DNA of 64,000 nt from Pseudochrobactrum kiredjianiae (lineage in GTDB: Bacteria > Pseudomonadota > Alphaproteobacteria > Rhizobiales > Rhizobiaceae): assembly GCF_030362795.1 (NCBI RefSeq), contig NZ_JAUCBM010000005.1, positions 124,001-188,000 of the forward strand, written 5' to 3'. Every line of letters begins with the position of its first letter. Within the stretch, counting starts at the first letter, position 1. The position numbers and the translations under genes were made by a program. Below the pieces are notes generated by a model. The model had not been told where the DNA came from and searched no databases. It worked only from the letters and a program-made list of their open reading frames with translations. This document shows positions 1 through 64,000 of the stretch, piece after piece.

Positions 1-21
1 GGATCGGGTGGTCTTTATTAA
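1..21 (+). CDS. 3' end of upstream gene, probably penicillin-binding protein 1A
   Basis: Frame 1 reads GSGGLY and then TAA at 19-21, followed at once by a strong terminator. Rhizobiales class A penicillin-binding proteins, from memory, often end in a GGLY-like tail and often lie just before prfB, so this is probably the end of mrcA/ponA. Only six residues are visible, so the identity is inference from context. Confidence 0.35.
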   Translation, partial: GSGGLY

Positions 22-64
22 GACCGGACATCAAGGGAAATATTGACAGGCTTTATCACAATCA

Positions 65-102
65 GCATACAGGCACTCTGAGCAGTGCCTGTATGCTTTT
101 TT
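65..102 (+). terminator. Rho-independent terminator before prfB
   Basis: A perfect 13-bp stem (GCATACAGGCACT with its complement) has a 6-nt loop and is followed by six T. It ends the gene entering from the left and separates it from prfB. Confidence 0.9.
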
Positions 103-150
103 GTTAAAGTCATGCACTGACTACAAATCAATGATAAAGGAGCCGCAGCT

Positions 151-1279
151 ATGCGTGCCGAGATTGAGAACTTGGTTGTCGAAATCAAGCAGGCCATAAG
201 CCTGCTGAGGAGGCATCTTTGACTGGGATCAGTCACTGAAGAAACTCGAATATCTGAATAGCCGTGCTGAAGATCCAAACCTGTGGAACGATCCGCAGGA
301 AGCCCAAAAGCTGATGCGTGAACGCCAACAACTGGATGACAGCATCAACGGTATTCTCGCGCTGACCCGCTCGCTTGAAGATAATATCGAGCTGATTGCC
401 ATGGGTGAAGAAGAGGGCGATAAGTCCATCATCACTGATGCGGAAAACGCTATTCGTGAGATTAAGGCTGATCTTGATAAGCGCCAGATTGAAATGCTGC
501 TCAGCGGTGAAGCTGACGGCAATGATGCTTATCTGGAAGTTCATGCCGGTGCCGGTGGTACGGAAAGTCAGGACTGGGCGTCCATTCTTCTGCGCATGTA
601 TTCGCGCTGGGGTGAGCGCGATGGCCGCAAAGTGGAAGTTCTGGAAGTTCAGAACGGGGAAGAAGCGGGTATTAAATCCGCAACGATCCTCGTGAAAGGC
701 CATAACAGCTACGGTATGCTGAAAACAGAATCAGGCGTGCATCGTCTGGTACGTATTTCGCCGTTTGATTCCAATGCGCGCCGTCACACGTCTTTTGCCA
801 GTATCTGGGTCTATCCTGTAATCGACGACAATATTGAAGTCGCGGTTACAGAATCAGATGTACGTATTGATACATACCGCGCTTCCGGTGCGGGCGGTCA
901 GCACGTTAACACCACAGATTCGGCTGTTCGTATTACGCATATTGCTACCGGCATTGTGGTGCAGTGTCAGACACAGCGTTCGCAGCATAAAAATAAAGAG
1001 CAGGCATGGTCGATGCTTCGTGCCCGTCTTTATGAAGAAGAGCTGAAGAAGCGTGAAGATGCTGCCAATGAGGTTAACTCATCCAAGACCGATATCGGTT
1101 GGGGACATCAGATTCGTTCTTATGTCATGCAGCCTTATCAGTTGGTCAAAGACCTGCGTACCGGTGTTGAAAGCACAAGCCCTGATGATGTGCTGGATGG
1201 TGATCTGGATGAATTCATGGAAGCAGCTTTGGCACAGCGTGTGCATGGCACGGATGCCGATGTGCAGGACATTGATTGA
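151..1279 (+). CDS. prfB: Peptide chain release factor 2, programmed +1 frameshift
   Basis: RF2 recognises UGA and UAA and triggers peptide release on the ribosome. Translation starts at ATG 151 (AAGGA nine bases upstream) and reads 23 codons to an in-frame TGA at 220-222. The context is AGGAGG-CAT-CTT-TGA-C, the classic RF2 autoregulatory slip site: an internal Shine-Dalgarno (208-213) three bases before the CTT slippery codon. After the +1 shift the frame continues from GAC at 221 to the stop at 1277-1279, giving about 375 residues, normal for RF2. Visible motifs are the stop-codon-reading SPF tripeptide (about residues 203-205) and the catalytic GGQ loop (about 248-250). Low RF2 favours the shift, so the gene senses its own product. 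The frame break is functional, not a pseudogene. Confidence 0.97.
208..223 (+). promoter_or_regulatory. RF2 recoding site (internal SD, slippery CTT-TGA-C)
   Basis: AGGAGG at 208-213, spacer CAT, slippery CTT at 217-219, then stop TGA followed by C. The three-base spacing and the weak UGA-C stop context match the bacterial prfB frameshift element, where the ribosome shifts +1 when RF2 is scarce. Confidence 0.96.
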
Positions 1280-1303
1280 TCTGATTAAATGATCAAAACA
1301 AAA

Positions 1304-1336
1304 AACGCCGCTAAGTTTAGCTTAGCGGCGTTTTTT
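1304..1336. terminator. Bidirectional terminator, prfB / small membrane protein
   Basis: Stem AACGCCGCTAAG with its complement, five-base loop, flanked by A-run and T-run, so it can serve prfB on + and the convergent gene on -. Confidence 0.9.
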
Positions 1337-1384
1337 ATTATCAGAGCGAGCGCCGTGTGGCAGGTTAAGCGTGACACACTCTCG

Positions 1385-1741
1385 TTATTTCGGCACTGGT
1401 CCGGTGATAAAAGGGTCAATACCGGCAAAACTGGCTGGCAGATCGAGGTCGGCCGCACCTTCATGAAATTTGGCAGTATAGGCCTGATCCGGCATTGGCG
1501 GCATCGGCTGTGCAACGGCCACTTGTTCAGTCTGCAATGTCAGGCCTGTTTCTGATAGCGGTGCTTGGGCAGGCAGTACGGATGCAGCTAAAGCACCGGC
1601 AACAAGCGCACTGGCTGCGATGCTGTAGCCGAGCAGGCCGGCCAGCAGAAAACTACCTGCACGGCGTTGTAAGCGCAGCAGTGTCGCAGAGGCGGATATG
1701 TTTGAACCGTTGCGGGCCATGATCTTACCTGTGACTGACAT
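1385..1741 (-). CDS. Hypothetical single-pass membrane or secreted protein
   Basis: A 118-residue protein of unknown function. I chose ATG 1741 because GGAG stands eight bases upstream; an ATG eight codons earlier (1765) has a poorer site. A basic N-terminal stretch rich in Arg (about residues 20-30) is followed by a long Ala/Leu/Gly hydrophobic segment (about 31-60). This fits a membrane anchor or an uncleaved signal. The rest is Pro/Ala-rich and ends in a short tail with FITGPVPK. It is convergent with prfB and shares its terminator. I recognise no domain. Confidence 0.6.
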   Translation of the reverse strand: MSVTGKIMARNGSNISASATLLRLQRRAGSFLLAGLLGYSIAASALVAGALAASVLPAQAPLSETGLTLQTEQVAVAQPMPPMPDQAYTAKFHEGAADLDLPASFAGIDPFITGPVPK

Positions 1742-1991
1742 CGTCTTACTCCGTGGAGCGTACATGGTGTTCTGCCTTTCGTAAAAGAGCAGTTCTGTGA
1801 TCAGCTTTCGGACAGGTTTGCGGATTTTGTATGGCAGGAAGATTGAACTTTTCTGCTTCGCAAAGGTTGCCGGAGCGGATCACTTTTTTAATTATAACAA
1901 ACTGTGTTCATGGGTAAAACTGTTCTGGACTGTTGCTCAGATCATACACCGTTACAGAGTTAATAAAGGGTTTCCATTGCTGAAATAATCA

Positions 1992-2501
1992 TCACTTCAG
2001 CGCGCGGGCGGCTTCGAGAACGGCCTCAGCATGACCGGCAACTTTAACTTTGCGCCAGACCTGTGCAACTTTGCCATCTTTACCGATCAGGAATGTGGAG
2101 CGTTCAATGCCCATATATTTGCGGCCATACATGCTCTTTTGTACCCAAACGCCATAGGCCGTGCTTAATGATTTTTCTTCGTCCGCAAGCAATTCAACGC
2201 TGAGATCGTGTTTATTGATAAATTTGTCGTGCTTGGCTGCATTGTCCGGCGAGACACCGATAATGCTGACACCAATGGCATCAAATTGCGGTTTTAGAGC
2301 GCTGAAGTCGATTGCTTCGCGGGTGCAGCCGCTGGTGTCGTCTTTCGGATAAAAATAAAGCACATAGGCTTTCCCTTGCAGCGCTGCTGAAGAAAGCGTG
2401 TCATCACCATTTTTCGGAAGTGAGAATGCCGGTGCCTGATCCCCCGCCTGTAGCGGCGTGTTTTCAACAAAAGTTACGGCATTATCTGTTTCACTGGTCA
2501 T
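1992..2501 (-). CDS. bcp: Thioredoxin-dependent peroxiredoxin, Bcp/PrxQ family, 1-Cys form
   Basis: This is a cytoplasmic peroxidase of the AhpC/TSA fold that reduces hydrogen peroxide and organic peroxides. The 169-residue product has the PrxQ signature YPKDDTSGCTREA, with the peroxidatic Cys after SG. In E. coli Bcp the resolving Cys lies five residues later; here that position is Ile (CTREAI) and the protein has no other Cys. It must therefore be resolved by an external thiol. ATG 2501 (AAGG seven bases upstream) is preferred over ATG 2519, which would add six residues. The gene stands alone, with no terminator seen downstream. Confidence 0.93.
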   Translation of the reverse strand: MTSETDNAVTFVENTPLQAGDQAPAFSLPKNGDDTLSSAALQGKAYVLYFYPKDDTSGCTREAIDFSALKPQFDAIGVSIIGVSPDNAAKHDKFINKHDLSVELLADEEKSLSTAYGVWVQKSMYGRKYMGIERSTFLIGKDGKVAQVWRKVKVAGHAEAVLEAARALK

Positions 2502-2857
2502 AAGTGTGCCTTTCTTCATCTTTAAGCGATCCGTTTAAGCCTTAGCATTAAACGAATGATTCAGCCTGAAGAATAGTGTGATTTTACTCACAGATTAGCA
2601 TCAGGCAAATTCGGGTAGCATGAAAAGTCAGTAGAAATTTTTATCAGAGGTGTTTTTACAGGGGCAAAGTGAATTGATTGCTGCCCGCGACTTGTAATCA
2701 TCTGTTGTTTCTGGGATTTTGGTTTTTATCAAGGCTTTGAAATGACGATTCATTTATGCGGAACAGATTGCTCTGATTTCGTTTCGGCTGAACAGCATAT
2801 TTTCTTTTGAAGATAATGCAGGTCAGATGCAGACAAACCGGATAGTGATTTAAGTTT
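2502..2857. other. Intergenic region between bcp and the AsmA-like gene
   Basis: About 355 bases separate two divergent genes. The stretch is AT-rich and must hold both promoters. I see no convincing open frame, RNA gene or strong palindrome. Confidence 0.5.
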
Positions 2858-5800
2858 TTGAAAGAAAAACCGAGAAAAATCCGCTTTAATAAGCGCGACA
2901 TCCAGCATCTGGATCAGTACCCGTCATCCGGTGCGGGAGCTGACAATAAAGCTGTACTGAAAGACTGCCCTGATTATCATGAGCTGCTGAATAAAAGAGC
3001 CGCACGGAAAGCGCGTCGCAAGCGCAAAAGCTTTGCCGCAAAATGCTGGCGTGCTTTTGCATCCGTGAGTTTTGCGCTGATAGTGCTGGCGGGTATTGGT
3101 TTTCTCATTCTGCGCTCCGGTATCAGCAGCGAGATGCTGCGTGACGAAGCACAACAACGCTTGCAGACTATATTGGGGCCTGATGCCGGTGTTTCGATCA
3201 GTGAAGCCTATGTGTCGCTCGACAGTAACCGTCAACTGGCGCTTGAGGCGCGTGATGTCGCCCTTGAGAGCAGCATTAAAGATATCTCGGTTGAAAAGCT
3301 TGGCGTAGTTAAACTGGGCTTAGCGCCATTACCGCTGTTGACCGGTTCTATTCAGGTCGCCCGTGTTGAGCTTGGCGATGCCATCATCCGGCTGGAAGAA
3401 AATGAAAATAAGCCGAAGCCTTTTATTCGCCTGCCGTTGAATGACAGAGGATTGGTTGATTTCGATCTGCTCTCGCGTGAGGTGTTTGCTGGTGTCGATC
3501 AAACGCTGGCGCTGCTTGATCTGCGTGGCACCAAAGCAATTGCCTTATATGATGTGACTTTTGCCTTTCGCGCACTGGATAAAGATCAGGAAATCCTGAT
3601 CCGCAATGCGCATGTCAGTCAGTCTGAGAAAAAAGTAACACTCGATGCCGAATTCGTCTGGCAGGGTAAAGTCACGGCTTTAACGGCGGAAATGACTCGT
3701 GCTGATGACCCGGCACATGCTTCAGATTTTGCCCTGACGCTGAGTAATATTCCGGTCAGTCTTGGTTCGCCGGAAGAGGTAATGCCCAAAATTGCTGATG
3801 ACCGGCCAAATCCGGCTTATTTCCATGTCAACAGCGTGGCGTCGATCTCCTTGTCAGGGCAGGCTGAGACGGCAGAACATAAAGAAATATTATCCGGTAA
3901 GTTGATGCTGGATGATGCCATTGTTGATATGGGGCGTGAGCGCGGGATTAAAGGCAATCTTGCGCTGAATTTCGAGCATGTGGCCGGTGAGGAAAAGCTG
4001 GAAATTAAAGCGCTGAATCTCAATTTTGGCGGTTTGTCGACGGTACTGGAAGGCGCTTTTGGTCTGGAACCGGTGAGTGATACAGAGCAGGCTATTCAGA
4101 AAATCCGTGAACAGGCCGAGCGCATTGCCAATGGTGGTGAGGGCGCATCGCAGGCCGATACTTTGCCAGCTGTGAAAATCAGACAGCCTCAGAGCGGCTT
4201 TGAACAGGCCATACCGGCAGCTGCAGATATTGCTGAGAAACCTGCTTATCGTTTTGAATTGCTTTCCAGAAGTGCTGTCAGTGCGCCGGAAAATTCAGCT
4301 GAAGCGCCGTTACCATTCGGCGTTAAAATTGCCGGACGGTTGATGCAGAATGCCAGCCGTGTCGATTTCAATGATCTGAATGTGAAAACAGATTCCGGTG
4401 AGCTGTATGGTCAGGGGCGAATGATTTTTGGCCATGGCTCTCCGGCGATGATCTTTATGCTGCGTATTCCGGGCATGCCGGTGGCACAGGCCAAGCAGCT
4501 TTGGCCGCTGAATGTGGCGGATGGTGCGCGTGACTGGGTGCTGAAAAACCTTTTCGGCGGTCAGATGACAGAAGGCCGGATTGATATTGCACTGGCTGCC
4601 GGTCATTTCAATGGCCCTGGTTTGCCACCGGATCTTACAGAATCGGATATTAAAGCGGACTTTAAAGTTGAAGGTGTGCGCTTTGATGTGATCGGTGAAA
4701 TACCGCCGGTGCGCGATGCTGCGGGCACAATTGCGGTGCGCGGTGCTCACACAACAATCAGCCTTGAAAAAGGAACCGCATTTACGCCTGCCAATCGCAG
4801 TATCCATGTTGATGGCGGCACATTATTTGTGCCATGGGGGCGGCAGCGTCCCGTGATTGCCGATCTCAATCTGGATTTAAGTGGTGAGGCTTCGGCGATT
4901 ACTGAGCTGGTGGGGTATAAGCCGATCAATGCGCTGCGTAAATTGCCATTCAACGCCGAAGATTTGAGCGGCAATGTCGATGCCAAGGTCAAAGTGGCTT
5001 TTTCGGTGACGAAAGATGCTCCGAAAGAAAGCCTGCAATGGCAGGCCGATCTGGCTTTCAATGACGTAGCAATGAAAAAGCCGTTTAACGGTCAGGCCGT
5101 ATCGCAGGCCAAGGGCACGCTGAGCATCAATGAAGACGTGGCTAAAATCGATGCCACCGCAAAGCTCAATAATATTCCGGCCAAATTATCGCTGATTGAG
5201 CCTTTGGCGGATACGACCATCAAGCGTCAGCAAAATGTGCGGCTGGAGCTGGATGATAAAACCCGTGCGGCGCAATATCCGGGGTTGAATGAGATTTTCA
5301 AAGGTCCGTTGACGCTGGATCTGGGCGAAGAACAGGGAGAAACCCGCAAAATTTCGGCTGATCTTGGTAAGACCGAGGTTAATCTGCCTTGGCTCGGCTG
5401 GAAAAAAGGCTCAGGCATTCCGGCAAAGCTGACACTGGATTTGAAGCTGCCGAAGGATGGCAAAAGCCCTGTCTTGGTACGTAATTTCGTTTTCAACGGT
5501 ACAGGCTTTCACATCAATGGCGATCTGACACTGGAGAATAACGAACTTCAGTCGGCGAGTATCCGTAAACTCAATCTGACACGGAATGATGATCTGAGCC
5601 TTGAAGTCCGTAAATCCGGTAATGGTTTCCGTGTGGATGTTCGCGGTAAAGCGTTTGATGCGCGGGCGCTGATTAAGCAAGCTGTTTCCGGCAATGTCGA
5701 TGAGAAAAAAGACCGGCAGGGCAAGGGCGGTGTTATTCCACGTATTGTCGTGAATGCACAGATCGATGATGTTAAAGGCTTTTATGATGAAAGCCTGCTC

Positions 5801-6505
5801 AATGTTACCGTATCCTATGAGACAGCAGGGGCAAAGGTATCCGGTGTGTCGCTGAATGCTGTGACTGAGAATAATGCGCAGGTCAGTGCCACGTCCAGCA
5901 ATCAGAGTGACGCCAGTTCGGTGGCGCTTAGTTCCGCCAATGCGGGGGCTGTGCTGCGGTTCTTTGATTTTTACGATAAGATGCGCGGCGGCAAAATAAC
6001 GGCCAATCTGACCTCACAGGGCAAAGGGCCGCTTTACGGTAATATTGATGCACGGGATTTCTCTGTAATCAACGAACCGCGGCTGGATAAGCTGGTGTCC
6101 AGCAGTTCCAGTGGGGGCAAGAGCCTCAATCAGGCTGTGCGTAGCAATATTGATGTAACGCGGGTAGATTTTGAGCGTGGCTATGCGCAGATCGAAAAAG
6201 GCTCAGGCTATCTGACGCTGAAAAACGGTGTGATCCGCGGCCCTCTGATCGGCGCGACTTTTCAGGGGATTCTCTATGACCGCAACGGCAATATGTCTGT
6301 TACCGGTACATTCATGCCTGCCTATGGTCTGAATCGCCTCTTTGGTGAGGTTCCGGTTCTGGGTGCCATTCTTGGCAATGGGCGGGATCGTGGCCTGATC
6401 GGGATTACTTACAAGCTGGCAGGGAATGCCAAACAGCCGAATATTATCGTCAATCCGATTTCGGTGATTGCACCCGGTATTTTCCGCTCAATCTTCGAGT
6501 TTTAA
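2858..6505 (+). CDS. Large AsmA-like / YhdP-family envelope protein (DUF3971)
   Basis: A 1215-residue inner-membrane-anchored protein facing the periplasm. A basic, Lys/Arg-rich cytoplasmic head (residues 1-65) precedes one transmembrane helix (about 66-90, SVSFALIVLAGIGFL). After it comes a very long region of alternating beta-rich segments. The C-terminal part (about 1010-1215) has the AsmA_2-type pattern seen in YhdP and TamB relatives, ending with FRSIFEF. E. coli YhdP, TamB and YdbH help carry phospholipids to the outer membrane; a similar role is inferred. The start is TTG 2858: a stop lies four codons upstream, and no ATG or GTG occurs before the membrane helix. The ribosome site is weak. 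Confidence 0.85.
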   Translation: MKEKPRKIRFNKRDIQHLDQYPSSGAGADNKAVLKDCPDYHELLNKRAARKARRKRKSFAAKCWRAFASVSFALIVLAGIGFLILRSGISSEMLRDEAQQRLQTILGPDAGVSISEAYVSLDSNRQLALEARDVALESSIKDISVEKLGVVKLGLAPLPLLTGSIQVARVELGDAIIRLEENENKPKPFIRLPLNDRGLVDFDLLSREVFAGVDQTLALLDLRGTKAIALYDVTFAFRALDKDQEILIRNAHVSQSEKKVTLDAEFVWQGKVTALTAEMTRADDPAHASDFALTLSNIPVSLGSPEEVMPKIADDRPNPAYFHVNSVASISLSGQAETAEHKEILSGKLMLDDAIVDMGRERGIKGNLALNFEHVAGEEKLEIKALNLNFGGLSTVLEGAFGLEPVSDTEQAIQKIREQAERIANGGEGASQADTLPAVKIRQPQSGFEQAIPAAADIAEKPAYRFELLSRSAVSAPENSAEAPLPFGVKIAGRLMQNASRVDFNDLNVKTDSGELYGQGRMIFGHGSPAMIFMLRIPGMPVAQAKQLWPLNVADGARDWVLKNLFGGQMTEGRIDIALAAGHFNGPGLPPDLTESDIKADFKVEGVRFDVIGEIPPVRDAAGTIAVRGAHTTISLEKGTAFTPANRSIHVDGGTLFVPWGRQRPVIADLNLDLSGEASAITELVGYKPINALRKLPFNAEDLSGNVDAKVKVAFSVTKDAPKESLQWQADLAFNDVAMKKPFNGQAVSQAKGTLSINEDVAKIDATAKLNNIPAKLSLIEPLADTTIKRQQNVRLELDDKTRAAQYPGLNEIFKGPLTLDLGEEQGETRKISADLGKTEVNLPWLGWKKGSGIPAKLTLDLKLPKDGKSPVLVRNFVFNGTGFHINGDLTLENNELQSASIRKLNLTRNDDLSLEVRKSGNGFRVDVRGKAFDARALIKQAVSGNVDEKKDRQGKGGVIPRIVVNAQIDDVKGFYDESLLNVTVSYETAGAKVSGVSLNAVTENNAQVSATSSNQSDASSVALSSANAGAVLRFFDFYDKMRGGKITANLTSQGKGPLYGNIDARDFSVINEPRLDKLVSSSSSGGKSLNQAVRSNIDVTRVDFERGYAQIEKGSGYLTLKNGVIRGPLIGATFQGILYDRNGNMSVTGTFMPAYGLNRLFGEVPVLGAILGNGRDRGLIGITYKLAGNAKQPNIIVNPISVIAPGIFRSIFEF

Positions 6506-6528
6506 ACAGGGACGTTTTTATAATAAAA

Positions 6529-6557
6529 AAAAGCGCGGATTACTCCGCGCTTTTTTT
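6529..6557. terminator. Bidirectional terminator between AsmA-like gene and tyrS
   Basis: Stem AAGCGCGGA/TCCGCGCTT with a four-base loop, A-run before and T-run after, placed between convergent genes. Confidence 0.92.
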
Positions 6558-6581
6558 GTATTTCCATCATTATAGCTAAGC

Positions 6582-7835
6582 CTATTCTGGACGTACCAGA
6601 ATGTGCTTTTTCTTACCCAGCGACAGCTTGATGATGCCGTCTTCAGTTACGTCGCCGGCAGTGATACCGGCGCGTTCATCCTGAATAGCCACATCATTGA
6701 TGCGTACCGCACCGCCCTGAATATGACGGCGTGCTTCACCATTGGAAGATGCAAGACCAGCTTTAACCAGCAGAGCCTGAATCCCGAGACCGGCAACCAA
6801 CTCGTCTTTGGCAATGCTCAGGCTTGGCAAATTGTCAGAAATTGCACCTTCTTCAAAAGTTTTACGTGCAGTTTCAGCAGCTTTTTCCGCAGCTTCACGA
6901 CCGTGGAGCATAGCGGTGATTTCAGTGGCCAAAATCTTCTTAGTCTCGTTGATTTCCGAACCGCCAAGCGCTGCCAGACGAGCAATTTCATCCATAGGCA
7001 TTGTGGTGTAGAGCTTGAGGAAGCGCTCCACATCGGCATCTTCTGTATTGCGCCAGTATTGCCAGAAGTCGTAGGCGCTCAGCAGATCTGCATTGAGCCA
7101 GACTGCGCCGTTAAGCGACTTGCCCATTTTGGCGCCTGACGATGTGGTCAGCAACGGCGAGGTCAATGCATAGAGCTGTGGTGTGCCCATGCGATGGCCG
7201 AGATCAATACCATTGATGATATTGCCCCATTGGTCGGAACCGCCCATTTGCAGACGCATGTCGTAGCGCTTGCTGAGTTCAACAAAGTCATAAGCCTGAA
7301 GGATCATGTAGTTGAATTCGAGAAACGACAGCGACTGTTCACGATCGAGGCGGGTTTTAACCGAGTCAAAAGACAGCATGCGGTTGACGGAGAAATGACG
7401 GCCGACATCACGCAGGAATTCGAGGTAGTTGAGCCCTGCCAGCCAGTCGGCATTATTGACCATCAGTGCGTCAGTTTTGCCTTCGCCGAAAGTGAGATAG
7501 TTGGTGAAAACCTTTTTAATGCCTGCAATATTATCGGCAATGGTTTCAACCGTCATCAGCTTGCGGGCTTCTTCTTTGAATGACGGATCACCGACCATGC
7601 CGGTGCCGCCGCCCATCAGCGCAACCGGACGATGACCGGTTTTCTGCATCCAGTGCAGCATCATGATCTGAATGAGGCCGCCCGCATGCAGACTGGATGC
7701 TGTCGGGTCGAAGCCAATATACGCAGTCACTGTTTCCTTGGTGAAAAGTTCATCCAGACCTGATTCATCAGACATCTGATGAATAAAGCCGCGTTCGGAA
7801 AGGGTGCGTAGAAAATCGGACTTAAAGCCGGACAT
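6582..7835 (-). CDS. tyrS: Tyrosyl-tRNA synthetase
   Basis: A class I aminoacyl-tRNA synthetase that charges tRNA-Tyr in the cytoplasm. The 417-residue length is normal for the TyrRS type found in alphaproteobacteria. The HIGH-like motif is HAGG (residues 50-53) and the KMSKS-like loop is KMGKS (about 235-240). The tyrosine-binding region includes YDFVELS and GGSDQWGNI (about 200). A C-terminal S4 RNA-binding domain (about 350-417) contains [22 protein letters not shown]. It is divergent from anmK. Confidence 0.97.
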
Positions 7836-8086
7836 TGATTTTTCCTGTCTGACAAAAGGATTGTGATAGGGGAAACCCCAGAGAGCAGGCCGCGAATATT
7901 ATTCCGGTAACTGACACAATCCAGCCTTTAACATTATTGCAGGGCAAACCACAATAAAGGTATTGCTTAGCGAAAGCTGATTTCGGCCTAAAATACTGTC
8001 GTTTTGTGCCATTTGTGTGCTTTATGTAACCTTTGAGCCTCTGCAATTCGGGCTAAACCGAAAATACTAAAAACGGAAAACCAATA

Positions 8087-9208
8087 ATGACTGCACTCTA
8101 TCGCGCAATCGGACTGATGAGCGGCACTTCCATGGATGGCATTGATCTGGCGCTGATCAAAACAGACGGCGAACAGGTCGTTGAGCGCATTGTTGCGGGT
8201 AGTCAGAATTATTCCGATGCGTTTCGTGCGCGTTTGAAGCAAGGGCTTGTTGATGCCAGAGGCATGGTGCAGCGTGACGAGCGTGTTGGCGTTCTAGGGC
8301 AGCTTGAGCATGATCTGACATTGCTGCATGCCATTGCAGTACAGGACTTTCTATTTGCCAATGGTCTGAGCGCGGATGATGTGGATGTAATCGGCTTTCA
8401 CGGACAAACAGTGCTGCATCGCCCTGATGATGCGCTTACCGTGCAGATTGGTGATGGCGCTTTGCTGGCACAGGAAACCGGTATTGATGTGGTTTATGAT
8501 ATGCGCGCAGAGGATATGCGTCATAGTGGACAGGGAGCCCCGCTGATCCCCGCCTATCATGCGGCTTTGGCGCATAATCTTGAGCAACAGCCGGATATGC
8601 CGGTTGTTTTCGTCAATATTGGCGGGATTTCCAATCTGACCTATGTCGATGATGCAGGAGGGTTGGCAGCTTTTGATAGCGGTCCCGGTAATATGCTGAT
8701 TGACCAGTGGATGGAATTGCACGGGCAGGGCAGTTTTGATGCTGGTGGTGCGCTGGCATTGCGCGGCACTTTGAATAGCGAGTTGGCAGCCCATTATTTA
8801 AGCAATGCATTTTTTACCGGTAATCAGCGCCGCTCACTGGATCGCGGAGATTTTGCCGTGCCTTCGATAGGTGTTGTATCACTGGAGGATGGTGCCCGCA
8901 CATTAGCTTATGTGGCCGCGGCATCAATTCTGCAATCCGCGTCCCATTTACCGCAAAAGCCCCGCAGTTATGTGGTGAGCGGTGGCGGGCGTAAGAATGC
9001 GGCGATAATGGCTGAGCTGACTGCTTTGGCACAAGCTGAAGGTGCTGTGGTTATTGATGCAGATACCGCAGGGTTGGACGGTGATTCCATGGAGGCCGAG
9101 GCTTGGGGCTATCTCGCTGTGCGCAGTCTGAAAGGCTTGCCGCTGACTTATCCCTCAACAACCGGCTGCGACGGGCCGGTGAGTGGCGGCGTTCTGGTAA
9201 AAGCATAA
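8087..9208 (+). CDS. anmK: Anhydro-N-acetylmuramic acid kinase
   Basis: AnmK phosphorylates and opens 1,6-anhydro-MurNAc released during peptidoglycan turnover, giving MurNAc-6-phosphate for recycling. The 373-residue protein begins with the family signature [12 protein letters not shown] (residues 10-21). It also carries the ASKHA-fold phosphate and adenosine motifs: GFHGQTV (about 102), [10 protein letters not shown] (about 183) and VSGGGRKNA (about 300). It is convergent with the hydrolase gene and closed by its own terminator. Confidence 0.96.
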
Positions 9209-9213
9209 ATAAA

Positions 9214-9242
9214 AAAGACCGGCGATTAGCCGGTCTTTTTGT
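9214..9242 (+). terminator. Terminator after anmK
   Basis: Stem AAAGACCGGC/GCCGGTCTTT with loop GATTA and a T-run. Confidence 0.9.
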
Positions 9243-9279
9243 TTATCGATTAGCGTAAGCGCTGCTTTTTTGATCACTA

Positions 9280-9954
9280 TCAGCGCAAGCGCTTCTGGCG
9301 AACCTCTGTCAGTTCACCCATCAGGCGGCGATCCAGATATTCTGAACATTCCGCAATCAGTTCATCGCCCATGCCGGTAAAGAAGTGGTTGGCACCTGGC
9401 ATTGTATTCTGTGTGATAGTGATACCCTTCTGGGTTTTCAACTTATCAACCAGAACCTGCACATCCTTTGGTGGCGCAACCTTGTCCTGATCGCCATGAA
9501 TAATCAGACCCGATGAAGGGCAAGGTGCGAGGAATGAAAAGTCATAGGTGTTCGGCTGTGGTGCAATCGACATGAAACCTTCAATTTCAGGACGGCGCAT
9601 CAGAAGCTGCATACCGATCCACGAGCCGAAGGAATAACCGGCAACCCAGCAATTTTTCGAATCAGGGTGAAGAGACTGCACCCAATCCAGTGCGCTTGCC
9701 GCATCTGACAATTCACCGGCACCGTGATCGAATTCACCCTGACTGCGCCCGATTCCACGGAAGTTAAACCGCAGTGTTGTGAAATTACGGCTCTGGAACA
9801 TGTAAAACAGATCATAAACGATCTTGTTGTTCATGGTGCCGCCGAATTGCGGGTGCGGGTGCAGGATGATGGCGATAGGTGCATTCTTCTCGTTTGAAGG
9901 CTGATAACGCCCTTCAAGACGACCTGCAGGACCATTAAAGATAACTTCTGGCAT
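9280..9954 (-). CDS. Alpha/beta hydrolase (dienelactone hydrolase-like fold)
   Basis: A 224-residue serine hydrolase of the CocE/YghX-like alpha/beta group. Substrate unknown. The nucleophile elbow is GYSFG (Ser108). The acid is probably the Asp in HGDQD (about 157), and the base is the His in GANHFF (about 193). HPHPQFGG near the N-terminus resembles the oxyanion loop of this group. ATG 9954 is chosen because GGAG stands seven bases upstream; the frame remains open for 18 more codons. The last codons are nearly repeated just after the stop (see findings). It is divergent from the suf locus. Confidence 0.88.
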   Translation of the reverse strand: MPEVIFNGPAGRLEGRYQPSNEKNAPIAIILHPHPQFGGTMNNKIVYDLFYMFQSRNFTTLRFNFRGIGRSQGEFDHGAGELSDAASALDWVQSLHPDSKNCWVAGYSFGSWIGMQLLMRRPEIEGFMSIAPQPNTYDFSFLAPCPSSGLIIHGDQDKVAPPKDVQVLVDKLKTQKGITITQNTMPGANHFFTGMGDELIAECSEYLDRRLMGELTEVRQKRLR

Positions 9955-10115
9955 ATGTACTCCGCTATAACCGCCGGGTTGCGTGACCATTTGGCCGGTT
10001 TGCAACACCTGTGTCGTATTTGATATTTATAAGCCTGATTGTTACCAATCACGACTTTACGGCTTAAACTCTGAGCAAATCCTTGACTGTTTCGCTCATA
10101 AAACTTAAAACCGAC

Positions 10116-10132
10116 TTTAGAATCTTTCAAAA
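10116..10132 (+). promoter_or_regulatory. Candidate Irr box (iron control element) of the suf locus
   Basis: TTTAGAA-TCT-TTCAAAA matches the published iron-control-element consensus TTTAGAA-N3-TTCTAAA at all but one base. It lies about 110 bases before the first gene of the Fe-S assembly locus. In Brucella, Agrobacterium and Rhizobium, suf genes are iron-regulated by Irr and RirA. That this site is bound is inference. Confidence 0.6.
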
Positions 10133-10240
10133 CTGGAGGGTGTAAAAAACACTCATGCAGCTTAATAGTCTGCTCTGGTTTGAAATTTCAAGATAATTGC
10201 GCGTTTAACGCAAATATGGTGCTTCGCGAAAGAGTCTGCA

Positions 10241-11455
10241 ATGTCAAAGCCGCGTATCTATTTTGATTATAATGCCAGTGCGCCGTTAAGTGAAGCGGCG
10301 CGTGAGGCTGTGATCGCGGCTTTGCAAGTTACAGGTAATCCATCTTCTGTGCATCAGGAAGGTCGAGCGTCGCGAGCCTTGATTGAAGCTGCGCGCCGTG
10401 ATGTGGCTGCGCTTTGTAATGCAAAGCCTGACCATGTATTTTTTACCTCCGGTGCAACCGAGGCTGCAACAACACTGCTGACGCCGGTTTATAAGATGGG
10501 GCGCTCGGAATTGCGCCTGTCGCATCTTTACGTTTCTGCGACCGAGCATCCTTGCATGTTGTCCGGCGGGCGCTTTGCTGCGGAGAATATGACTGTGCTG
10601 CCGGTTGATCCTCAGGGCATTGTTGATTTGCAAGTGCTGGAACAGGCGTTAAAAGCACATGACAAATCCAAAGGTCTGCCGCTGGTTGCAGTGCAATGGG
10701 CGAATAATGAAACCGGTGTGATTCAGCCGGTTGAGAAAATCGGCGCGCTGGTGAAGGCTGCGGGCGGTTTCTTCATTGTTGATGCCGTGCAGGCAGCAGG
10801 GCGTGTCGCGCTTGATATTGCAGCAGTCTCTGCTGATTATCTCATTCTCTCTTCCCACAAAATTGGCGGCCCTAAGGGTGTCGGTGCTGTGGTTGCGATC
10901 TCTGATCTGGTTATGCCGTCTGCGCTGGTGCGTGGTGGCGGGCAGGAGAAGGGACATCGCGCAGGTACTGAAGCACTGCCGCTGATCGCAGGATTTGGTG
11001 CCGCAGCACGTGAGGCCTTAGCGGCACAGCTTGAGGGCAGCAATCTGCCGCGCTGGTCGGATGCAATCCGCACAACAATCGAGGATGGCGTGAGCAAACT
11101 GGCGGAAGATGTTGTGGTGCATGGTGCCGCAACAGAGCGCCTGCCGAATACGAGTTTTATTTCTTTGCCCGGCATGAAGGCTGAAACCATGCAGATCGCT
11201 TTTGATCTGGGCGGTATTGCACTTTCTGCCGGTTCCGCTTGTTCGTCCGGTAAAGTCGGCGCCAGTCATGTGCTGGCCGCGATGGGCTTTGACGATGAAT
11301 GCGGTGCATTGCGTGTGTCGACAGAAAAGTCGGCGACAATGCAAGACGCAGAAGCATTTCTGACGATTTTCGAAAGACTGGTAGCCAGACGGGATCAGAC
11401 ACGCAGTCAGATTCAGGTGCCACTTTTGAGCGAATCGGAAAACAGCGCTGCCTGA
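10241..11455 (+). CDS. Cysteine desulfurase, IscS/NifS type, first gene of suf locus
   Basis: A PLP enzyme that takes sulfur from L-cysteine as a persulfide for Fe-S assembly. The 404-residue protein has the group I layout: YFDYNASAP at the N-terminus, HPCMLSGG around residue 103, and NNETGVIQP (about 155). The Schiff-base lysine is in SSHKIGGPKG (K207), and the persulfide Cys is in SAGSACSSGK (C334). In Rhizobiales this gene is the usual head of the suf operon, annotated sufS2, nifS or iscS. A second desulfurase, sufS, lies 4 kb downstream. A ribosome site AAAGAG precedes ATG 10241. Confidence 0.92.
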   Translation: MSKPRIYFDYNASAPLSEAAREAVIAALQVTGNPSSVHQEGRASRALIEAARRDVAALCNAKPDHVFFTSGATEAATTLLTPVYKMGRSELRLSHLYVSATEHPCMLSGGRFAAENMTVLPVDPQGIVDLQVLEQALKAHDKSKGLPLVAVQWANNETGVIQPVEKIGALVKAAGGFFIVDAVQAAGRVALDIAAVSADYLILSSHKIGGPKGVGAVVAISDLVMPSALVRGGGQEKGHRAGTEALPLIAGFGAAAREALAAQLEGSNLPRWSDAIRTTIEDGVSKLAEDVVVHGAATERLPNTSFISLPGMKAETMQIAFDLGGIALSAGSACSSGKVGASHVLAAMGFDDECGALRVSTEKSATMQDAEAFLTIFERLVARRDQTRSQIQVPLLSESENSAA

Positions 11456-11578
11456 TTGGTTTAGCGCTTCTAAATGGCCATTGATGTCGAGCGCACAGCA
11501 ATGTGATGCAAAACTGGCCGGAGTTCGAAGTCTGAAGCCGTGCCAGTTTTTAACATGGCCAGCAGTCAGACTTTTATA

Positions 11579-11592
11579 GCGCATCAATGCGC
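11579..11592. promoter_or_regulatory. Short palindrome in the sufB leader region
   Basis: GCGCAT-CA-ATGCGC lies 86 bases before sufB, in the 222-base gap after the desulfurase gene. Flanking ATA and CACTATA extend it imperfectly. It could be an operator or a leader hairpin; nothing else in the gap is recognisable. Confidence 0.3.
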
Positions 11593-11677
11593 ACTATATG
11601 TTTATGACAGCAACATGATTGCTGCCATAACGTTTTTAACTGTCGGGCCTTGACCCTGACAAGGATGGAGAACGGCG

Positions 11678-13201
11678 ATGCCTGCAGTGCAGGAAACGAT
11701 CGATCAGGTCGCCACGCTTGACGTGGATCAGTATAAATATGGTTTTGAAACAACCATCGAAATGGATAAGGCTCCTAAGGGGCTGAACGAAGATATTATC
11801 CGTTTCATTTCCGCTAAAAAAGAAGAGCCGGAGTGGATGCTGGAATGGCGTCTTGACGCCTATAAGCGCTGGCTCACTATGGAAGAGCCAAAATGGGCTC
11901 GCGTCGATTATCCGGAAATTGATTTTCAGGATATCCGTTACTATGCGGCTCCTAAAGGTCAGACCGGCCCTAAGTCTCTGGATGAAGTTGATCCGGAACT
12001 GCTGCGTACCTATGAAAAGCTGGGTATTCCTTTGCGTGAGCAGGAAATTCTGGCCGGTGTACGCAAACAGGGTGAGCCGAGCGAGATTGACGGCAATCCG
12101 GCAGATAATGTCTACGCATCAGGCCGCGTGGCCGTTGATGCGGTGTTTGACAGTGTTTCCGTGGTCACCACTTTTAAGGCCGAGCTTGCCAAAGCCGGTG
12201 TGATTTTCTGCTCGATTTCGGAAGCTATTCGTGAGCATCCGGAATTGGTGAAGAAGTATCTGGCAACGGTTGTTCCTGTTTCCGACAATTATTACGCCGC
12301 CTTGAATTGTGCTGTATTTACCGACGGATCATTCGTCTATGTACCAAAGGGCGTTCGCTGCCCGATGGAATTGTCGACCTATTTCCGTATCAACGAAAAA
12401 GATACCGGCCAGTTCGAGCGCACGCTGATTATTGCTGAAGAGGGCGCTTATGTGTCCTATCTCGAAGGCTGTACAGCGCCACAGCGTGATGAAAACCAGC
12501 TCCATGCAGCTGTTGTTGAACTGATTGCGCTGGATGATGCCGAAATCAAATATTCCACCGTTCAGAACTGGTATCCGGGCGATAAGGACGGCAAAGGCGG
12601 TATCTATAACTTCGTGACCAAGCGCGGCGATTGCCGTGGCGACCGCTCGAAGATTTCCTGGACACAGGTCGAAACCGGCTCTGCTGTCACATGGAAATAC
12701 CCGTCCTGCATTCTGCGTGGTGATGATTCCCGCGGTGAGTTCTACTCGATTGCGGTATCCAACGGATATCAGCAGATCGACAGTGGTACCAAGATGATCC
12801 ATCTCGGTAAAAACACATCGAGCCGCATCATTTCCAAGGGTATTTCGGCGGGTAATTCCAACAATACCTATCGCGGTCAGGTAACAGCACATCGTAAAGC
12901 AACCAATGCCCGTAACTTCACCCAGTGTGACAGTTTGCTGATCGGCAATGATTGCGGTGCGCATACTGTGCCTTACATCGAGGCGAAGAACTCCACAGCG
13001 CAGTTCGAGCATGAAGCAACAACCTCGAAGATTTCCGAAGATCAGCTGTTCTATGTGATGCAGCGCGGTATTCCGGAAGAAGAGGCGATTGCTCTGATCG
13101 TGAACGGCTTCGTTAAGGAAGTTATTCAGGAACTGCCGATGGAATTTGCCGTGGAAGCTCAGAAGCTTATCGGTATCTCGCTCGAAGGTTCGGTTGGTTA
13201 A
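11678..13201 (+). CDS. sufB: Fe-S cluster assembly protein SufB
   Basis: SufB is the scaffold subunit of the SufBCD complex, where sulfide and iron are joined in the cytoplasm. The 507-residue length is typical. The long central beta-helix is recognisable from [24 protein letters not shown]-type sequence (about residues 228-250). YLEGCTAP (about 262) follows, then the conserved C-terminal run with [19 protein letters not shown] (about 420). A GGAG sits eight bases before ATG 11678. sufC follows after 89 bases. Confidence 0.97.
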
Positions 13202-13290
13202 ACAGGGAAGGCGGAGAGAAATTTCGCCCCTTTAATCAGTCTAGGTTGATATTTTTCGGATCGGAAGATTCGTTATAAAAGGTTACACTC

Positions 13291-14046
13291 ATGTTAGAGA
13301 TCATTAATCTGCACGCCAAAATCGCTGACACGGATACAGAGATTATCCGTGGTCTGAACCTTACCGTTAAAGCCGGTGAAGTGGCTGCGATTATGGGCCC
13401 GAACGGTTCGGGTAAATCCACCCTGTCTTACATTCTGGCCGGTCGCTCAGATTACGAAGTAACGTCCGGTGATATTCTGTATAACGGCGAAAGCATTCTG
13501 GAACTGGATCCAGCGGAACGCGCAGCCAAGGGCATCTTCCTTGCGTTCCAGTATCCGCTGGAAATTCCGGGCGTTGCCACAATGGAATTCCTTAAAGTTG
13601 CAATGAATGCACAGCGTAAAGCACGCGGTGAAGAAGAACTGAAAATTCCTGAACTGCTGCGTCGCGTTAAGGAAGCTGCCGGCGGCCTGAACATGGATAT
13701 GGCCATGCTGAAGCGTCCGCTCAATGTTGGCTTCTCCGGCGGTGAAAAGAAGCGTGCAGAAATTCTGCAAATGCAGCTTTTGGAGCCATCACTCTGCGTT
13801 CTCGATGAAACTGACTCCGGTCTCGATATTGATGCGCTCAAAATCGTTTCCGATGGCGTAAATGCTCTGCGTTCGCCTGACCGTGCAGTGATCGTGATCA
13901 CACACTATCAGCGTTTGCTGGAATATATCGTACCGGACAGTGTGCATGTTCTTTACAAAGGACAGGTTATTAAGTCCGGTGATAAGAGCCTTGCATTGCA
14001 TCTGGAAGAAAACGGTTACGCTGAAATCATCGGCGCTGTTGCTTAA
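13291..14046 (+). CDS. sufC: Fe-S cluster assembly ATPase SufC
   Basis: SufC is the ABC-type ATPase that drives conformational change in SufBCD; it is soluble rather than a transporter. The 251-residue protein has Walker A GPNGSGKST (about residues 35-43) and the Q-loop FLAFQYPLEIPG. The signature is NVGFSGGEKKRAEILQM, and Walker B is CVLDETDSGLDIDAL, with E replaced by D-x-T-D-S as is usual in SufC. It lies directly before sufD and is probably translated from the same transcript. Confidence 0.97.
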   Translation: MLEIINLHAKIADTDTEIIRGLNLTVKAGEVAAIMGPNGSGKSTLSYILAGRSDYEVTSGDILYNGESILELDPAERAAKGIFLAFQYPLEIPGVATMEFLKVAMNAQRKARGEEELKIPELLRRVKEAAGGLNMDMAMLKRPLNVGFSGGEKKRAEILQMQLLEPSLCVLDETDSGLDIDALKIVSDGVNALRSPDRAVIVITHYQRLLEYIVPDSVHVLYKGQVIKSGDKSLALHLEENGYAEIIGAVA

Positions 14047-14060
14047 AGAGGGGGATGAAT

Positions 14061-15344
14061 ATGAACGTCATTTCTCAAAATCCGGCTTCAAAAATCAGGA
14101 CACCGGCCGAGAGCGCTTTGCTTGATGCATTCGCTGTTCGCGTTGGTGATCTGCCGGGTGATACAGAAGTTCTGAGCGCCCGTGATAATGCGCTGGAAGC
14201 TTTGAAAATCAATGGTCTGCCTAGCCGTCGTGTTGAAAGCTGGCACTATACAGATATGCGTACCCTGCTGCGCTCGGTTGCGCCGTTTGATGCGAATGTG
14301 ACCCATAAAGCTGTTGCACCGCTGATTGACGGTTCTGCAGTGCTGACTGTTGCCAATGGTATTGCACAGAAATCTGTGCAGATCGAAGGCGTGCGCGTTG
14401 AAGCCATTCGCGATATTCTGGGACAGGGCATCGCTGCCCATACCCTGAAAATCCGTGGTGACGATGATACAATCGGCCAGATCAATGCAGCCTATGCCAG
14501 CGATGGCTGGGGGCTGTCAATTGCGGACGGTACCGAGCTGGAACAGGCTATTGAGTTGCAGAATTTGCAGCCATCAGGCCAGTCCCATGTGCGCTTTCCG
14601 GCCAAGATCGGCTCCAATGTCAAAGCGACAATTATCGAGCGTCAAATCGGTGGTGAAGCCGAGACTTTCGCCACCAGTGTCGGCCATGTGACCATTGCTG
14701 ATAATTCAGAAATTGTCTGGGTTATCGTGCGTGAGCATACGGATCTTTCCACCCAGCTGTCGCAGATCAATGTGACAATCGGTGAGAACTCCAAGCTGAT
14801 CCTGTTCGTGATGAATGCCGGCGGCAAGCTGGTACGTCAGGAAGTCAATGTGGATGTTGAGGGCGAAGGCTCTGATTTCCAGCTGCGCACGCTCAATCTG
14901 CTTGGCGGCGAAACAGTGACTGACGTGACCATGAATGTTGGCCATCTCGTTGAAAACACTACCTCGACAGAGGTCGTGCGCAACGTGGTGACAGACAGGG
15001 CACGCGGTATTTTTCAGGGCATGATCCGCGTCGCGCAGATTGCTCAGAAAACCGACGCGAAAATGGCTTGCAACACATTGCTATTGTCAGATGATGCAGA
15101 ATTCTCGGCTAAACCTGAGCTGGAAATCTTTGCTGATGACGTGGCCTGCGGTCACGGTGCAACTGTGCGTGAGATTGAAAAGGATCACCTTTTCTATCTG
15201 ATGGCGCGCGGTGTGCCTGAAAATGCAGCCCGTGGTCTGCTGGTTAAAGCCTTTATTGCAGAAGTAATCGAAGAGCTGGAAAACGAGGTTCTCGTTGAAA
15301 AGCTTGAAGATATTTTGCAGGGATGGCTCGAAAAGCACGCATAA
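14061..15344 (+). CDS. sufD: Fe-S cluster assembly protein SufD
   Basis: SufD is the SufB paralogue that pairs with it and helps bring iron in. The 427-residue protein has the beta-helix core and the SufB/SufD C-terminal signature CGHGATVREIEKDHLFYLMARG (about residues 355-376; the His is the conserved iron-related ligand). Two ATGs stand six bases apart. GAGGGGG overlaps the first (14055) and is well spaced for the second, so 14061 is preferred. A 22-base inverted repeat follows the stop. Confidence 0.95.
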   Translation: MNVISQNPASKIRTPAESALLDAFAVRVGDLPGDTEVLSARDNALEALKINGLPSRRVESWHYTDMRTLLRSVAPFDANVTHKAVAPLIDGSAVLTVANGIAQKSVQIEGVRVEAIRDILGQGIAAHTLKIRGDDDTIGQINAAYASDGWGLSIADGTELEQAIELQNLQPSGQSHVRFPAKIGSNVKATIIERQIGGEAETFATSVGHVTIADNSEIVWVIVREHTDLSTQLSQINVTIGENSKLILFVMNAGGKLVRQEVNVDVEGEGSDFQLRTLNLLGGETVTDVTMNVGHLVENTTSTEVVRNVVTDRARGIFQGMIRVAQIAQKTDAKMACNTLLLSDDAEFSAKPELEIFADDVACGHGATVREIEKDHLFYLMARGVPENAARGLLVKAFIAEVIEELENEVLVEKLEDILQGWLEKHA

Positions 15345-15356
15345 GCATGCATATAG

Positions 15357-15378
15357 AGAGCGGGAAATTTCCCGCTCT
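15357..15378 (+). terminator. Perfect inverted repeat after sufD, possible attenuator
   Basis: AGAGCGGGAAA with its exact complement gives a strong stem with almost no loop. Only a C/T mix, not a clean T-run, follows. It may reduce rather than stop read-through into sufS. Confidence 0.45.
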
Positions 15379-15421
15379 TCTTCCCTGATATAGAGCACAT
15401 GTTGCCCTTATTGATTTTTGT

Positions 15422-15465
15422 GAGCACCAAGTGCTCTTGCCTGCTTTTTTGAGCACGAAGTGCTC
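15422..15465. promoter_or_regulatory. Twin palindromes GAGCAC-N3-GTGCTC before sufS
   Basis: Two near-identical sites, GAGCACCAAGTGCTC (15422-15436) and GAGCACGAAGTGCTC (15451-15465), have centres 29 bases apart. A half-like GAGCACATG lies at about 15393. The second site overlaps the sufS ribosome-binding region. They look like paired operator sites or a leader structure. Confidence 0.5.
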
Positions 15466-15477
15466 AGGAGTACGATT

Positions 15478-16722
15478 ATGAATCAATTATCGTCTGTACT
15501 GCAAAATTATGATGTTGAAGCAATCCGTCGCGATTTCCCGATCTTGTCGCGTGAAGTCTATGGCAAGCCGCTGATCTATCTCGATAATGGTGCCTCGGCA
15601 CAGAAGCCGCAGGCGGTTATTGATGCGATAACGCATGCTTATTCCAACGAATATGCCAATGTGCATCGCGGTCTACATTTTCTCTCCAATGCCGCAACCG
15701 ATGCCTATGAGCGTTCGCGTGAAAAAGTGCGTGGCTTTCTCAATGCCGGTTCTGTAGACGAGATCATCTTTACCAAATCGGCGACTGAGGCGATTAATAC
15801 GGTTGCCTATGGTTATGGTATGCCAAAAATCGGTGAGGGCGATGAAATCCTGCTCTCTATTCTTGAGCATCATTCCAATATTGTGCCGTGGCATTTCATT
15901 CGTGAGCGTCAGGGTGCCAAGCTGGTTTTCGCGCCGGTGGATGATGAAGGTGTGTTCCACCTTGAAGAATTCGAGAAATGCATCACCCCGAAAACCAAAC
16001 TGATTGCCCTGACCCACATGTCCAATGTGACGGGGACGGTTCTGCCGATTAAAAAGATCGTGGAACTTGCCCATGCGCGCGGTATTCCGGTTCTGGTGGA
16101 TGGTTCGCAGGCTGCTGTGCATATGCCGGTGGATGTGCGTGATCTGGGCTGTGACTGGTATATTATGACCGGCCACAAGCTCTATGGTCCGTCCGGTATC
16201 GGCGTGCTTTATGGCCGTATGGAAATGCTGGAGCAGATGCGCCCGTTTATGGGTGGTGGTGAAATGATTGAAGAAGTGACCGTTGATAATGTCACTTATA
16301 ATCATCCGCCGCATCGCTTTGAAGCCGGAACGCCGCCGATTGTGCAGGCTATTGGATTGGGCGCAGCCCTTGACTATATAGAAAGTGTAGGCCGTGAGGC
16401 GATTTCTGCCCATGAAGCTGATTTGCGTCTCTATGCGCATGAAGCTCTGGCAAAAATTAATTCGCTGCGTATTGTCGGCAATGCACCGGATAAAGGCGCG
16501 ATCATTGCATTTGAAATGCAGGGCATTCATGCCCATGATGTTTCAACTTTGATTGACCGCGCCGGTATTGCAGTGCGGGCAGGCACCCATTGTGCTCAGC
16601 CGCTATTGCAGCGCTTTGGTGTGACATCGACCTGCCGTGCTTCCTTCGGTATGTATAATACCCGTGCGGAAGTGGATGCTCTGGTTGCAGCGCTTGAAAA
16701 AGCAAGACAGTTTTTTGGATGA
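15478..16722 (+). CDS. sufS: Cysteine desulfurase SufS
   Basis: A group II PLP desulfurase that supplies sulfur to SufBCD. The 414-residue protein carries YLDNGASAQKP (about 37), ILEHHSNIVPW (about 130), the PLP lysine in TGHKLYGPSG (K234) and the catalytic Cys in RAGTHCAQP (C372). ATG 15478 has AGGAG eight bases upstream. An earlier GTG (15460) lies inside the twin palindrome region and is unlikely. No sufE is visible nearby, so its sulfur acceptor must be elsewhere. The stop overlaps the next start (ATGA). Confidence 0.97.
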   Translation: MNQLSSVLQNYDVEAIRRDFPILSREVYGKPLIYLDNGASAQKPQAVIDAITHAYSNEYANVHRGLHFLSNAATDAYERSREKVRGFLNAGSVDEIIFTKSATEAINTVAYGYGMPKIGEGDEILLSILEHHSNIVPWHFIRERQGAKLVFAPVDDEGVFHLEEFEKCITPKTKLIALTHMSNVTGTVLPIKKIVELAHARGIPVLVDGSQAAVHMPVDVRDLGCDWYIMTGHKLYGPSGIGVLYGRMEMLEQMRPFMGGGEMIEEVTVDNVTYNHPPHRFEAGTPPIVQAIGLGAALDYIESVGREAISAHEADLRLYAHEALAKINSLRIVGNAPDKGAIIAFEMQGIHAHDVSTLIDRAGIAVRAGTHCAQPLLQRFGVTSTCRASFGMYNTRAEVDALVAALEKARQFFG

Positions 16723-17135
16723 CGAATATGGATACAAAACCGGATGTACCGGCTGCAGAGGCCGTAGCCTCAGATAAAGAAAGCGGCGCTTCAAAAGTGT
16801 TTTCCGCTTCCGCAATTCCGGAAGATGAATTGCTGCGCCTGACGGATGATATCATCAGTGCGCTGAAGACAGTCTATGATCCGGAAATTCCGGCGGATAT
16901 TTATGAACTCGGCCTGATCTATAAAGTGGATATTGAGGATGACCGTACGGTCAAAATTGATATGACGCTGACTGCGCCCGGTTGCCCTGTTGCCGGTGAA
17001 ATGCCGGGTTGGGTAGAAAATGCGGTTAGTACGGTTGAGGGTGTTTCCCATGTGGAAGTATCCATGACTTTTGATCCGCCATGGACGCCGGACCGTATGT
17101 CCGAAGAAGCTCAGGTTGCTGTGGGCTGGTACTGA
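16719..17135 (+). CDS. sufT: SufT-like Fe-S maturation protein (DUF59/MIP18 family)
   Basis: A 138-residue protein with an N-terminal Ala/Ser/Glu-rich extension (1-40) and a MIP18/DUF59 domain (about 41-138). The domain contains ISALKTVYDPEIPADIYELGLIY and TAPGCPVAGEMP, with the family's conserved Cys. Members help mature Fe-S proteins rather than building clusters. The gene overlaps sufS by four bases, so the two are translationally coupled. Confidence 0.92.
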   Translation: MTNMDTKPDVPAAEAVASDKESGASKVFSASAIPEDELLRLTDDIISALKTVYDPEIPADIYELGLIYKVDIEDDRTVKIDMTLTAPGCPVAGEMPGWVENAVSTVEGVSHVEVSMTFDPPWTPDRMSEEAQVAVGWY

Positions 17136-17140
17136 TTTTA

Positions 17141-17167
17141 AACGCTGCGGAAACGCAGCGTTTTTTA
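17141..17167 (+). terminator. Terminator at the end of the suf operon
   Basis: Stem AACGCTGCG/CGCAGCGTT and six T directly after the SufT-like gene. Confidence 0.9.
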
Positions 17168-17171
17168 TTTA

Positions 17172-17271
17172 AAGCATTTCCAGCAAAAGTGGGAACCGGT
17201 TTTGCGTAGGATAATGCGTCACAAAAATGAGCATTTCCAATTCATCTGTTTATTATAATTTGGAAATGCTC
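17172..17271. repeat. Rhizobiales-type intergenic palindrome (AGCATTTCCA ends)
   Basis: It begins AGCATTTCCA, carries AAAAGTGGGAACCGGTTTT inside, and ends with an inverted copy TGGAAATGCT. A second internal stem (GAGCATTTCC at 17229 with its complement at the right end) is visible. Similar AAAAGTG-N-GAACCGGTTTT palindromes are scattered between genes across Rhizobiales. Its right end touches the TGA stop of the Rrf2 gene. Confidence 0.75.
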
Positions 17272-17766
17272 TCAGCGGGCATGTAAGCTGAGATAATCCG
17301 ATACAACCTGCTTGCTGACAGGGCCGATCTGTTGCTCGCCGTCCTGCATGAGATCAGCAACGGTCTGGCTGCGTAAAGCATTGCGCCAGAGTTGCTCTGC
17401 GGCCAGCATACGCGATTTGATGAAACAATCCTGTTTGTAGTGGCAAGGCTCTTTGGGCTTTCCGGGCGTGCGACGGCGGATTTCCCGACAGATGAAAGCT
17501 GGTTCTTTGCCGTCAATCGCTTCCACAATATCGAGCAAGGTAATTTGCTGCGGGGTATGTGCCAGCCGGTAGCCGCCACGCGGCCCCGGAATAGCGATAA
17601 TCACGTCGGCAGCGGTGAGGGCTCGTAGATGCTTGAGTAGATAGCTTTCTGATACGCCGTGCAGCTCTGCCAGATGTTTGCCTGCCAGAACCTTATCCTC
17701 CGGCAGCCCTGACAGCACGAGTGCGCAATGTAATGCCGCCTCAACCCCGTCACTCATTCTGCGCAT
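17272..17766 (-). CDS. Rrf2-family transcriptional regulator
   Basis: A 164-residue winged-helix regulator. The HTH lies around residues 28-68 (KHLAELHGVSESYLLKHLRAL, then the wing GPRGGYRLA). Three Cys in the C-terminal half (C93, C108, C114) could bind an Fe-S cluster, as in IscR, NsrR and RirA, although the spacing C-x14-C-x5-C differs from IscR. It is divergent from an AhpD-like gene, with a perfect 29-bp palindrome between, so it probably represses both. It lies just after the suf operon but need not regulate it. AAGG seven bases upstream supports ATG 17766. Confidence 0.9.
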   Translation of the reverse strand: MRRMSDGVEAALHCALVLSGLPEDKVLAGKHLAELHGVSESYLLKHLRALTAADVIIAIPGPRGGYRLAHTPQQITLLDIVEAIDGKEPAFICREIRRRTPGKPKEPCHYKQDCFIKSRMLAAEQLWRNALRSQTVADLMQDGEQQIGPVSKQVVSDYLSLHAR

Positions 17767-17793
17767 ATCACAACCTTGAGATTTGTTATTTCC

Positions 17794-17822
17794 AAATCAT
17801 CGATATAATATATCGATGATTT
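17794..17822. promoter_or_regulatory. Perfect 29-bp palindrome, likely Rrf2 operator
   Basis: Arms AAATCATCGATATA and TATATCGATGATTT are exact complements around a single central A. The site lies 28 bases from the Rrf2 start and 30 bases from the AhpD-like start, so it overlaps both promoters. Its size and dyad form match operators bound by Rrf2 dimers. Confidence 0.8.
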
Positions 17823-17851
17823 TAAAGCAAATTTTTATTCAGGATAGATCC

Positions 17852-18298
17852 ATGCAGAACAGAATGAACATCGCGAAAATTACACCATCACTTTATCAGT
17901 CAATTCAGGCACTGGATGCAGCAGTTGATGCGTCAGGGCTGGAGCCGCGCTTGCTACATCTTTTGAAAATCCGTTCTTCGCAGATCAACGGTTGTTCCTA
18001 TTGCACAGATATTCATATTCGCGATGCCCGTAAAGACGGCATGGATATGCAGACTTTGTATATGACAAGCGCATGGCGTGAATCGCCGTGCTTTGATGCG
18101 CGTGACCGTGCTGTGCTGGAATGGACTGAACACCTGACACAGATTGCGGAACTCGGCGTGCCGCACGAACTTTATGAGCGCGTGAAAGCACTGTTCTCTG
18201 AGGAAGAAATCGCTAAGCTGATTGTGGCTATCGGCATGATCAATTTGTGGAACCGCATCGGCGTCAGCGCACAGCTTATCCATCCGCGTAAGCCATAA
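17852..18298 (+). CDS. Carboxymuconolactone decarboxylase / AhpD-like protein
   Basis: A 148-residue alpha-helical protein of the AhpD/CMD superfamily. It has the redox motif C48-S-Y-C51-T-D-I-H55 (CxxC-x3-H). In AhpD this motif passes electrons to peroxiredoxin, so a thiol-peroxidase or adaptor role is likely; true decarboxylase activity is unlikely with CxxC present. ATG 17852 is preferred; the frame is open upstream but would cross the operator. Paired divergently with the Rrf2 regulator, suggesting induction by oxidative or nitrosative stress or iron change. Confidence 0.88.
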   Translation: MQNRMNIAKITPSLYQSIQALDAAVDASGLEPRLLHLLKIRSSQINGCSYCTDIHIRDARKDGMDMQTLYMTSAWRESPCFDARDRAVLEWTEHLTQIAELGVPHELYERVKALFSEEEIAKLIVAIGMINLWNRIGVSAQLIHPRKP

Positions 18299-18301
18299 AA
18301 C

Positions 18302-18332
18302 AAAAAGCCTGTCAGTGATGACAGGCTTTTTA
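18302..18332. terminator. Terminator between AhpD-like gene and the Lys-rich protein
   Basis: Stem AAAAAGCCTGTCA with its complement and loop GTGA, A-run and T-run on either side. Confidence 0.92.
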
Positions 18333-18351
18333 TTAGTGCGGAATGCAGGGA

Positions 18352-19203
18352 TTAAGGCGCGCCGCATTCCTCAGGCACACTTTTCTCCAGCGACAGCGGT
18401 GATTTGGATAATGTACCTGACATAATCGCCATTGGTTTAAATGGCGGCAGCGCCTGCATGGCAGGATTGCTCATGCTGATCGTGTAGCATCCGGTATAGA
18501 CCTGTGATTTGCCCTCAGCGAGCTTGGATTCTATGGCAATCGGTAATGACCAGTAGATCTGTCCTGCGCCCGGATCAGGCTCGGTGCTGCCGATCTTGAC
18601 TTGCACAGATTCCGTACCTTCATAGCCCTTGGCATATTTTTCGAACTCATCACCCTGCTGACCTTCCGCGTAATAGCTGTAGGCGCGGGCATATTCTTTG
18701 CGATTAATGGCATTGTAATAAGATTCAAGCAATTTCTGCGGTGTACTGCGATCATCCAGATAGTCAGGCAGCAGCAGACCTTCGGCAACGGCTTCTGTGG
18801 CTTCCGGTTTTGTAGTTTCAGGCTTCTCTGCCTCAGTGGTTTTCTTAGCATCCGCCTTATCTGCAGGGGCTGCTTCTTCCTTTGGCTTTTCAGATTCTGT
18901 TTTATCCGTCTTGGCTTTTTCGACTTTCGCCTTTTCTTCTTCAGAATCTTTGGTCGCAGCTTCACCTGCTTTTTTCAAAGCTTCCGGTTTGACTTTTTGC
19001 TGCGTTGTCGCTTTGTCTTTGGTCTCAGTTGTACCCGCAGCCTTGGCATAAATTGCACTGCCGGTGAGCAATGCAGCGCCAATAATTGTCGTACCAAGCA
19101 AACGCATAATCATAAGGCGGTGTTGATGAGCGCGATTTTGCGCAATTGTCAGAGCAACCGGACGGTGCGATGCGGGGTTATGACGGTTCTGCTGGATACC
19201 CAT
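18352..19203 (-). CDS. Exported protein with Lys/Glu/Ala-rich linker
   Basis: A 283-residue protein of unknown function. The start at 19203 is preceded by CGGAG at good spacing. The hydrophobic export segment begins only at about residue 31 (MIMRLLGTTIIGAALLTG), so an alternative start at 19113 cannot be excluded, though it lacks a ribosome site. Residues 55-135 are a highly charged Lys/Glu/Ala/Thr linker with no globular sequence. The C-terminal 140 residues form a folded domain that opens with LLESYYNAINRKEYARAYSYY, reminiscent of an NTF2-like or SnoaL-like start. Two Cys (in YTGCYTI and EECGAP) may pair. Probably periplasmic. Confidence 0.75.
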   Translation of the reverse strand: MGIQQNRHNPASHRPVALTIAQNRAHQHRLMIMRLLGTTIIGAALLTGSAIYAKAAGTTETKDKATTQQKVKPEALKKAGEAATKDSEEEKAKVEKAKTDKTESEKPKEEAAPADKADAKKTTEAEKPETTKPEATEAVAEGLLLPDYLDDRSTPQKLLESYYNAINRKEYARAYSYYAEGQQGDEFEKYAKGYEGTESVQVKIGSTEPDPGAGQIYWSLPIAIESKLAEGKSQVYTGCYTISMSNPAMQALPPFKPMAIMSGTLSKSPLSLEKSVPEECGAP

Positions 19204-19513
19204 TAAAATCTCCGCTGATCAGAAGCAAAAAACCTTTGATATTCTTTATAGAACAAAAGACTGCAAAGAGATCATGGCAATTTTACGCTTTTTGCCAAGT
19301 TTCAGTTTTATTGTGGCTGCTTGTAAAAGCGGGGAATGCAGATTTTAATGCGTGCTATGCCGTTTCCTTTACTTGCAGTCGGGACTATGTGAGACTAGAT
19401 AGAATATCAGAGGCTTGCCGGTTTTCAGCAATTGATGCGGAGACTATACTGCGAGCCTGACAGGTTGAAACTGCACGGCCTTGAACCGTGTACAGATACA
19501 AGTGAGATATTTT
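19204..19513 (+). other. Intergenic region before sufA
   Basis: About 310 bases between the divergent Lys-rich gene and sufA. It must contain the sufA promoter. I see no clear Irr box, palindrome or gene. Confidence 0.45.
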
Positions 19514-19894
19514 ATGGGACGTTTTGCCATAATGACCCTGACCGACGCAGCAGCAGAACGCGTGCGCGAAATTCAGGCCTCTCATGAGGATGCTTTGGGT
19601 ATCCGCGTGGGTGTGAAAAAAGGCGGTTGTGCCGGTATGGAATATACAATCGCGCTGGCTGAAGAAGCCAAGGCTGGCGATGATCTGATTGAGCTTGATG
19701 GTGCCAAAGTTTTTGTAGCGCCGGAAGCGGCGCTGTTTTTGCTCGGTACGCAGATGGATTTTGAAGTCAGCACGCTGCGCACAGGTTTTGTGTTCAATAA
19801 TCCTAACCAGACATCTGCCTGCGGTTGTGGTGAATCTGTTGAACTTGCACCGGTGACGCAGGAAGCACTGGATGCTGCCCATAATGCAGCCTGA
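19514..19894 (+). CDS. sufA: A-type Fe-S carrier protein SufA
   Basis: An A-type carrier that accepts clusters and passes them to apoproteins. The 126-residue protein has the three family cysteines: GGCAGMEY and the C-terminal CGCG (in ACGCGES). ATG 19514 with GTGAG upstream is chosen; an in-frame TTG 11 codons earlier exists but gives an atypical extension. It stands apart from the rest of the suf locus, with the Rrf2/AhpD-like pair and the Lys-rich protein gene between. It is followed by a composite repeat. Confidence 0.95.
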   Translation: MGRFAIMTLTDAAAERVREIQASHEDALGIRVGVKKGGCAGMEYTIALAEEAKAGDDLIELDGAKVFVAPEAALFLLGTQMDFEVSTLRTGFVFNNPNQTSACGCGESVELAPVTQEALDAAHNAA

Positions 19895-19896
19895 TT

Positions 19897-20001
19897 ACAG
19901 CATAATTCCTTAAGCTTGAATCAGTTTAAGGTAAAATTATGCTGTAAATATAAAGTGTTAGAGCGACCTTTGTGCGCCCAAGAGGGCGCACGGTGCTCTA
20001 A
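19897..20001. repeat. Composite two-hairpin intergenic repeat, copy A
   Basis: Module 1 (19897-19945) has arms ACAGCATAATT and AATTATGCTGT, with CCTTAA/TTAAGG inside. A linker containing AAAGTGTTAGAGCG leads to module 2 (19958-20001), with arms TTAGAGC and GCTCTAA enclosing GTGCGCCC/GGGCGCAC. The same two modules recur at 21911, 27945, 40711, 41719 and 44964. Confidence 0.85.
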
Positions 20002-20020
20002 TCAGCACTGATAAGACAAT

Positions 20021-20052
20021 AAAAAACCCGCCAATTGGCGGGTTTTCTTTTT
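20021..20052. terminator. Bidirectional terminator, sufA / DEAD-box helicase
   Basis: Palindromic stem AAACCCGCCAATTGGCGGGTTT with A-run and T-run between convergent genes. Confidence 0.9.
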
Positions 20053-21596
20053 TAAATGTTGATTGGTATCAGCATGAAGGCCGGAACATCATCGCCAAAG
20101 CCCAACGGTGAAGGTTCATCATCAAAATCACGACGATGGCGCTTATTGTTGTTCTGCTGGCCATTTTGTGTGTGGTTCTGGCGGCGTTCATCATTGCCAT
20201 TCTTATGTGGAACAGGGCGAACCGGCTCCTGAGCAACAACGGTGCCGAGAGAAACATTGTCCGGCAGAACAGGCTGTGGTGCATCAATCGCGGAAATATC
20301 TGTCACGACCGGCGCATCAGCAGTCTTTTCTTCTGCATTGCGCGGCTGTGTCTGTTTTTCCTTGTGATCCTTACCATCACGCGGCTTCTTGCCGTTTTTA
20401 CCACGGCTGTTTCGGCCACCACGGCGGCTGGTATCTTCAGTCTCCTCCTGCGCAGGCAGTGTGGATAAATCACCATCCAGCCATTCAATCTTCTCGCCGA
20501 TCATTTTTTCGATGGCATCAAGATGTTTGGTGTCTGACGGAGTGATAATCGAGAACGCCTTGCCTGAGCGACCTGCGCGGCCGGTACGGCCGATACGGTG
20601 GACGTAATCTTCGGCATGAATCGGAATGTCATAGTTGAACACATGGCTGACATCAGGAATGTCGAGACCACGCGCAGCAACATCAGAAGCCACAAGAATC
20701 CGTAAATTGCCGTCTTTGAAATTGCTCAGCATGGTCATGCGGGCGCGCTGATCCATGTCACCATGCAAAGCACCGGCATCAAATCCATGCTTCACCAGTG
20801 AGCGGAACAGCTCTGACACATCCATTTTGCGATTGCAGAAAACAATCGCATTTTTCAGCTCATCACCTTCAGCATTGATAAGGTCACGCAGAACCGCGCG
20901 CTTATCCCAAGGCTTCTTCGCAGACTTAACCAGACGCTGGGTCACAGTTTTCGCTGTTGTTGAGGCTTTGGCAACTTCAACACGGGCTGGCGAATGCAGG
21001 AACTGTTCGGTCAGTTTGGTGATTTCCGCCGGCATGGTTGCCGAGAAGAACAAAGTTTGACGGGTGAAAGGGATCAGCTTGCAGATGCGCTCGATATCAG
21101 GAATGAACCCCATATCCAGCATACGGTCTGCTTCGTCGATCACCAGAATTTCCACGCCGGTCAGCAGCAGCTTACCGCGTTCAAAATGGTCAAGCAGACG
21201 GCCAGGCGTTGCGATCAGCACATCGGCGCCGCGTTCCAGCTTACGCTCTTGTTCATCAAAAGATACGCCGCCGATCAGCAGAGCTACGTTGATACGGTGA
21301 TTGACGCCGTATTTTACAAAATTCTCTTCAACCTGCGCAGCAAGCTCGCGTGTTGGCTCAAGAATAAGTGTACGTGGCATACGTGCGCGGGCACGACCTT
21401 TTTCAAGCAGGTGCAGCATCGGCAGCACGAAAGATGCTGTTTTACCGGTACCGGTCTGGGCAATGCCGAGAACGTCTTTACGTTCCAGAGCATGAGGAAT
21501 GGCGCCAGCCTGAATAGGAGTAGGGGTGGTATAACCGGCGGCGTCTACTGCAGCCAGTATTTTCGGTGACAGACCGAGTTCTGCAAATGTCGTCAA
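20052..21596 (-). CDS. DEAD-box RNA helicase, RhlE-like
   Basis: A 514-residue ATP-dependent RNA helicase. Motifs in order: Q-motif TPTPIQ (about 24), Walker A AQTGTGKT (about 45), PTRELA (about 80), DEAD in VIDEADRMLD (about 153), SAT (about 185) and HRIGRTGR (about 335). From about residue 395 the tail is disordered and rich in Arg, Gly, Lys and Asn/Gln, typical of RhlE-type RNA-binding tails. The start appears to be TTG 21596, because the N-terminus MTTFAELGLSPK matches the family and no ATG is nearby upstream. Likely roles are ribosome biogenesis or cold-related RNA remodelling. Confidence 0.94.
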   Translation of the reverse strand: MTTFAELGLSPKILAAVDAAGYTTPTPIQAGAIPHALERKDVLGIAQTGTGKTASFVLPMLHLLEKGRARARMPRTLILEPTRELAAQVEENFVKYGVNHRINVALLIGGVSFDEQERKLERGADVLIATPGRLLDHFERGKLLLTGVEILVIDEADRMLDMGFIPDIERICKLIPFTRQTLFFSATMPAEITKLTEQFLHSPARVEVAKASTTAKTVTQRLVKSAKKPWDKRAVLRDLINAEGDELKNAIVFCNRKMDVSELFRSLVKHGFDAGALHGDMDQRARMTMLSNFKDGNLRILVASDVAARGLDIPDVSHVFNYDIPIHAEDYVHRIGRTGRAGRSGKAFSIITPSDTKHLDAIEKMIGEKIEWLDGDLSTLPAQEETEDTSRRGGRNSRGKNGKKPRDGKDHKEKQTQPRNAEEKTADAPVVTDISAIDAPQPVLPDNVSLGTVVAQEPVRPVPHKNGNDERRQNHTQNGQQNNNKRHRRDFDDEPSPLGFGDDVPAFMLIPINI

Positions 21597-21931
21597 TGGA
21601 GGCGTAGCTCTCTTTTTGGAAGAAGCGCACTGGACCCGACCGGTAATGTCCGCATGACAACAGGACAGGAAAAGCGCTTATGTTTGCGCATTGCGTTAAA
21701 ATTAATAAAGCCGTTACGGGGAACTGGTCAAAAAGTCAACAAAAATGCCGTTTTTGCTTCAAAATAGGGTGATTTAATTGCTGTTGGTGTAAGCCGCTAC
21801 TATAGGTATTGCCAATAGAAGGCTCGTATTGTTCTTCAAACATACTGGTTATCTCTGTTGTTTCAGCCTGTTTGAAAATTACGAGCCAATAAAACCAGTC
21901 TGATGGTCAATTATGCTCTAATCTTAAAGTG
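21597..21931. other. Intergenic region with a long imperfect hairpin
   Basis: No gene is seen. The main feature is nested arms at 21821-21828/21880-21887 (GGCTCGTA/TACGAGCC) and 21835-21842/21869-21876 (TTCAAACA/TGTTTGAA), forming one large stem-loop of 67 bases. It lies between nadK and the helicase gene, both on the minus strand. Confidence 0.5.
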
Positions 21932-21975
21932 TTAGAGCGAGTTTTGTGTGCCAGGTCTGGCACATGGCGCTCTAA
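21911..21975. repeat. Composite intergenic repeat, copy B
   Basis: TTATGCTCTA and a TTAAAGTG linker lead to module 2 (21932-21975), with arms TTAGAGCG/CGCTCTAA around TGTGCCA-GGT-CTGGCACA. The final CTA is the complement of the nadK stop codon TAG. Confidence 0.82.
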
Positions 21976-22745
21976 TAACGGAACTGTTCATTCAGAATGC
22001 GCTCATCCCAAGTATGTTCTTCATCGAACAGCAGGGTTACGCTGTTTTGCGTATCTTCACGCACAGTCACGGAAGTCACTGATTTCACTTCTGTATGGTC
22101 GGCAACAGCGTTGACGGGACGCTTATCGACTTCAAGAATATCCATCCGCACAGTGACTGATTTAGGCAGCAAAGCACCGCGCCAGCGACGCGGGCGAAAC
22201 GGGCTGACCGGGGTGAGTGCAAGAAGCGGGGAGTCGAGCGGCAGAATAGGCCCTTGCGCAGAAAGATTATAAGCGGTGGAGCCGGCGGGGGTCGCAACCA
22301 TCAGTCCGTCGCAGATCAGTTCCTCAAGGCGCACCTTATCATCAATGCTGATACGGATTTTTGCAGCCTGATAGGATTGACGCAAAACCGATACTTCATT
22401 GATTGCCAGTGCTTTGACTGTACCGCTCTCCTGTGATTCAGCAATCATCTCTAGTGGTCGGATGGTTTCTGCATGGGCGGCGGCAACGCGTTTCGGCAAA
22501 TCATCCTCATGATACTCGTTCATCAGGAAGCCGACTGATCCGCGATTCATACCATAAATCGGGCGGCTTTGATTCATATGGTCATGCAATGCCTGCAACA
22601 TCACACCATCACCACCCAGCACAATCAGGGCATCCGCTTCTTCTGCAGGTGTTTCACCGTAGCGATTACGCAATGATTCCGCGGCTGAGACCGATTCCGG
22701 GGTGCCTGAGGTGATATAAAAGAATTTTTTATATGGGTATTTCAT
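21972..22745 (-). CDS. nadK: NAD kinase
   Basis: NadK phosphorylates NAD to NADP in the cytoplasm. The 257-residue product from ATG 22745 (GGCGG upstream) is the usual rhizobial length. The frame runs 38 codons further upstream, but that extension looks non-coding. Motifs: LGGDGVMLQ (about 42-50), GMNRGSVGFL (about 68), the NE-x-S substrate motif in INEVSVLR (about 118) and DGLMVATPAGSTAYN (about 150). The stop codon TAG is formed by the last bases of an intergenic repeat. Confidence 0.95.
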   Translation of the reverse strand: MKYPYKKFFYITSGTPESVSAAESLRNRYGETPAEEADALIVLGGDGVMLQALHDHMNQSRPIYGMNRGSVGFLMNEYHEDDLPKRVAAAHAETIRPLEMIAESQESGTVKALAINEVSVLRQSYQAAKIRISIDDKVRLEELICDGLMVATPAGSTAYNLSAQGPILPLDSPLLALTPVSPFRPRRWRGALLPKSVTVRMDILEVDKRPVNAVADHTEVKSVTSVTVREDTQNSVTLLFDEEHTWDERILNEQFRY

Positions 22746-22848
22746 CAGTTTCCGCCGAAAAGCTGCATGATTGGATGAGGATTTGTAGCCTAAATGGGGA
22801 TAAGAGGCAAAACAATGTTGTTTTTTGCGGGGGTATGCGATTTTCCGT

Positions 22849-22989
<141 letters not shown>

Positions 22990-23346
22990 CATTTTATAAC
23001 GGTCTTTGCAGAAAGACCGGCTTTATAAAAGCATTCAAGATTTTCTCATCATATCATTTGCACGATTTAGCGCTGGCATCGCCTGTTGGATGTTCGGACG
23101 TTTTTCGTGATCTGCGCTTTTTTATTCTCCCGGTTTCATCACAGCTATATGTCTGATTTTCGCTGTTTAGTATTCACAGTGGTTTTGATTCTGTTCGGGG
23201 ATTTCGCTTTTGTGAGTCGTTACGAATATTTTTTTAAATGCTGGAATTTTCGTCAATAAAAGAGGCGCAGAGCTAGCAAGATCGAAATTTTAATGCGGGT
23301 TTGCATTATCCTGTGGCTTTCGCTGCCCCAATTGCAGAGTTTGTAG
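22990..23346. other. Spacer between the two tRNA-Thr copies
   Basis: About 357 AT-rich bases with no credible gene. A small GGTCTTT-GCAG-AAAGACC hairpin lies near 23000. Nothing resembling an integrase or att core is visible apart from the tRNA duplication itself. Confidence 0.5.
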
Positions 23347-23486
<140 letters not shown>

Positions 23487-23661
23487 TGTTTTTAGCAACT
23501 GATCTCTTAAGGAGATTGGATTTGCGCAGCGTCTTATCTTCTCCTATTACATAATCATCTTAGAGCGCGTTTTCGCCAATAGTCATCACATATTCTAATG
23601 TGAAAACCTGTTGTAATTTTAACTATCCGGTAGCTTGAGTGATGCTCTGAAGCAAACAGGC

Positions 23662-24552
23662 TTATTCATAATTGAAGCAAGATGGATCGGATAAAGCCAA
23701 AATTTCAGTTGTGCCAAACAAGATCGGTTTGACCAGAATTTTGTACATATCCGCATCGAAGAGCGTATTTTTATCGAGCCTGTATTTTTTCAGACTATGC
23801 ATGGATTTATAACTGCCGTGGTAACGCCAGTTATGCAGGACATGATATTGTTTTAACCTGCCGAAGCTCTCTTTTACAGCAATCGCGCCGCTATATGGCC
23901 ATGCAGCAAGTGTGAATTTTTTAAGCGCTATTTCTAAACGCGCGTTATGCTGAGCTATGTCTTCTTTACCGCAGCAGGCACCGGCGCATTTATGAATTGC
24001 TGAGCGAAAACAGCCTTTGCCTTTGGTGTGCGGTTCAAAACCAAGAACACTCAGGCATAATTTATATTCATCAGCGAGTTCACGTAAACGGTCTTTGGCT
24101 GAAAATTGATTTTTGAATAAGCCATAGACATTATTGGCCGGTTCATTGGTCATGTCATCCGTATATTGAATATGCAGCCCCGTGTCATTCAGCACAAATG
24201 AGCAGGTATCTTTGGTTTTGCGCAATCTGCGGTTAAACAGCGGTTGTTGCTGCTTAATCATTTGCGCCTCTAACAAGAGTGCGCTTATTTCACCGGCGGT
24301 AGGAATGTAGCTGATGTGAGATGTTTGCTTTAGCAAACGTGCTTCTTTGGGTGTCCGCAAATGTGAGAGCAAACGTGACCTGATATTGATGCTTTTGCCA
24401 ATATAAAGCGGGTAATGATTGTTTGCCCCATGAAATGTATAGACACCCGGAACCTGAGGTGAGGCGGCAACTTGTTCTCTCAACGAAGTCGGGTACTGAT
24501 ACAGTACATCATCCGGTGCCGCTGTTTGCGATGGAAGATGGTGAGGGAACAT
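23662..24552 (-). CDS. cho: UvrC-like excinuclease Cho
   Basis: Cho is a single-nuclease UvrC homologue that makes the 3' incision at UvrAB-marked DNA lesions. The 296-residue product from ATG 24552 closely matches the E. coli Cho length. The GIY-YIG domain fills residues 30-115: GVYTFHGANNHYPLYIGKS, then the catalytic Arg region NIRSRLLSHLRTP and the Glu in GEISALLLEAQMI. The C-terminal half carries the UvrC/Cho motif CFRSAIHKCAGACCGKE. The frame is open to a TTG at 24612. In E. coli cho is SOS-induced, but I saw no alphaproteobacterial LexA box here. Base composition is a little more AT-rich than its neighbours. Confidence 0.92.
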   Translation of the reverse strand: MFPHHLPSQTAAPDDVLYQYPTSLREQVAASPQVPGVYTFHGANNHYPLYIGKSINIRSRLLSHLRTPKEARLLKQTSHISYIPTAGEISALLLEAQMIKQQQPLFNRRLRKTKDTCSFVLNDTGLHIQYTDDMTNEPANNVYGLFKNQFSAKDRLRELADEYKLCLSVLGFEPHTKGKGCFRSAIHKCAGACCGKEDIAQHNARLEIALKKFTLAAWPYSGAIAVKESFGRLKQYHVLHNWRYHGSYKSMHSLKKYRLDKNTLFDADMYKILVKPILFGTTEILALSDPSCFNYE

Positions 24553-24741
24553 GAAGCCTGCTGTCTCGGTCTTTGTTTGTGATATTCTTAATGTTTTACG
24601 AAAGCGACACAATTAGGGCCGGTAGCTTTTAGCCTGATGAAGAATGTTGAGGTATAATAAGGACAGGTCAATATCGGTCTTGCCTGCGGCGTTGTTGGCC
24701 AGGCTACTCGCTTCACATAACATGGTGTTGTTAGTCTGCAG

Positions 24742-25077
24742 TCATTCATTTCTGACGAGCAGTACAACACCGGCAGGATCCGACGTCCAGTGTCCGTTCA
24801 CGTCATCCAATGGTTCGAGTTCATCGCGTTGCGGGCTTCCCAGATGTTTCAGTGCCTGATCGGGATCATCGGTAAATAATTCCAGCCAAACATCAACCTG
24901 ACTCTGCTGCTCGACACGATCAATCCATAAAGTCATCTCTCCGAAGATAAATCCGACGCTGGCCTTGAGTTCTTTTTTGACTGGTAATCCGACTTTATCG
25001 CGGTAATAAGCAACTGTTTCTGTCCATTTGTAGTGCGGAACTTTGATGGCAATATTTTTACCCGCCTTGATTTCCAT
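24742..25077 (-). CDS. VOC (glyoxalase/bleomycin-resistance fold) protein
   Basis: A 111-residue single-module VOC protein. The start at 25077 is set by GGGAGG immediately upstream, which overlaps an earlier ATG. It holds the N-terminal strand-helix pattern (IAIKVPHYKWTETVAYYRDKVGLPVKKE) and the central GFIFGEMTLWIDRV. The C-terminal strand ends VVLLVRNE. No clear set of metal ligands is visible. Substrate unknown. Confidence 0.82.
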   Translation of the reverse strand: MEIKAGKNIAIKVPHYKWTETVAYYRDKVGLPVKKELKASVGFIFGEMTLWIDRVEQQSQVDVWLELFTDDPDQALKHLGSPQRDELEPLDDVNGHWTSDPAGVVLLVRNE

Positions 25078-25328
25078 AATACCTCCCAATGTTATTATGA
25101 TGATCTGTTACGTGTCAAAAAATGCATATCGATTGCAGAATGATCTGTGTTTTGTCTTCCAGAGGCAAGGGGAACTTGAGACCCCTGTCTGATTTGCCGT
25201 ATTCCTTTGGTAAAACGCAGCTATGAAAGCCTTGTCATTTGCCGCTTGAGCAGCATAAATTTGATCGGGAAATCCATGCTAAACCTCCGTAATGACAATT
25301 CGGCTCAACCAAGAGGGAAACTTGCATA

Positions 25329-25961
25329 ATGCCGGAAACCGCCAGCCTCATAGCATTCGCTTTTATCGCACTCGGTATGGTGCTTACACCCGGTCCGAAT
25401 ATGGTCTACCTGATCTCAAGATCTATCAGCCAAGGGCGCATAGCGGGCTTGATCTCGCTCGGAGGCGTGGCGCTCGGGTTTGTGTTTTATATGCTTTGTG
25501 CTGCATTCGGGATAACGGCAATCGTTATGGCAGTCCCCTATGCCTATGATGCCTTACGTTTTGGCGGTGCGCTTTATTTGCTTTATCTTGCATGGCAAGT
25601 GCTGAGGCCGGGTGGGCGTTCTCCGTTTCAGGTGAAGGATCTGCCGAAAGACAGCCCACGTAAACTCTTTCTGATGGGCTTTCTGACCAATCTGCTTAAC
25701 CCTAAAATCGCAGTTATGTATCTCTCATTGTTACCGCAATTCATCAGCCCGGAACATGCCAGTGTTTTGACGCAATCGTTGGTTCTCGGGTTTGTACAGA
25801 TCATTATAAGCGTCAGCGTGAATGCCGTAATCGCTATCGCTGCCGGTTCTATTGCAGTATTTCTTAGCAGGCGCCCGAGCTGGCTCGTTGTGCAGCGCTG
25901 GTTGATGGGGATGGTTCTGACAGGGCTTGCTATTCGTATGCTCACGGAAGCGCGGCGCTAA
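25329..25961 (+). CDS. LysE/RhtB-family amino-acid exporter
   Basis: A 210-residue inner-membrane exporter with about six helices. The family signature LTPGPNMVYL stands at residues 19-28, and NLLNPKIAVMYLSLLPQFI at about 118-136. These proteins pump amino acids or their derivatives out of the cell; the substrate cannot be read from the sequence. GAGGG about eleven bases upstream supports the start. Confidence 0.92.
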   Translation: MPETASLIAFAFIALGMVLTPGPNMVYLISRSISQGRIAGLISLGGVALGFVFYMLCAAFGITAIVMAVPYAYDALRFGGALYLLYLAWQVLRPGGRSPFQVKDLPKDSPRKLFLMGFLTNLLNPKIAVMYLSLLPQFISPEHASVLTQSLVLGFVQIIISVSVNAVIAIAAGSIAVFLSRRPSWLVVQRWLMGMVLTGLAIRMLTEARR

Positions 25962-25968
25962 AACGCAA

Positions 25969-26000
25969 ACAGCCCCGGAATTGCATCCGGGGCTGTATTC
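25969..26000. terminator. Terminator between exporter and porin genes
   Basis: Stem ACAGCCCCGGA with its complement, loop of six, between convergent genes. Confidence 0.88.
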
Positions 26001-26017
26001 AGTTCTGATTGCAGAAA

Positions 26018-26725
26018 TTAGAACTTGTAGTTCAGACCTACGCGTACAGTGTGGAACTGAGATTTAGCTGCACCGGAAACAACCAAGTCAGAACCATCAG
26101 ATACGTTGAACTTGAGCTTGCCAAGGTCGGTATAGAGATATTCTGTCTTCAGGGTCACGTTGTTGGTGATTGCATATTCTGCACCGGCACCAACTGCGTA
26201 GCCAACGCGTGTGTCTGACAGAGAGGACGAGCCTTCTTCAAATGGTGCGTTTACATAGGTTTTCACTTTACCATAGGCAACACCACCTGTTGCATAGACC
26301 ATGAAGCGATCAACTGGTGTGTAACCGAGACGGGCGCGTGTTGTACCAAACCAGCTGATTTTTGTGCCGAGATTGATTGCTTCGAAGCCCTCTGTGTTAA
26401 CAGAGAAGTCTGACTTCACGCCGGAGCCCTGAATATCGGTTTCGATACCAACAACGGTCTGACCGAACTGCCAGTTGTAACCAGCCTGAACACCGCCGAT
26501 AAAGCCGCTGGAATTGCTGCGCAGGGAGAGGCTCTCATCAATATCGGCGTACATGTCGGTTTTGAATTTGCCGCCAGCATAACCGGCATTCACACCAATA
26601 TAGCCGCCTGTCCATGAAAATGTATCAGCTACGGCCGGAGCTGGATCGTTGTAAACGACTGCATCGGCAGCAAGAGCCGGAGTAGCCAAAAGGGCAGCGG
26701 TAGCCGCTAATGTAAAGATTTTCAT
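26018..26725 (-). CDS. Outer-membrane beta-barrel porin, Omp25/Omp31 family
   Basis: A 235-residue protein with a clear signal peptide (MKIFTLAATAALLATPALA, cleaved before ADAVV). An eight-stranded barrel pattern follows: SWTGGYIGVNAGYAGG, GFIGGVQAGYNWQFG, VYATGGVAYGKVKT, GYAVGAGAEYAI and a C-terminal strand ending VRVGLNYKF with terminal Phe. The layout is that of Brucella Omp25/Omp31 and rhizobial RopB-like proteins. It sits in the outer membrane; roles include envelope integrity and host interaction. The ribosome site GGTGGGA is strong, as expected for an abundant protein. Confidence 0.94.
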   Translation of the reverse strand: MKIFTLAATAALLATPALAADAVVYNDPAPAVADTFSWTGGYIGVNAGYAGGKFKTDMYADIDESLSLRSNSSGFIGGVQAGYNWQFGQTVVGIETDIQGSGVKSDFSVNTEGFEAINLGTKISWFGTTRARLGYTPVDRFMVYATGGVAYGKVKTYVNAPFEEGSSSLSDTRVGYAVGAGAEYAITNNVTLKTEYLYTDLGKLKFNVSDGSDLVVSGAAKSQFHTVRVGLNYKF

Positions 26726-27612
26726 ATTTATCCCACCTTAAATATCAGGCAAGTAATGTAATTTTATAATTACGATGACCTGTCTGCGGTTTTAAATTTC
26801 TATCGACGATCAACATGGTCATTTCGGATTATTCTTTGTCATATAAGTATCTGCAGCTTTTACGCAGGCGATGACCGAAAGACTCAAGCAGAGATGAACC
26901 GAAGATCTGATGGGAGACGTAATTTAGCGTGATAGATGAAACAATCCCCGTGAATACGGGGGGAGGCTTACCCTAAAAGTAAATATTCATTAATTATCAT
27001 GGATATGTTTTGTCTTGTGATGCACGGCAAATTTTTATCAGAGCAATTAATGTTTTAACTGTCTTAAATGTGCCACACTAAAGAAGGCTCTGCCTACGCG
27101 CCGTAGAGGCGTATTATGAAGATAAATCTCTGTTGGGGGATTTTTAGTCAGTGTGCTTACCAGTCATAAGGAGGGGTTGGCGGCTACGACTAAAAGCATC
27201 CAGAAACAGGTATGTCAGATTATGCAGGGGGGCATAAGAATAACTGACAATACGAGTGTGTTGACTGCAGCCAACCCCGTGTTTCATCAATCATGGAATT
27301 TTCGAAAATGCCAGAATTATGGTTCGAACCAGTGCCGACTTTGACATGCGTACATGGTATCTTGGTAATGTCTTGACAAAACCGGCTTGATCCGGTGATG
27401 AGAGAGGCTGTCAGCCTTCAAACCTCTGGTTCGGTTCAAAATTCGCTTTGTCCAAATCATGTCTTTTCATATGCAGAGTGCTTTCGTGTTGAACGCGAGC
27501 CAACATGCTTTGTTTTGATTGTCTTCCCCTGATTTCCCTGCCAATTCCTTGGTGTTTACGAATTTTCCTGATGCTCTAATGCTATAAAAACTGAAATTTA
27601 AAGTTTTTAAGC
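26726..27612. other. Long intergenic region upstream of the porin
   Basis: About 890 bases. The left part holds the porin promoter. A small hairpin CCCCGT-GAAT-ACGGGG lies at 26946-26961. A 63-codon frame at 27153-27344 lacks a ribosome site and any recognisable pattern, so I do not call it. No RNA gene recognised. Confidence 0.5.
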
Positions 27613-27921
27613 ATGAAGAAAAATCTAATAATTATTTTTGCTGGCTTGATGTTCGGGGTGCCGTTGCAAGCGCAGGCGCGTGAGAAGCTGGCACCGAGAC
27701 CGCCGCTCGCAATCGGCTGCCCTCCGAGGGAAACAAAGTCAGATTTTTGTTTTGTTGTTTGCAGACAAGTGCTTGTCAATGATGCAACAGATGAAAATCC
27801 GCCACAAAACAATAATCGTAACTGGTGGGAGCCGCCGTCATCATCGGTCTATCAGCCGCCTAAAGCGCCAACATCCCCGCCGGTCTACCGCATGGTTTGT
27901 GAGCCGAAGACCAAAGGCTGA
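27613..27921 (+). CDS. Small secreted Cys- and Pro-rich protein
   Basis: A 102-residue predicted exported protein of unknown function. A signal peptide (about residues 1-22, cleaved after AQA) is followed by a basic/proline region, three clustered Cys (in IGCPPRE, DFCFV and VCRQV), and an Asn/Pro-rich tail (PPQNNNRNWWEPPSSS, PPKAPTSPP). One more Cys sits in MVCEPK. Even Cys number suggests two disulfides in the periplasm or outside. The ribosome site is weak. Confidence 0.5.
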   Translation: MKKNLIIIFAGLMFGVPLQAQAREKLAPRPPLAIGCPPRETKSDFCFVVCRQVLVNDATDENPPQNNNRNWWEPPSSSVYQPPKAPTSPPVYRMVCEPKTKG

Positions 27922-27944
27922 CAGGATATCGAAATGTTCTGTCA

Positions 27945-28051
27945 GTTAGAGCGCCGTGTGCCATACTTGGCACACAAAGGTCGCTCTAACACTTTAAAAT
28001 TAGAGCATAATTTCACCTTAAACTGATCCAAGTTTAAGGAATTATGCTCTA
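27945..28051. repeat. Composite two-hairpin intergenic repeat, copy C (fullest)
   Basis: Module 2 comes first (27945-27990): GTTAGAGCG/CGCTCTAAC around GTGTGCCA-TAC-TTGGCACAC. Then linker ACTTTAAAAT, then module 1 (28001-28051): TAGAGCATAATT/AATTATGCTCTA around CCTTAAAC/GTTTAAGG. Together they give the complete element in the opposite orientation to copy A. Confidence 0.88.
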
Positions 28052-28062
28052 GCCAAAAATAT

Positions 28063-28098
28063 AAAAGCGGTCTTTTCATTTCCAGAAAAGACCGCTTT
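28063..28098 (-). terminator. Terminator for the glycine-zipper lipoprotein gene
   Basis: Stem AAAAGCGGTCTTTT with complement AAAAGACCGCTTT; on the minus strand it is followed by a T-rich tract. Confidence 0.7.
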
Positions 28099-28155
28099 CA
28101 ACAAACTTACACAAGTCGCGCACTCTGCTTTGACAGTTGCAAATTTTGTTAGGTG

Positions 28156-28199
28156 CCAGAGCGTGTCGCGTTGAATGGAACTCATAGCGCTCGCTCTGG
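28156..28199. repeat. Rhizobiales-type palindrome (CCAGAGCG...CGCTCTGG)
   Basis: Outer arms CCAGAGCG/CGCTCTGG enclose GTCGCGTTGAATGGAACTCA. Elements of the form AGAGCG-TGTCGCGTT...CGCTCT are, from memory, scattered between genes in Brucella, Ochrobactrum and Mesorhizobium. It is different in core from the composite repeat next to it. Confidence 0.6.
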
Positions 28200-28264
28200 A
28201 TTTTTAATTGTCGCATGTTCGCGTACGCTCAAATGCATCCATTCGAGTGCGGCATGCTTTACGG

Positions 28265-28510
28265 TTATTTACAGTAAGCTGTGTAAATCTGGCCGCGGCT
28301 GTTGCGATACTGGCATTTGCCATTGCGCAGATTACGAACCAGAAGGCCGCCAACTGCACCCGCACCCGCACCGATCAAGGCACCTTTGCCGCCACCGGCG
28401 ATGCCGCCGATAACCGCGCCTGCTGCAGTACCAATGCTCAAATCTTTTTCAGTTGAAGTACAGCCGGAGAGTGCAACAATCGCGGCCACTGCAATGATAG
28501 CTAAACGCAT
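28265..28510 (-). CDS. Small lipoprotein with glycine-zipper
   Basis: An 81-residue outer-membrane-type lipoprotein. A lipobox LSGC ends the signal peptide (Cys17). Then a glycine-zipper segment (IGTAAGAVIGGIAGGGKGALIG, with GAGAGAVGGLL after it) spans about residues 27-57. The short tail has two Cys (KCQY, AYCK). It resembles the rickettsial 17-kDa-antigen/YMGG-like group, but shorter. AAGGA upstream is well placed. Confidence 0.82.
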   Translation of the reverse strand: MRLAIIAVAAIVALSGCTSTEKDLSIGTAAGAVIGGIAGGGKGALIGAGAGAVGGLLVRNLRNGKCQYRNSRGQIYTAYCK

Positions 28511-28540
28511 GATTAAATCCTTATTGATCGTAGCCCTGAT

Positions 28541-28777
28541 CTAGAAGCTGCCGGTTTTATGATTTCTGTTTTGCCAGTAACGGTTTCGCATACGCGGAGC
28601 CATAAACCAGGAAATAAACGGGGTAATCAGAAAACTGCATCCGATGACGACAGGAATAAGATATTTAGCGTTTTGCGCCAAATCAGGGATTGTAAGTACA
28701 ATGATCATGCCAATTCCGAACAGAACAGCATTGACCATCAGGCTCAGTAATACGGCAATTTGAAAACGAGTAGACAT
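28541..28777 (-). CDS. Small two-helix membrane protein, paralogue 1
   Basis: A 78-residue protein with two transmembrane helices: about 8-30 (VLLSLMVNAVLFGIGMIIVLTIP) and 40-58 (YLIPVVIGCSFLITPFISWF). The ending is a basic tail (APRMRNRYWQNRNHK). GGGAGG seven bases upstream gives a firm start. It is clearly related to the next gene upstream on the same strand (29043-29246): shared MST-F start, VLT(I/V)P and LLITP(F/V)I-W motifs. Function unknown. Confidence 0.8.
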   Translation of the reverse strand: MSTRFQIAVLLSLMVNAVLFGIGMIIVLTIPDLAQNAKYLIPVVIGCSFLITPFISWFMAPRMRNRYWQNRNHKTGSF

Positions 28778-29042
28778 TCACTTGCCTCCCTTATGCTCTT
28801 TCCTATCAACGCGACCGGATATAGTTTGGTTCCGTTGATGATGCCGTGCACAAGACTCACGGAGCAATTCCAGGATAGTGAAACTATTTCAGCAGACAGA
28901 AATTATTTCAAGCTGCGGCTAATACTCTCTCATTTAATTGACAATAATAGATATTGCAGGTTTTGAGAGGCAATAGAAATATCCCCGAAAACATGAGCTG
29001 TTTTCGGGGATGAGCTTTAGACACTGAAGAGAAAAGCTTTGC

Positions 29043-29246
29043 CTATCGAAGTTGCTGCATACGCGTTGCAACATACCAGCCAATGACAGGGGTAATCAGC
29101 AAAGCAACGCCGACGACAGCCAGCATAGGATAGATTGGCTTATGTGCCAGAGCAGGCACTGTCAGAACGACAATGAAGCCGCAGCCGACAAGAACAATAA
29201 ATACGATCGAGCCGATCATCGATGCCAGATGAAAATTTGTAGACAT
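29043..29246 (-). CDS. Small two-helix membrane protein, paralogue 2
   Basis: A 67-residue protein whose true start is ATG 29246 (GGAGGG upstream); the longer open frame to 29432 is not supported. Helices lie at about 10-32 and 38-58, with VLTVPALAH between and ALLITPVIGWYVATRM at the end. It is a diverged tandem copy of the 78-residue protein downstream, about 265 bases apart. Function unknown. Confidence 0.8.
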   Translation of the reverse strand: MSTNFHLASMIGSIVFIVLVGCGFIVVLTVPALAHKPIYPMLAVVGVALLITPVIGWYVATRMQQLR

Positions 29247-29469
29247 TCGTCCCTCCGAATGGTTTTCCTGAAATGAAAACCTTGTGCCTCTGTAGATATT
29301 CTGCGGCTTCGTAAAGGGATGGCAGATCTGAACGTCGCACACGAACATTTCTGCGTAGACGGGTATTTCCGAAGCGCTGTTCATTTCAAAGCTTGCAGTG
29401 TGAGGTTTAGCCGGTGCGAACTGTTCGTGCATTGATCAGGATCAAAACTTGCACGTTTTAAATATTTCT

Positions 29470-29694
29470 TTATGGGCGCAAGTTTTCAATCTGCACGATA
29501 AGATTAGCTATCTCGTGCGGGTCTTGAATTCCGCTTTCATAAATCCGGATAACTGTGCGCGCTAACTGGTTTTTATTTTCATCAGTTGTCGGACAATGCC
29601 CCAGAATTTCGCATGTTTCATTATAAGCAGCCTGAAGCGTATTTAATTGCTCAGGTTTATAGATCCCAAGATAATCTGACTTGCGAAAAGGCAT
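29470..29694 (-). CDS. Conserved-looking small soluble protein
   Basis: A 74-residue helical, acidic protein with no membrane or export signal. GGGAGAG before ATG 29694 and an ordinary residue mix argue it is real. It carries YLGIYKPEQLNTLQAAYNE, a pattern of predicted amphipathic helices, and two Cys in CEILGHC. Function unknown. Confidence 0.7.
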   Translation of the reverse strand: MPFRKSDYLGIYKPEQLNTLQAAYNETCEILGHCPTTDENKNQLARTVIRIYESGIQDPHEIANLIVQIENLRP

Positions 29695-29796
29695 GTTATC
29701 TCTCCCGTTTATATAATCTTGTACTAAAATTTGAATAAAGCAATGAATTTGTACTTTAAAATTTAATCATGCTGAAACAGTGTTCTTTAAACAAAT

Positions 29797-29824
29797 AAGC
29801 CCGGCATTTTCGCCGGGCTTATTT
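29797..29824. terminator. Terminator of the EF-hand gene
   Basis: Stem AAGCCCGGC/GCCGGGCTT with an AT-rich loop and flanking A/T runs. Confidence 0.8.
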
Positions 29825-29834
29825 TGCTGGGTAA

Positions 29835-30302
29835 TTATTCAGCTGGTGTGTGCTTTCCGTGATCTCTGCCTTTATGGCGTTGGTCACCTTTACCATGAGG
29901 TTTTCCGGCTTTCAGCTCACTGCGATCCAGTTTGCCGTCTTTGTTTTTATCCAGTTCGGCAAAACGGGCAGTACGGTGTTTCTCAATGGCTTCGAGCGAA
30001 ATCTTGCCGTCGCCATTCACATCAAGGCGGCGCTCCATCCGGTCTGCTGCACGCTTGACCATCATTTTCTGCGCATGGGCTTCAATTTCTTCACGCGAAA
30101 GAATGCCGTCCTTGTTGGTATCAGCGGCTTTCAGTTCTTCCATATGTGTGAATTTTTCCAGATCAATCGGATCGCGATCTTTATGGCCTGATGTATGCTG
30201 CGCAGTTTGCTCAACATTCTTCTCTGTTTTTTCTTGCGCTAAGACTGGTGCTGCAAGAACTGAAGAAGCAACGAGTGCGAGAATAATTGTTTTCGTATTC
30301 AT
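29835..30302 (-). CDS. Exported EF-hand calcium-binding protein
   Basis: A 155-residue periplasmic or secreted protein. The signal peptide (1-22, ending VLAQ) is followed by a charged linker and three EF-hand loops: DTNKDGILSREE (about 61-72), DVNGDGKISLEA (about 94-105) and DKNKDGKLDRSE (about 117-128). All have the D-x-D/N-x-DG pattern; loop 2 ends in Ala instead of the usual Glu at position 12, so its affinity may be lower. The tail is Lys/His-rich (GDQRHKGRDHGKH). It probably binds Ca2+ as a buffer or sensor. Confidence 0.92.
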   Translation of the reverse strand: MNTKTIILALVASSVLAAPVLAQEKTEKNVEQTAQHTSGHKDRDPIDLEKFTHMEELKAADTNKDGILSREEIEAHAQKMMVKRAADRMERRLDVNGDGKISLEAIEKHRTARFAELDKNKDGKLDRSELKAGKPHGKGDQRHKGRDHGKHTPAE

Positions 30303-30522
30303 GGTTATTATAACTCCGTCATGCGTTACACTAAGCCTTGGGATGGCATGGGAGTAATATTGCCCCGCAATGTGGGATCAATATGGAATGTCTAATTACA
30401 AATTCGTAATGTTATGCACGAAGTTATTTATGTTTTTAAAAGTGTTATAGAATGCAATGACTTGTGGTGAAATTCTTGCGCAATCCGGATTTTTATTTGT
30501 CCAGAATGCGCGTCGCAGGCCA

Positions 30523-31272
30523 TTAATGGGCAGGATGCAGGGCATCATTGAGATACATGCAGGTCAGCATTGTGAACACATAGGCCTGAATTATGGCCAT
30601 CAAGAATTCAAGTGCGGTGATGCCGACAGTCATGGCGAGCGGCAAAACAGAACTGACAATGCCTAAGGTTCCAAGCCCTGCGAGCGAGGCGACAAATCCG
30701 GCAAAGACCTTCAATGTAATATGTCCGGCCAGCATAACCGCGAAAAGACGTACAGAATGGCTGACAGGCCGTGAGAAGTAAGACATCAGCTCGATCGGCA
30801 CGATGATCGGTGCAAGAACCAGCGGCACACCTGAGGGCATGAACAGCCGGAAGAATTGCGTGCCGTTACGTATCAGGCCATAGAGCGTGACTGTCAGAAA
30901 GACGGTTATTGCCAGTCCGAATGTAACGATAATATGTGCCGTGACCGTGAAGGTATAGGGGAACATTCCCAGCAAATTGGCTGTGAGGATGAACATGAAC
31001 AGCGAGAAGACCAGCGGAAAGAAGCGTCTGCCTTCTTCGCCCGTATTATCGCGCAAAGTGGTAAACACGAATTCATAGAGAATTTCAGCTGAAGATTGCC
31101 AGCGCCCCGGGATCAGTGTTCTGCCGCGTGCAGACAAAAACAGGTACAGACCCGCGCCGACAGTTGCGATCAGCATGAACAATGCCGAATTGGTAAAAGC
31201 GATCTGGATGCCACCAATTTCACCCAAATCTGCAATCGGTTTGATTTCAAACTGTGCGATTGGTCCGGCCAT
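30523..31272 (-). CDS. atpB: ATP synthase F0 subunit a, isolated and atypical
   Basis: Subunit a forms the proton half-channels against the c-ring. The 249-residue product from ATG 31272 (AGGGAG upstream) has the normal alphaproteobacterial length and five to six helices. The essential Arg is in HSVRLFA, and the Gln of the last helix is in IQAYVF. However, the residue four after the Arg, normally Asn (RLFANM), is Val here ([10 protein letters not shown]). The gene also stands alone: no atpI, atpE or atpF lies on either side, and the preceding gene has its own terminator. It may be a second, paralogous atpB, with a complete operon elsewhere. Confidence 0.9.
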
Positions 31273-31360
31273 GAGATCGTCTCCCTGTGCGATGAGCGTA
31301 TCGAACGATAGAGCGATTCGCGCCCTCTGTGCCACTATAAGGCCGATATCTTGTGACATA

Positions 31361-31396
31361 AAAAAACAGAGGCCTCGTGATAAGACCTCTGTTCCT
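31361..31396 (-). terminator. Terminator of the DUF465 gene
   Basis: Stem AACAGAGG/CCTCTGTT; on the minus strand it is followed by a T-run. It isolates atpB from the gene upstream, so the atpB promoter must lie within 31273-31360. Confidence 0.85.
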
Positions 31397-31435
31397 TTAA
31401 TCCCGCAAAAGACTTTTTTGTCTTTTTAGACTGTT

Positions 31436-31678
31436 TTACGCAGCCTGATTGAGTGCTTTCTCAATCTCGTCTTTCAGAGTCAGACGACGTTTGCGCAGTT
31501 CTGTTTCATTGTCCTGACTTGTCGGCTCAATTTTTGTCTCTGCTCGGTGAATTTGGTCATTCACCTCGTCATATTCTTCAAGCACTTTGGCAAAGCGCGG
31601 GTCAGCTGCTTTCAGAGCATGGATGCGCTCCAGCTGACCCGGAAATTCTTCACCAAGTGTATGCGGTGTATTGGACAT
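31436..31678 (-). CDS. YdcH-family (DUF465) small protein
   Basis: An 80-residue helical hairpin protein. The start at 31678 is set by AAGGAAGG. It has the family pattern (IHALKAADPRFAKVLEEYDEVNDQIHRAE, then LRKRRLTLKDEI) in two heptad-like helices. DUF465 proteins are common but of unknown role. Confidence 0.88.
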   Translation of the reverse strand: MSNTPHTLGEEFPGQLERIHALKAADPRFAKVLEEYDEVNDQIHRAETKIEPTSQDNETELRKRRLTLKDEIEKALNQAA

Positions 31679-31749
31679 GCTGTTTCCTTCCTTATTTTGT
31701 TGAAAGGAGCTTCGCATGAGTCTCAACGGCCGACATTGATCAGGATCAA

Positions 31750-33069
31750 TCAGAATTTGACCGACCAGCGCTCAATATCATTGCTCTGACCAATCAGTGC
31801 CAAACCGGTTGCAATGGAGTCGAACTGGTTGCTGCTGGATACGTCCGCATGTTCAAATTGCTCCGAGAATAATGTCTTGATTGCGGGAACAAATGATGTG
31901 CCGCCAGTCAGAAACACGCGGTCAATATCGTTGTAGGCCAGACCGGCATTCTGCACGGCATTGTCAACGCAAGTGGAAATTGCCTGCATGTCTTCAGCTA
32001 TCCAGCTCTCAAAGTCGGAGCGTTGAATCTGCGCCTCGATTTTGAAGTTCTCAGCTTTGAATGTCAGCTCTGAAGTTTGTGAAGAGGACAGACCGGCTTT
32101 GACATCGGAGACAACGCGGTACAGCTCAAAGCCATAATCGCCCTCGATCATTTCGATGAAATTTTCAAGCACTTCCGGCTGTTCTGCCTGTGATGCCAGT
32201 TCATGCAGCTCCCGCAAGGTTGACGGGGTGTTCATCAGGAACAGCGTGTTCCAGCGGGCAAAATTTGCAAAATAGTGGTTAGGGATTTGCAGCACTTTAC
32301 CAAAGGATTTGTAATTGCTTCTTTTGCCGAGTTTTGGCGAAACCACATTATCAATGATGCGGTAATCAAATGTATCGCCCGCTATGCCGAGACCAACCTG
32401 ACTGAGCGGTGTTGCACTCAGGCCATTGGCGCCGACTTCAAAATTGACAATCGAAAAGTCGCTCGTACCACCGCCAAAGTCGGCAACCAGTACGGTTGAA
32501 GAGCTGGTTAGTTTTTGCGCATAGAAAAAGGCCGCCGCTACCGGCTCATAAACATAATGAATATCGGTGAAGCCAAAATCCCGCAGCGCTTTTTCATAAC
32601 GCGCCATAGCCAGTGCTTCATCCGGATTATGTCCGGCAAAAATGACGGGACGGCCGACAATCACTTTATTGCCGCGCGACGGCAGACGGTCGCCAAGACG
32701 CTCGGCCAGAGTTTCCAGAAATGTACGCAGCAAATCTTCGAATTTAAAGCGTTTGCCGTAAACCGGTGTATCGCTGAAGGATTTGCTTGCTGCAAAAGAC
32801 TTAAAAGACTGCAAAAAGCGGCAATTATGCGGATCGGCAATGAAACGGTCCATCGCCCAAGGGCCGCTTTCCACATTGCGATGACCTTTATTACCATCCT
32901 GCCAGAAACACAGCACAGAGCGATAGGCCGATACCATGGCCTCATCTTTCGGGAAGGTCATAACTTCGGCAATGCCTTTGCCGTCAGCTACGGCGATGAC
33001 TGTGTTTGTTGTACCAAAATCGAGGCCAAGGGTTATCGTCTCCGAGGGGGCGTTATTTCCCGCAGTCAT
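31750..33069 (-). CDS. Hsp70-family ATPase without substrate domain (YegD-like)
   Basis: A 439-residue actin/Hsp70-fold protein containing only the nucleotide-binding domain, close in size and layout to E. coli YegD. Phosphate-1 motif LGLDFGTTNTVIAV is at residues 14-27, phosphate-2 VADFGGGTSDFSIV at about 195-208, and the adenosine motif FLTGGTSFVPAIK at about 390-402. There is no beta-sandwich peptide-binding domain, so it is not a classical DnaK. Client and role unknown. AAGGA nine bases upstream. Confidence 0.9.
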   Translation of the reverse strand: MTAGNNAPSETITLGLDFGTTNTVIAVADGKGIAEVMTFPKDEAMVSAYRSVLCFWQDGNKGHRNVESGPWAMDRFIADPHNCRFLQSFKSFAASKSFSDTPVYGKRFKFEDLLRTFLETLAERLGDRLPSRGNKVIVGRPVIFAGHNPDEALAMARYEKALRDFGFTDIHYVYEPVAAAFFYAQKLTSSSTVLVADFGGGTSDFSIVNFEVGANGLSATPLSQVGLGIAGDTFDYRIIDNVVSPKLGKRSNYKSFGKVLQIPNHYFANFARWNTLFLMNTPSTLRELHELASQAEQPEVLENFIEMIEGDYGFELYRVVSDVKAGLSSSQTSELTFKAENFKIEAQIQRSDFESWIAEDMQAISTCVDNAVQNAGLAYNDIDRVFLTGGTSFVPAIKTLFSEQFEHADVSSSNQFDSIATGLALIGQSNDIERWSVKF

Positions 33070-33459
33070 TGTTCAAATCCTTGTATCTGCGCATGTGGGC
33101 TTTTGAGAAAACGGCTCTTATAGCCGTTTTAAAGGTGGGGTCAATTCAATGGATCCACGGAATACGGCATTCCAAACGAATTACACTTCACAAAATGGAT
33201 GCAGGGTCCCGGATATACCTGTTGTGTTACATAAAATTATAATTGTCCGAAACAATGCATTAATTTTTAATCGATTTGAATTTTGCGTGAGCCTCCTTGA
33301 CGAACGCAATTTTGTAACGTCCTATTTCGGCTGACGGTTGATTGCAGGCAAATTGCCGGATCAATGTGCAGGCCAGACTATATACTGCCCGAAGAGGGCA
33401 GCCGTAATGACCAAGCGGGAGGGTTCCGCTGCTGATAACTTGCAAACGGGAGGAATACG
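33070..33459. other. Intergenic region upstream of the sugar transporter operon
   Basis: About 390 bases between divergent genes. It contains hairpins AAAACGGCT-CTTAT-AGCCGTTTT (33112-33134) and CTGCCC-GAAGA-GGGCAG (33385-33401). The second follows a TATACT-like -10 and may be in the operon leader or an operator. No gene seen. Confidence 0.45.
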
Positions 33460-34701
33460 ATGCGCAAGTTCATGACGACAACAGCAATGGCTTTGGGTTT
33501 AATGGCAGGCGCGGCGCAAGCCGCGGAAAATGTGGAGGTTCTGCACTGGTGGACTGCCGGCGGGGAGGCCGCAGCGCTTGAAGTGTTGAAGAAAGATCTT
33601 GAAAAGCAGGATATCGGCTGGACGGATATGCCGGTTGCAGGTGGTAGTGGTGTAGAAGCGATGACCGTTTTGCGTGCCCGTGTTACTGCCGGTAATGCGC
33701 CGACTGCTGTACAGATGCTTGGTTATGATGCGCTGGATTGGGCAAAGCAGGGCTCGCTCGGCAATCTGGATGAAGTTGCCAATAAAGAAGGCTGGGATAA
33801 GGTCATTCCGGCACCTTTACAGGCTTTTGCCAAATATGACGGTCATTGGATTGGTGCGCCGGTCAATATCCATACAACCAACTGGATGTGGATCAACAAA
33901 GCAGCTCTTGATAAAGCCGGTGGTAAAGTGCCGACCAATTGGGATGAGCTGATTGCTCTGCTTGATAAGTTCAAAGAGCAGGGCATTACGCCGGTCGCCC
34001 ATGGTGGCCAGCCATGGCAGGATGGTACGCTGTTTGAGGCCGTTGTTCTGTCTTATGGCACAGATTTCTACAAAAAGGCTATGATCGACCTCGATCCGGA
34101 AGCCCTTGGCAGCGATACGATGAAGCAGGTTTTCGATCGTATGACCAAGCTGCGCAGCTATGTTGATGATAATTTCTCCGGTCGTGACTGGAATTTGGCA
34201 TCGGCAATGGTCATTGAAAACAAGGCCGGTCTGCAATTCATGGGCGATTGGGCAAAGGGCGAGTTCATCAAGGCCGGTAAAAAGCCGGACGAAGATTTCG
34301 TCTGTGTCCGTTATCCTGAAACACAAGGTTCAATCACCTTCAACTCGGACCTGTTCGCAATGTTCAAGGTTTCTGAGGATAAGGTGAAGGCGCAGATGGC
34401 GATCGCCTCTGCGATTGAAAATCCTGAGTTCCAGTCTGCCTTTAACGTGGTCAAAGGGTCGGCTCCGGCACGTACCGATGTGTCTGACGCTGCTTTTGAT
34501 GCTTGCGGCAAGAAGGCGATTGCCGATGTGAAAGAAGCCAGCGGCAAGGGCACCATGTTTGGTTCCATGGCGCATGGCTATGCAAGTCCGGCTTCTGTGA
34601 AGAATGCATTCTTCGATGTGATTACCCGCCAGTTCAATGGTGAGTTGTCTTCGGAAGAGGCTACGAAAGAACTCGTTGCCGCAGTGGCCGCCGCTCAATA
34701 A
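33460..34701 (+). CDS. Sugar ABC transporter, periplasmic binding protein
   Basis: A 413-residue solute-binding protein of the MalE-like (CUT1) cluster. Signal peptide 1-21 ends AAQAA. The mature start [22 protein letters not shown] resembles the glucose/mannose binding proteins of the GtsA group. Further conserved parts are [15 protein letters not shown] and [11 protein letters not shown]. It delivers a sugar, probably glucose or mannose, to the two permeases encoded next. CGGGAGG upstream is a strong ribosome site, as is usual for the most abundant subunit. Confidence 0.93.
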
Positions 34702-34716
34702 TTTATTGCAAAACCG

Positions 34717-34739
34717 GAGGCTGCCCCTGTGGCGGCCTC
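34717..34739 (+). terminator. Intercistronic hairpin after the binding-protein gene
   Basis: Stem GAGGCTGCC/GGCGGCCTC with loop CCTGT and a weak T-run. Such hairpins between binding-protein and permease genes often stabilise the upstream mRNA and lower read-through. Confidence 0.55.
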
Positions 34740-34783
34740 TGTTCTCTGCTGCCTGACGGAGGCCGCGGATATTTATTTTACAG

Positions 34784-34844
34784 CATGTCTCTCAAAAGCG
34801 GACACCGGTTTTGGCGCAAAGACATATGTAAAAAACAAAGAGCA
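34784..34844. repeat. Rhizobiales-type mosaic repeat (CATGTCTCT...CGGACACCGGTTTT)
   Basis: Contains AAAAGCGGACACCGGTTTTGG, then CAAAGACATATGTAAAAAACAAAGAGC (quoted in parts: CAAAGACATATGTA and ACAAAGAGC). This CATGTC...GGACACCGGTTTT...GACATG pattern recurs between genes in Rhizobiales genomes. It lies inside the transporter operon, between binding protein and first permease. Confidence 0.7.
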
Positions 34845-34912
34845 TTTTAATTTTATTTTTGATGTGCCTGTGTCGTTTAAAGCGGGGCAGATACCAAGCG
34901 TGGTGATTGACC

Positions 34913-35791
34913 ATGAATAGTCGCAGCCGATTGCAGGAGCTGTTGCCCAAACTTGTTGTGGCGCCCAGCTTTTTCATCATTCTGATTTTTGTATATGGTT
35001 TGATTGCCTATACCGGCTTGCTGTCGCTGACAGACAGCAAAATGTTGCCGTCCTATAATTTTGTCGGGTTGGAAAATTATTCCAAGCTCTGGGCTTTGCC
35101 GCATTGGTGGCGTGCCATTTCCAATCTCGCGATCTTCGCCTCTCTCTATATTATCATCTGCTCGGTGCTTGGGCTGGGGCTCGCTATTTTGCTCGATCAG
35201 AAAATTCGCGGTGAAGGTTTTCTGCGTCCGATTTATCTTTATCCGATGGCGCTGTCCTTCATCGTAACCGGCACAGCATGGAAATGGTTTCTTGATCCGG
35301 GTATCGGGCTTGAAAATACCATGCATTTGTGGGGCTGGGAGAGCTTTCAGTTCAATTGGATTAAGGATCGTAATTACGCGATTTATTGTGTGGTGCTGGC
35401 CGCGGTCTGGCAGTCTTCCGGTTTTATTATGGCGATGTTTCTGGCAGGGCTGCGCGGGGTTGATAGCGAGATTATCAAGGCAGCGCAAATTGATGGCGCT
35501 TCAACTTTTACGACCTATCGCCGGATTATCATTCCGATGATGCGTCCGGTTTTCTTGGCGGCCTTTGTGGTGCTGGCGCATCTTGCGATCAAGGCCTATG
35601 ACCTTGTGGTGGCGCTGACAGGCGGCGGGCCGGGGCAAGCGACTGAAGTTCCGGCAACTTTCATGTATTCCTACACATTCACCCGTAACCAGATGGGCAT
35701 TGGTGCGTCATCGGCGATTATCATGCTGGCAATGATTTTCTCGATCATTATACCTTATCTGTATTCGGAAATTCGCGGAGGCAAACGCTGA
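34913..35791 (+). CDS. Sugar ABC transporter permease 1
   Basis: A 292-residue inner-membrane permease with six helices. The EAA coupling loop is EIIKAAQIDGASTFTTYRRI (about residues 183-202). It belongs to the MalF/UgpA-type CUT1 group. ATG 34913 is preferred to TTG two codons earlier; the ribosome site is weak. The stop overlaps the next start (ATGA), so both permeases are translated together. Confidence 0.93.
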   Translation: MNSRSRLQELLPKLVVAPSFFIILIFVYGLIAYTGLLSLTDSKMLPSYNFVGLENYSKLWALPHWWRAISNLAIFASLYIIICSVLGLGLAILLDQKIRGEGFLRPIYLYPMALSFIVTGTAWKWFLDPGIGLENTMHLWGWESFQFNWIKDRNYAIYCVVLAAVWQSSGFIMAMFLAGLRGVDSEIIKAAQIDGASTFTTYRRIIIPMMRPVFLAAFVVLAHLAIKAYDLVVALTGGGPGQATEVPATFMYSYTFTRNQMGIGASSAIIMLAMIFSIIIPYLYSEIRGGKR

Positions 35792-36675
35792 TGAGTGGTT
35801 CTGCCAATGCACAAAATGCAATCTCGCATCAGAGGCTGACACGGGCGCTGATCTATGCAATCCTGTTGATCTTTCTGGTTTATTACCTGCTGCCGCTTTA
35901 TGTGATGGTGGTGAATTCCTTCAAGCCGTTGGAAGAAATCCGGCAGGGCGGAATGCTGAACCTGCCGCAACAATGGACGATTGAACCGTGGCTTTCTGCA
36001 TGGTCAACAGCGCAGATTGGTGTGCAGCCGACCGGTCTCAAACCGTTTTTCATTAATTCCATCCTGATGGTTGTACCGGCTGTCGCTATATCAACCATCG
36101 TTGGTGCGCTGAACGGCTATGTGCTGACCAAATGGAGTTTCCGCGGTTCTAATCTATTCTTCGGTCTGCTGCTGTTGTCCTGCTTTATTCCGTTTCAGAT
36201 CGTGCTGATACCGATGGCGCGTATTCTTGGTATGCTCGGGCTATCCAGTTCCATCTGGGGGTTGGTGATGGTGCATGTGGTTTATGGTATCGGTTTCACG
36301 ACGCTGTATTTCCGCAATTATTATGAGGCATTTCCGACTGAACTGGTGCGTGCCGCACAGATTGACGGTGCCAGTTTCATGCAGATTTTCACCCGTATTC
36401 TGCTGCCGTCCTCGGGGCCGATTATTGTGGTGTCCGTCATATGGCAGTTCACCAATATCTGGAATGACTTCTTGTTCGGGGCGTCTTTTGCCGGTGCTTC
36501 AACCACACCGATGACAGTTGCACTCAATAATCTCGTCTCCTCATCGACCGGCGTGAAGGAGTATAATGTTCATTTTGCTGCGGCGATCATTGCCGCTTTG
36601 CCAACGCTCATCGTTTACATTGTCTCCGGCCGCTATTTTGTTCGTGGTCTGATGTCCGGTGCCGTGAAGGGATAA
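35791..36675 (+). CDS. Sugar ABC transporter permease 2
   Basis: A 294-residue six-helix permease of the MalG/UgpE group. The EAA loop is ELVRAAQIDGASFMQIFTRI (about 184-203). It forms a heterodimer with the preceding permease. It overlaps that gene by one codon and ends three bases before the ATPase start. Confidence 0.94.
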   Translation: MSGSANAQNAISHQRLTRALIYAILLIFLVYYLLPLYVMVVNSFKPLEEIRQGGMLNLPQQWTIEPWLSAWSTAQIGVQPTGLKPFFINSILMVVPAVAISTIVGALNGYVLTKWSFRGSNLFFGLLLLSCFIPFQIVLIPMARILGMLGLSSSIWGLVMVHVVYGIGFTTLYFRNYYEAFPTELVRAAQIDGASFMQIFTRILLPSSGPIIVVSVIWQFTNIWNDFLFGASFAGASTTPMTVALNNLVSSSTGVKEYNVHFAAAIIAALPTLIVYIVSGRYFVRGLMSGAVKG

Positions 36676-36678
36676 TCT

Positions 36679-37794
36679 ATGTCATTTCTTAAAATCGCCA
36701 ATCTGCGTAAATCCTACGGTGCGACTGAAATCCTCAAAGATATTAATCTGGAGATTGAAGAAGGCGGCTTTCTGGTGTTGGTCGGGCCATCCGGTTGCGG
36801 CAAGTCTACATTACTGAGTACCATTGCCGGACTTGAGCCGATTACCTCCGGTGATATCACCATTAACGGACAGTCCGTGTCGGATTTGCCACCTTCAAAA
36901 CGCGACATTGCGATGGTATTTCAGTCCTATGCGCTTTATCCGAATATGACTGTGGCTGGTAATATTGCCTTTGGTATGGAAGTGCGTGGTGTACCTAAGC
37001 CGGAGCGCGAGAAGGCCATTCGTGAGGTGGCTGATACCCTTCAGATCGGGCACTTGCTTGATCGCAAGCCAAGCCAACTCTCCGGCGGGCAGCGTCAGCG
37101 TGTGGCAATGGGGCGTGCGCTGGTGCGTAATCCGCAGGTGTTTCTGTTTGATGAGCCGCTGTCCAATCTGGATGCCAAACTACGTGTAGATATGCGTACC
37201 GAGATTAAACGGCTACATCAACGCATGAAAACCACCATTGTTTATGTGACCCATGATCAGATTGAAGCGATGACGCTGGCAACCAAAATTGCAGTCCTCA
37301 AAGACGGGATTTTGCAGCAATTCGGTACACCGGCAGAGATTTACAACAAGCCGGTGAATATGTTTGTCGCGGATTTTATGGGGTCGCCTGCCATGAATTT
37401 GCTGACGGCAACCGTTGAAAATGGCGGGGATGGTTTGCAAGTGGCATTGGAGCGACCGGACGCGGCGCCACTGAAATTGCCAGTCAAGAACATGAATGGC
37501 GAACTTACTGCCTATAAGGGCAAGCAGATTGTGTTTGGTATTCGCCCCGAAGCTTTGACCGATCCTGACGGGACAGACCGCAATGCGGGGATGATCGCGG
37601 AAGGGGATTGCCATATTGAAGTGGTGGAGCCTGCCGGTTCCGATACTTTTGCAGTAACCAAATTGGGCGGCAAAGAAGTCGTGGCGCGGTTGCGGGCAGA
37701 TGCCCATATTCAGGCCGGACAAACGGCGCGGCTGGCCTTTAATCTGGATAAAGCCGTGTATTTTGACCCGCAAACGCAGCAGCGGATTATCTGA
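36679..37794 (+). CDS. Sugar ABC transporter ATPase, MalK/UgpC type
   Basis: A 371-residue ATP-binding subunit. Walker A is GPSGCGKST (about 36-44), the signature LSGGQRQRVAMGRA (about 134-147), Walker B VFLFDEPLSNLDAKLR (about 154-169) and the switch His is in VTHDQIEAM. A C-terminal TOBE/OB regulatory domain (about 240-371) is the mark of MalK-like proteins. AAGGGA precedes the start. Confidence 0.95.
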   Translation: MSFLKIANLRKSYGATEILKDINLEIEEGGFLVLVGPSGCGKSTLLSTIAGLEPITSGDITINGQSVSDLPPSKRDIAMVFQSYALYPNMTVAGNIAFGMEVRGVPKPEREKAIREVADTLQIGHLLDRKPSQLSGGQRQRVAMGRALVRNPQVFLFDEPLSNLDAKLRVDMRTEIKRLHQRMKTTIVYVTHDQIEAMTLATKIAVLKDGILQQFGTPAEIYNKPVNMFVADFMGSPAMNLLTATVENGGDGLQVALERPDAAPLKLPVKNMNGELTAYKGKQIVFGIRPEALTDPDGTDRNAGMIAEGDCHIEVVEPAGSDTFAVTKLGGKEVVARLRADAHIQAGQTARLAFNLDKAVYFDPQTQQRII

Positions 37795-37802
37795 TATTGT
37801 AT

Positions 37803-37832
37803 GATATCCGGCATAAAGAACTGCCGGATATC
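37803..37832 (+). terminator. Hairpin after the transporter operon
   Basis: Arms GATATCCGGCA and TGCCGGATATC around an eight-base loop, nine bases past the last stop. The T-run is short, so termination may be partial. Confidence 0.6.
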
Positions 37833-38041
37833 GCAAGTTTTGTCAGATCATCACTACTATTCAATTGCTGAACTGATAGCGGAGCTTTGCTGATTTCATG
37901 GTAAACTTTAATGCTGAATACTCAGTTATTTACGATTATCATTAAATTATGCCGGAATAGTTCTGTCAGAAGTTGACCCGTTGCCATAATCATCTATTTT
38001 CTCAGCAGAATCTTAGGGATCGGCAAGGGGACGTGCCTGCT

Positions 38042-38848
38042 ATGCGCTTTACTGCACTTTTTACGACATCAGCTGTATCCAGTCTGGCTATGCTATGCAC
38101 CGCAATGGCAGCGGATGTATCGCAGCCGAGCTATAAAACTGATAATGAATGGAAAATTATTGTCAGTCCTTATGTCTGGGGAGCTTCTCTCAAGGGTAAA
38201 GCCGGTATTGCAGGCCACAAAACGGATGTGAATATTCCGTTCTCCGAGATTTTTGACAATCTTGATCTGGCTGCAATGGGCACAGTTGAGATTATCAAAG
38301 GGCCTTTGGGTTTCTTTGTTGATGGTCAATATGTCTCCACCACGCAGGATGAAGATATTCTCGCCAATGAGCTGGCGCTGAATATTAAAACCACCACCAT
38401 CTCGGGCGGTGCTTTCTATCGTGTCTACGAGCGCGAGCTTGGTGGCGTAACGGTCTTTAATGAAGCGCAGAGCTTTACCGTTGAGCCGATGCTCGGTGTG
38501 CGCTGGACTAAGATTAAAGCCGAGCTTTCGGTCGGCCCGTTCAACGTTACAAAAAAAGTTGAGTGGACAGATCCGTTTGTCGGCGTTCGTCTGAAAACAG
38601 ATTTGAATGAGCGTTGGAATTTGGCGGGTGAGGCCGATATTGGCGGTTTTGGCGCCGGATCAAAACTGAGTTATAACGCGCAGGCCTATCTGGGCTACCG
38701 CACATTCCTTTTTGATCGCCCGACCAACTTACGTGTTGGTTATCGCGTATTGTCTCAGGATTTTGAAGGCCCTGATTTCGTAGGCCATACTTTCAAATGG
38801 GATGTTGTGCAGCACGGGCCGGTGGTCGGTCTGTCGATGCGGTTCTAA
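38042..38848 (+). CDS. Outer-membrane beta-barrel protein paired with the amidohydrolase
   Basis: A 268-residue exported protein. The start MRFTALFTTSAVSSLAMLC at 38042 gives a proper signal peptide (cleaved at AMAAD). Strand-rich mature sequence includes WKIIVSPYVWGASLKGKAGI and ends with an aromatic terminal strand HGPVVGLSMRF. This is the pattern of a periplasmic or outer-membrane barrel of the kind annotated in Brucella as outer-membrane protein. The choloylglycine hydrolase gene starts 17 bases after the stop, so both are probably co-expressed. Confidence 0.82.
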   Translation: MRFTALFTTSAVSSLAMLCTAMAADVSQPSYKTDNEWKIIVSPYVWGASLKGKAGIAGHKTDVNIPFSEIFDNLDLAAMGTVEIIKGPLGFFVDGQYVSTTQDEDILANELALNIKTTTISGGAFYRVYERELGGVTVFNEAQSFTVEPMLGVRWTKIKAELSVGPFNVTKKVEWTDPFVGVRLKTDLNERWNLAGEADIGGFGAGSKLSYNAQAYLGYRTFLFDRPTNLRVGYRVLSQDFEGPDFVGHTFKWDVVQHGPVVGLSMRF

Positions 38849-38865
38849 CCAGCGAGGTCTGATTG

Positions 38866-39948
38866 ATGTTTTTTCAGCGTAAATCTGTTCGTTCTGTTCT
38901 TGTCGCCAAGACAGTTGCCTTGTCCTTGTTTGCTTCGCCATTGATCGCGGGAGCCTGCACCCGTGTTGTCTATCAGGGCGCAAATAATGATGTGATCACG
39001 GCGCGTTCGATGGATTGGAAAGTCGATGTTGCAACCAATCTCTGGGTGTTCCCAAAGGGCATGGAACGCAATGGTGAAGCCGGTGAAAATTCGATCAAGT
39101 GGACATCAAAATATGGCAGCGTGATTGCTTCCGGTTACGATATTGCAACGACCGATGGCATGAATGAAGAGGGGCTTTCAGCCAGTGTTCTGTGGCTGGT
39201 TGAGTCTGATTATCCGGAATTCAACAAAGACAAACCGGGGCTGACCATCGCTGCTTGGGCACAATTTGTGCTTGATAATTATGCCACTGTTGAAGAAGCC
39301 GTTACAGCGCTGAAAGATGAGCCTTTCACCATTGTGACCGACAAAGTGCCGGGCGAAAGCCGGTTGGCAACGCTGCATTTGTCTATCTCTGATGCGAGCG
39401 GTGACAGCGCAATCATTGAATATATCGATGGCAAGCAGGTCATCCACCACAGCCGTGAATATCAGGTGATGACCAACTCGCCGACTTTCGATCAGCAGCT
39501 GGCTTTGAACAGTTATTGGCAGCAGATTGGTGGCACAGTCATGCTGCCGGGCACCAATCGCGCAGCAGATCGTTTTGCGCGCGCGTCCTTCTATATCAAT
39601 GCAATTCCGAAACAGGAAAATACGGATATTGCACTGGCGAGCGTGTTCGGCGTCATCCGCAACGTGTCGGTGCCTTTTGGTATCACCACACCGGATCAGC
39701 CGAATATTTCTTCAACACGTTGGAGAACTGTCGCGGATCAGAAGCGTAAGCTGTATTTCTTTGAGTCCGCGCTGACGCCAAATACCTTCTGGGTTGACCT
39801 GAAGGGGCTGGATTTCTCGGCAGAAACCGGAAAAGTGAAAAAACTGGATTTGGGCGAAAACCAGACCAATATTTTCTCCGGTAAAGTGAATGAGGAATTT
39901 AAAGATTCCAAACCGTTCCAGTTCTTGGGACTTGAAGAAGCCAAATAA
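38866..39948 (+). CDS. cgh: Choloylglycine hydrolase-family amidase, exported
   Basis: A 360-residue Ntn hydrolase of the bile-salt hydrolase/penicillin V acylase family. A signal peptide ends at AGA, which exposes the catalytic N-terminal Cys in ACTRVVYQG. Other active-site patterns are RSMDW (Arg and Asp), DGMNEEGL and the late NPTF-like MTNSPTFDQQ followed by Arg (STRW). Brucella has a related choloylglycine hydrolase reported to matter for bile resistance and infection. The substrate could be conjugated bile salts or acyl-homoserine lactones; this cannot be told from sequence. ATG 38866 with GAGG upstream is chosen over TTG 38863. Confidence 0.9.
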   Translation: MFFQRKSVRSVLVAKTVALSLFASPLIAGACTRVVYQGANNDVITARSMDWKVDVATNLWVFPKGMERNGEAGENSIKWTSKYGSVIASGYDIATTDGMNEEGLSASVLWLVESDYPEFNKDKPGLTIAAWAQFVLDNYATVEEAVTALKDEPFTIVTDKVPGESRLATLHLSISDASGDSAIIEYIDGKQVIHHSREYQVMTNSPTFDQQLALNSYWQQIGGTVMLPGTNRAADRFARASFYINAIPKQENTDIALASVFGVIRNVSVPFGITTPDQPNISSTRWRTVADQKRKLYFFESALTPNTFWVDLKGLDFSAETGKVKKLDLGENQTNIFSGKVNEEFKDSKPFQFLGLEEAK

Positions 39949-39964
39949 TGGCAGTTGAATGATG

Positions 39965-39991
39965 AAAGGCCGCTGCACAGCGGCCTTTTTT
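39965..39991 (+). terminator. Terminator after choloylglycine hydrolase
   Basis: Stem AAAGGCCGCTG/CAGCGGCCTTT with a short loop and T-run. Confidence 0.92.
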
Positions 39992-40182
39992 ATGCGGCAC
40001 CGGTGAGTTTCAGCTGCGCCTTTGTTTTGCATCCTGAATAAAAATATCTGGCTCAATGCGACGACGAAAGTATCAATCTATTGAAATGTTAGAGCTATTT
40101 TGAATGCTCTTGTATTTTGAAAAGATTTTCATTTATAAATTTAACGCAGATTATCAGTTTCAAGAGAGCGGACATTCCGGTT

Positions 40183-40701
40183 ATGGCGCCTTTTACAATC
40201 AGACCTGTTTCATCATCGCCAGCACAGATAATTATGCTGTGTAATCTGTTGATTGAAACCGTGGCAAGTGGCGGCTCTGTCAGTTTTATGCATCCGCTGG
40301 AACTGCAAGAAGCAGATGCCTTCTGGTCGGCAGCGCTGAATTCAGCTACTCAGGGTGAGCGCACTATACTCGGCGCTTTTGACGGAGACAGGCTAGCGGG
40401 TACCGTTAGTCTGGTGCTTGTACAGACGCCTAATCAGCCGCATCGTGCGGAAATCAGTAAGCTGATGACATCGGTCGATTATCGCGGGCAGGGTGTTGCG
40501 ACATTGCTGATGCAGGCTGCTGAGACGCTGGCAAGGGAGCATGGTCGCACGCATCTGATGCTGGATACGGCCAGTGACAGCAATGCCGTGTCACTTTATG
40601 AGAAGCTTGGTTTTCAGCGTGCCGGTGAAATTCCGGATTTTGCACTTAACCCTTTTGGCGAACTGACCAGCACCATCTTCTTCTGGAAGAGCCTGCAATA
40701 G
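40183..40701 (+). CDS. GNAT-family N-acetyltransferase
   Basis: A 172-residue acetyl-CoA-dependent acyltransferase. The acetyl-CoA loop is YRGQGVATLLMQ (about residues 100-111: Q/R-x-x-G-x-A). It is preceded by the beta-4 strand AEISKLMTSVDY, and NAVSLYEKLGFQRAGEIP is the typical motif B. ATG 40183 is chosen because the upstream extension to TTG 40117 is not typical. Substrate unknown. Confidence 0.9.
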   Translation: MAPFTIRPVSSSPAQIIMLCNLLIETVASGGSVSFMHPLELQEADAFWSAALNSATQGERTILGAFDGDRLAGTVSLVLVQTPNQPHRAEISKLMTSVDYRGQGVATLLMQAAETLAREHGRTHLMLDTASDSNAVSLYEKLGFQRAGEIPDFALNPFGELTSTIFFWKSLQ

Positions 40702-40710
40702 TCAGGTGGT

Positions 40711-40774
40711 TTAGAGCGCCGTGTGCCAGACTTGGCACACAAAACTCGCTCTAACACTTTAAAATTATGCTCTA
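40711..40774. repeat. Composite intergenic repeat, copy D
   Basis: Module 2 (40711-40753: TTAGAGCG/CGCTCTAA around GTGTGCCA-GAC-TTGGCACAC), linker CACTTTAAA, then the edge ATTATGCTCTA of module 1. The last CTA is the complement of the next gene's TAG stop. Confidence 0.86.
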
Positions 40775-41137
40775 GTGCTCTTCAACCGTTACAACGACAT
40801 ATTCGGGATGGATATCCACGCGAATCAACGGCGTTCCTTTCATGATACTTTCTATATCCTGATCGGAAATTGAACCGCGGGAGAGCATTTTTTCCAGACG
40901 CGCCCGATTGGCCTTGTCGTTGAAGAAAGTATCATATTCATCTTCGGGGTCGAGTTTTCCGAATACATAGAAGTTAGCGCGATCCTGCCGGATGATTGTA
41001 GCGGCTGATATCAGCGCTTCACCGGATGAATTATAGTGATCCTGCTTGCTGAGTCGCGCTCTGTATGTCTCAATCGGCTGCGCCAGCGCGCCGGTACTGA
41101 AAGCTGCTAAGGCAGCAGACAAAATGACTGTCCGCAC
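40772..41137 (-). CDS. Small secreted protein of unknown function
   Basis: A 121-residue exported protein with a signal peptide (1-19, cleaved after ALA, mature QPIETY). No Cys. The mature part is charged and helical. The start is GTG 41137 with GGGGGG nine bases upstream. The stop TAG is formed by the final bases of repeat copy D. No recognisable domain. Confidence 0.68.
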   Translation of the reverse strand: MRTVILSAALAAFSTGALAQPIETYRARLSKQDHYNSSGEALISAATIIRQDRANFYVFGKLDPEDEYDTFFNDKANRARLEKMLSRGSISDQDIESIMKGTPLIRVDIHPEYVVVTVEEH

Positions 41138-41332
41138 TATAGTTGTCCCCCCGATAATAGTCTTGTTTCTCTATAAAGCATTTTCTGGAAAAAGGAAAAA
41201 TTTTAGTCTTTTGCTTATTTTTTGTTTTAGTGAAAAACAATTTGTTATTTTAAATACATAAACGCACAGCATAAATTGGCGACGCATAATTTATTTGCTC
41301 GTTTATTGATAACCGTAAAGAGAGATACTTCT

Positions 41333-41605
41333 ATGAAAATCAAAACACTGGTTGCTGCTTCACTTTCTGCACTGCTGATTACCGCTGCTGCGGGTTCTGC
41401 GGCTTCTGCCTGCACACAGGAAGAACTGACAACAAAGGTCAATGAAGTAACAACTGCTATTCAGGCAGCGGTTATGAAAGATCCGAACAAAGCTCAGGAA
41501 ATTATGACAAAATCGCAGGAAATGCAGGCCAAATATCAGGGCACGACTGATATGTCGGAAGCTTGTAAAGCCTATGACGAGCTGCTCGAGTTCCTCAAGA
41601 AGTAA
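41333..41605 (+). CDS. Small periplasmic helical protein with one Cys pair
   Basis: A 90-residue exported protein. The signal peptide (about 1-26, ending ASA) is followed by a 64-residue helical domain with two Cys (ASACTQEE and SEACKAYD), one near each end, likely a disulfide. The sequence TKSQEMQAKYQ is amphipathic. AAAGAGAG lies upstream of ATG 41333. Function unknown. Confidence 0.75.
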   Translation: MKIKTLVAASLSALLITAAAGSAASACTQEELTTKVNEVTTAIQAAVMKDPNKAQEIMTKSQEMQAKYQGTTDMSEACKAYDELLEFLKK

Positions 41606-41675
41606 GACTTTTCTTCCGCTCTGAGCAGGTCGTTTTGCTGAAGATTTCAGCGCAGGAATTTGAGATAATAAAAAC

Positions 41676-41705
41676 GGGGAAGACCGCAAGGTCTTCCCCA
41701 TTTTG
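41676..41705 (+). terminator. Terminator after the small periplasmic protein
   Basis: Stem GGGGAAGACC/GGTCTTCCCC with GCAA tetraloop and T-run. Confidence 0.93.
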
Positions 41706-41718
41706 TTTTCATACAGCG

Positions 41719-41740
41719 TTAGAGCGACCTTTATGCGCCC
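41719..41740. repeat. Truncated composite repeat, copy E
   Basis: TTAGAGCGACCTTTATGCGCCC matches the left arm and start of module 2 of copy A, then breaks off. The right arm is missing, and the Fsr-like gene ends 13 bases later. Confidence 0.65.
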
Positions 41741-41753
41741 AAAACTGCAAGAA

Positions 41754-42953
41754 TTAGCGTTTCTTAGGCAGGCTCGGCAGCAGGATAGTCAGAATGCCGA
41801 GCAGCGGCAGGAATGAACAAATCCAATAGACATATTCAATGCCTTTCGTATCCGCATAATCACCAAGCAGCGCCGCGCCGATACCACCGGCACCAAAAGC
41901 AAAGCCGAAGAACATACCGGCGATCATGCCGACGCGTCCCGGCACCAGTTCCTGAGCAAAAACCACAATTGCGGAGAATGCAGAGGAGAAGATAATGCCG
42001 ATGACTACGGCCAGAATACAGGTCCAGAACAGATCGGCATAAGGCATCATCAGTGCAAACGGGATAACGCCGAGGATCGAGAACCAGATCACGAACCGTG
42101 CGCCCATTCTGTCGCCGATCGGGCCACCGATAAAGACACCGGCAGCGGACGCACCGAGGAACAGGAACAGGATCAGCTGTGCGTTCTGAACACTGACAGC
42201 GAATTTCTCAATCACATAGAATGTGAAATAGCTGGACAGACTGGCCATATAGACATTCTTGGTGGTGGTAAGCAGTACCAGAATGGCGATAGCAAACAGA
42301 ACACGCCCTTGCGGCAGCGGCAAAGTGCGGTCTGCTGCAGGTTTGTTTTTATCCTGGCGCTGTTTTTCAGCATACCAACGGCTGACGCGAGTGAGCGCAA
42401 TGAAGCCGAAAACCGCAATAATCGCCAGCCATGCCACGCTCGACTGACCGTTTGGCAGAATAATAAAAGCTGCAAGCAGAGGGCCAAGCGCGGAACCGAA
42501 ATTCCCGCCAACCTGAAACAAAGATTGCGCAAAGCCATGGCGACCGCCGGAGGCGATACGGGCAACACGGGATGCTTCCGGATGGAAGATCGCGGAACCC
42601 AGACCGATGAGACTGGAACCGATCAGCAGCACTGTATAGCTATCCGCATTGGCGAGCAGGATAAGACCGGTAAATGTGCTGACACTGGAAAGTGGCAGTG
42701 AATAAGGCATAGGCCAACGGTCTGTGACAATTCCGATGACCGGCTGCAACAGCGAAGCGGTAATCTGAAATGTCATGGTCAGAAGGCCAATCTGGCGGAA
42801 GTCCAGATTGTAATTGGTTTTGATCAACGGATAAATTGCAGATAGCAGAGACTGCATAATATCGTTGAACATGTGGCAAAAAGCGACGACCACAATCAGT
42901 GATACTGCTGTGGTCTCGGCTATTTTAGGTGACGGGCTGGTCACGGTCGTCAT
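41754..42953 (-). CDS. MFS efflux transporter, fosmidomycin-resistance (Fsr) type
   Basis: A 399-residue inner-membrane major-facilitator protein with 12 helices. It matches the Fsr pattern: CHMFNDIMQSLLSAIYPLIK (helix 1), QPVIGIVTDRWPMPYSLP (loop 2-3), GLGSAIFHPEASRVAR (about 118-133) and QVGGNFGSALGPLLAA. Start 42953 has CCGGAG eight bases upstream. E. coli Fsr exports fosmidomycin; a natural substrate is unknown. It is divergent from an AraC regulator that probably controls it. Confidence 0.92.
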   Translation of the reverse strand: MTTVTSPSPKIAETTAVSLIVVVAFCHMFNDIMQSLLSAIYPLIKTNYNLDFRQIGLLTMTFQITASLLQPVIGIVTDRWPMPYSLPLSSVSTFTGLILLANADSYTVLLIGSSLIGLGSAIFHPEASRVARIASGGRHGFAQSLFQVGGNFGSALGPLLAAFIILPNGQSSVAWLAIIAVFGFIALTRVSRWYAEKQRQDKNKPAADRTLPLPQGRVLFAIAILVLLTTTKNVYMASLSSYFTFYVIEKFAVSVQNAQLILFLFLGASAAGVFIGGPIGDRMGARFVIWFSILGVIPFALMMPYADLFWTCILAVVIGIIFSSAFSAIVVFAQELVPGRVGMIAGMFFGFAFGAGGIGAALLGDYADTKGIEYVYWICSFLPLLGILTILLPSLPKKR

Positions 42954-43210
42954 TGCAAGTGCTCCGGATATGTTATGCCATTGTAATAATGCATACTGCC
43001 TGACGATTGCTGGCACGACGTATTATTGCTGATATCAGGGTTTGATCTTTTTATGCCGCGGTCGGATGGCTATAAAGACGAAACAATATTGCGCATCCGG
43101 CAGTTTTACCGGTTTTTGAACTATCCCTGACTGGCAATATCCTGCTTAGTCCGCTTTTCTCTGGCCTGCTTTCGTGCTAAGGACGTAAAGTTTTCTAACT
43201 GGGCCAAAAC

Positions 43211-44020
43211 ATGCAATTTGCTAATCCGAATGATATAAATACACTGATTATGCAGGGTTTCGATCTGGTGGAACATGCGGCTGATCCGGTTGTTGCATTG
43301 CGCAGACAATATCCGGGCGGGCTGCTAATCCCGCTGCACAGGCACTCCCGTACCCAGTTTCTTTATGCGCGTTCCGGTGTTGCATTGGTGGCTACAGAGC
43401 GCGGGCGCTGGATGATCCCGCCGGATCATGCCTTGCTGATCCCGCGTGGTATTGAGCATCGTGTCGAGATGTTCTCCGGTGTTGAAATGCAGTCCGTCTA
43501 TATGCGTGACTATGAACATGGCGATTATCCATGCGTGTTGTCAGTCAATGAATTGACCCGGAGTTTGCTGGCCGAAGTGGTGAAGCTGCAAAAACCCGAT
43601 AAGGATGATGAGCGCAGCCGCTTGCTGTTTGATCTGCTGATGCATGAGATCACACGCCTGCCTGTGCGTGAGTTAGGGCTGCCGTTTCCGGAGAAACCGG
43701 CATTGGCGGTTTTGTGTAAAGAGTTTTTGAAAGCGCCTGATCCTGCAGCCAGCATTGATAATTGGGCGCAGCGGCTGAGCATGAGCCGTCGCTCTTTTAC
43801 CAGATTGTTTCGGGCGCAAACCGGCGTGAGTTTCGTGATGTGGCGGCAGCAGGCGTGTATTTTCGCCTCCTTGCCAAAACTGGCCTCCGGCGAGTCGATC
43901 ACTTCGGTCGCCTTCGATACCGGCTATGAAAGTGCTGCAGCCTTTACCACGATGTTTAAACGTATGTTGGGGGCTTCCCCACGCGATTATATGCGCCAGC
44001 AAGCGGATAATGCCGAATAG
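43211..44020 (+). CDS. AraC-family transcriptional regulator
   Basis: A 269-residue regulator. An N-terminal cupin-like sensing domain (about 30-110; LLIPLHRHSRTQFLYARSGV, MIPPDHALLIPRGIEHRV) precedes the double HTH of AraC/XylS type (about 165-265). The HTH carries NWAQRLSMSRRSFTRLFRAQTGVSF and the signature SVAFDTGYESAAAFTTMFKRMLGASPRDY. It lies 257 bases from the divergent Fsr-like efflux gene and probably senses one of its substrates. Confidence 0.93.
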   Translation: MQFANPNDINTLIMQGFDLVEHAADPVVALRRQYPGGLLIPLHRHSRTQFLYARSGVALVATERGRWMIPPDHALLIPRGIEHRVEMFSGVEMQSVYMRDYEHGDYPCVLSVNELTRSLLAEVVKLQKPDKDDERSRLLFDLLMHEITRLPVRELGLPFPEKPALAVLCKEFLKAPDPAASIDNWAQRLSMSRRSFTRLFRAQTGVSFVMWRQQACIFASLPKLASGESITSVAFDTGYESAAAFTTMFKRMLGASPRDYMRQQADNAE

Positions 44021-44147
44021 AAGCACAGCAGGTGATCGGTGGGATGATTTATTCTGCTGTAAAATATTGAATTAATGTAAAATAGAGTGCAGAACCATCT
44101 GAGGTCGACATTGTACAGATTATAGCAACGCGCTCAGAGGGGGCAGA

Positions 44148-44951
44148 ATGCATTACTTATTTGGTATTCCACCGATTTTAATGTTTTTGCTTTTTACTGT
44201 TTGCGGCGTCGTATTTTACGTTTTCGGGCTGATTTTTCTGAAGATCTTCGGCAAACAAGCGTCAAAAGATATTTTGTCGTTGCCGATTGGTGCTTTCATC
44301 GGAACTATTGCGACGGCCTGGGCTTTGGCTCTTGGCTTTGTCGCGGCTGATACCTGGGCGGTCAATAGTCGTGCAGATCAGGCGGCAAGTGAGGAACGCT
44401 CATCAATCACCCGTTTGATCGGTATGGCGCGGCCGGAAGCTTTGAATGATCCAGCACTGCTGAAGGCGCTGACGACATATCGTGTTTCTGTAATCACGGA
44501 TGAATGGCATAACAGCTATAATAATCAGCCTGCGCGTTCTGTAGAGCAATCCTTGCAAAATATCCGTATTGCTATGATCAGCCTGTCCCGCACTGACATT
44601 TCGGGTGCGCTGATGTCCCAGATTGTGCAGGACTTCGATGAAATGCAGGATGCGCGCAATAAGCGTCTTGCGCTGGGTTCCAGCTCCGTCAATCACTATA
44701 AATGGTATCTGGTAATTTTCTTAACGCTGTTGTCTCTGGTGGTGATTGCTGCGGTTCATGCAGACAGACCCAAGGCAGGGCGAAAGGCTCTGGGTATTTA
44801 TATTATTACAGCAGTCATGAGTATGTGGATTTTGGCGATCCATGCCAGCCCCTATCGCGGCGCTGGCCGTATTGAACCGAGTGTGTTGTTCACCAGTCAG
44901 AAAGGCGCGCAGAGTTTACCTGAGGCCTTTCATAAGAGAGAGACGAACTGA
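44148..44951 (+). CDS. DUF4239-like integral membrane protein
   Basis: A 267-residue protein with four helices in two pairs: about 8-33 and 47-70, then 184-204 and 212-232. Between them lies a helical cytoplasmic or periplasmic region (QAASEERSSITRLIGMARPE...RNKRLALG). This layout is that of the DUF4239, bestrophin-like family. Function unknown. GAGGGGG seven bases upstream gives a firm start. Confidence 0.8.
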   Translation: MHYLFGIPPILMFLLFTVCGVVFYVFGLIFLKIFGKQASKDILSLPIGAFIGTIATAWALALGFVAADTWAVNSRADQAASEERSSITRLIGMARPEALNDPALLKALTTYRVSVITDEWHNSYNNQPARSVEQSLQNIRIAMISLSRTDISGALMSQIVQDFDEMQDARNKRLALGSSSVNHYKWYLVIFLTLLSLVVIAAVHADRPKAGRKALGIYIITAVMSMWILAIHASPYRGAGRIEPSVLFTSQKGAQSLPEAFHKRETN

Positions 44952-44963
44952 GGTTTACGCATC

Positions 44964-45053
44964 GTCAGAGCGACCTTTATAGTACAGCATAATTTTACCT
45001 GAAACTGATCCAAATTTTAAGAATTATGCTCTAGTGTAAGGAATTATGCTGTA
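44964..45053. repeat. Composite intergenic repeat, copy F (rearranged)
   Basis: CAGAGCGACCTTTAT (start of module 2, right half missing) runs straight into module 1: ACAGCATAATT, TTACCTGAAACTGATCC, GAATTATGCTCTAG. A second partial edge follows (GAATTATGCTGTA). The end supplies the last two codons and TAA stop of the next gene. Confidence 0.78.
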
Positions 45054-45604
45054 GGCCGGTGCGTGTTATGACCGACTAATCGCGGCACTGCACGGCTGTA
45101 TAGGCTGCGAAACTGTTCAATCGTCTGTGCCTCCGGAATATCCATGATTTGTCTGGCTTCAGCGATCATCTGAGATTGTGTCTGATCTTTAAGGCGCAGG
45201 CTGACAATGGTTTTACCCAGTTTTGATGCTTCAATGCACAAACGGGCATCTTCCTTGCTAATGCCATTTGCCATGAATGAGCCGATAACGCTCCCCATAA
45301 TGCCGCCTGCCGCAGCACCGATAATCATGCCAAGTGAGGCAGAAACCAGCCAGCCTGAGGTAAGGACGGAGGCAAATACGGGAACGGTTATCAGCTTGAG
45401 ACCGATCAGCAGACCCGCAGCACCACCAACCATAGCGCCGGTACCGGCGCCGTTGACGATACTGTCACAGATGGAGGTGTCTTCTTCCGCATATTTGCGG
45501 CTGACGACAATAATATCAGATTGGGGAAAGCCCGCAGCTTCAAGATTATGCACGACTTGTTTTGCAAGGCCGTATTGATCATAAATTCTGGAAATAAGTT
45601 TCAT
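45044..45604 (-). CDS. Glycine-zipper membrane stress protein
   Basis: A 186-residue protein of the type annotated general stress protein 17M-like/DUF1269-like. An N-terminal ferredoxin-like half (LISRIYDQYGLAKQVVHNLEAAGFPQSDIIVVSR) is followed by a double glycine-rich helical segment (about 55-115; GAMVGGAAGLLIGLK, LGMIIGAAAGGIMGSVIG) likely inserted in the membrane. The tail repeats the first pattern (ARLCIEASKLGKTIVSLRL). Its final codons (ThrAla-stop) are encoded by repeat copy F. Confidence 0.8.
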   Translation of the reverse strand: MKLISRIYDQYGLAKQVVHNLEAAGFPQSDIIVVSRKYAEEDTSICDSIVNGAGTGAMVGGAAGLLIGLKLITVPVFASVLTSGWLVSASLGMIIGAAAGGIMGSVIGSFMANGISKEDARLCIEASKLGKTIVSLRLKDQTQSQMIAEARQIMDIPEAQTIEQFRSLYSRAVPRLVGHNTHRPTA

Positions 45605-45925
45605 TTTATTTCTCCTGAGCTGTTCGGTAGTACCTTTCCGGAATAAACATATATATGCTGCCAGATATTGATCTGGATGTAATGCAGGTAATTCTACCAG
45701 TTTACTTAAGGGATGGTATCACAATATTTTATTATTTTAAGGCTTTAATTGTCGCGGTGGAAATTCTCAGGTTTTGTATGAAATTTGTTTGTAATTGCAT
45801 GATATTTTTAACTTCACACAGGGCGCTATGCCCGATAAAGTAATGCCTGCTTCAGTGTGAAGTTAAATGATGCTTGGGCTCCGGCTTCATTGAAGACATG
45901 TCATTTGCGGAGCAGGGATGACACT
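45605..45925. other. Intergenic region between two stress-protein genes
   Basis: About 320 AT-rich bases between divergent genes. An inverted repeat CTTCACAC-AGGG...CAGTGTGAAG (about 45812 and 45853) is visible; otherwise no gene or known element. Confidence 0.4.
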
Positions 45926-46375
45926 ATGTATAAGCATATTCTGATTGCTACGGACGGATCGGATCTGGCACAAAAAGGTCTGGAACAGGGACTGGAACTT
46001 GCAGCCAAACTCGGCAGCAAAGTTACAATTCTGACCGTAACTGAGCCTTTTCCAATGATGGCGACAGCTAGCAGCGCAGGTTGGATCGCCAGCCCGAAAG
46101 ATGTCGAAATCTATAATGAAAATCAGGCAGGTCAGGCGCAGTCTATTCTTAAAGCTGCCGGTGAAACTGCTGCCAAACATGGTGTTACAGCTGAGCTGAA
46201 ACATATTGATGATCGCTGGCCTGCAGAAGCAATCACTGACTTTAGTGGAAAAAGCGATGTTGATCTGATTGTGATGACCTCGCATGGCCGTCGCGGTCTT
46301 GGTCGTCTGCTGCTGGGCAGCCAGACAAGTGAAGTTCTGACGCATACCAAAACGGCTATTCTGGTTGTGCGTTAA
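45926..46375 (+). CDS. Universal stress protein, UspA type
   Basis: A 149-residue Rossmann-like protein. It begins MYKHILIATDGSDLAQKG (Asp of the ATP site) and ends with the ATP-binding motif G-x2-G-x9-G-S/Q (HGRRGLGRLLLGSQTSEVL), so it is the ATP-binding subgroup. AGGGA supports ATG 45926. Such proteins help survive starvation and redox stress. Confidence 0.93.
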   Translation: MYKHILIATDGSDLAQKGLEQGLELAAKLGSKVTILTVTEPFPMMATASSAGWIASPKDVEIYNENQAGQAQSILKAAGETAAKHGVTAELKHIDDRWPAEAITDFSGKSDVDLIVMTSHGRRGLGRLLLGSQTSEVLTHTKTAILVVR

Positions 46376-46440
46376 AAAGTGAGCTTGGCTTATTAGCCAG
46401 TTTTGAAATTGCAAGATTTTTTGCCATCAGGCATTTAAAG

Positions 46441-46470
46441 CGGCCGCAGATTAAGTTCTGCGGCCGTTTT
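46441..46470. terminator. Bidirectional terminator, Usp / binding-protein gene
   Basis: Stem CGGCCGCAGA/TCTGCGGCCG with T-run, between convergent genes. Confidence 0.88.
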
Positions 46471-46479
46471 CTATTGGTT

Positions 46480-48132
46480 TTACTCTTTAGAGGCTTTCAG
46501 CACGTAGTTGGTATCCGGTGAAATGATGAAATCTTTCACCTTGTTGGAAACAACGGCCACTTCATTCAGCTGATAGAGCATGGTGAACGGGCTGGTGTCG
46601 CGGAACTCTTTTTGAATATCGAGATATTCCTGAGCGCGTTTGTCAGCGTCTTTTTCCATCACTGCCGCCAGTGTTTTCTGGGTCAGTTCCGGAATTTCCC
46701 ATGAGTTGCGCCATGCGCTCGTTTTGGAAACCGCATTATCGGAATTATCAAGATTGGTCACAAAAGTATCGGCATTGGTATGCGGATCCCAGTAATCAAT
46801 ACCCCACTGGCCGATATAAATATCATGCTTACGCGCACGATATTTGGTCAGTGTCTGCTTGCCATCGCCCGGGATGATTTCCAGCTTGATATTGGCCTTG
46901 GCAAAGGTCTGCTGAATGGATTCTGCAATGCCGGTAACGGGCTGGGTGTTACGCACATCCATGGTGATGGTGAAGCCGTCTTTCAGGCCGGCTTTTTCCA
47001 GCAGTTCTTTGGCTTTCTCAACATTGAGGCTGAACGGGTTTTCGTCCGTTGAGCCAAGCATACCAGCTGGCAGGAGGTTTTGGTGAATAGTACCGATGCC
47101 TTTAATCAGCGTGGACTGAATAGCATCATAATCGACCAGATATTTGACGGCCTGGCGAACTTCCGGTTTGGAAAGTGTGTCGTGCTGCTGGTTGAGGCTG
47201 AAATAATAGATGGTGCCTTTCGGTGCGCTGACGGTATGGAAACGGTCATCTTTGGAGATGGATTCCAGATCGCCAGGCTCAAGATTACGGGCAACATCAA
47301 TATCACCGGCATCAAGCATAATGCGCTGCGATGCGCTCTCTTTTACGTAGCGGTAGATGATGCGTTTGAGCGGTGGTTTTTCACCACCATAATTCTCATT
47401 GCGCTCCATCATGATGATTTCATTCGGGCGCCAGTCCTTGATTGCAAAAGCACCGGAGCCTGCATAATTGCGCTTGAGCCATTCATGGCCAAAATCATTA
47501 TCTGCTTTGGAATCCGCAGTCGGTGTCACCGCTTTTGCATGTTCTTTGAGCAGTTTGCTATCGATAACAGAGCCAACTGTGGCTGTCAGACAGTTATAAA
47601 CAAAGCTTGGCGCAAAGGCTTTTTCCGAGGTGAAAATCAATGTGTCGTCGTCTTTGGCGAAGACTTTTTCATCCACATTGTCTTTGGTCAGGCCGAACTG
47701 GCTGAGAATAAATACAGGGCTCTGGTCGAGCTTGACGGCGCGTTGCAGTGAATAGGCGGCATCATGCGCTGTGATCGGGTTGCCGGAAGCGAATTTCTGA
47801 CCTTTACGGATTTTAAAGGTGAAAGTCTTGCCATCTTCGGAAACGTCCCAGCTTTCGGCAATATCTGCCACCAGTTTGGACGGATCTTTATAGTCTGTAC
47901 GCACCAGACGGCCATAGCTGTTGGCCAGCATTTCCGATGTTGTAATTTCAAAGGATTCTGCCGGATCCAACGAGATCACATCATCGGTTGCCATGGCGAT
48001 CACCAGTGTATCTGCCGGTGTTGCGGCATGTGCTGCGCTTAGCAGAAATGAACCGGTAAGCGCGGTGCTGAACGCCAGTGTTAGTGTCAGTTTAGCCAGA
48101 TTGGTTTGGCGGATGGATGGTATCAAATTCAT
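46480..48132 (-). CDS. Peptide/nickel-type ABC transporter binding protein
   Basis: A 550-residue periplasmic binding protein of family 5 (DppA/OppA-like). The signal peptide lies at about 12-36 (LTLAFSTALTGSFLLSAAHAA). Conserved parts are LDPAESFEITTSEMLANSYGRLV, WDVSEDGKTFTFKIRKGQKFASGNPITAHD and YYFSLNQQHDTLSKPEVRQAVKYLVDYDAI. No permease or ATPase gene adjoins it, so it must work with components encoded elsewhere. GAGGGG precedes ATG 48132. Confidence 0.92.
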   Translation of the reverse strand: MNLIPSIRQTNLAKLTLTLAFSTALTGSFLLSAAHAATPADTLVIAMATDDVISLDPAESFEITTSEMLANSYGRLVRTDYKDPSKLVADIAESWDVSEDGKTFTFKIRKGQKFASGNPITAHDAAYSLQRAVKLDQSPVFILSQFGLTKDNVDEKVFAKDDDTLIFTSEKAFAPSFVYNCLTATVGSVIDSKLLKEHAKAVTPTADSKADNDFGHEWLKRNYAGSGAFAIKDWRPNEIIMMERNENYGGEKPPLKRIIYRYVKESASQRIMLDAGDIDVARNLEPGDLESISKDDRFHTVSAPKGTIYYFSLNQQHDTLSKPEVRQAVKYLVDYDAIQSTLIKGIGTIHQNLLPAGMLGSTDENPFSLNVEKAKELLEKAGLKDGFTITMDVRNTQPVTGIAESIQQTFAKANIKLEIIPGDGKQTLTKYRARKHDIYIGQWGIDYWDPHTNADTFVTNLDNSDNAVSKTSAWRNSWEIPELTQKTLAAVMEKDADKRAQEYLDIQKEFRDTSPFTMLYQLNEVAVVSNKVKDFIISPDTNYVLKASKE

Positions 48133-48310
48133 GCTTAGTTCCCCTCATATATACGGCCGTATTTTTTGTTTTTGGCCGGCTTGCATGAGAGCCTAAAGCA
48201 ACAATTTGAAAGATCAAACGATATCTGAATAATTTTATTGCTTTTGTTTATAAGATAAATCCCGCCGATATTTCTATCGACGGGGCTTAATTTTTTTCAG
48301 ATTATAGTGC

Positions 48311-49762
48311 TCAGATAACCAGATGTGTCACGAATTTGGTAGACAGATAGGCGTTGATTGCCTCTGAACCGCCCTCGGTGCCATAACCGGAATCTTTGAT
48401 ACCGCCGAAAGGAACTTCCGGCAGAGCCAGACCCAAATGATTGATGGTTGTCATACCGGCTTCAATGCGCAGACCCAGCTCGCGGGCATTTTCTGCCGAA
48501 CGGGTAAAGGCATAGGATGCCAAGCCGAATGGCAGGCGGTTGGCCTCATCAATCACTTCATCCAGCGTCTTGAAGGATGAGAATACGGCCACAGGACCGA
48601 ATGGCTCTTCATTCATGATACGGGACGTTTTTGGTGCATCGGCGAGTACTGTCGGCTCAAAGAAGTTACCGACATTGCCAATACGGCGACCACCAGTCAT
48701 CAGACGCGCGCCATTGTCCACGGCATCCTGAATCAGGGTTTCGAGGGCAGGGATACGGCGTTCATTGGCCAGTGGTCCCATCTGCACGCCTTCGTCAAAA
48801 CCATTGCCGACTTTGATGGCTTTGGCTTTTTCAGTAAAGGACTGCACAACCTGCTCATAGACATTTTCTTGCACGAGGAAGCGGGTCGGTGAAACGCAGA
48901 CCTGACCGGCATTGCGGAATTTGGACATAGCCAGCGTTTTAACGGCACCTTCAACATCGGCATCATCAAAGATGATCGCCGGTGCGTGACCGCCGAGTTC
49001 CATGGTCGACAGTTTCATATGCTGGCTGGCAAGACCGGCCAGCATTTTGCCGATTGGCGTGGAACCGGTAAACGAGATTTTGCGGATAATTGGATGCGGG
49101 ATCAGATATTCGGAGATTTCGGATGGCACGCCATAGACCAGATTGACCACACCGGCAGGAATACCGGCATCGACAAACACGCGCAGCAGTTCGGCAGGCG
49201 AGGCCGGTGTTTCTTCCGGTGCCTTGACGATAATCGAACAACCGGCTGCAATTGCTGCAGACAGTTTGCGCACCACCTGATTGATCGGGAAGTTCCACGG
49301 TGTGAAAGCGGCCACAGGGCCGACCGGCAGTTTAAATGCCATCTGCGATACACCGGCAGCACGTGCCGGAATGATCTGGCCGTAGGTACGGCGGGATTCT
49401 TCCGCAAACCATTCGATAATGTCGGCACCGGCAAGGATTTCGCCTTTGGCTTCAGCCACCGGCTTGCCCTGCTCAAGTGTCAGAATCGGCGCAATAGCGT
49501 CTGCGCGTTCGCGTAGCAGGTCTGCCGCACGGCGCATCAGCTTGGAACGATCGAATGGTGACGTTGCGCTCCAGATTTTGAAACCTTTGGCTGCGGCATC
49601 CAGTGCTGCATCAAGATCAACTATTTCTGCGTGTGCGACTTTACCAATCACTTCACCGGTCGCGGGATTGAGCACATCAATGGTGCGTCCGTTCTGCGCG
49701 TTGCGCCATTCACCGTTGATCAGGAGCTGGGTATCTGGATAACGCGGTGCAGTCTGAGACAT
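48311..49762 (-). CDS. gabD: NAD(P)-dependent succinate-semialdehyde dehydrogenase-like ALDH
   Basis: A 483-residue aldehyde dehydrogenase. It oxidises aldehydes with NAD(P), in GabD the last step of GABA breakdown to succinate. Visible: [10 protein letters not shown] (about 150), coenzyme loop [11 protein letters not shown] (about 230), general base Glu in MELGGHAPA (about 255) and nucleophile Cys289 in [18 protein letters not shown] follows at about 385. The start at 49762 is fixed by GGAGGAAAT directly upstream. The exact substrate among GabD-like enzymes is inferred from overall similarity. Confidence 0.9.
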
Positions 49763-49916
49763 ATTTCCTCCGGTATATATGCTTGAGAGCAGCAAATAAT
49801 ATGCCGCAATGTAATTCTGTAGAACTCACTATAGAAGATCTGGCCTATGGTTTGGCAAGAGCGGGTTGGTAAAATTATAAGGCTGAGACGCTTTGTCAGA
49901 GGGTATCTAAAAATAA

Positions 49917-49943
49917 AAAAGGCGGGAAAAATCCCGCCTTTTA
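49917..49943. terminator. Terminator of the GPR-like gene
   Basis: Stem AAAAGGCGGGA/TCCCGCCTTTT with loop AAAA. Confidence 0.9.
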
Positions 49944-49958
49944 AACTCTTCGATCTGA

Positions 49959-52900
49959 TTAACGCAGACGACCCGATGCGTGTGCCAGCATGGTGTAGAC
50001 CTTGCCGGTATCGGATGTGAGGTAGGTCTGAGTGACCATATTATCACGATCATTACGGGCAACATCTTCCAGCAGTCGCTGGAAATCATCCATGTAGCGG
50101 TCTACCGCACGACGGAAGTCACCATCCATCTGGTACTTGCTTTTGATTTCTTCAAAAGTCTGCTGACCCTTCAGCGTATAGAGACGACGGGTGAACACAT
50201 TGCGCTCACCACGACGGTAGCGATCCCAAAGCTCAACAGACGCTTCATGATCAATTGCACGAGCAATATCAACCGACAGCGAGTTCAGACTGTCAACAAC
50301 ATGAGCAGCGGAACGCTGTGGTGTCACATTGTTCTGACTGCGTGGAGCCTGAGCTTTGGTGTCTTCATCTGCGGAGGCGCGTGCCAGCAGATTGGATACC
50401 CAGCCACCGCGTGTGCTTTCCTGCGGAGCAGGCGCTTGAACTGGGGCAGACACTGTATAGCTCTGCTGTGGTGCCGGTGTTGGTGCAACAGTCTGCGTGA
50501 CAGCCGGTGCCACATAAGCCTGAGCAGGCGCTGCGGCTGCAACAGTCTGCTTGGCAATCGTGCGGTCTGCACGGCTGTCGCCCACATCCACCAGACGACC
50601 GGATTTGTTGACGATCGAAGCCAGTTCTTTCAGTGCGTTGATCTGTTCGGAAACAGCTTTACGCATTGCAGTGGTGGATTCTTTTGCTTCCGCAGGCATA
50701 TCGAGTACGCCGCGCTTCAGCTCGCCACGGGTTGCATCCAGCTCGCCACGGATTTCCGCAGCGGAGCGACGGATGTCATCTGTTGCCGATGCGAATTTCT
50801 GTGTTGCCTGATCCACAACTTCGGAAATAGCTGCACGTAGCTGCTCAGTAGAGTTGCGTGTGCGGCCTTCAGTGCGTTCCAGAGCAGAGGTGACGAGGGT
50901 TTCAAAGCCCTGCATCACTTTCTCAATATTTTCCGATTTGTCGATCAGACCGGCTGACAGACGTTCCAGCGCATCATGACGATCAGACAGGGTATCATTG
51001 AGACCATTCTGAGCCACATTGATAAGATCCGAAGCACGGGACAGAACGGCACTGTGGTCTTCAAAGCGTTTGGCGATATCTGCGATCTGCGTCAGCGTAT
51101 TGCCGGACAGGGAGCGCAGGGCACCAATATTATTGTCGATAACAACGCTGGAGCTGGAGAAGATCTGAGCCGCACGGTTGGTGCTGTCAGCAAAGTTCGT
51201 TGTCGATTCAACCAGACGAGTATCAATATCGTTGAGGTTGTGTGTCGCTTTGTCGATCAGCTGGCCGAGTTCTGCATTCGAGCTTGCTAAGCGATCAATC
51301 AGACCACCAACACCCTGAGACAGGTTTGACTTGGCTTCCTGAACCGCAGAAATGGTTTCAGCTGTACGACTTGCCAGTGCATTGACCAGTGCTGCGTTTT
51401 CAGTACGCAGACGATCCGTTGCTGCATGTGTTGCCTGTTCAAGCTGGCTTGCAAGACCCTGACCGCTATCGGCAAGGCGCTGTACAAGAGGCTCGGCAGT
51501 GTCGGCCAGAATGCGGGTGATTTCCTGCGAACGGGCTGCGAGAACCGAGTTCAGCTCACGGGTGCGCTCTTCCAGCGTTGCAGAAGTATTCTGCGTAGCA
51601 TCGGAAATGCGCGACTCAATAACACCGAGTTCACCAGTGATACGGGAACCGATTTCACCAAGACCCATCGCAATCGCATCAGCGCGCTCAGTCAAGCGTG
51701 CCTCTGTACCGGAAAGGTTTTCCAGAACGCGGGCGCTGAAGGCTTCACTATGTGCACCCAGCACATCGCTGGCATGGGATGCAGTCTGTGCGATACGGGT
51801 TTCAATGCCGCTAAGGTCTCCGGTCAGGCGGTTGCTTACATCACTGATGCCGGAAGCAATGGCTTCTGCACGCTCAGTCAGACGGTTTTCTGTACCGGAC
51901 AGATTCTCCAGAACGCGGGCGCTGAACGCTTCAGAATGTGCGCCAAGCACATCGCTGGTGCGTGTTGCTGTTTCTGCAATACGGCTTTCAATGCCGCTGA
52001 GTTCGCCGGTGAGACGGGTTTCAATAGCTTCAAGACCGGAAGCAATCTGGCTTGCACGTTCACCAAGGCGGGCTTCTGTACCGGCCAGATTTTCGATCAG
52101 GCGGTCGTTGAAGTTTTCACCAAAGCCATGCAGGGCATTGCCGGCTTTTGCCGCTTCTGCACTGAGCGAGCCTGCAGCTTCCGTAATTTTTTCGCGGAGC
52201 GTACCGGCAACGACTGTCGCGCTGTGCTCAAGCGATTTGCGGACATTGTCCACGCCCATGCTCAGAGCGCGTTCCATCGTAGAAGTACGTTCTTCGATAA
52301 TGCCGGTCTGGTTGTCGAAAGTGCTCTGCAATGTGCCGGTTGCATTGGCAACGGCATCTTGAAGGGCAACTGTGCGCTGTACCAGTGTTTCACCATGCTG
52401 GCGCAGATTGGCATCCAGAGCTTCTGTGCCGTTCTGCATGGCAGCCTGCAACTGCGAAGCGCGGTCACCAACAGTGTTGATGTGTTCGTTCAGCAGGGAG
52501 CTGACGGCGGCGCTGTTATGCTGCAGGTTTTCAGAGAACTGCTGATTACGCTCATCCAGTGTGCGGGCATAGTCTGCATGCTGCTGATCAAGCGTCGATT
52601 TAAGCGCAGAAGCGCGGCCATCGAAACGGGTTTCCTGATCGGTGAAGATATCATTGAGCTTGGTGTTATGCGCTGCCATGGCTTCACGCATGTCATTGGT
52701 GCGCTGTTCCAGAATAGCTGCATGCTGGCTGGCTGTCTGATCGAGTGTGGAGGCGTTGCCTGCAATCGCGCGTTCAATATCCGCACCACGCTCGGAGATT
52801 GTCTGGCTATGCTGCTGCATTGCAGCGGCAATGCGCTCGGCTTCACCGGAAAGGGTGGTGGACAGTGTTTCACGGCTGTCTGCAATCTGCGAGATGAACT

Positions 52901-54701
52901 GACCTGCGCGGTCGTTCAACAGACCGGCAACGGAATCTGTGATGCCGGAGAGTTCGCCATTCAGCTTGTCTTTGGTCTCATCAACCACTGTGCTGATCGA
53001 AGAACGCACGCCGGAGAAGGTTTCAGCAATCTCACGGGTACGGGCAATCAGATTTTCATTGATCTGACGCGAGCGGACTTCCAGCGCTGCATTAAGTTTC
53101 TCAGTGCTGCTGTCAATTGCCTGTGCGCGGCCTTCAAATTCTGTCAGCAGCGAATGACCGCGTGCGGCCAGTGTTGAGTTGAGATCTGCCAGACGCTGAT
53201 CGAATTCAGTGACCATGTTCATGGTCGCATCGCCGAGCAGCGAAGCAATATTGGATGTACGGGCATCCAGTGCTTCGGTCAGGGTCTCGGTGAGGCCGCG
53301 TGAGCGTTCTTCCAGCGTCGCGATACGGGTGTCGAGAATATCAACAAAATCACCGCCGGAAGAGCTGATACGGGTTGAAATATCGGTGCTGCGGGTATCA
53401 ATCGCTTCGGAAATGGCCGCGCCGCTTTCATTCAGGCGGCTGATCATGGTTTCACCTGCATGGGACAGGGAAGAGGTCAACTCGCTGGAAACGGTGAGAA
53501 CATTGTCACGAATGATATCGCTGGCCGAAGACAGTTCGGTTTTGAGATGCTCATGCGCACCGGAGATGGAAGAGCGTACGCGTTCTGCATGGCTGATCAC
53601 AGCTTCACGCTCATTGCCAAGTTCGGCAATCAGTGCGCGGATGCGGACTTCGTTGTCGCTGTAGGCGCGTTCGAGCTGGTGAACTTCGGTTTGTACCAGA
53701 GTTTCAAGCTCAACGGCGCGTGCGAGCGTGCGCTCGATGCCTTCATTCATCGCCGCAACTTCACGGCGTACAGCCTGACCAAGCGTGGAAACGCGGTCAC
53801 CGGCAGCAGCTTCAGGCGAAGCGAGACGCAGTGCAGCGGCTGTCATCTGACGGGCAGCGGATTGCAGTTCCTGCGCACGGCGCACCATCTGGGCAAAGCC
53901 CCAGAACATAACAACCGGCACAGCAATACCGGCTGCAACACCAATACCGGACGGAGTTGCGAAAAAGTCTTTAATCGCTGAGAAAGAGGTGAGACCCTGC
54001 GGACTCAGTGCATGGGCGAGGGTGAGACCACCCGCAGTCCAGAGCGCGCTGATCGCTGTGGTTGTCCAGAATACATTCGAATTTCGGCCATTGGTGCGAC
54101 GCAGCAGCAGGTTATTGTTGCGCAGGTCGTCATTCGCAGGCGTGAAAGGTGTGGCGGCTTGTGCCGGAACGCTTTGCTGAGCGGCAGGACGGGAAACTGT
54201 TACTTCAGCAGGCGCAGGTTCCGCATTCAGGTCAGCTTCATCAAAAGAGAATGTGCTGTCTGATTTGAGGGGTACAGCCTCAGGCTGATTGGCTGCCTGC
54301 AACACGGTCACGCTGCCCGGGGTGGCGGCAGATGCTGTAACAACAGGTGGTGCGGCAGGCGTAACCGGAGCGGCAGGAAGGTCGGTTTTTTCGGCCTTTG
54401 TGCTTTTAGCTGGTTTTTGCGGGGTATCGATTGGCTTGGCTTCAGCTTTGGTGCTGGCAGCAGCAACTGTGGCTGCAACAGTTGCCGCGGCGGCAATCGG
54501 TGCAGCGCTGTTCTGTTCCAATGCCAGTTCTTCAGCAGCACGCGAAATCTGGCTTTCCAGATCATCAAGCGAAAATTCTGCTTCAGGAGCGTCAAAATTC
54601 AAATCCAGCTCAAAGTCGTCGCTGAAATCCAGATCCAGCCCGTCTGTGAGGGCTTGTTCCATATCAAGCTCAAGCTTTTGTGCTTTTGTATTTTGTGCCA
54701 T
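49959..54701 (-). CDS. Giant membrane-anchored coiled-coil protein, GPR-like (polar growth)
   Basis: A 1580-residue protein. Residues 1-65 are acidic (DLDFSDDFELDLNFDAPEAE). Residues 70-200 are a low-complexity Ala/Pro/Thr linker. Two hydrophobic helices follow (about 212-236 and 250-273). From about 280 to 1400 lies a very long helical region of degenerate Ala/Leu/Ser/Asp repeats, apolipoprotein-like, with repeated LxxRxxxIxxxLxxxxxxL patterns. It ends in a conserved-looking globular C-terminal domain (about 1470-1580; ELWDRYRRGERNVFTRRLYTLKGQQ, RAVDRYMDDFQRLLEDVARND). This layout fits the Growth Pole Ring protein of Agrobacterium, needed for polar growth in Rhizobiales. Assignment is by architecture, not alignment. 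Two 62-residue units around 870-1010 are almost identical. Confidence 0.8.
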   Translation of the reverse strand: MAQNTKAQKLELDMEQALTDGLDLDFSDDFELDLNFDAPEAEFSLDDLESQISRAAEELALEQNSAAPIAAAATVAATVAAASTKAEAKPIDTPQKPAKSTKAEKTDLPAAPVTPAAPPVVTASAATPGSVTVLQAANQPEAVPLKSDSTFSFDEADLNAEPAPAEVTVSRPAAQQSVPAQAATPFTPANDDLRNNNLLLRRTNGRNSNVFWTTTAISALWTAGGLTLAHALSPQGLTSFSAIKDFFATPSGIGVAAGIAVPVVMFWGFAQMVRRAQELQSAARQMTAAALRLASPEAAAGDRVSTLGQAVRREVAAMNEGIERTLARAVELETLVQTEVHQLERAYSDNEVRIRALIAELGNEREAVISHAERVRSSISGAHEHLKTELSSASDIIRDNVLTVSSELTSSLSHAGETMISRLNESGAAISEAIDTRSTDISTRISSSGGDFVDILDTRIATLEERSRGLTETLTEALDARTSNIASLLGDATMNMVTEFDQRLADLNSTLAARGHSLLTEFEGRAQAIDSSTEKLNAALEVRSRQINENLIARTREIAETFSGVRSSISTVVDETKDKLNGELSGITDSVAGLLNDRAGQFISQIADSRETLSTTLSGEAERIAAAMQQHSQTISERGADIERAIAGNASTLDQTASQHAAILEQRTNDMREAMAAHNTKLNDIFTDQETRFDGRASALKSTLDQQHADYARTLDERNQQFSENLQHNSAAVSSLLNEHINTVGDRASQLQAAMQNGTEALDANLRQHGETLVQRTVALQDAVANATGTLQSTFDNQTGIIEERTSTMERALSMGVDNVRKSLEHSATVVAGTLREKITEAAGSLSAEAAKAGNALHGFGENFNDRLIENLAGTEARLGERASQIASGLEAIETRLTGELSGIESRIAETATRTSDVLGAHSEAFSARVLENLSGTENRLTERAEAIASGISDVSNRLTGDLSGIETRIAQTASHASDVLGAHSEAFSARVLENLSGTEARLTERADAIAMGLGEIGSRITGELGVIESRISDATQNTSATLEERTRELNSVLAARSQEITRILADTAEPLVQRLADSGQGLASQLEQATHAATDRLRTENAALVNALASRTAETISAVQEAKSNLSQGVGGLIDRLASSNAELGQLIDKATHNLNDIDTRLVESTTNFADSTNRAAQIFSSSSVVIDNNIGALRSLSGNTLTQIADIAKRFEDHSAVLSRASDLINVAQNGLNDTLSDRHDALERLSAGLIDKSENIEKVMQGFETLVTSALERTEGRTRNSTEQLRAAISEVVDQATQKFASATDDIRRSAAEIRGELDATRGELKRGVLDMPAEAKESTTAMRKAVSEQINALKELASIVNKSGRLVDVGDSRADRTIAKQTVAAAAPAQAYVAPAVTQTVAPTPAPQQSYTVSAPVQAPAPQESTRGGWVSNLLARASADEDTKAQAPRSQNNVTPQRSAAHVVDSLNSLSVDIARAIDHEASVELWDRYRRGERNVFTRRLYTLKGQQTFEEIKSKYQMDGDFRRAVDRYMDDFQRLLEDVARNDRDNMVTQTYLTSDTGKVYTMLAHASGRLR
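51719..52110 (-). repeat. 186-bp tandem coding repeat within the GPR-like gene
   Basis: Starting at CCAGAACGCGGGCGCTGAA (51722 and 51908), two units of 186 bases are almost identical, with a more diverged third beginning at about 52094. The protein unit begins SEAFSARVLENLSGTE, passes RLTERA-AIA-G, and ends RIA-TA-SDVLGAH. The low divergence implies recent duplication or gene conversion. Confidence 0.85.
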
Positions 54702-55287
54702 AGCCGTTTTACCCCGTACTCATACATTTACGCAAAAACCGTGTCAGAATTGCCGCCGATAAATCTGAACGGCAGTTATAAAGACACGTTGCGCAGTCTA
54801 TAGGTTAAAACTTCCGGAGCCATATGGGAACTGCGGAAATAGCGGTTGATGAATTGTTTAAAGATAAGGTTAACGCGAAACGATATGAAATAGCGAAAAC
54901 AAAGCAAATGCGGGCTTTTTCAAGCGCTATCTAATTGTGGAAATCTTTAAGCAAACATCAGAAGTCTCTATAATATGTGCCGGATTGTGGCACATTTTGC
55001 CATAGTTGGGCAAGAAATTAATGTATTCACGCAGGCAATCACGGTCCGGCTGTTTTCGCTGTTAATGATTAATGCCGGACACATTACTATATGCGCCGGA
55101 TAGTCAATTTTAGATCATTCGATGCTCGAAATTGACGCAGACGAGCAGGGATCGCGTGTTTACAGCTTGAACTCTATGCGCACAGCACGTATCTGCCGTG
55201 CAACACTCTTTATAATCGTGTCCGCATGAACATCCCGGTGCTGTGCCGGTCAGAATGATTTATGCGGGTATCTCACGGGATGAATTT
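54702..55287. other. Intergenic region before the ferredoxin gene
   Basis: About 585 bases between divergent genes, AT-rich, with no credible gene. A palindrome ATGTGCC-GGATTGT-GGCACAT lies at 54975-54995, and a related GGCACAT-TCGG-ATGTGCC occurs before the reductase gene (55932-55949). Confidence 0.45.
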
Positions 55288-55611
55288 ATGACCAAGATTA
55301 CATTTGTTTCCGCTGACGGCGCAATGCGCAATGAAGTTGAAGCGGAAAACGGTTCTACCGTTATGGAAAATGCTATTCGCAACGGTATTCCGGGTATTGA
55401 TGCGGAATGCGGCGGCGCCTGTGCCTGCGCAACCTGCCATGTCTACGTAGATGAAGGCTGGACAGATGTGGTTGGTGGTCCTGAGCCGATGGAAGAAGAT
55501 ATGCTGGATTTCGCCTATGATGTGCGCGGAAACTCCCGCCTGTCCTGCCAGATCATTGTGCGTGATGAGCTGGAAGGTCTGGTTGTGCAGGTTCCTGAAC
55601 GCCAGAGCTGA
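55288..55611 (+). CDS. fdxB: 2Fe-2S ferredoxin, adrenodoxin/FdVI type
   Basis: A 107-residue electron carrier. The cluster ligands are C41, C47, C50 and C87 (C-x5-C-x2-C-x36-C, as in adrenodoxin-type ferredoxins), in [14 protein letters not shown] and LSCQI. The start at ATG 55288 with GGGA upstream is preferred to an upstream extension (55243). In alphaproteobacteria this ferredoxin works in Fe-S assembly or with monooxygenases. A ferredoxin reductase gene lies next on the same strand. Confidence 0.93.
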
Positions 55612-55637
55612 TCTGCCTATAGTATAATGTGTATGAG

Positions 55638-55671
55638 AAAGCGGTTTGCTTCAGAGCAGGCCGCTTTTTTG
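55638..55671 (+). terminator. Terminator after the ferredoxin gene
   Basis: Stem AAAGCGG...CCGCTTT continued by G-U pairs, with T-run. Confidence 0.85.
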
Positions 55672-57119
<1,448 letters not shown>

Positions 57120-57120
57120 T

Positions 57121-57163
57121 AAAAAAGTGTCATGCCGGTCTGTATGTGGCCTGACGCTTTTTT
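57121..57163 (+). terminator. Terminator after the reductase gene
   Basis: AAAAAAGTGTCA pairs with TGACGCTTTTTT (one G-U) around a 19-base loop. Confidence 0.75.
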
Positions 57164-57196
57164 GCGTCAGCGCTTGAATATGAGTGAAATGAACAA

Positions 57197-57230
57197 AAAA
57201 AGCCCTGCATTTTATGATGCAGGGCTTTTT
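57197..57230. terminator. Terminator of the DUF922 gene
   Basis: Stem AAAAAGCCCTGCAT with its complement, loop TTTATG, A/T runs on both sides. Confidence 0.92.
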
Positions 57231-57250
57231 CTTTGTTCAAAATTCAGGCG

Positions 57251-57892
57251 TCAGGATTTTTTCTTCTGCTGCTGAGCGTAGCGCTTTTCTAAGCTGTTGG
57301 TGAGCAAGCGTTCAAAGCGGGTTTCAAAATTCACTGTCTCCACGCGGTCGAAATATTGCTGAGCCTTATCGTGGCTGGTAAAAATGCTGTCGGTGATCTT
57401 GTCCACATTGGCTCGTAATGTTGCGCAGTCACGCTCATTGCGCATGCCGCGAACACGGCGTTCCAATTCGGAAGCATGGGAGCGGGCGATAACGATATGG
57501 CTTTCTTCATGGCGGCGAATATCTTTTACCAGCACATCCCAGACCATTCTCGTATCAGCGCTGGCACGACGACGGCTCTTCCAGCTTGGCAGGGAAATTG
57601 TAGCCTGTACGTTTGCATTCACATCTGAGACGCGGCAATATTTGCCGTCAAAACGGTATTTCACACTGGCATTAAATGCGATTTTGGTCGCGCCCGGATG
57701 GCTTTCGCCACCATCATCAAGCTTGGGGCCGTTCTTGGCCAATGATTTATCCAGCTGTTCAGCGGTTGTGCCGTAAACCGGAAAATAGCGGTATTTGCGT
57801 GTCACAGAAGCAGCGTCTGCTTGCGTGGCCATTAGAGTGCCGGATAACAGAACCAGACCGGTGAGGGAGAGTGCAAGATATTTGCCGGACAT
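57251..57892 (-). CDS. DUF922 zinc-dependent protease-like protein, exported
   Basis: A 213-residue exported protein. The signal peptide (1-27, ending QADA) precedes a DUF922 domain containing the zinc motif HEESH (H128, E129, H132) and RSHASELERRVRGM. The HExxH motif and N-terminal KYRYFPVYGTTAEQL are typical of the family, predicted periplasmic peptidases. Substrate unknown. AAAGGAA stands six bases upstream of ATG 57892. Confidence 0.88.
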   Translation of the reverse strand: MSGKYLALSLTGLVLLSGTLMATQADAASVTRKYRYFPVYGTTAEQLDKSLAKNGPKLDDGGESHPGATKIAFNASVKYRFDGKYCRVSDVNANVQATISLPSWKSRRRASADTRMVWDVLVKDIRRHEESHIVIARSHASELERRVRGMRNERDCATLRANVDKITDSIFTSHDKAQQYFDRVETVNFETRFERLLTNSLEKRYAQQQKKKS

Positions 57893-58143
57893 TATCTGTT
57901 CCTTTGCTGCGAGGGCTCTTTTGATAAACGCCCTTGTTTTACAGGTTCTAACACAAAATACGGCAGAATTGTCTTCTGTTGCATGATGCTGGTCTTATTG
58001 GTCTGCGCATTCGTAGCTGGTCAAAGCAATTGACAGTTTTGCCGGAAATGCGCTTCCCTTCAGCTTTTATGGTTCCATGAAATGTGTAAAGAACTTATGG
58101 CTGGTTTGGAAAGCAAAGCAATTTTAAAAGGTTAATTCCGAAT

Positions 58144-59010
58144 ATGATTAAGAGTTTCCCTATAAAGCGAGAATGGCAACTGGCGCATGGCCGTGTTCTT
58201 GAGACCGGATCTCAGGCGCTGATTATGGCGATTCTTAATATTACGCCGGATTCCTTTTCAGATGGTGGTAGCAACCAGACCATTGATGCCGCGCTACAAT
58301 CAGCGCATGCCATGCTGGATGCCGGTGCAGTGATTATTGATGTGGGCGGCGAGTCGACCCGTCCTGATGCAGAGCCCGTTTCTGCGCAGCAGGAGCAGGA
58401 TCGCGTACTGCCGGTGATCGAGGCTTTAACGCGGGAACTCGGTTGCCTGATCTCGGTTGATACCTATCGTGCGCAGACAGCGAGACTGGCAGTCGCGGCA
58501 GGTGCACATATTGTCAATGATGTCTGGGGTTTGCAAAAAGAACCGGATATTGCAGGGCTTGCTGCAGAAACCGGTGCCGGGCTGGTGATTATGCATACTG
58601 GGCGCGACAGAGACATTGCTGCCGATGTGATTGACGATCAGCATATATTCTTGCAACGATCATTGGAAATTGCTGCAACTGCGGGGGTGAAGCTGCAGCA
58701 GATTATGCTTGATCCGGGCTTTGGTTTTGCCAAAGATACGCAGCAGAATGTGGAACTGATGGCACGCTTTGCGGAACTGCACAGTTTTGGTTTACCGTGG
58801 CTGGTGGGCACATCCCGCAAGCGCTTTACCGGTGCCGTGAGCGGTCGGGATATTGCTGCAGAAAGGGACGCCGCAACGGCTGCAACCAGTGTTATGCTGC
58901 GCCTTAGTGGTGCAGATATATTCAGGGTGCATGATGTGGCTTTTAACCGCGATGCGCTGATGATGGCTGATGCGGTTTTAAATGCCGCAGCAGTTCATGA
59001 AAAAGCGTGA
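58144..59010 (+). CDS. folP: Dihydropteroate synthase
   Basis: FolP joins p-aminobenzoate to dihydropterin pyrophosphate, the sulfonamide target. The 288-residue TIM barrel has NITPDSFSDGG (about 32-42), GGESTRPDA (about 72-80), HIVNDVWG (about 117) and the C-terminal phosphate site GTSRKRF (about 220). It heads a folP-folB-folK run. The C-terminal codons and TGA are in a stretch resembling a Rhizobiales repeat. Confidence 0.96.
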   Translation: MIKSFPIKREWQLAHGRVLETGSQALIMAILNITPDSFSDGGSNQTIDAALQSAHAMLDAGAVIIDVGGESTRPDAEPVSAQQEQDRVLPVIEALTRELGCLISVDTYRAQTARLAVAAGAHIVNDVWGLQKEPDIAGLAAETGAGLVIMHTGRDRDIAADVIDDQHIFLQRSLEIAATAGVKLQQIMLDPGFGFAKDTQQNVELMARFAELHSFGLPWLVGTSRKRFTGAVSGRDIAAERDAATAATSVMLRLSGADIFRVHDVAFNRDALMMADAVLNAAAVHEKA

Positions 59011-59025
59011 ACCGGTTTTTCAGAA
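59000..59025. repeat. Repeat remnant at the folP 3' end
   Basis: GAAAAAGCGTGAACCGGTTTTTC has the AAAAGNGNGAACCGGTTTT core of the 17172 element. The folP stop TGA lies within it. Confidence 0.55.
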
Positions 59026-59099
59026 TTTGCAGTATAATCTGATATTGGACTACTTAGTTTAGCGTTGTAAGCGTCTATTTATAACGCAGCAGTGAAGAA

Positions 59100-59474
59100 A
59101 TGAGGGCTTTTTTGTACACGATCCGTATGATGAATTGCGCGTTTTTTGCGCATCACGGCGTTTTTGAGGAAGAGGAAAAGCTCGGCCAGCGTTTCTATGT
59201 TGATGCCGTATTGACTGTTGATCCGGGCGACTCACTCGAAAACGACGATATTGATAAAACAGTGCATTACGGTATTGTCTTCTCCATGATTGAGAAGATT
59301 ATCACCGGAAAGCGCCGTTATCTCATTGAAGCCTTGGCGCTGGACGTTGCCAAGGCGCTTTGTGCTGCATTTCCGCAAATTCAGAAAGCCGAGATCACTG
59401 TGCGCAAACCCAATGCGCCGGTCGCCGGTGTGTTGGATTATGTTGAAGTGACGGTCGGGTGGCCGAATATATGA
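59100..59474 (+). CDS. folB: Dihydroneopterin aldolase
   Basis: FolB converts dihydroneopterin to hydroxymethyl-dihydropterin. The 124-residue protein shows the family pattern: CAFFAHHGVFEEEEKLGQRFYVDAVL near the N-terminus (Glu of active site), HYGIVF, LIEALALDVAKAL and the C-terminal VRKPNAPVAGVLDYVEV. Its stop overlaps the folK start (ATGA). Confidence 0.95.
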   Translation: MRAFLYTIRMMNCAFFAHHGVFEEEEKLGQRFYVDAVLTVDPGDSLENDDIDKTVHYGIVFSMIEKIITGKRRYLIEALALDVAKALCAAFPQIQKAEITVRKPNAPVAGVLDYVEVTVGWPNI

Positions 59475-59998
59475 AAGCACGCGAGGTTCATAAGGCCTGG
59501 CTGTGTCTGGGCGGTAATATCGGCAATGTTGTGCAGACAATGGCGCAGGCTTTACAACTGCTGGATGAACGGCAGGATGTCAGAGTTATCGCTGTGTCTC
59601 CGGTGTTCCGTACGCCGCCCTGGGGTAAAACCGATCAGGATTGGTTTTATAATGCCTGTGCTGAAATCTCGACCATATTAACGCCGCCGGAACTGCTGGA
59701 AGTTACGCAGACAATCGAGCGGCGTTTGAAGCGGGTACGCAGCGAACGCTGGGGGCCGCGCACTATTGATATTGATATGCTTGCTTATGAGCATGTTTAT
59801 GCTCTGGAAATGCCGGATCTGATCTTGCCGCATCCGCGTATTGAGCAACGCGCTTTTGTGCTGGTGCCACTGGAAACCATTGCGCCGAATATTAAAATTC
59901 GTGGTGAGCTTGTTTCCGATCTGGTGCAAAAAGTTGATAACAGTGAAATTCAGCGCATGAGCTATGGCCATCGCTGGTGGCAGGACACAGCGCTGTAA
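59471..59998 (+). CDS. folK: 6-hydroxymethyl-7,8-dihydropterin pyrophosphokinase
   Basis: FolK activates hydroxymethyl-dihydropterin with ATP to make the FolP substrate. The 175-residue product carries WLCLGGNIGN at the start, SPVFRTPPWG (about 43-52), FYNACAEIST and the signature RWGPRTIDIDML (about 94-105). ATG 59471 overlaps the folB stop; GTG 59459, four codons earlier, is also possible. The three fol genes lie in order and are probably co-transcribed. Confidence 0.95.
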   Translation: MKAREVHKAWLCLGGNIGNVVQTMAQALQLLDERQDVRVIAVSPVFRTPPWGKTDQDWFYNACAEISTILTPPELLEVTQTIERRLKRVRSERWGPRTIDIDMLAYEHVYALEMPDLILPHPRIEQRAFVLVPLETIAPNIKIRGELVSDLVQKVDNSEIQRMSYGHRWWQDTAL

Positions 59999-60062
59999 AG
60001 CTGTTTGTCATTCTGCTGTTGTTTCCGTGTGGCATGTCTTCTTTTTAATTTTAGGAACGATT

Positions 60063-60728
60063 ATGTACCAGTCGGAAGAACAGTGGAGAGAAGTTGACGC
60101 CTATATGGCGCAGAAGCTGATCGGTGCTGATCCGCTTCTGGATGCTGCATTGCAGCGCAATAGCGAGGCGGGGCTGCCTGCGCATGATGTGGCGATCAAT
60201 CAGGGCAAGTTACTCAATCTGTTTGCACAAATGTGCGGTGCGCGAATGGTTCTGGAAATCGGAACATTGGGTGGCTACAGCACAATCTGGCTGGCACGTG
60301 CGCTGCCTGAGGGCGGCAAGGTGATTACGCTCGAATATTCCGAGAAGCATGCTGAAATTGCCCGGCGGAATATTGAGGCAGCCGGTGTTGGCGATAAGGT
60401 AGAAATCATCGTCGGGGCTGCTGCTGACAGCCTGCCGAAGTTGCAGGATCGCGCACCGTTTGATCTGATTTTCATTGATGCCGATAAGCCGAATAATCCG
60501 GTCTATCTGGAATGGGCGCTGAAGCTCGCGCGCAAGGGCACGGTCATTATCGGCGACAATGTTGTGCGCAATGGTGCTGTGACTGATCCGCAGTCAGAGG
60601 ATGCCAATGTCATCGGCGTTCGGCGCTTTATTGATATGATAGAAGCGGAGCCGAGGCTGGATGCGACAGCTTTGCAAACCGTGGGCTCTAAGGGCTGGGA
60701 CGGATTTACGCTGGCAATTGTCAGATAA
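60063..60728 (+). CDS. SAM-dependent O-methyltransferase (family 3)
   Basis: A 221-residue methyltransferase of the cation-dependent COMT-like family. The SAM site is LEIGTLGGYSTIWLA (about 67-81), DLIFIDADKPNNPVYL contains the metal-binding Asp residues (about 138-153), and GDNVVRNGAV follows (about 167-176). Start 60063 with AGGAA upstream. The methyl acceptor cannot be read from sequence. Confidence 0.92.
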   Translation: MYQSEEQWREVDAYMAQKLIGADPLLDAALQRNSEAGLPAHDVAINQGKLLNLFAQMCGARMVLEIGTLGGYSTIWLARALPEGGKVITLEYSEKHAEIARRNIEAAGVGDKVEIIVGAAADSLPKLQDRAPFDLIFIDADKPNNPVYLEWALKLARKGTVIIGDNVVRNGAVTDPQSEDANVIGVRRFIDMIEAEPRLDATALQTVGSKGWDGFTLAIVR

Positions 60729-60745
60729 AGTTATGCAAATAATAA

Positions 60746-60779
60746 AGCCCCGAAAGATGAACTGTCGGGGCTGGTTTTT
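60746..60779. terminator. Terminator after the methyltransferase gene
   Basis: Stem AGCCCCGA/TCGGGGCT and T-run, between convergent genes. Confidence 0.88.
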
Positions 60780-60794
60780 GAATTGCCGTATACT

Positions 60795-61331
60795 TTAATT
60801 ACGGGCGATGTTGCTGACTGCGCCGCCATCGACGCGTTTCAGGCTCATACCAACAACCGGCACCATTGTATCGTCGACTTTAACCGAGACTGTAACATTC
60901 ATGGTGTTCTGATCGGTTACACGTGCCAGCATAGCGCCATTGAGCTGCTTGCGGCTCAGAGCCAGCACAACGCGGTTGCCGTTGACGGAACCGGATGTCA
61001 CGTTGAGACCTTTGCCTTCAGCGCCATCATTAAATGTACCGCTATAGTTTTTACCTGTACGGACAACGGTTGCTTTCATCGGCTGGGAGAAAACACCAAC
61101 GCGGCAGCTGCCGTCCAATGTCATGCCAACGCCGCCTTCAGGCGTGGTGCCGGCAAGATTGCAGACAAATTTTGTGCCTTTATATTTCCCTGCAACAACT
61201 TCGCCGGGACCAGTCCACTGGCCTTCGACATTGCGGAAAAACACTTCGTCCTTATCCGATGCGTGCGCAGATACAGTGCTGGCTGCAGAGGTCAAGACGA
61301 AGAGGCAGGCGGCAGTGGCACGTAAGATCAT
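60795..61331 (-). CDS. Exported protein of unknown function
   Basis: A 178-residue exported protein with a signal peptide (1-24). Strand-rich mature sequence with two Cys (KFVCNLAG, DGSCRVG) about 18 residues apart, probably a disulfide. It contains NVEGQWTGPGEVVAGKYKGTKF and ends in GGAVSNIARN, a pattern of a small beta-barrel or lipocalin-like fold. The start lies in an AACAGA-G-TTCTGTT palindrome. Function unknown. Confidence 0.75.
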   Translation of the reverse strand: MILRATAACLFVLTSAASTVSAHASDKDEVFFRNVEGQWTGPGEVVAGKYKGTKFVCNLAGTTPEGGVGMTLDGSCRVGVFSQPMKATVVRTGKNYSGTFNDGAEGKGLNVTSGSVNGNRVVLALSRKQLNGAMLARVTDQNTMNVTVSVKVDDTMVPVVGMSLKRVDGGAVSNIARN

Positions 61332-61506
61332 AACAGAACTCTGTTCCGGATAATTAGAGGGCGGTTTATCAGTTTTCTGTACGATTTACATTCAACACAA
61401 TCCGCGAAAAATGCCATCAAACAAAATACCAAAACCAGTCTGTATAATCGGCTGGAATGGTTAATAGGTGGTTTCTAACATGAAAGCAATTGGTGATAAA
61501 CCGTTA

Positions 61507-62562
61507 TCAAACCGGTTTTTTCTGTGTTGTGGCTTTTACAATATCGCCAACAAAATCACCAATATTAGGGCGTTTTTCCGCATCAAACGGCAGAGGACGC
61601 ACAATATCCATAGCAGAAATGCCAATTCGTGCTGTCATCATGCCGTTGATGACGCCTTCGCCAAGTTTGGCGGAGAGGCGGGAGGCCAGACCCTGACCCA
61701 GCAATTGCTGCACCACACTATCGCCCATAGCAATGGTGCCGGTCACAGCCAGATGCGCAATAACGCTGCGGGCAAGACGGAAAAAGCCTAAGGAGCCGGG
61801 GCGACAGCCATAAAGCTCGGACAGGCGGCGGATCAATCGGGATGATTCGAAAACCACATAGGCAATGTCCACCAGAGCGCGCGGACTAACCGCCGTGACA
61901 ATGGAAACACGCTTGGCGGCATTGAGGATCAGCATCCGCGCTTCACGATCTAAAGGATGCAGAATTTCGCGCTCGGTAATGCGGATCAGATCGCGCCCGT
62001 CGATAATATCACCACGTAAGGCTTCCAGAGTTGCGCGGCCACGAGCTGTTTGTGGCAGATTAGCAGTGACTTCCAGTAACCGGTCGGTAATTTTACGGGC
62101 TTTGTCTGCATCATTCCGTTCAGTTGCTTCTGCTGCGGCAAAGCGCAGTTCCTGCACCGCTGAGAGGCGGCGCAGAGCCAGTCCTTCGCGCACGACCAGT
62201 GCCAGCAGGGAGAAGAGTGCGATCAAGGCGACACCGAGTGTCAGCCAGCCAAGCCAGTCAGCGCGGCTATACATGGCGCGGATCAGGTCTTCCGTCCAGA
62301 TTGCAATGGCGAAGCTCACCAGCAGGCCGAGTGCGGAGAAAAATACACTGCGCAGAGTAAAGCGACGTTTAATCAGGCTGGCCGGAGGCGGCGTCAGTTG
62401 TGCGCCTGCATCAATGGCTTCCTGTTCAAAAACGTCAACCGCTTCCGTCGTGACTGTCGACAAGTCACGGATTGCCACCGGTTTGCGCGGAGCCTGTGGC
62501 TGGCTGTCATCCGCTTGCGGTTCTACGCTGAAGCTCGTCGGTTTGCGCGGGCCTGAAGACAT
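61507..62562 (-). CDS. YcjF-like inner membrane protein (TIGR01620/DUF697)
   Basis: A 351-residue inner-membrane protein. A variable N-terminal region (1-70) is followed by two helices (about 72-92 and 103-125), then a soluble stretch LRRLSAVQELRFAAAEATERND. The DUF697 region with VSPRALVDIAYVVFESSRLIRRLSELYG and IGISAMDIVRPLPF comes near the end. Members pair with YcjX; both belong to stress-induced envelope sets (in E. coli, the phage-shock regulon). It follows ycjX after 23 bases. Confidence 0.88.
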   Translation of the reverse strand: MSSGPRKPTSFSVEPQADDSQPQAPRKPVAIRDLSTVTTEAVDVFEQEAIDAGAQLTPPPASLIKRRFTLRSVFFSALGLLVSFAIAIWTEDLIRAMYSRADWLGWLTLGVALIALFSLLALVVREGLALRRLSAVQELRFAAAEATERNDADKARKITDRLLEVTANLPQTARGRATLEALRGDIIDGRDLIRITEREILHPLDREARMLILNAAKRVSIVTAVSPRALVDIAYVVFESSRLIRRLSELYGCRPGSLGFFRLARSVIAHLAVTGTIAMGDSVVQQLLGQGLASRLSAKLGEGVINGMMTARIGISAMDIVRPLPFDAEKRPNIGDFVGDIVKATTQKKPV

Positions 62563-62585
62563 GATTTATCCTTATGCTAGTCACC

Positions 62586-64000
62586 CTATGCTAATCGGTC
62601 ACCGAGCAGAAACTGCATGGCACGGTCAAGGCGGATATGCGGAAGCGACAGATGAATACCATCAAGGTCGGCTTTGATAAGCGGCGGTCTGAAACGGACA
62701 AAACGGATTGGTGCCTCACGGGCGCGATCCTGCGGGGAAAACTCCGGCTGTTCAAAAATCGCCTGCGTATCCTGAGGCAGATCACCCGGAAAGATCGCAG
62801 TTTCTGTTTCACCATCAAAGACATCACCGTCGATGACTTCACCTTTCAGCGGCGTGCCGACAATCACCGGCAATGTGTCGCCATTCTGGTTCACTGTTGC
62901 CTCACGTGTGGCACGCACTGCGGCCATCGCCAGTACATCAATTTCAGCGCCGGAGATGTCGGCGTTCTTGGCAGCACGATCAACCAGTCTGCGCACAATA
63001 GCCTCAAGCCGGTTATGGCTTTCATGATGCAGATGATCGGCTTTGGTGGCAGCAATCAGAATACGGCCAATGCGTTTCTGGATCAGGCCGGTGAGAAGGT
63101 TGGAGCGACCTGCACGGAAACAAGCCAGAATTTCTGTGAGTGCCCGTTCCAGATCGCGTACAGCAGCGCCGCCTGCATTAATCGCCTGCATCGCATCCAC
63201 CAGCACAATCTGCCGGTCGAGACGCGCAATATGCTCGCGGAAAAACGGTTTCACCACATGGGTTTTATAAGACTCATAGCGCCGCTCCATCATCGCCGCC
63301 AATGAGCCGTTTTTGAAACTGCCCTCTGGTAAATCCGGCAAAGGTGCAAAAGTAAGCGCAGGTGAGCCTTCCAGATCACCGGGCATCAGAAAACGTCCCG
63401 GGGGCAGGGTGGATAATGCTTGTTCGTCGGATTTTCCTGCGCGCAGATAGTCGGTGAAGCTGCGCGCCAGACGCTGCGCTGTCATCTCATCGGCAGGTGC
63501 CAAAGCGTCAATGTCTGCGGCTTCGCGCAGCCAGTTTTCTGCAAAGCCGAGATGCGCTGTTTCATTGGCGATGGCAAAAGAATCACGGGAGAACTCCGCG
63601 TAGGTTTTGCCGAGCAAAGGCAAATCCAGCAGCCACTCCCCCGGATAATCGACAATATCAATCGAGAGCTTACCGGCAGAGAGCATACGCCCCCATGAAG
63701 AGGCCGACTGATATTCAATCGTCAGGCGAAGCTCGGAGATTGCGCGGGTGGAATCCGGCCAGATGCGATCTTTTACAAGGGCTGCCAGATGGTCTTCATA
63801 CTGAAAACGAGGCACAGCATCGTCCGGTTGCGGTTGAAGATAAGCGCGGGCGATGCGTCCGGTAGCATGCGCTTCAAACAGCGGCATGCGCCCGCCTTGG
63901 GTCAGATTATGCACCAGAGAGGTAATAAAAACAGTTTTACCGGCGCGGGACAGGCCGGTAACACCAAGGCGCAAAGACGGTGTGACCAAGCTGCCGGTGC
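62586..64000 (-). CDS. ycjX: YcjX-like P-loop ATPase/GTPase (DUF463), 5' end cut by window
   Basis: A P-loop NTPase; Walker A is GLSRAGKT (in GVTGLSRAGKTVFITSLVHNL). DIVDYPGEWLLDLPLLG is the family switch region, and TKADHL the base-specificity motif (about 315-320). At least 467 residues lie in the window from the TTG at 63989. That TTG is not the real start: the frame stays open to the edge (…TGS before the LVTPSLRLG run), so the 5' end is missing. It heads a two-gene unit with the YcjF-like gene. Confidence 0.92.
   Translation of the reverse strand, partial: TGSLVTPSLRLGVTGLSRAGKTVFITSLVHNLTQGGRMPLFEAHATGRIARAYLQPQPDDAVPRFQYEDHLAALVKDRIWPDSTRAISELRLTIEYQSASSWGRMLSAGKLSIDIVDYPGEWLLDLPLLGKTYAEFSRDSFAIANETAHLGFAENWLREAADIDALAPADEMTAQRLARSFTDYLRAGKSDEQALSTLPPGRFLMPGDLEGSPALTFAPLPDLPEGSFKNGSLAAMMERRYESYKTHVVKPFFREHIARLDRQIVLVDAMQAINAGGAAVRDLERALTEILACFRAGRSNLLTGLIQKRIGRILIAATKADHLHHESHNRLEAIVRRLVDRAAKNADISGAEIDVLAMAAVRATREATVNQNGDTLPVIVGTPLKGEVIDGDVFDGETETAIFPGDLPQDTQAIFEQPEFSPQDRAREAPIRFVRFRPPLIKADLDGIHLSLPHIRLDRAMQFLLGDRLA

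Follow-up and report, generated by a model that had tools for sequence, protein, structure and literature searches.

What would a bacterium do with an ATP synthase subunit a gene that stands by itself? The question is raised by a locus of Pseudochrobactrum kiredjianiae within a stretch of 64,000 nucleotides (assembly GCF_030362795.1, contig NZ_JAUCBM010000005.1, positions 124,001 to 188,000 of the forward strand), which we refer to as the window. The gene, here called atpB2, has an intact reading frame on the minus strand that runs from an ATG at 31272 to a stop at 30523 (Table 1). Its product (P0001) exceeded the cut-offs of three curated models: Pfam ATP-synt_A (PF00119; 215.3 bits versus 33.9), NCBIfam NF004482 (362.2 versus 225) and NCBIfam TIGR01131 (223.3 versus 102.6). 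By these cut-offs and its conserved residues, P0001 is a full-length F-type ATP synthase subunit a. One usual, although not strictly defining, trait is missing: no other Fo genes lie beside atpB2, whose neighbors encode a DUF465 protein (upstream, same strand) and an EF-hand protein (downstream). An earlier note on this DNA, made from its letters alone, had reported an orphan atpB with a terminator just upstream; it had coordinates, strand and frame right, the gene is indeed alone, and a hairpin followed by a T7 run lies where a terminator was described. This hairpin (31390-31368; -13.9 kcal/mol, z -1.95, with 8 of 200 shuffles equally good) was not listed by a simple terminator scan; to judge from where it lies, it terminates the DUF465 gene upstream of atpB2. 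Beyond that gene, still farther upstream, the minus strand also encodes an Hsp70/MreB-like protein of 439 aa (window 31750-33069).

Table 1. Features of the atpB2 locus, in window positions
Feature	Position	Strand	Basis
atpB2 (P0001), stand-alone subunit a paralogue, 249 aa	30523..31272	-	Pfam/NCBIfam scores, tree
Met225 codon, 4 residues before conserved Gln229 (E. coli Q252)	30598..30600	-	alignment of 119 rows
Val179 codon GTT (E. coli a214 position), group hallmark	30736..30738	-	alignment of 119 rows
Essential Arg codon (R175 = yeast R176; E. coli R210)	30748..30750	-	alignment to yeast chain 6b2z_a
His172 codon (E. coli a207 position)	30757..30759	-	alignment of 119 rows
atpB2 leader with ribosome-binding sequence CAGGGAG; guanidine-II aptamer missing	31273..31335	-	comparison with L038, L039, L042
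Intrinsic-terminator-like hairpin, then T7	stem 31368..31390	-	behind upstream DUF465 gene

A whole-genome search revealed two subunit a genes, both of which exceed the same curated cut-offs. The second lies on contig C1 in a normal operon, with an AtpI-like reading frame upstream (assigned by sequence) and genes for c, b' and b downstream. The earlier note had proposed looking for such a copy, had named a genome with a single atpB, together with Val at the site in all close relatives that have a normal ATP synthase, as the outcome that would speak against it, and had listed among its options that the window gene might be the only atpB left by an operon split; two copies are present and, since one of them sits in a normal operon, this last option falls away. 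Genome searches recovered a single c gene and a single b/b' pair, each located next to the C1 copy, in agreement with the statement that no c or b gene is near atpB2. AtpB2 is thus without Fo partners of its own.

The relationship between the two kinds of subunit a was computed from an alignment of 119 rows (89 AtpB2 and 30 housekeeping), 110 of which are different because some genomes are repeated (L014 and L110, for example, are the same place); duplicates (L001, L003-L006 and the L002 copy) were kept out of this set. In a quick, unrooted tree a single branch parted AtpB2 from the housekeeping proteins (SH-aLRT 95), and in a second tree of the same quick, unrooted kind, for which four hallmark columns and the long rows L115 and L092 had been removed, the split received 100. 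L115, which has Asn at the site discussed below and falls on the housekeeping side on a long branch, is not among the 79 AtpB2 loci counted in later sections. AtpB2 is therefore a paralogue of the housekeeping subunit. L037, which we kept, is titled Bacillus subtilis SK6B4 and bears a Pseudochrobactrum-type locus (96% aa); its assembly is probably contaminated or mislabelled.

What distinguishes the paralogue in the alignment is a small set of residues. Residues R175, Q229, E222 and H184 are conserved in both groups with at most one exception per group, which upholds the earlier observation that the essential Arg (in VRLFA) and the terminal Gln are kept. Two columns separated the 119 rows perfectly. 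Residue 179 was Val in 89 of 89 AtpB2 rows, a count to be read with the fact that the peptide patterns of the collection scan include FAVMLAGH and so favor Val, and was Asn (27), Ser (2) or Ala (1) in the 30 housekeeping rows; a whole-protein search of the family, which used no Val-favoring pattern, returned 10 AtpB2 copies, all with Val. At residue 225, all 89 AtpB2 rows had Met and the 30 housekeeping rows Val (28) or Ile (2). Two further columns were less exclusive: residue 172 was His in all 89 AtpB2 rows and Leu (26) or His (4) in the 30 others, while residue 107 was Ala in 86/89 and Phe in 29/30, with Thr in the window copy. The note had also described Val in place of a nearly invariant Asn and suggested aligning both copies of the motif. 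The window protein reads VRLFAVM and the C1 operon copy RLFASM, so that Val is confirmed (RLFAVM versus RLFASM), but the genome's own counterpart is Ser rather than Asn. Because Val is fixed in the entire paralogue group, it is not a chance change of the window gene; tree and alignment together bear out the proposal that the gene is a paralogue altered next to the essential Arg.

By alignment, residue 179 corresponds to E. coli a214, the fourth position past Arg210, and residue 225 stands four positions ahead of the counterpart of E. coli Q252. Cross-linking by Jiang and Fillingame in 1998 reportedly placed a207 and a214 on the face toward the c-ring. By alignment to chain 6b2z_a and by the yeast subunit a residue numbering given in the available part of PMC10151828, the yeast counterparts of R175, H184 and E222 are R176, H185 and E223. 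According to the part of PMC5214741 at hand, Q252 and R210 are at similar distances from Asp61 of subunit c. A literature search returned no paper that names E. coli residue 214 together with 210 and 252.

AtpB2 is distributed patchily. An orthologue (≥67% identity) was present in 10 of 151 genomes of the family, each of which also has a second match, and in 0 of 384 genomes of other families at E≤1e-80, where the best match had 61% identity; most relatives thus do without it. In 11 loci from this other-family search the site equivalent to 179 was Asn in 10, and L159 had no match to the motif. A collection scan, of which the best 80 of 145 loci were kept (L036-L115, on which all 79-locus counts rest), found AtpB2 in many genera of Rhizobiales, among them Brucella, Ensifer, Shinella, Aminobacter, Rhizobium and Agrobacterium as well as Kaistia, Afipia and Bosea, and in one Reyranella bin. 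Since Kaistia, Afipia and Bosea belong to other families, the 384-genome sample is thin.

The window copy is under strong purifying selection, with dN/dS of about 0.05. Within the Pseudochrobactrum-type loci its values ranged from 0.040 to 0.051, including 0.051 against L038, and the housekeeping atpB gave 0.034 over 218 residues compared; more distant comparisons gave 0.074 (L040) and 0.056 (L047) and were not computable for L045, dS being near saturation beyond L037. A pseudogene was rejected as a reading of the locus on the strength of the intact frame and the dN/dS of about 0.05. The related idea that the gene is in decay, an orphan without function in this genome that stems from an operon split or from a duplication that failed, would suit a gene that is alone and whose lineage has lost a regulatory RNA (see below). 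Set against it are the unbroken frame, the 96% aa identity shared with P. asaccharolyticum (L036, the nearest named genome by AtpB2) at a dN/dS of 0.047, and the full operon copy elsewhere in the genome, and we regard it as very improbable.

The main discovery lies outside the window: in related loci, AtpB2 is preceded by a guanidine-II (mini-ykkC) riboswitch. Guanidine riboswitches are widespread. A covariance model that we built from 15 leaders found the element before AtpB2, at up to 309 nt upstream, in 76 of 79 loci (best 80 of 145), or in 61 of 64 once the training loci were removed; the misses overall were L036, L037 and L076. Among 40 housekeeping-type or other subunit a loci the same model had no match at E<0.01, the best (E 0.034) being far from the gene in L157. 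The Rfam model RF01068 scored above its gathering threshold, on the same strand and before atpB2, in all 13 loci that had been chosen from the 80 for their spread. Six further loci were searched in this way, of which L038, L039, L041 and L048 passed and L036 and L037 failed, as were eight loci missed by a simple hairpin rule, of which two passed (L061 and L106). That rule, which looks for tandem ACGR hairpins, located them within 500 nt upstream in 68 of 81 stretches (the window and L036-L115; best 80 of 145). It gave 19 additional same-strand hits just downstream of atpB2 and before Gdx, 8 elsewhere in the 872 kb and 5 on the other strand; shuffled sets gave 0.15.

Two genome-scale searches place this association in context. 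Across the 10 family genomes with AtpB2, Rfam detected at least 14 guanidine-II matches at E≤0.01, a count from which matches may be missing since at most 150 first-look candidates per genome were scored. Among the 14 listed, AtpB2 was the next gene after eight, Gdx after three, a ChaA-type gene after two and UAAP1 after one. The element thus preceded atpB2, at the gathering score, in eight of these 10 genomes; the two without it were the window's genome and G071, whose locus (the same as L110) matches our own guanidine-II model with 40.2 bits. In a class-wide sample, guanidine-II elements occurred in 39 of 385 genomes; 30 of these loci were inspected, 16 holding Gdx and 14 none of the four query proteins. 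AtpB2 was found in 0 of the 30 (the window genome's own locus, which held ChaA, was excluded), and its link with the riboswitch is therefore confined to the AtpB2-bearing group. Within that group, the comparative support for a link between AtpB2 and guanidine is strong. As to the earlier suggestion of a stress-specific stator, the gene does look stress-specific; the note missed the likely stress, guanidine, whose signs lie beyond the window. In one locus (L177), the guanidine-II element precedes a gene for UAAP1, a urea amidolyase-associated protein, and ABC-transporter genes precede UAAP1.

The arrangement of aptamer and gene suggests how such a switch may work. In 27 loci, about 15-23 nt separate the end of the aptamer from the start codon, and in these leaders the 3' strand of P2 can pair with the ribosome-binding region; L082 resembles them but was omitted on account of a misplaced start. 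The remaining loci have the beginning of the aptamer about 115-309 nt upstream of atpB2. Among the 27, all 10 leaders with CCCGGCC in P2 carry a matching GGCCGG-type sequence, compared with 1 of the 17 others, the P2 motif classes having been chosen after the sequences were viewed. Cognate pairing averaged 4.96 versus 4.22, a difference reached by 0 of 20,000 leader permutations, although relatedness among the loci inflates this figure. Locus by locus the pairing is weak (p<0.1 in 9/27). For these 27 loci, covariation of P2 with the ribosome-binding region is consistent with an ON switch, where guanidine would stabilize P2 and so release the ribosome-binding site.

In the window lineage, atpB2 has lost this element. 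No guanidine-II match was found in the window at the gathering score, and none at E up to 5 between 31230 and 31500. A hidden riboswitch in the leader was rejected as a candidate, four weak matches (sau-30 and L20_leader among them) being far below gathering. From a shared CGAATCG to the ATG the window has 48 nt, compared with 95 nt in L038, where the aptamer is kept; the window leader is thus shorter by 47 nt, and the aptamer measures about 45 nt. The loss is common to the window, L036 and L037, and the aptamer is retained in the Pseudochrobactrum-type loci L038, L039 and L042. In the accessible part of PMC13064478, removal of 20 bp from the E. coli gdx riboswitch rendered gdx expression constitutive; by analogy, atpB2 of the window lineage is probably made constitutively since it lost its aptamer. 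The window genome does keep one guanidine-II element, with 30.7 bits (below gathering), before a ChaA-type gene. This antiporter is of the Na_Ca_ex type (L120 204-1394; element at G000:C25:16239-16279, gene downstream), and a pair of guanidine-II element and ChaA-type antiporter also occurs in G096 (L183).

We then considered the genes that accompany AtpB2. A gene for a small multidrug resistance protein, a SugE/Gdx guanidinium exporter, lies directly downstream in 29 of 79 loci, a ChaA-type antiporter precedes AtpB2 in 10 of 79, and an MrpF-like gene is a neighbor in 5 of 79 (all from the best 80 of 145). The one neighbor scanned (L040) passed the SugE model NF008512 (131.2 versus 126), its transport activity being putative. 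A conserved general neighborhood across the window and the 80 loci was rejected: five of 25 listed clusters were inspected, and these were Gdx, ChaA-type, assorted ABC ATPases, or frames that overlap other genes or run antisense to them. In five loci (L084, L093, L096, L097 and L107; two records titled Agrobacterium, two Rhizobium and one from Rhizobiales), a larger cluster contains MrpF-like, ChaA-type and AtpB2 genes, each behind its own match to our model, with a fourth match between ChaA and AtpB2. The MrpF-like gene (K+/H+ antiporter subunit F) is divergent from the ChaA-type gene (L093 2771-3064; L107 2868-3155), and among the frames listed for L093 and L107 it has no further Mrp gene as a neighbor. 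These two loci also have, between atpB2 and the ChaA-type gene, a small frame with no Pfam match (L093 4579-4899; L107 4608-4835), which stands behind a further guanidine-II model match.

The riboswitches and the adjacent SugE/Gdx genes make guanidine the most likely stress served by AtpB2. The same neighbors allow a simpler view, that atpB2 is a redundant dosage copy riding on a guanidine-controlled transporter operon, with the riboswitch serving the neighbor and Val a neutral marker. Such a passenger would explain the 29 of 79 loci with Gdx downstream and the 16 of 30 class-wide guanidine-II loci that hold Gdx without atpB2. It fits poorly with the 50 of 79 loci that show no Gdx in the stretch examined, given an aptamer directly before atpB2 in 76 of 79, with the 19 loci that have a further tandem hairpin between atpB2 and Gdx, and with two positions fixed across many genera at low dN/dS; we consider it improbable. 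Still less credible is a motor that carries guanidinium itself, with AtpB2 turning Fo into a guanidinium exporter or leak: the association with guanidine riboswitches would suit it, but the proton-path Arg, Gln, Glu and His are kept and a dedicated exporter already adjoins in 29 of 79 loci.

The simplest reading of an additional subunit a under a guanidine switch, in which Val takes the place of a polar residue near the Arg, is that of a guanidine-tolerant replacement. We consider it somewhat more probable than an even chance that AtpB2 is an inducible, guanidinium-tolerant spare subunit a of the guanidine response in Rhizobiales. Guanidinium is the head group of the essential Arg of subunit a, and it may enter the half-channels of Fo or the a/c interface. 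There it would compete with the Arg for the carboxylate of the c-ring or, alternatively, sit on the polar Asn one helix turn away; in either case proton flow would be hindered. The guanidine-II riboswitch would then open the atpB2 ribosome-binding site, and AtpB2 would join the usual c, b and F1 subunits to form an enzyme that may be less hindered by guanidinium. AtpB2 retains the Arg, Gln, Glu and His, with Val in place of the polar Asn and a Met next to the conserved Gln. Exporters (Gdx) and cation/proton antiporters (ChaA-type and, in some loci, MrpF-like) lie downstream of RNAs of the same kind. In the window lineage, where the aptamer is gone, the replacement would probably be present at all times.

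The bolder form of this proposal holds that guanidinium naturally inhibits the ATP synthase motor by copying its Arg, that a group of soil bacteria answers by riboswitch-controlled exchange of a stator subunit (Asn to Val near the Arg, Val to Met near the Gln) alongside exporters and cation/proton antiporters, and that the window lineage has made this answer constitutive; we put it forward tentatively, as a little less probable than not. In the part of PMC8873251 available, bedaquiline is described as mimicking the subunit a Arg at the c-ring carboxylate, and acylguanidines are postulated to be mimics of the same Arg, an amiloride derivative inhibiting F1Fo weakly. The same source argues that not every Arg mimic inhibits F1Fo, which counts against the tolerance reading. 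So do the window gene without a riboswitch, the patchy occurrence of AtpB2 and its absence from the 30 class-wide loci. In addition, Val and Met could change proton conductance instead of guanidine binding.

That last point leads to the main rival, in which guanidine is a signal and not an inhibitor of Fo. Exporters and antiporters would drain the proton gradient, and the enzyme with Val and Met would be slower, less leaky or more one-directional, which would spare that gradient. The Gdx, ChaA and MrpF families, names assigned here by profile, couple transport to protons. The presence of such genes near AtpB2, together with two fixed changes near the essential Arg and Gln in sequence, agrees with an adjustment of proton use; the conserved channel residues kept in AtpB2 do not. 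The altered proton handling listed among the options of the earlier note may thus apply, if at all, in this form. We judge this explanation unlikely, though clearly ahead of the passenger copy. If the bolder form of the tolerance proposal is correct, a target in a rotary ATPase would be replaced in response to a metabolite, and guanidine toxicity would gain a named molecular target. Which part of the cell guanidine harms is poorly defined, and AtpB2 behind the switch points to the a/c interface as a candidate target, one that can be tested largely at a single amino-acid position. It would also constitute a natural experiment on the conserved Asn beside the essential Arg, in a region that the accessible part of PMC8873251 makes relevant to Arg-mimicking drugs such as bedaquiline. 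A 2025 review, in the part available, names protein denaturation as a possible form of harm (PMC12186494). Among the papers searched, none linked guanidine riboswitches with an ATP synthase subunit, although gene tables of the original mini-ykkC/guanidine-II reports may mention one; the terms 'ATP synth' and 'ATPase' are absent from the main texts, in the portions accessible, of PMC7266159, PMC12335538, PMC7736828 and PMC12186494.

AtpB2 can be placed among known systems by what it shares with each. It has the family (PF00119, NF004482/TIGR01131) and length range of the housekeeping subunit a but differs in its position outside the atp operon, its fixed Val and Met, and the guanidine-II element upstream in relatives. 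Extra subunit a genes also occur in some genomes as part of the N-ATPase, or alternate F1F0 ATPase (TIGR03306); this identity was rejected for P0001, which scored 72.3 bits against a cut-off of 302.1 and for which no second c/b genes were found. With the guanidine-II regulon, known for SugE/Gdx exporters and guanidine degradation genes, AtpB2 shares the RNA class and its companions (Gdx and, once, UAAP1), whereas the gene controlled in AtpB2 relatives is an ATP synthase subunit. Resistant second copies of drug targets, such as the mupirocin-resistant Ile-tRNA synthetase, follow the same logic of a second, less sensitive copy, which AtpB2 would share if it is indeed guanidine-resistant. Unlike those, the AtpB2 case would involve a natural metabolite as the poison and a part of a rotary motor as the target.
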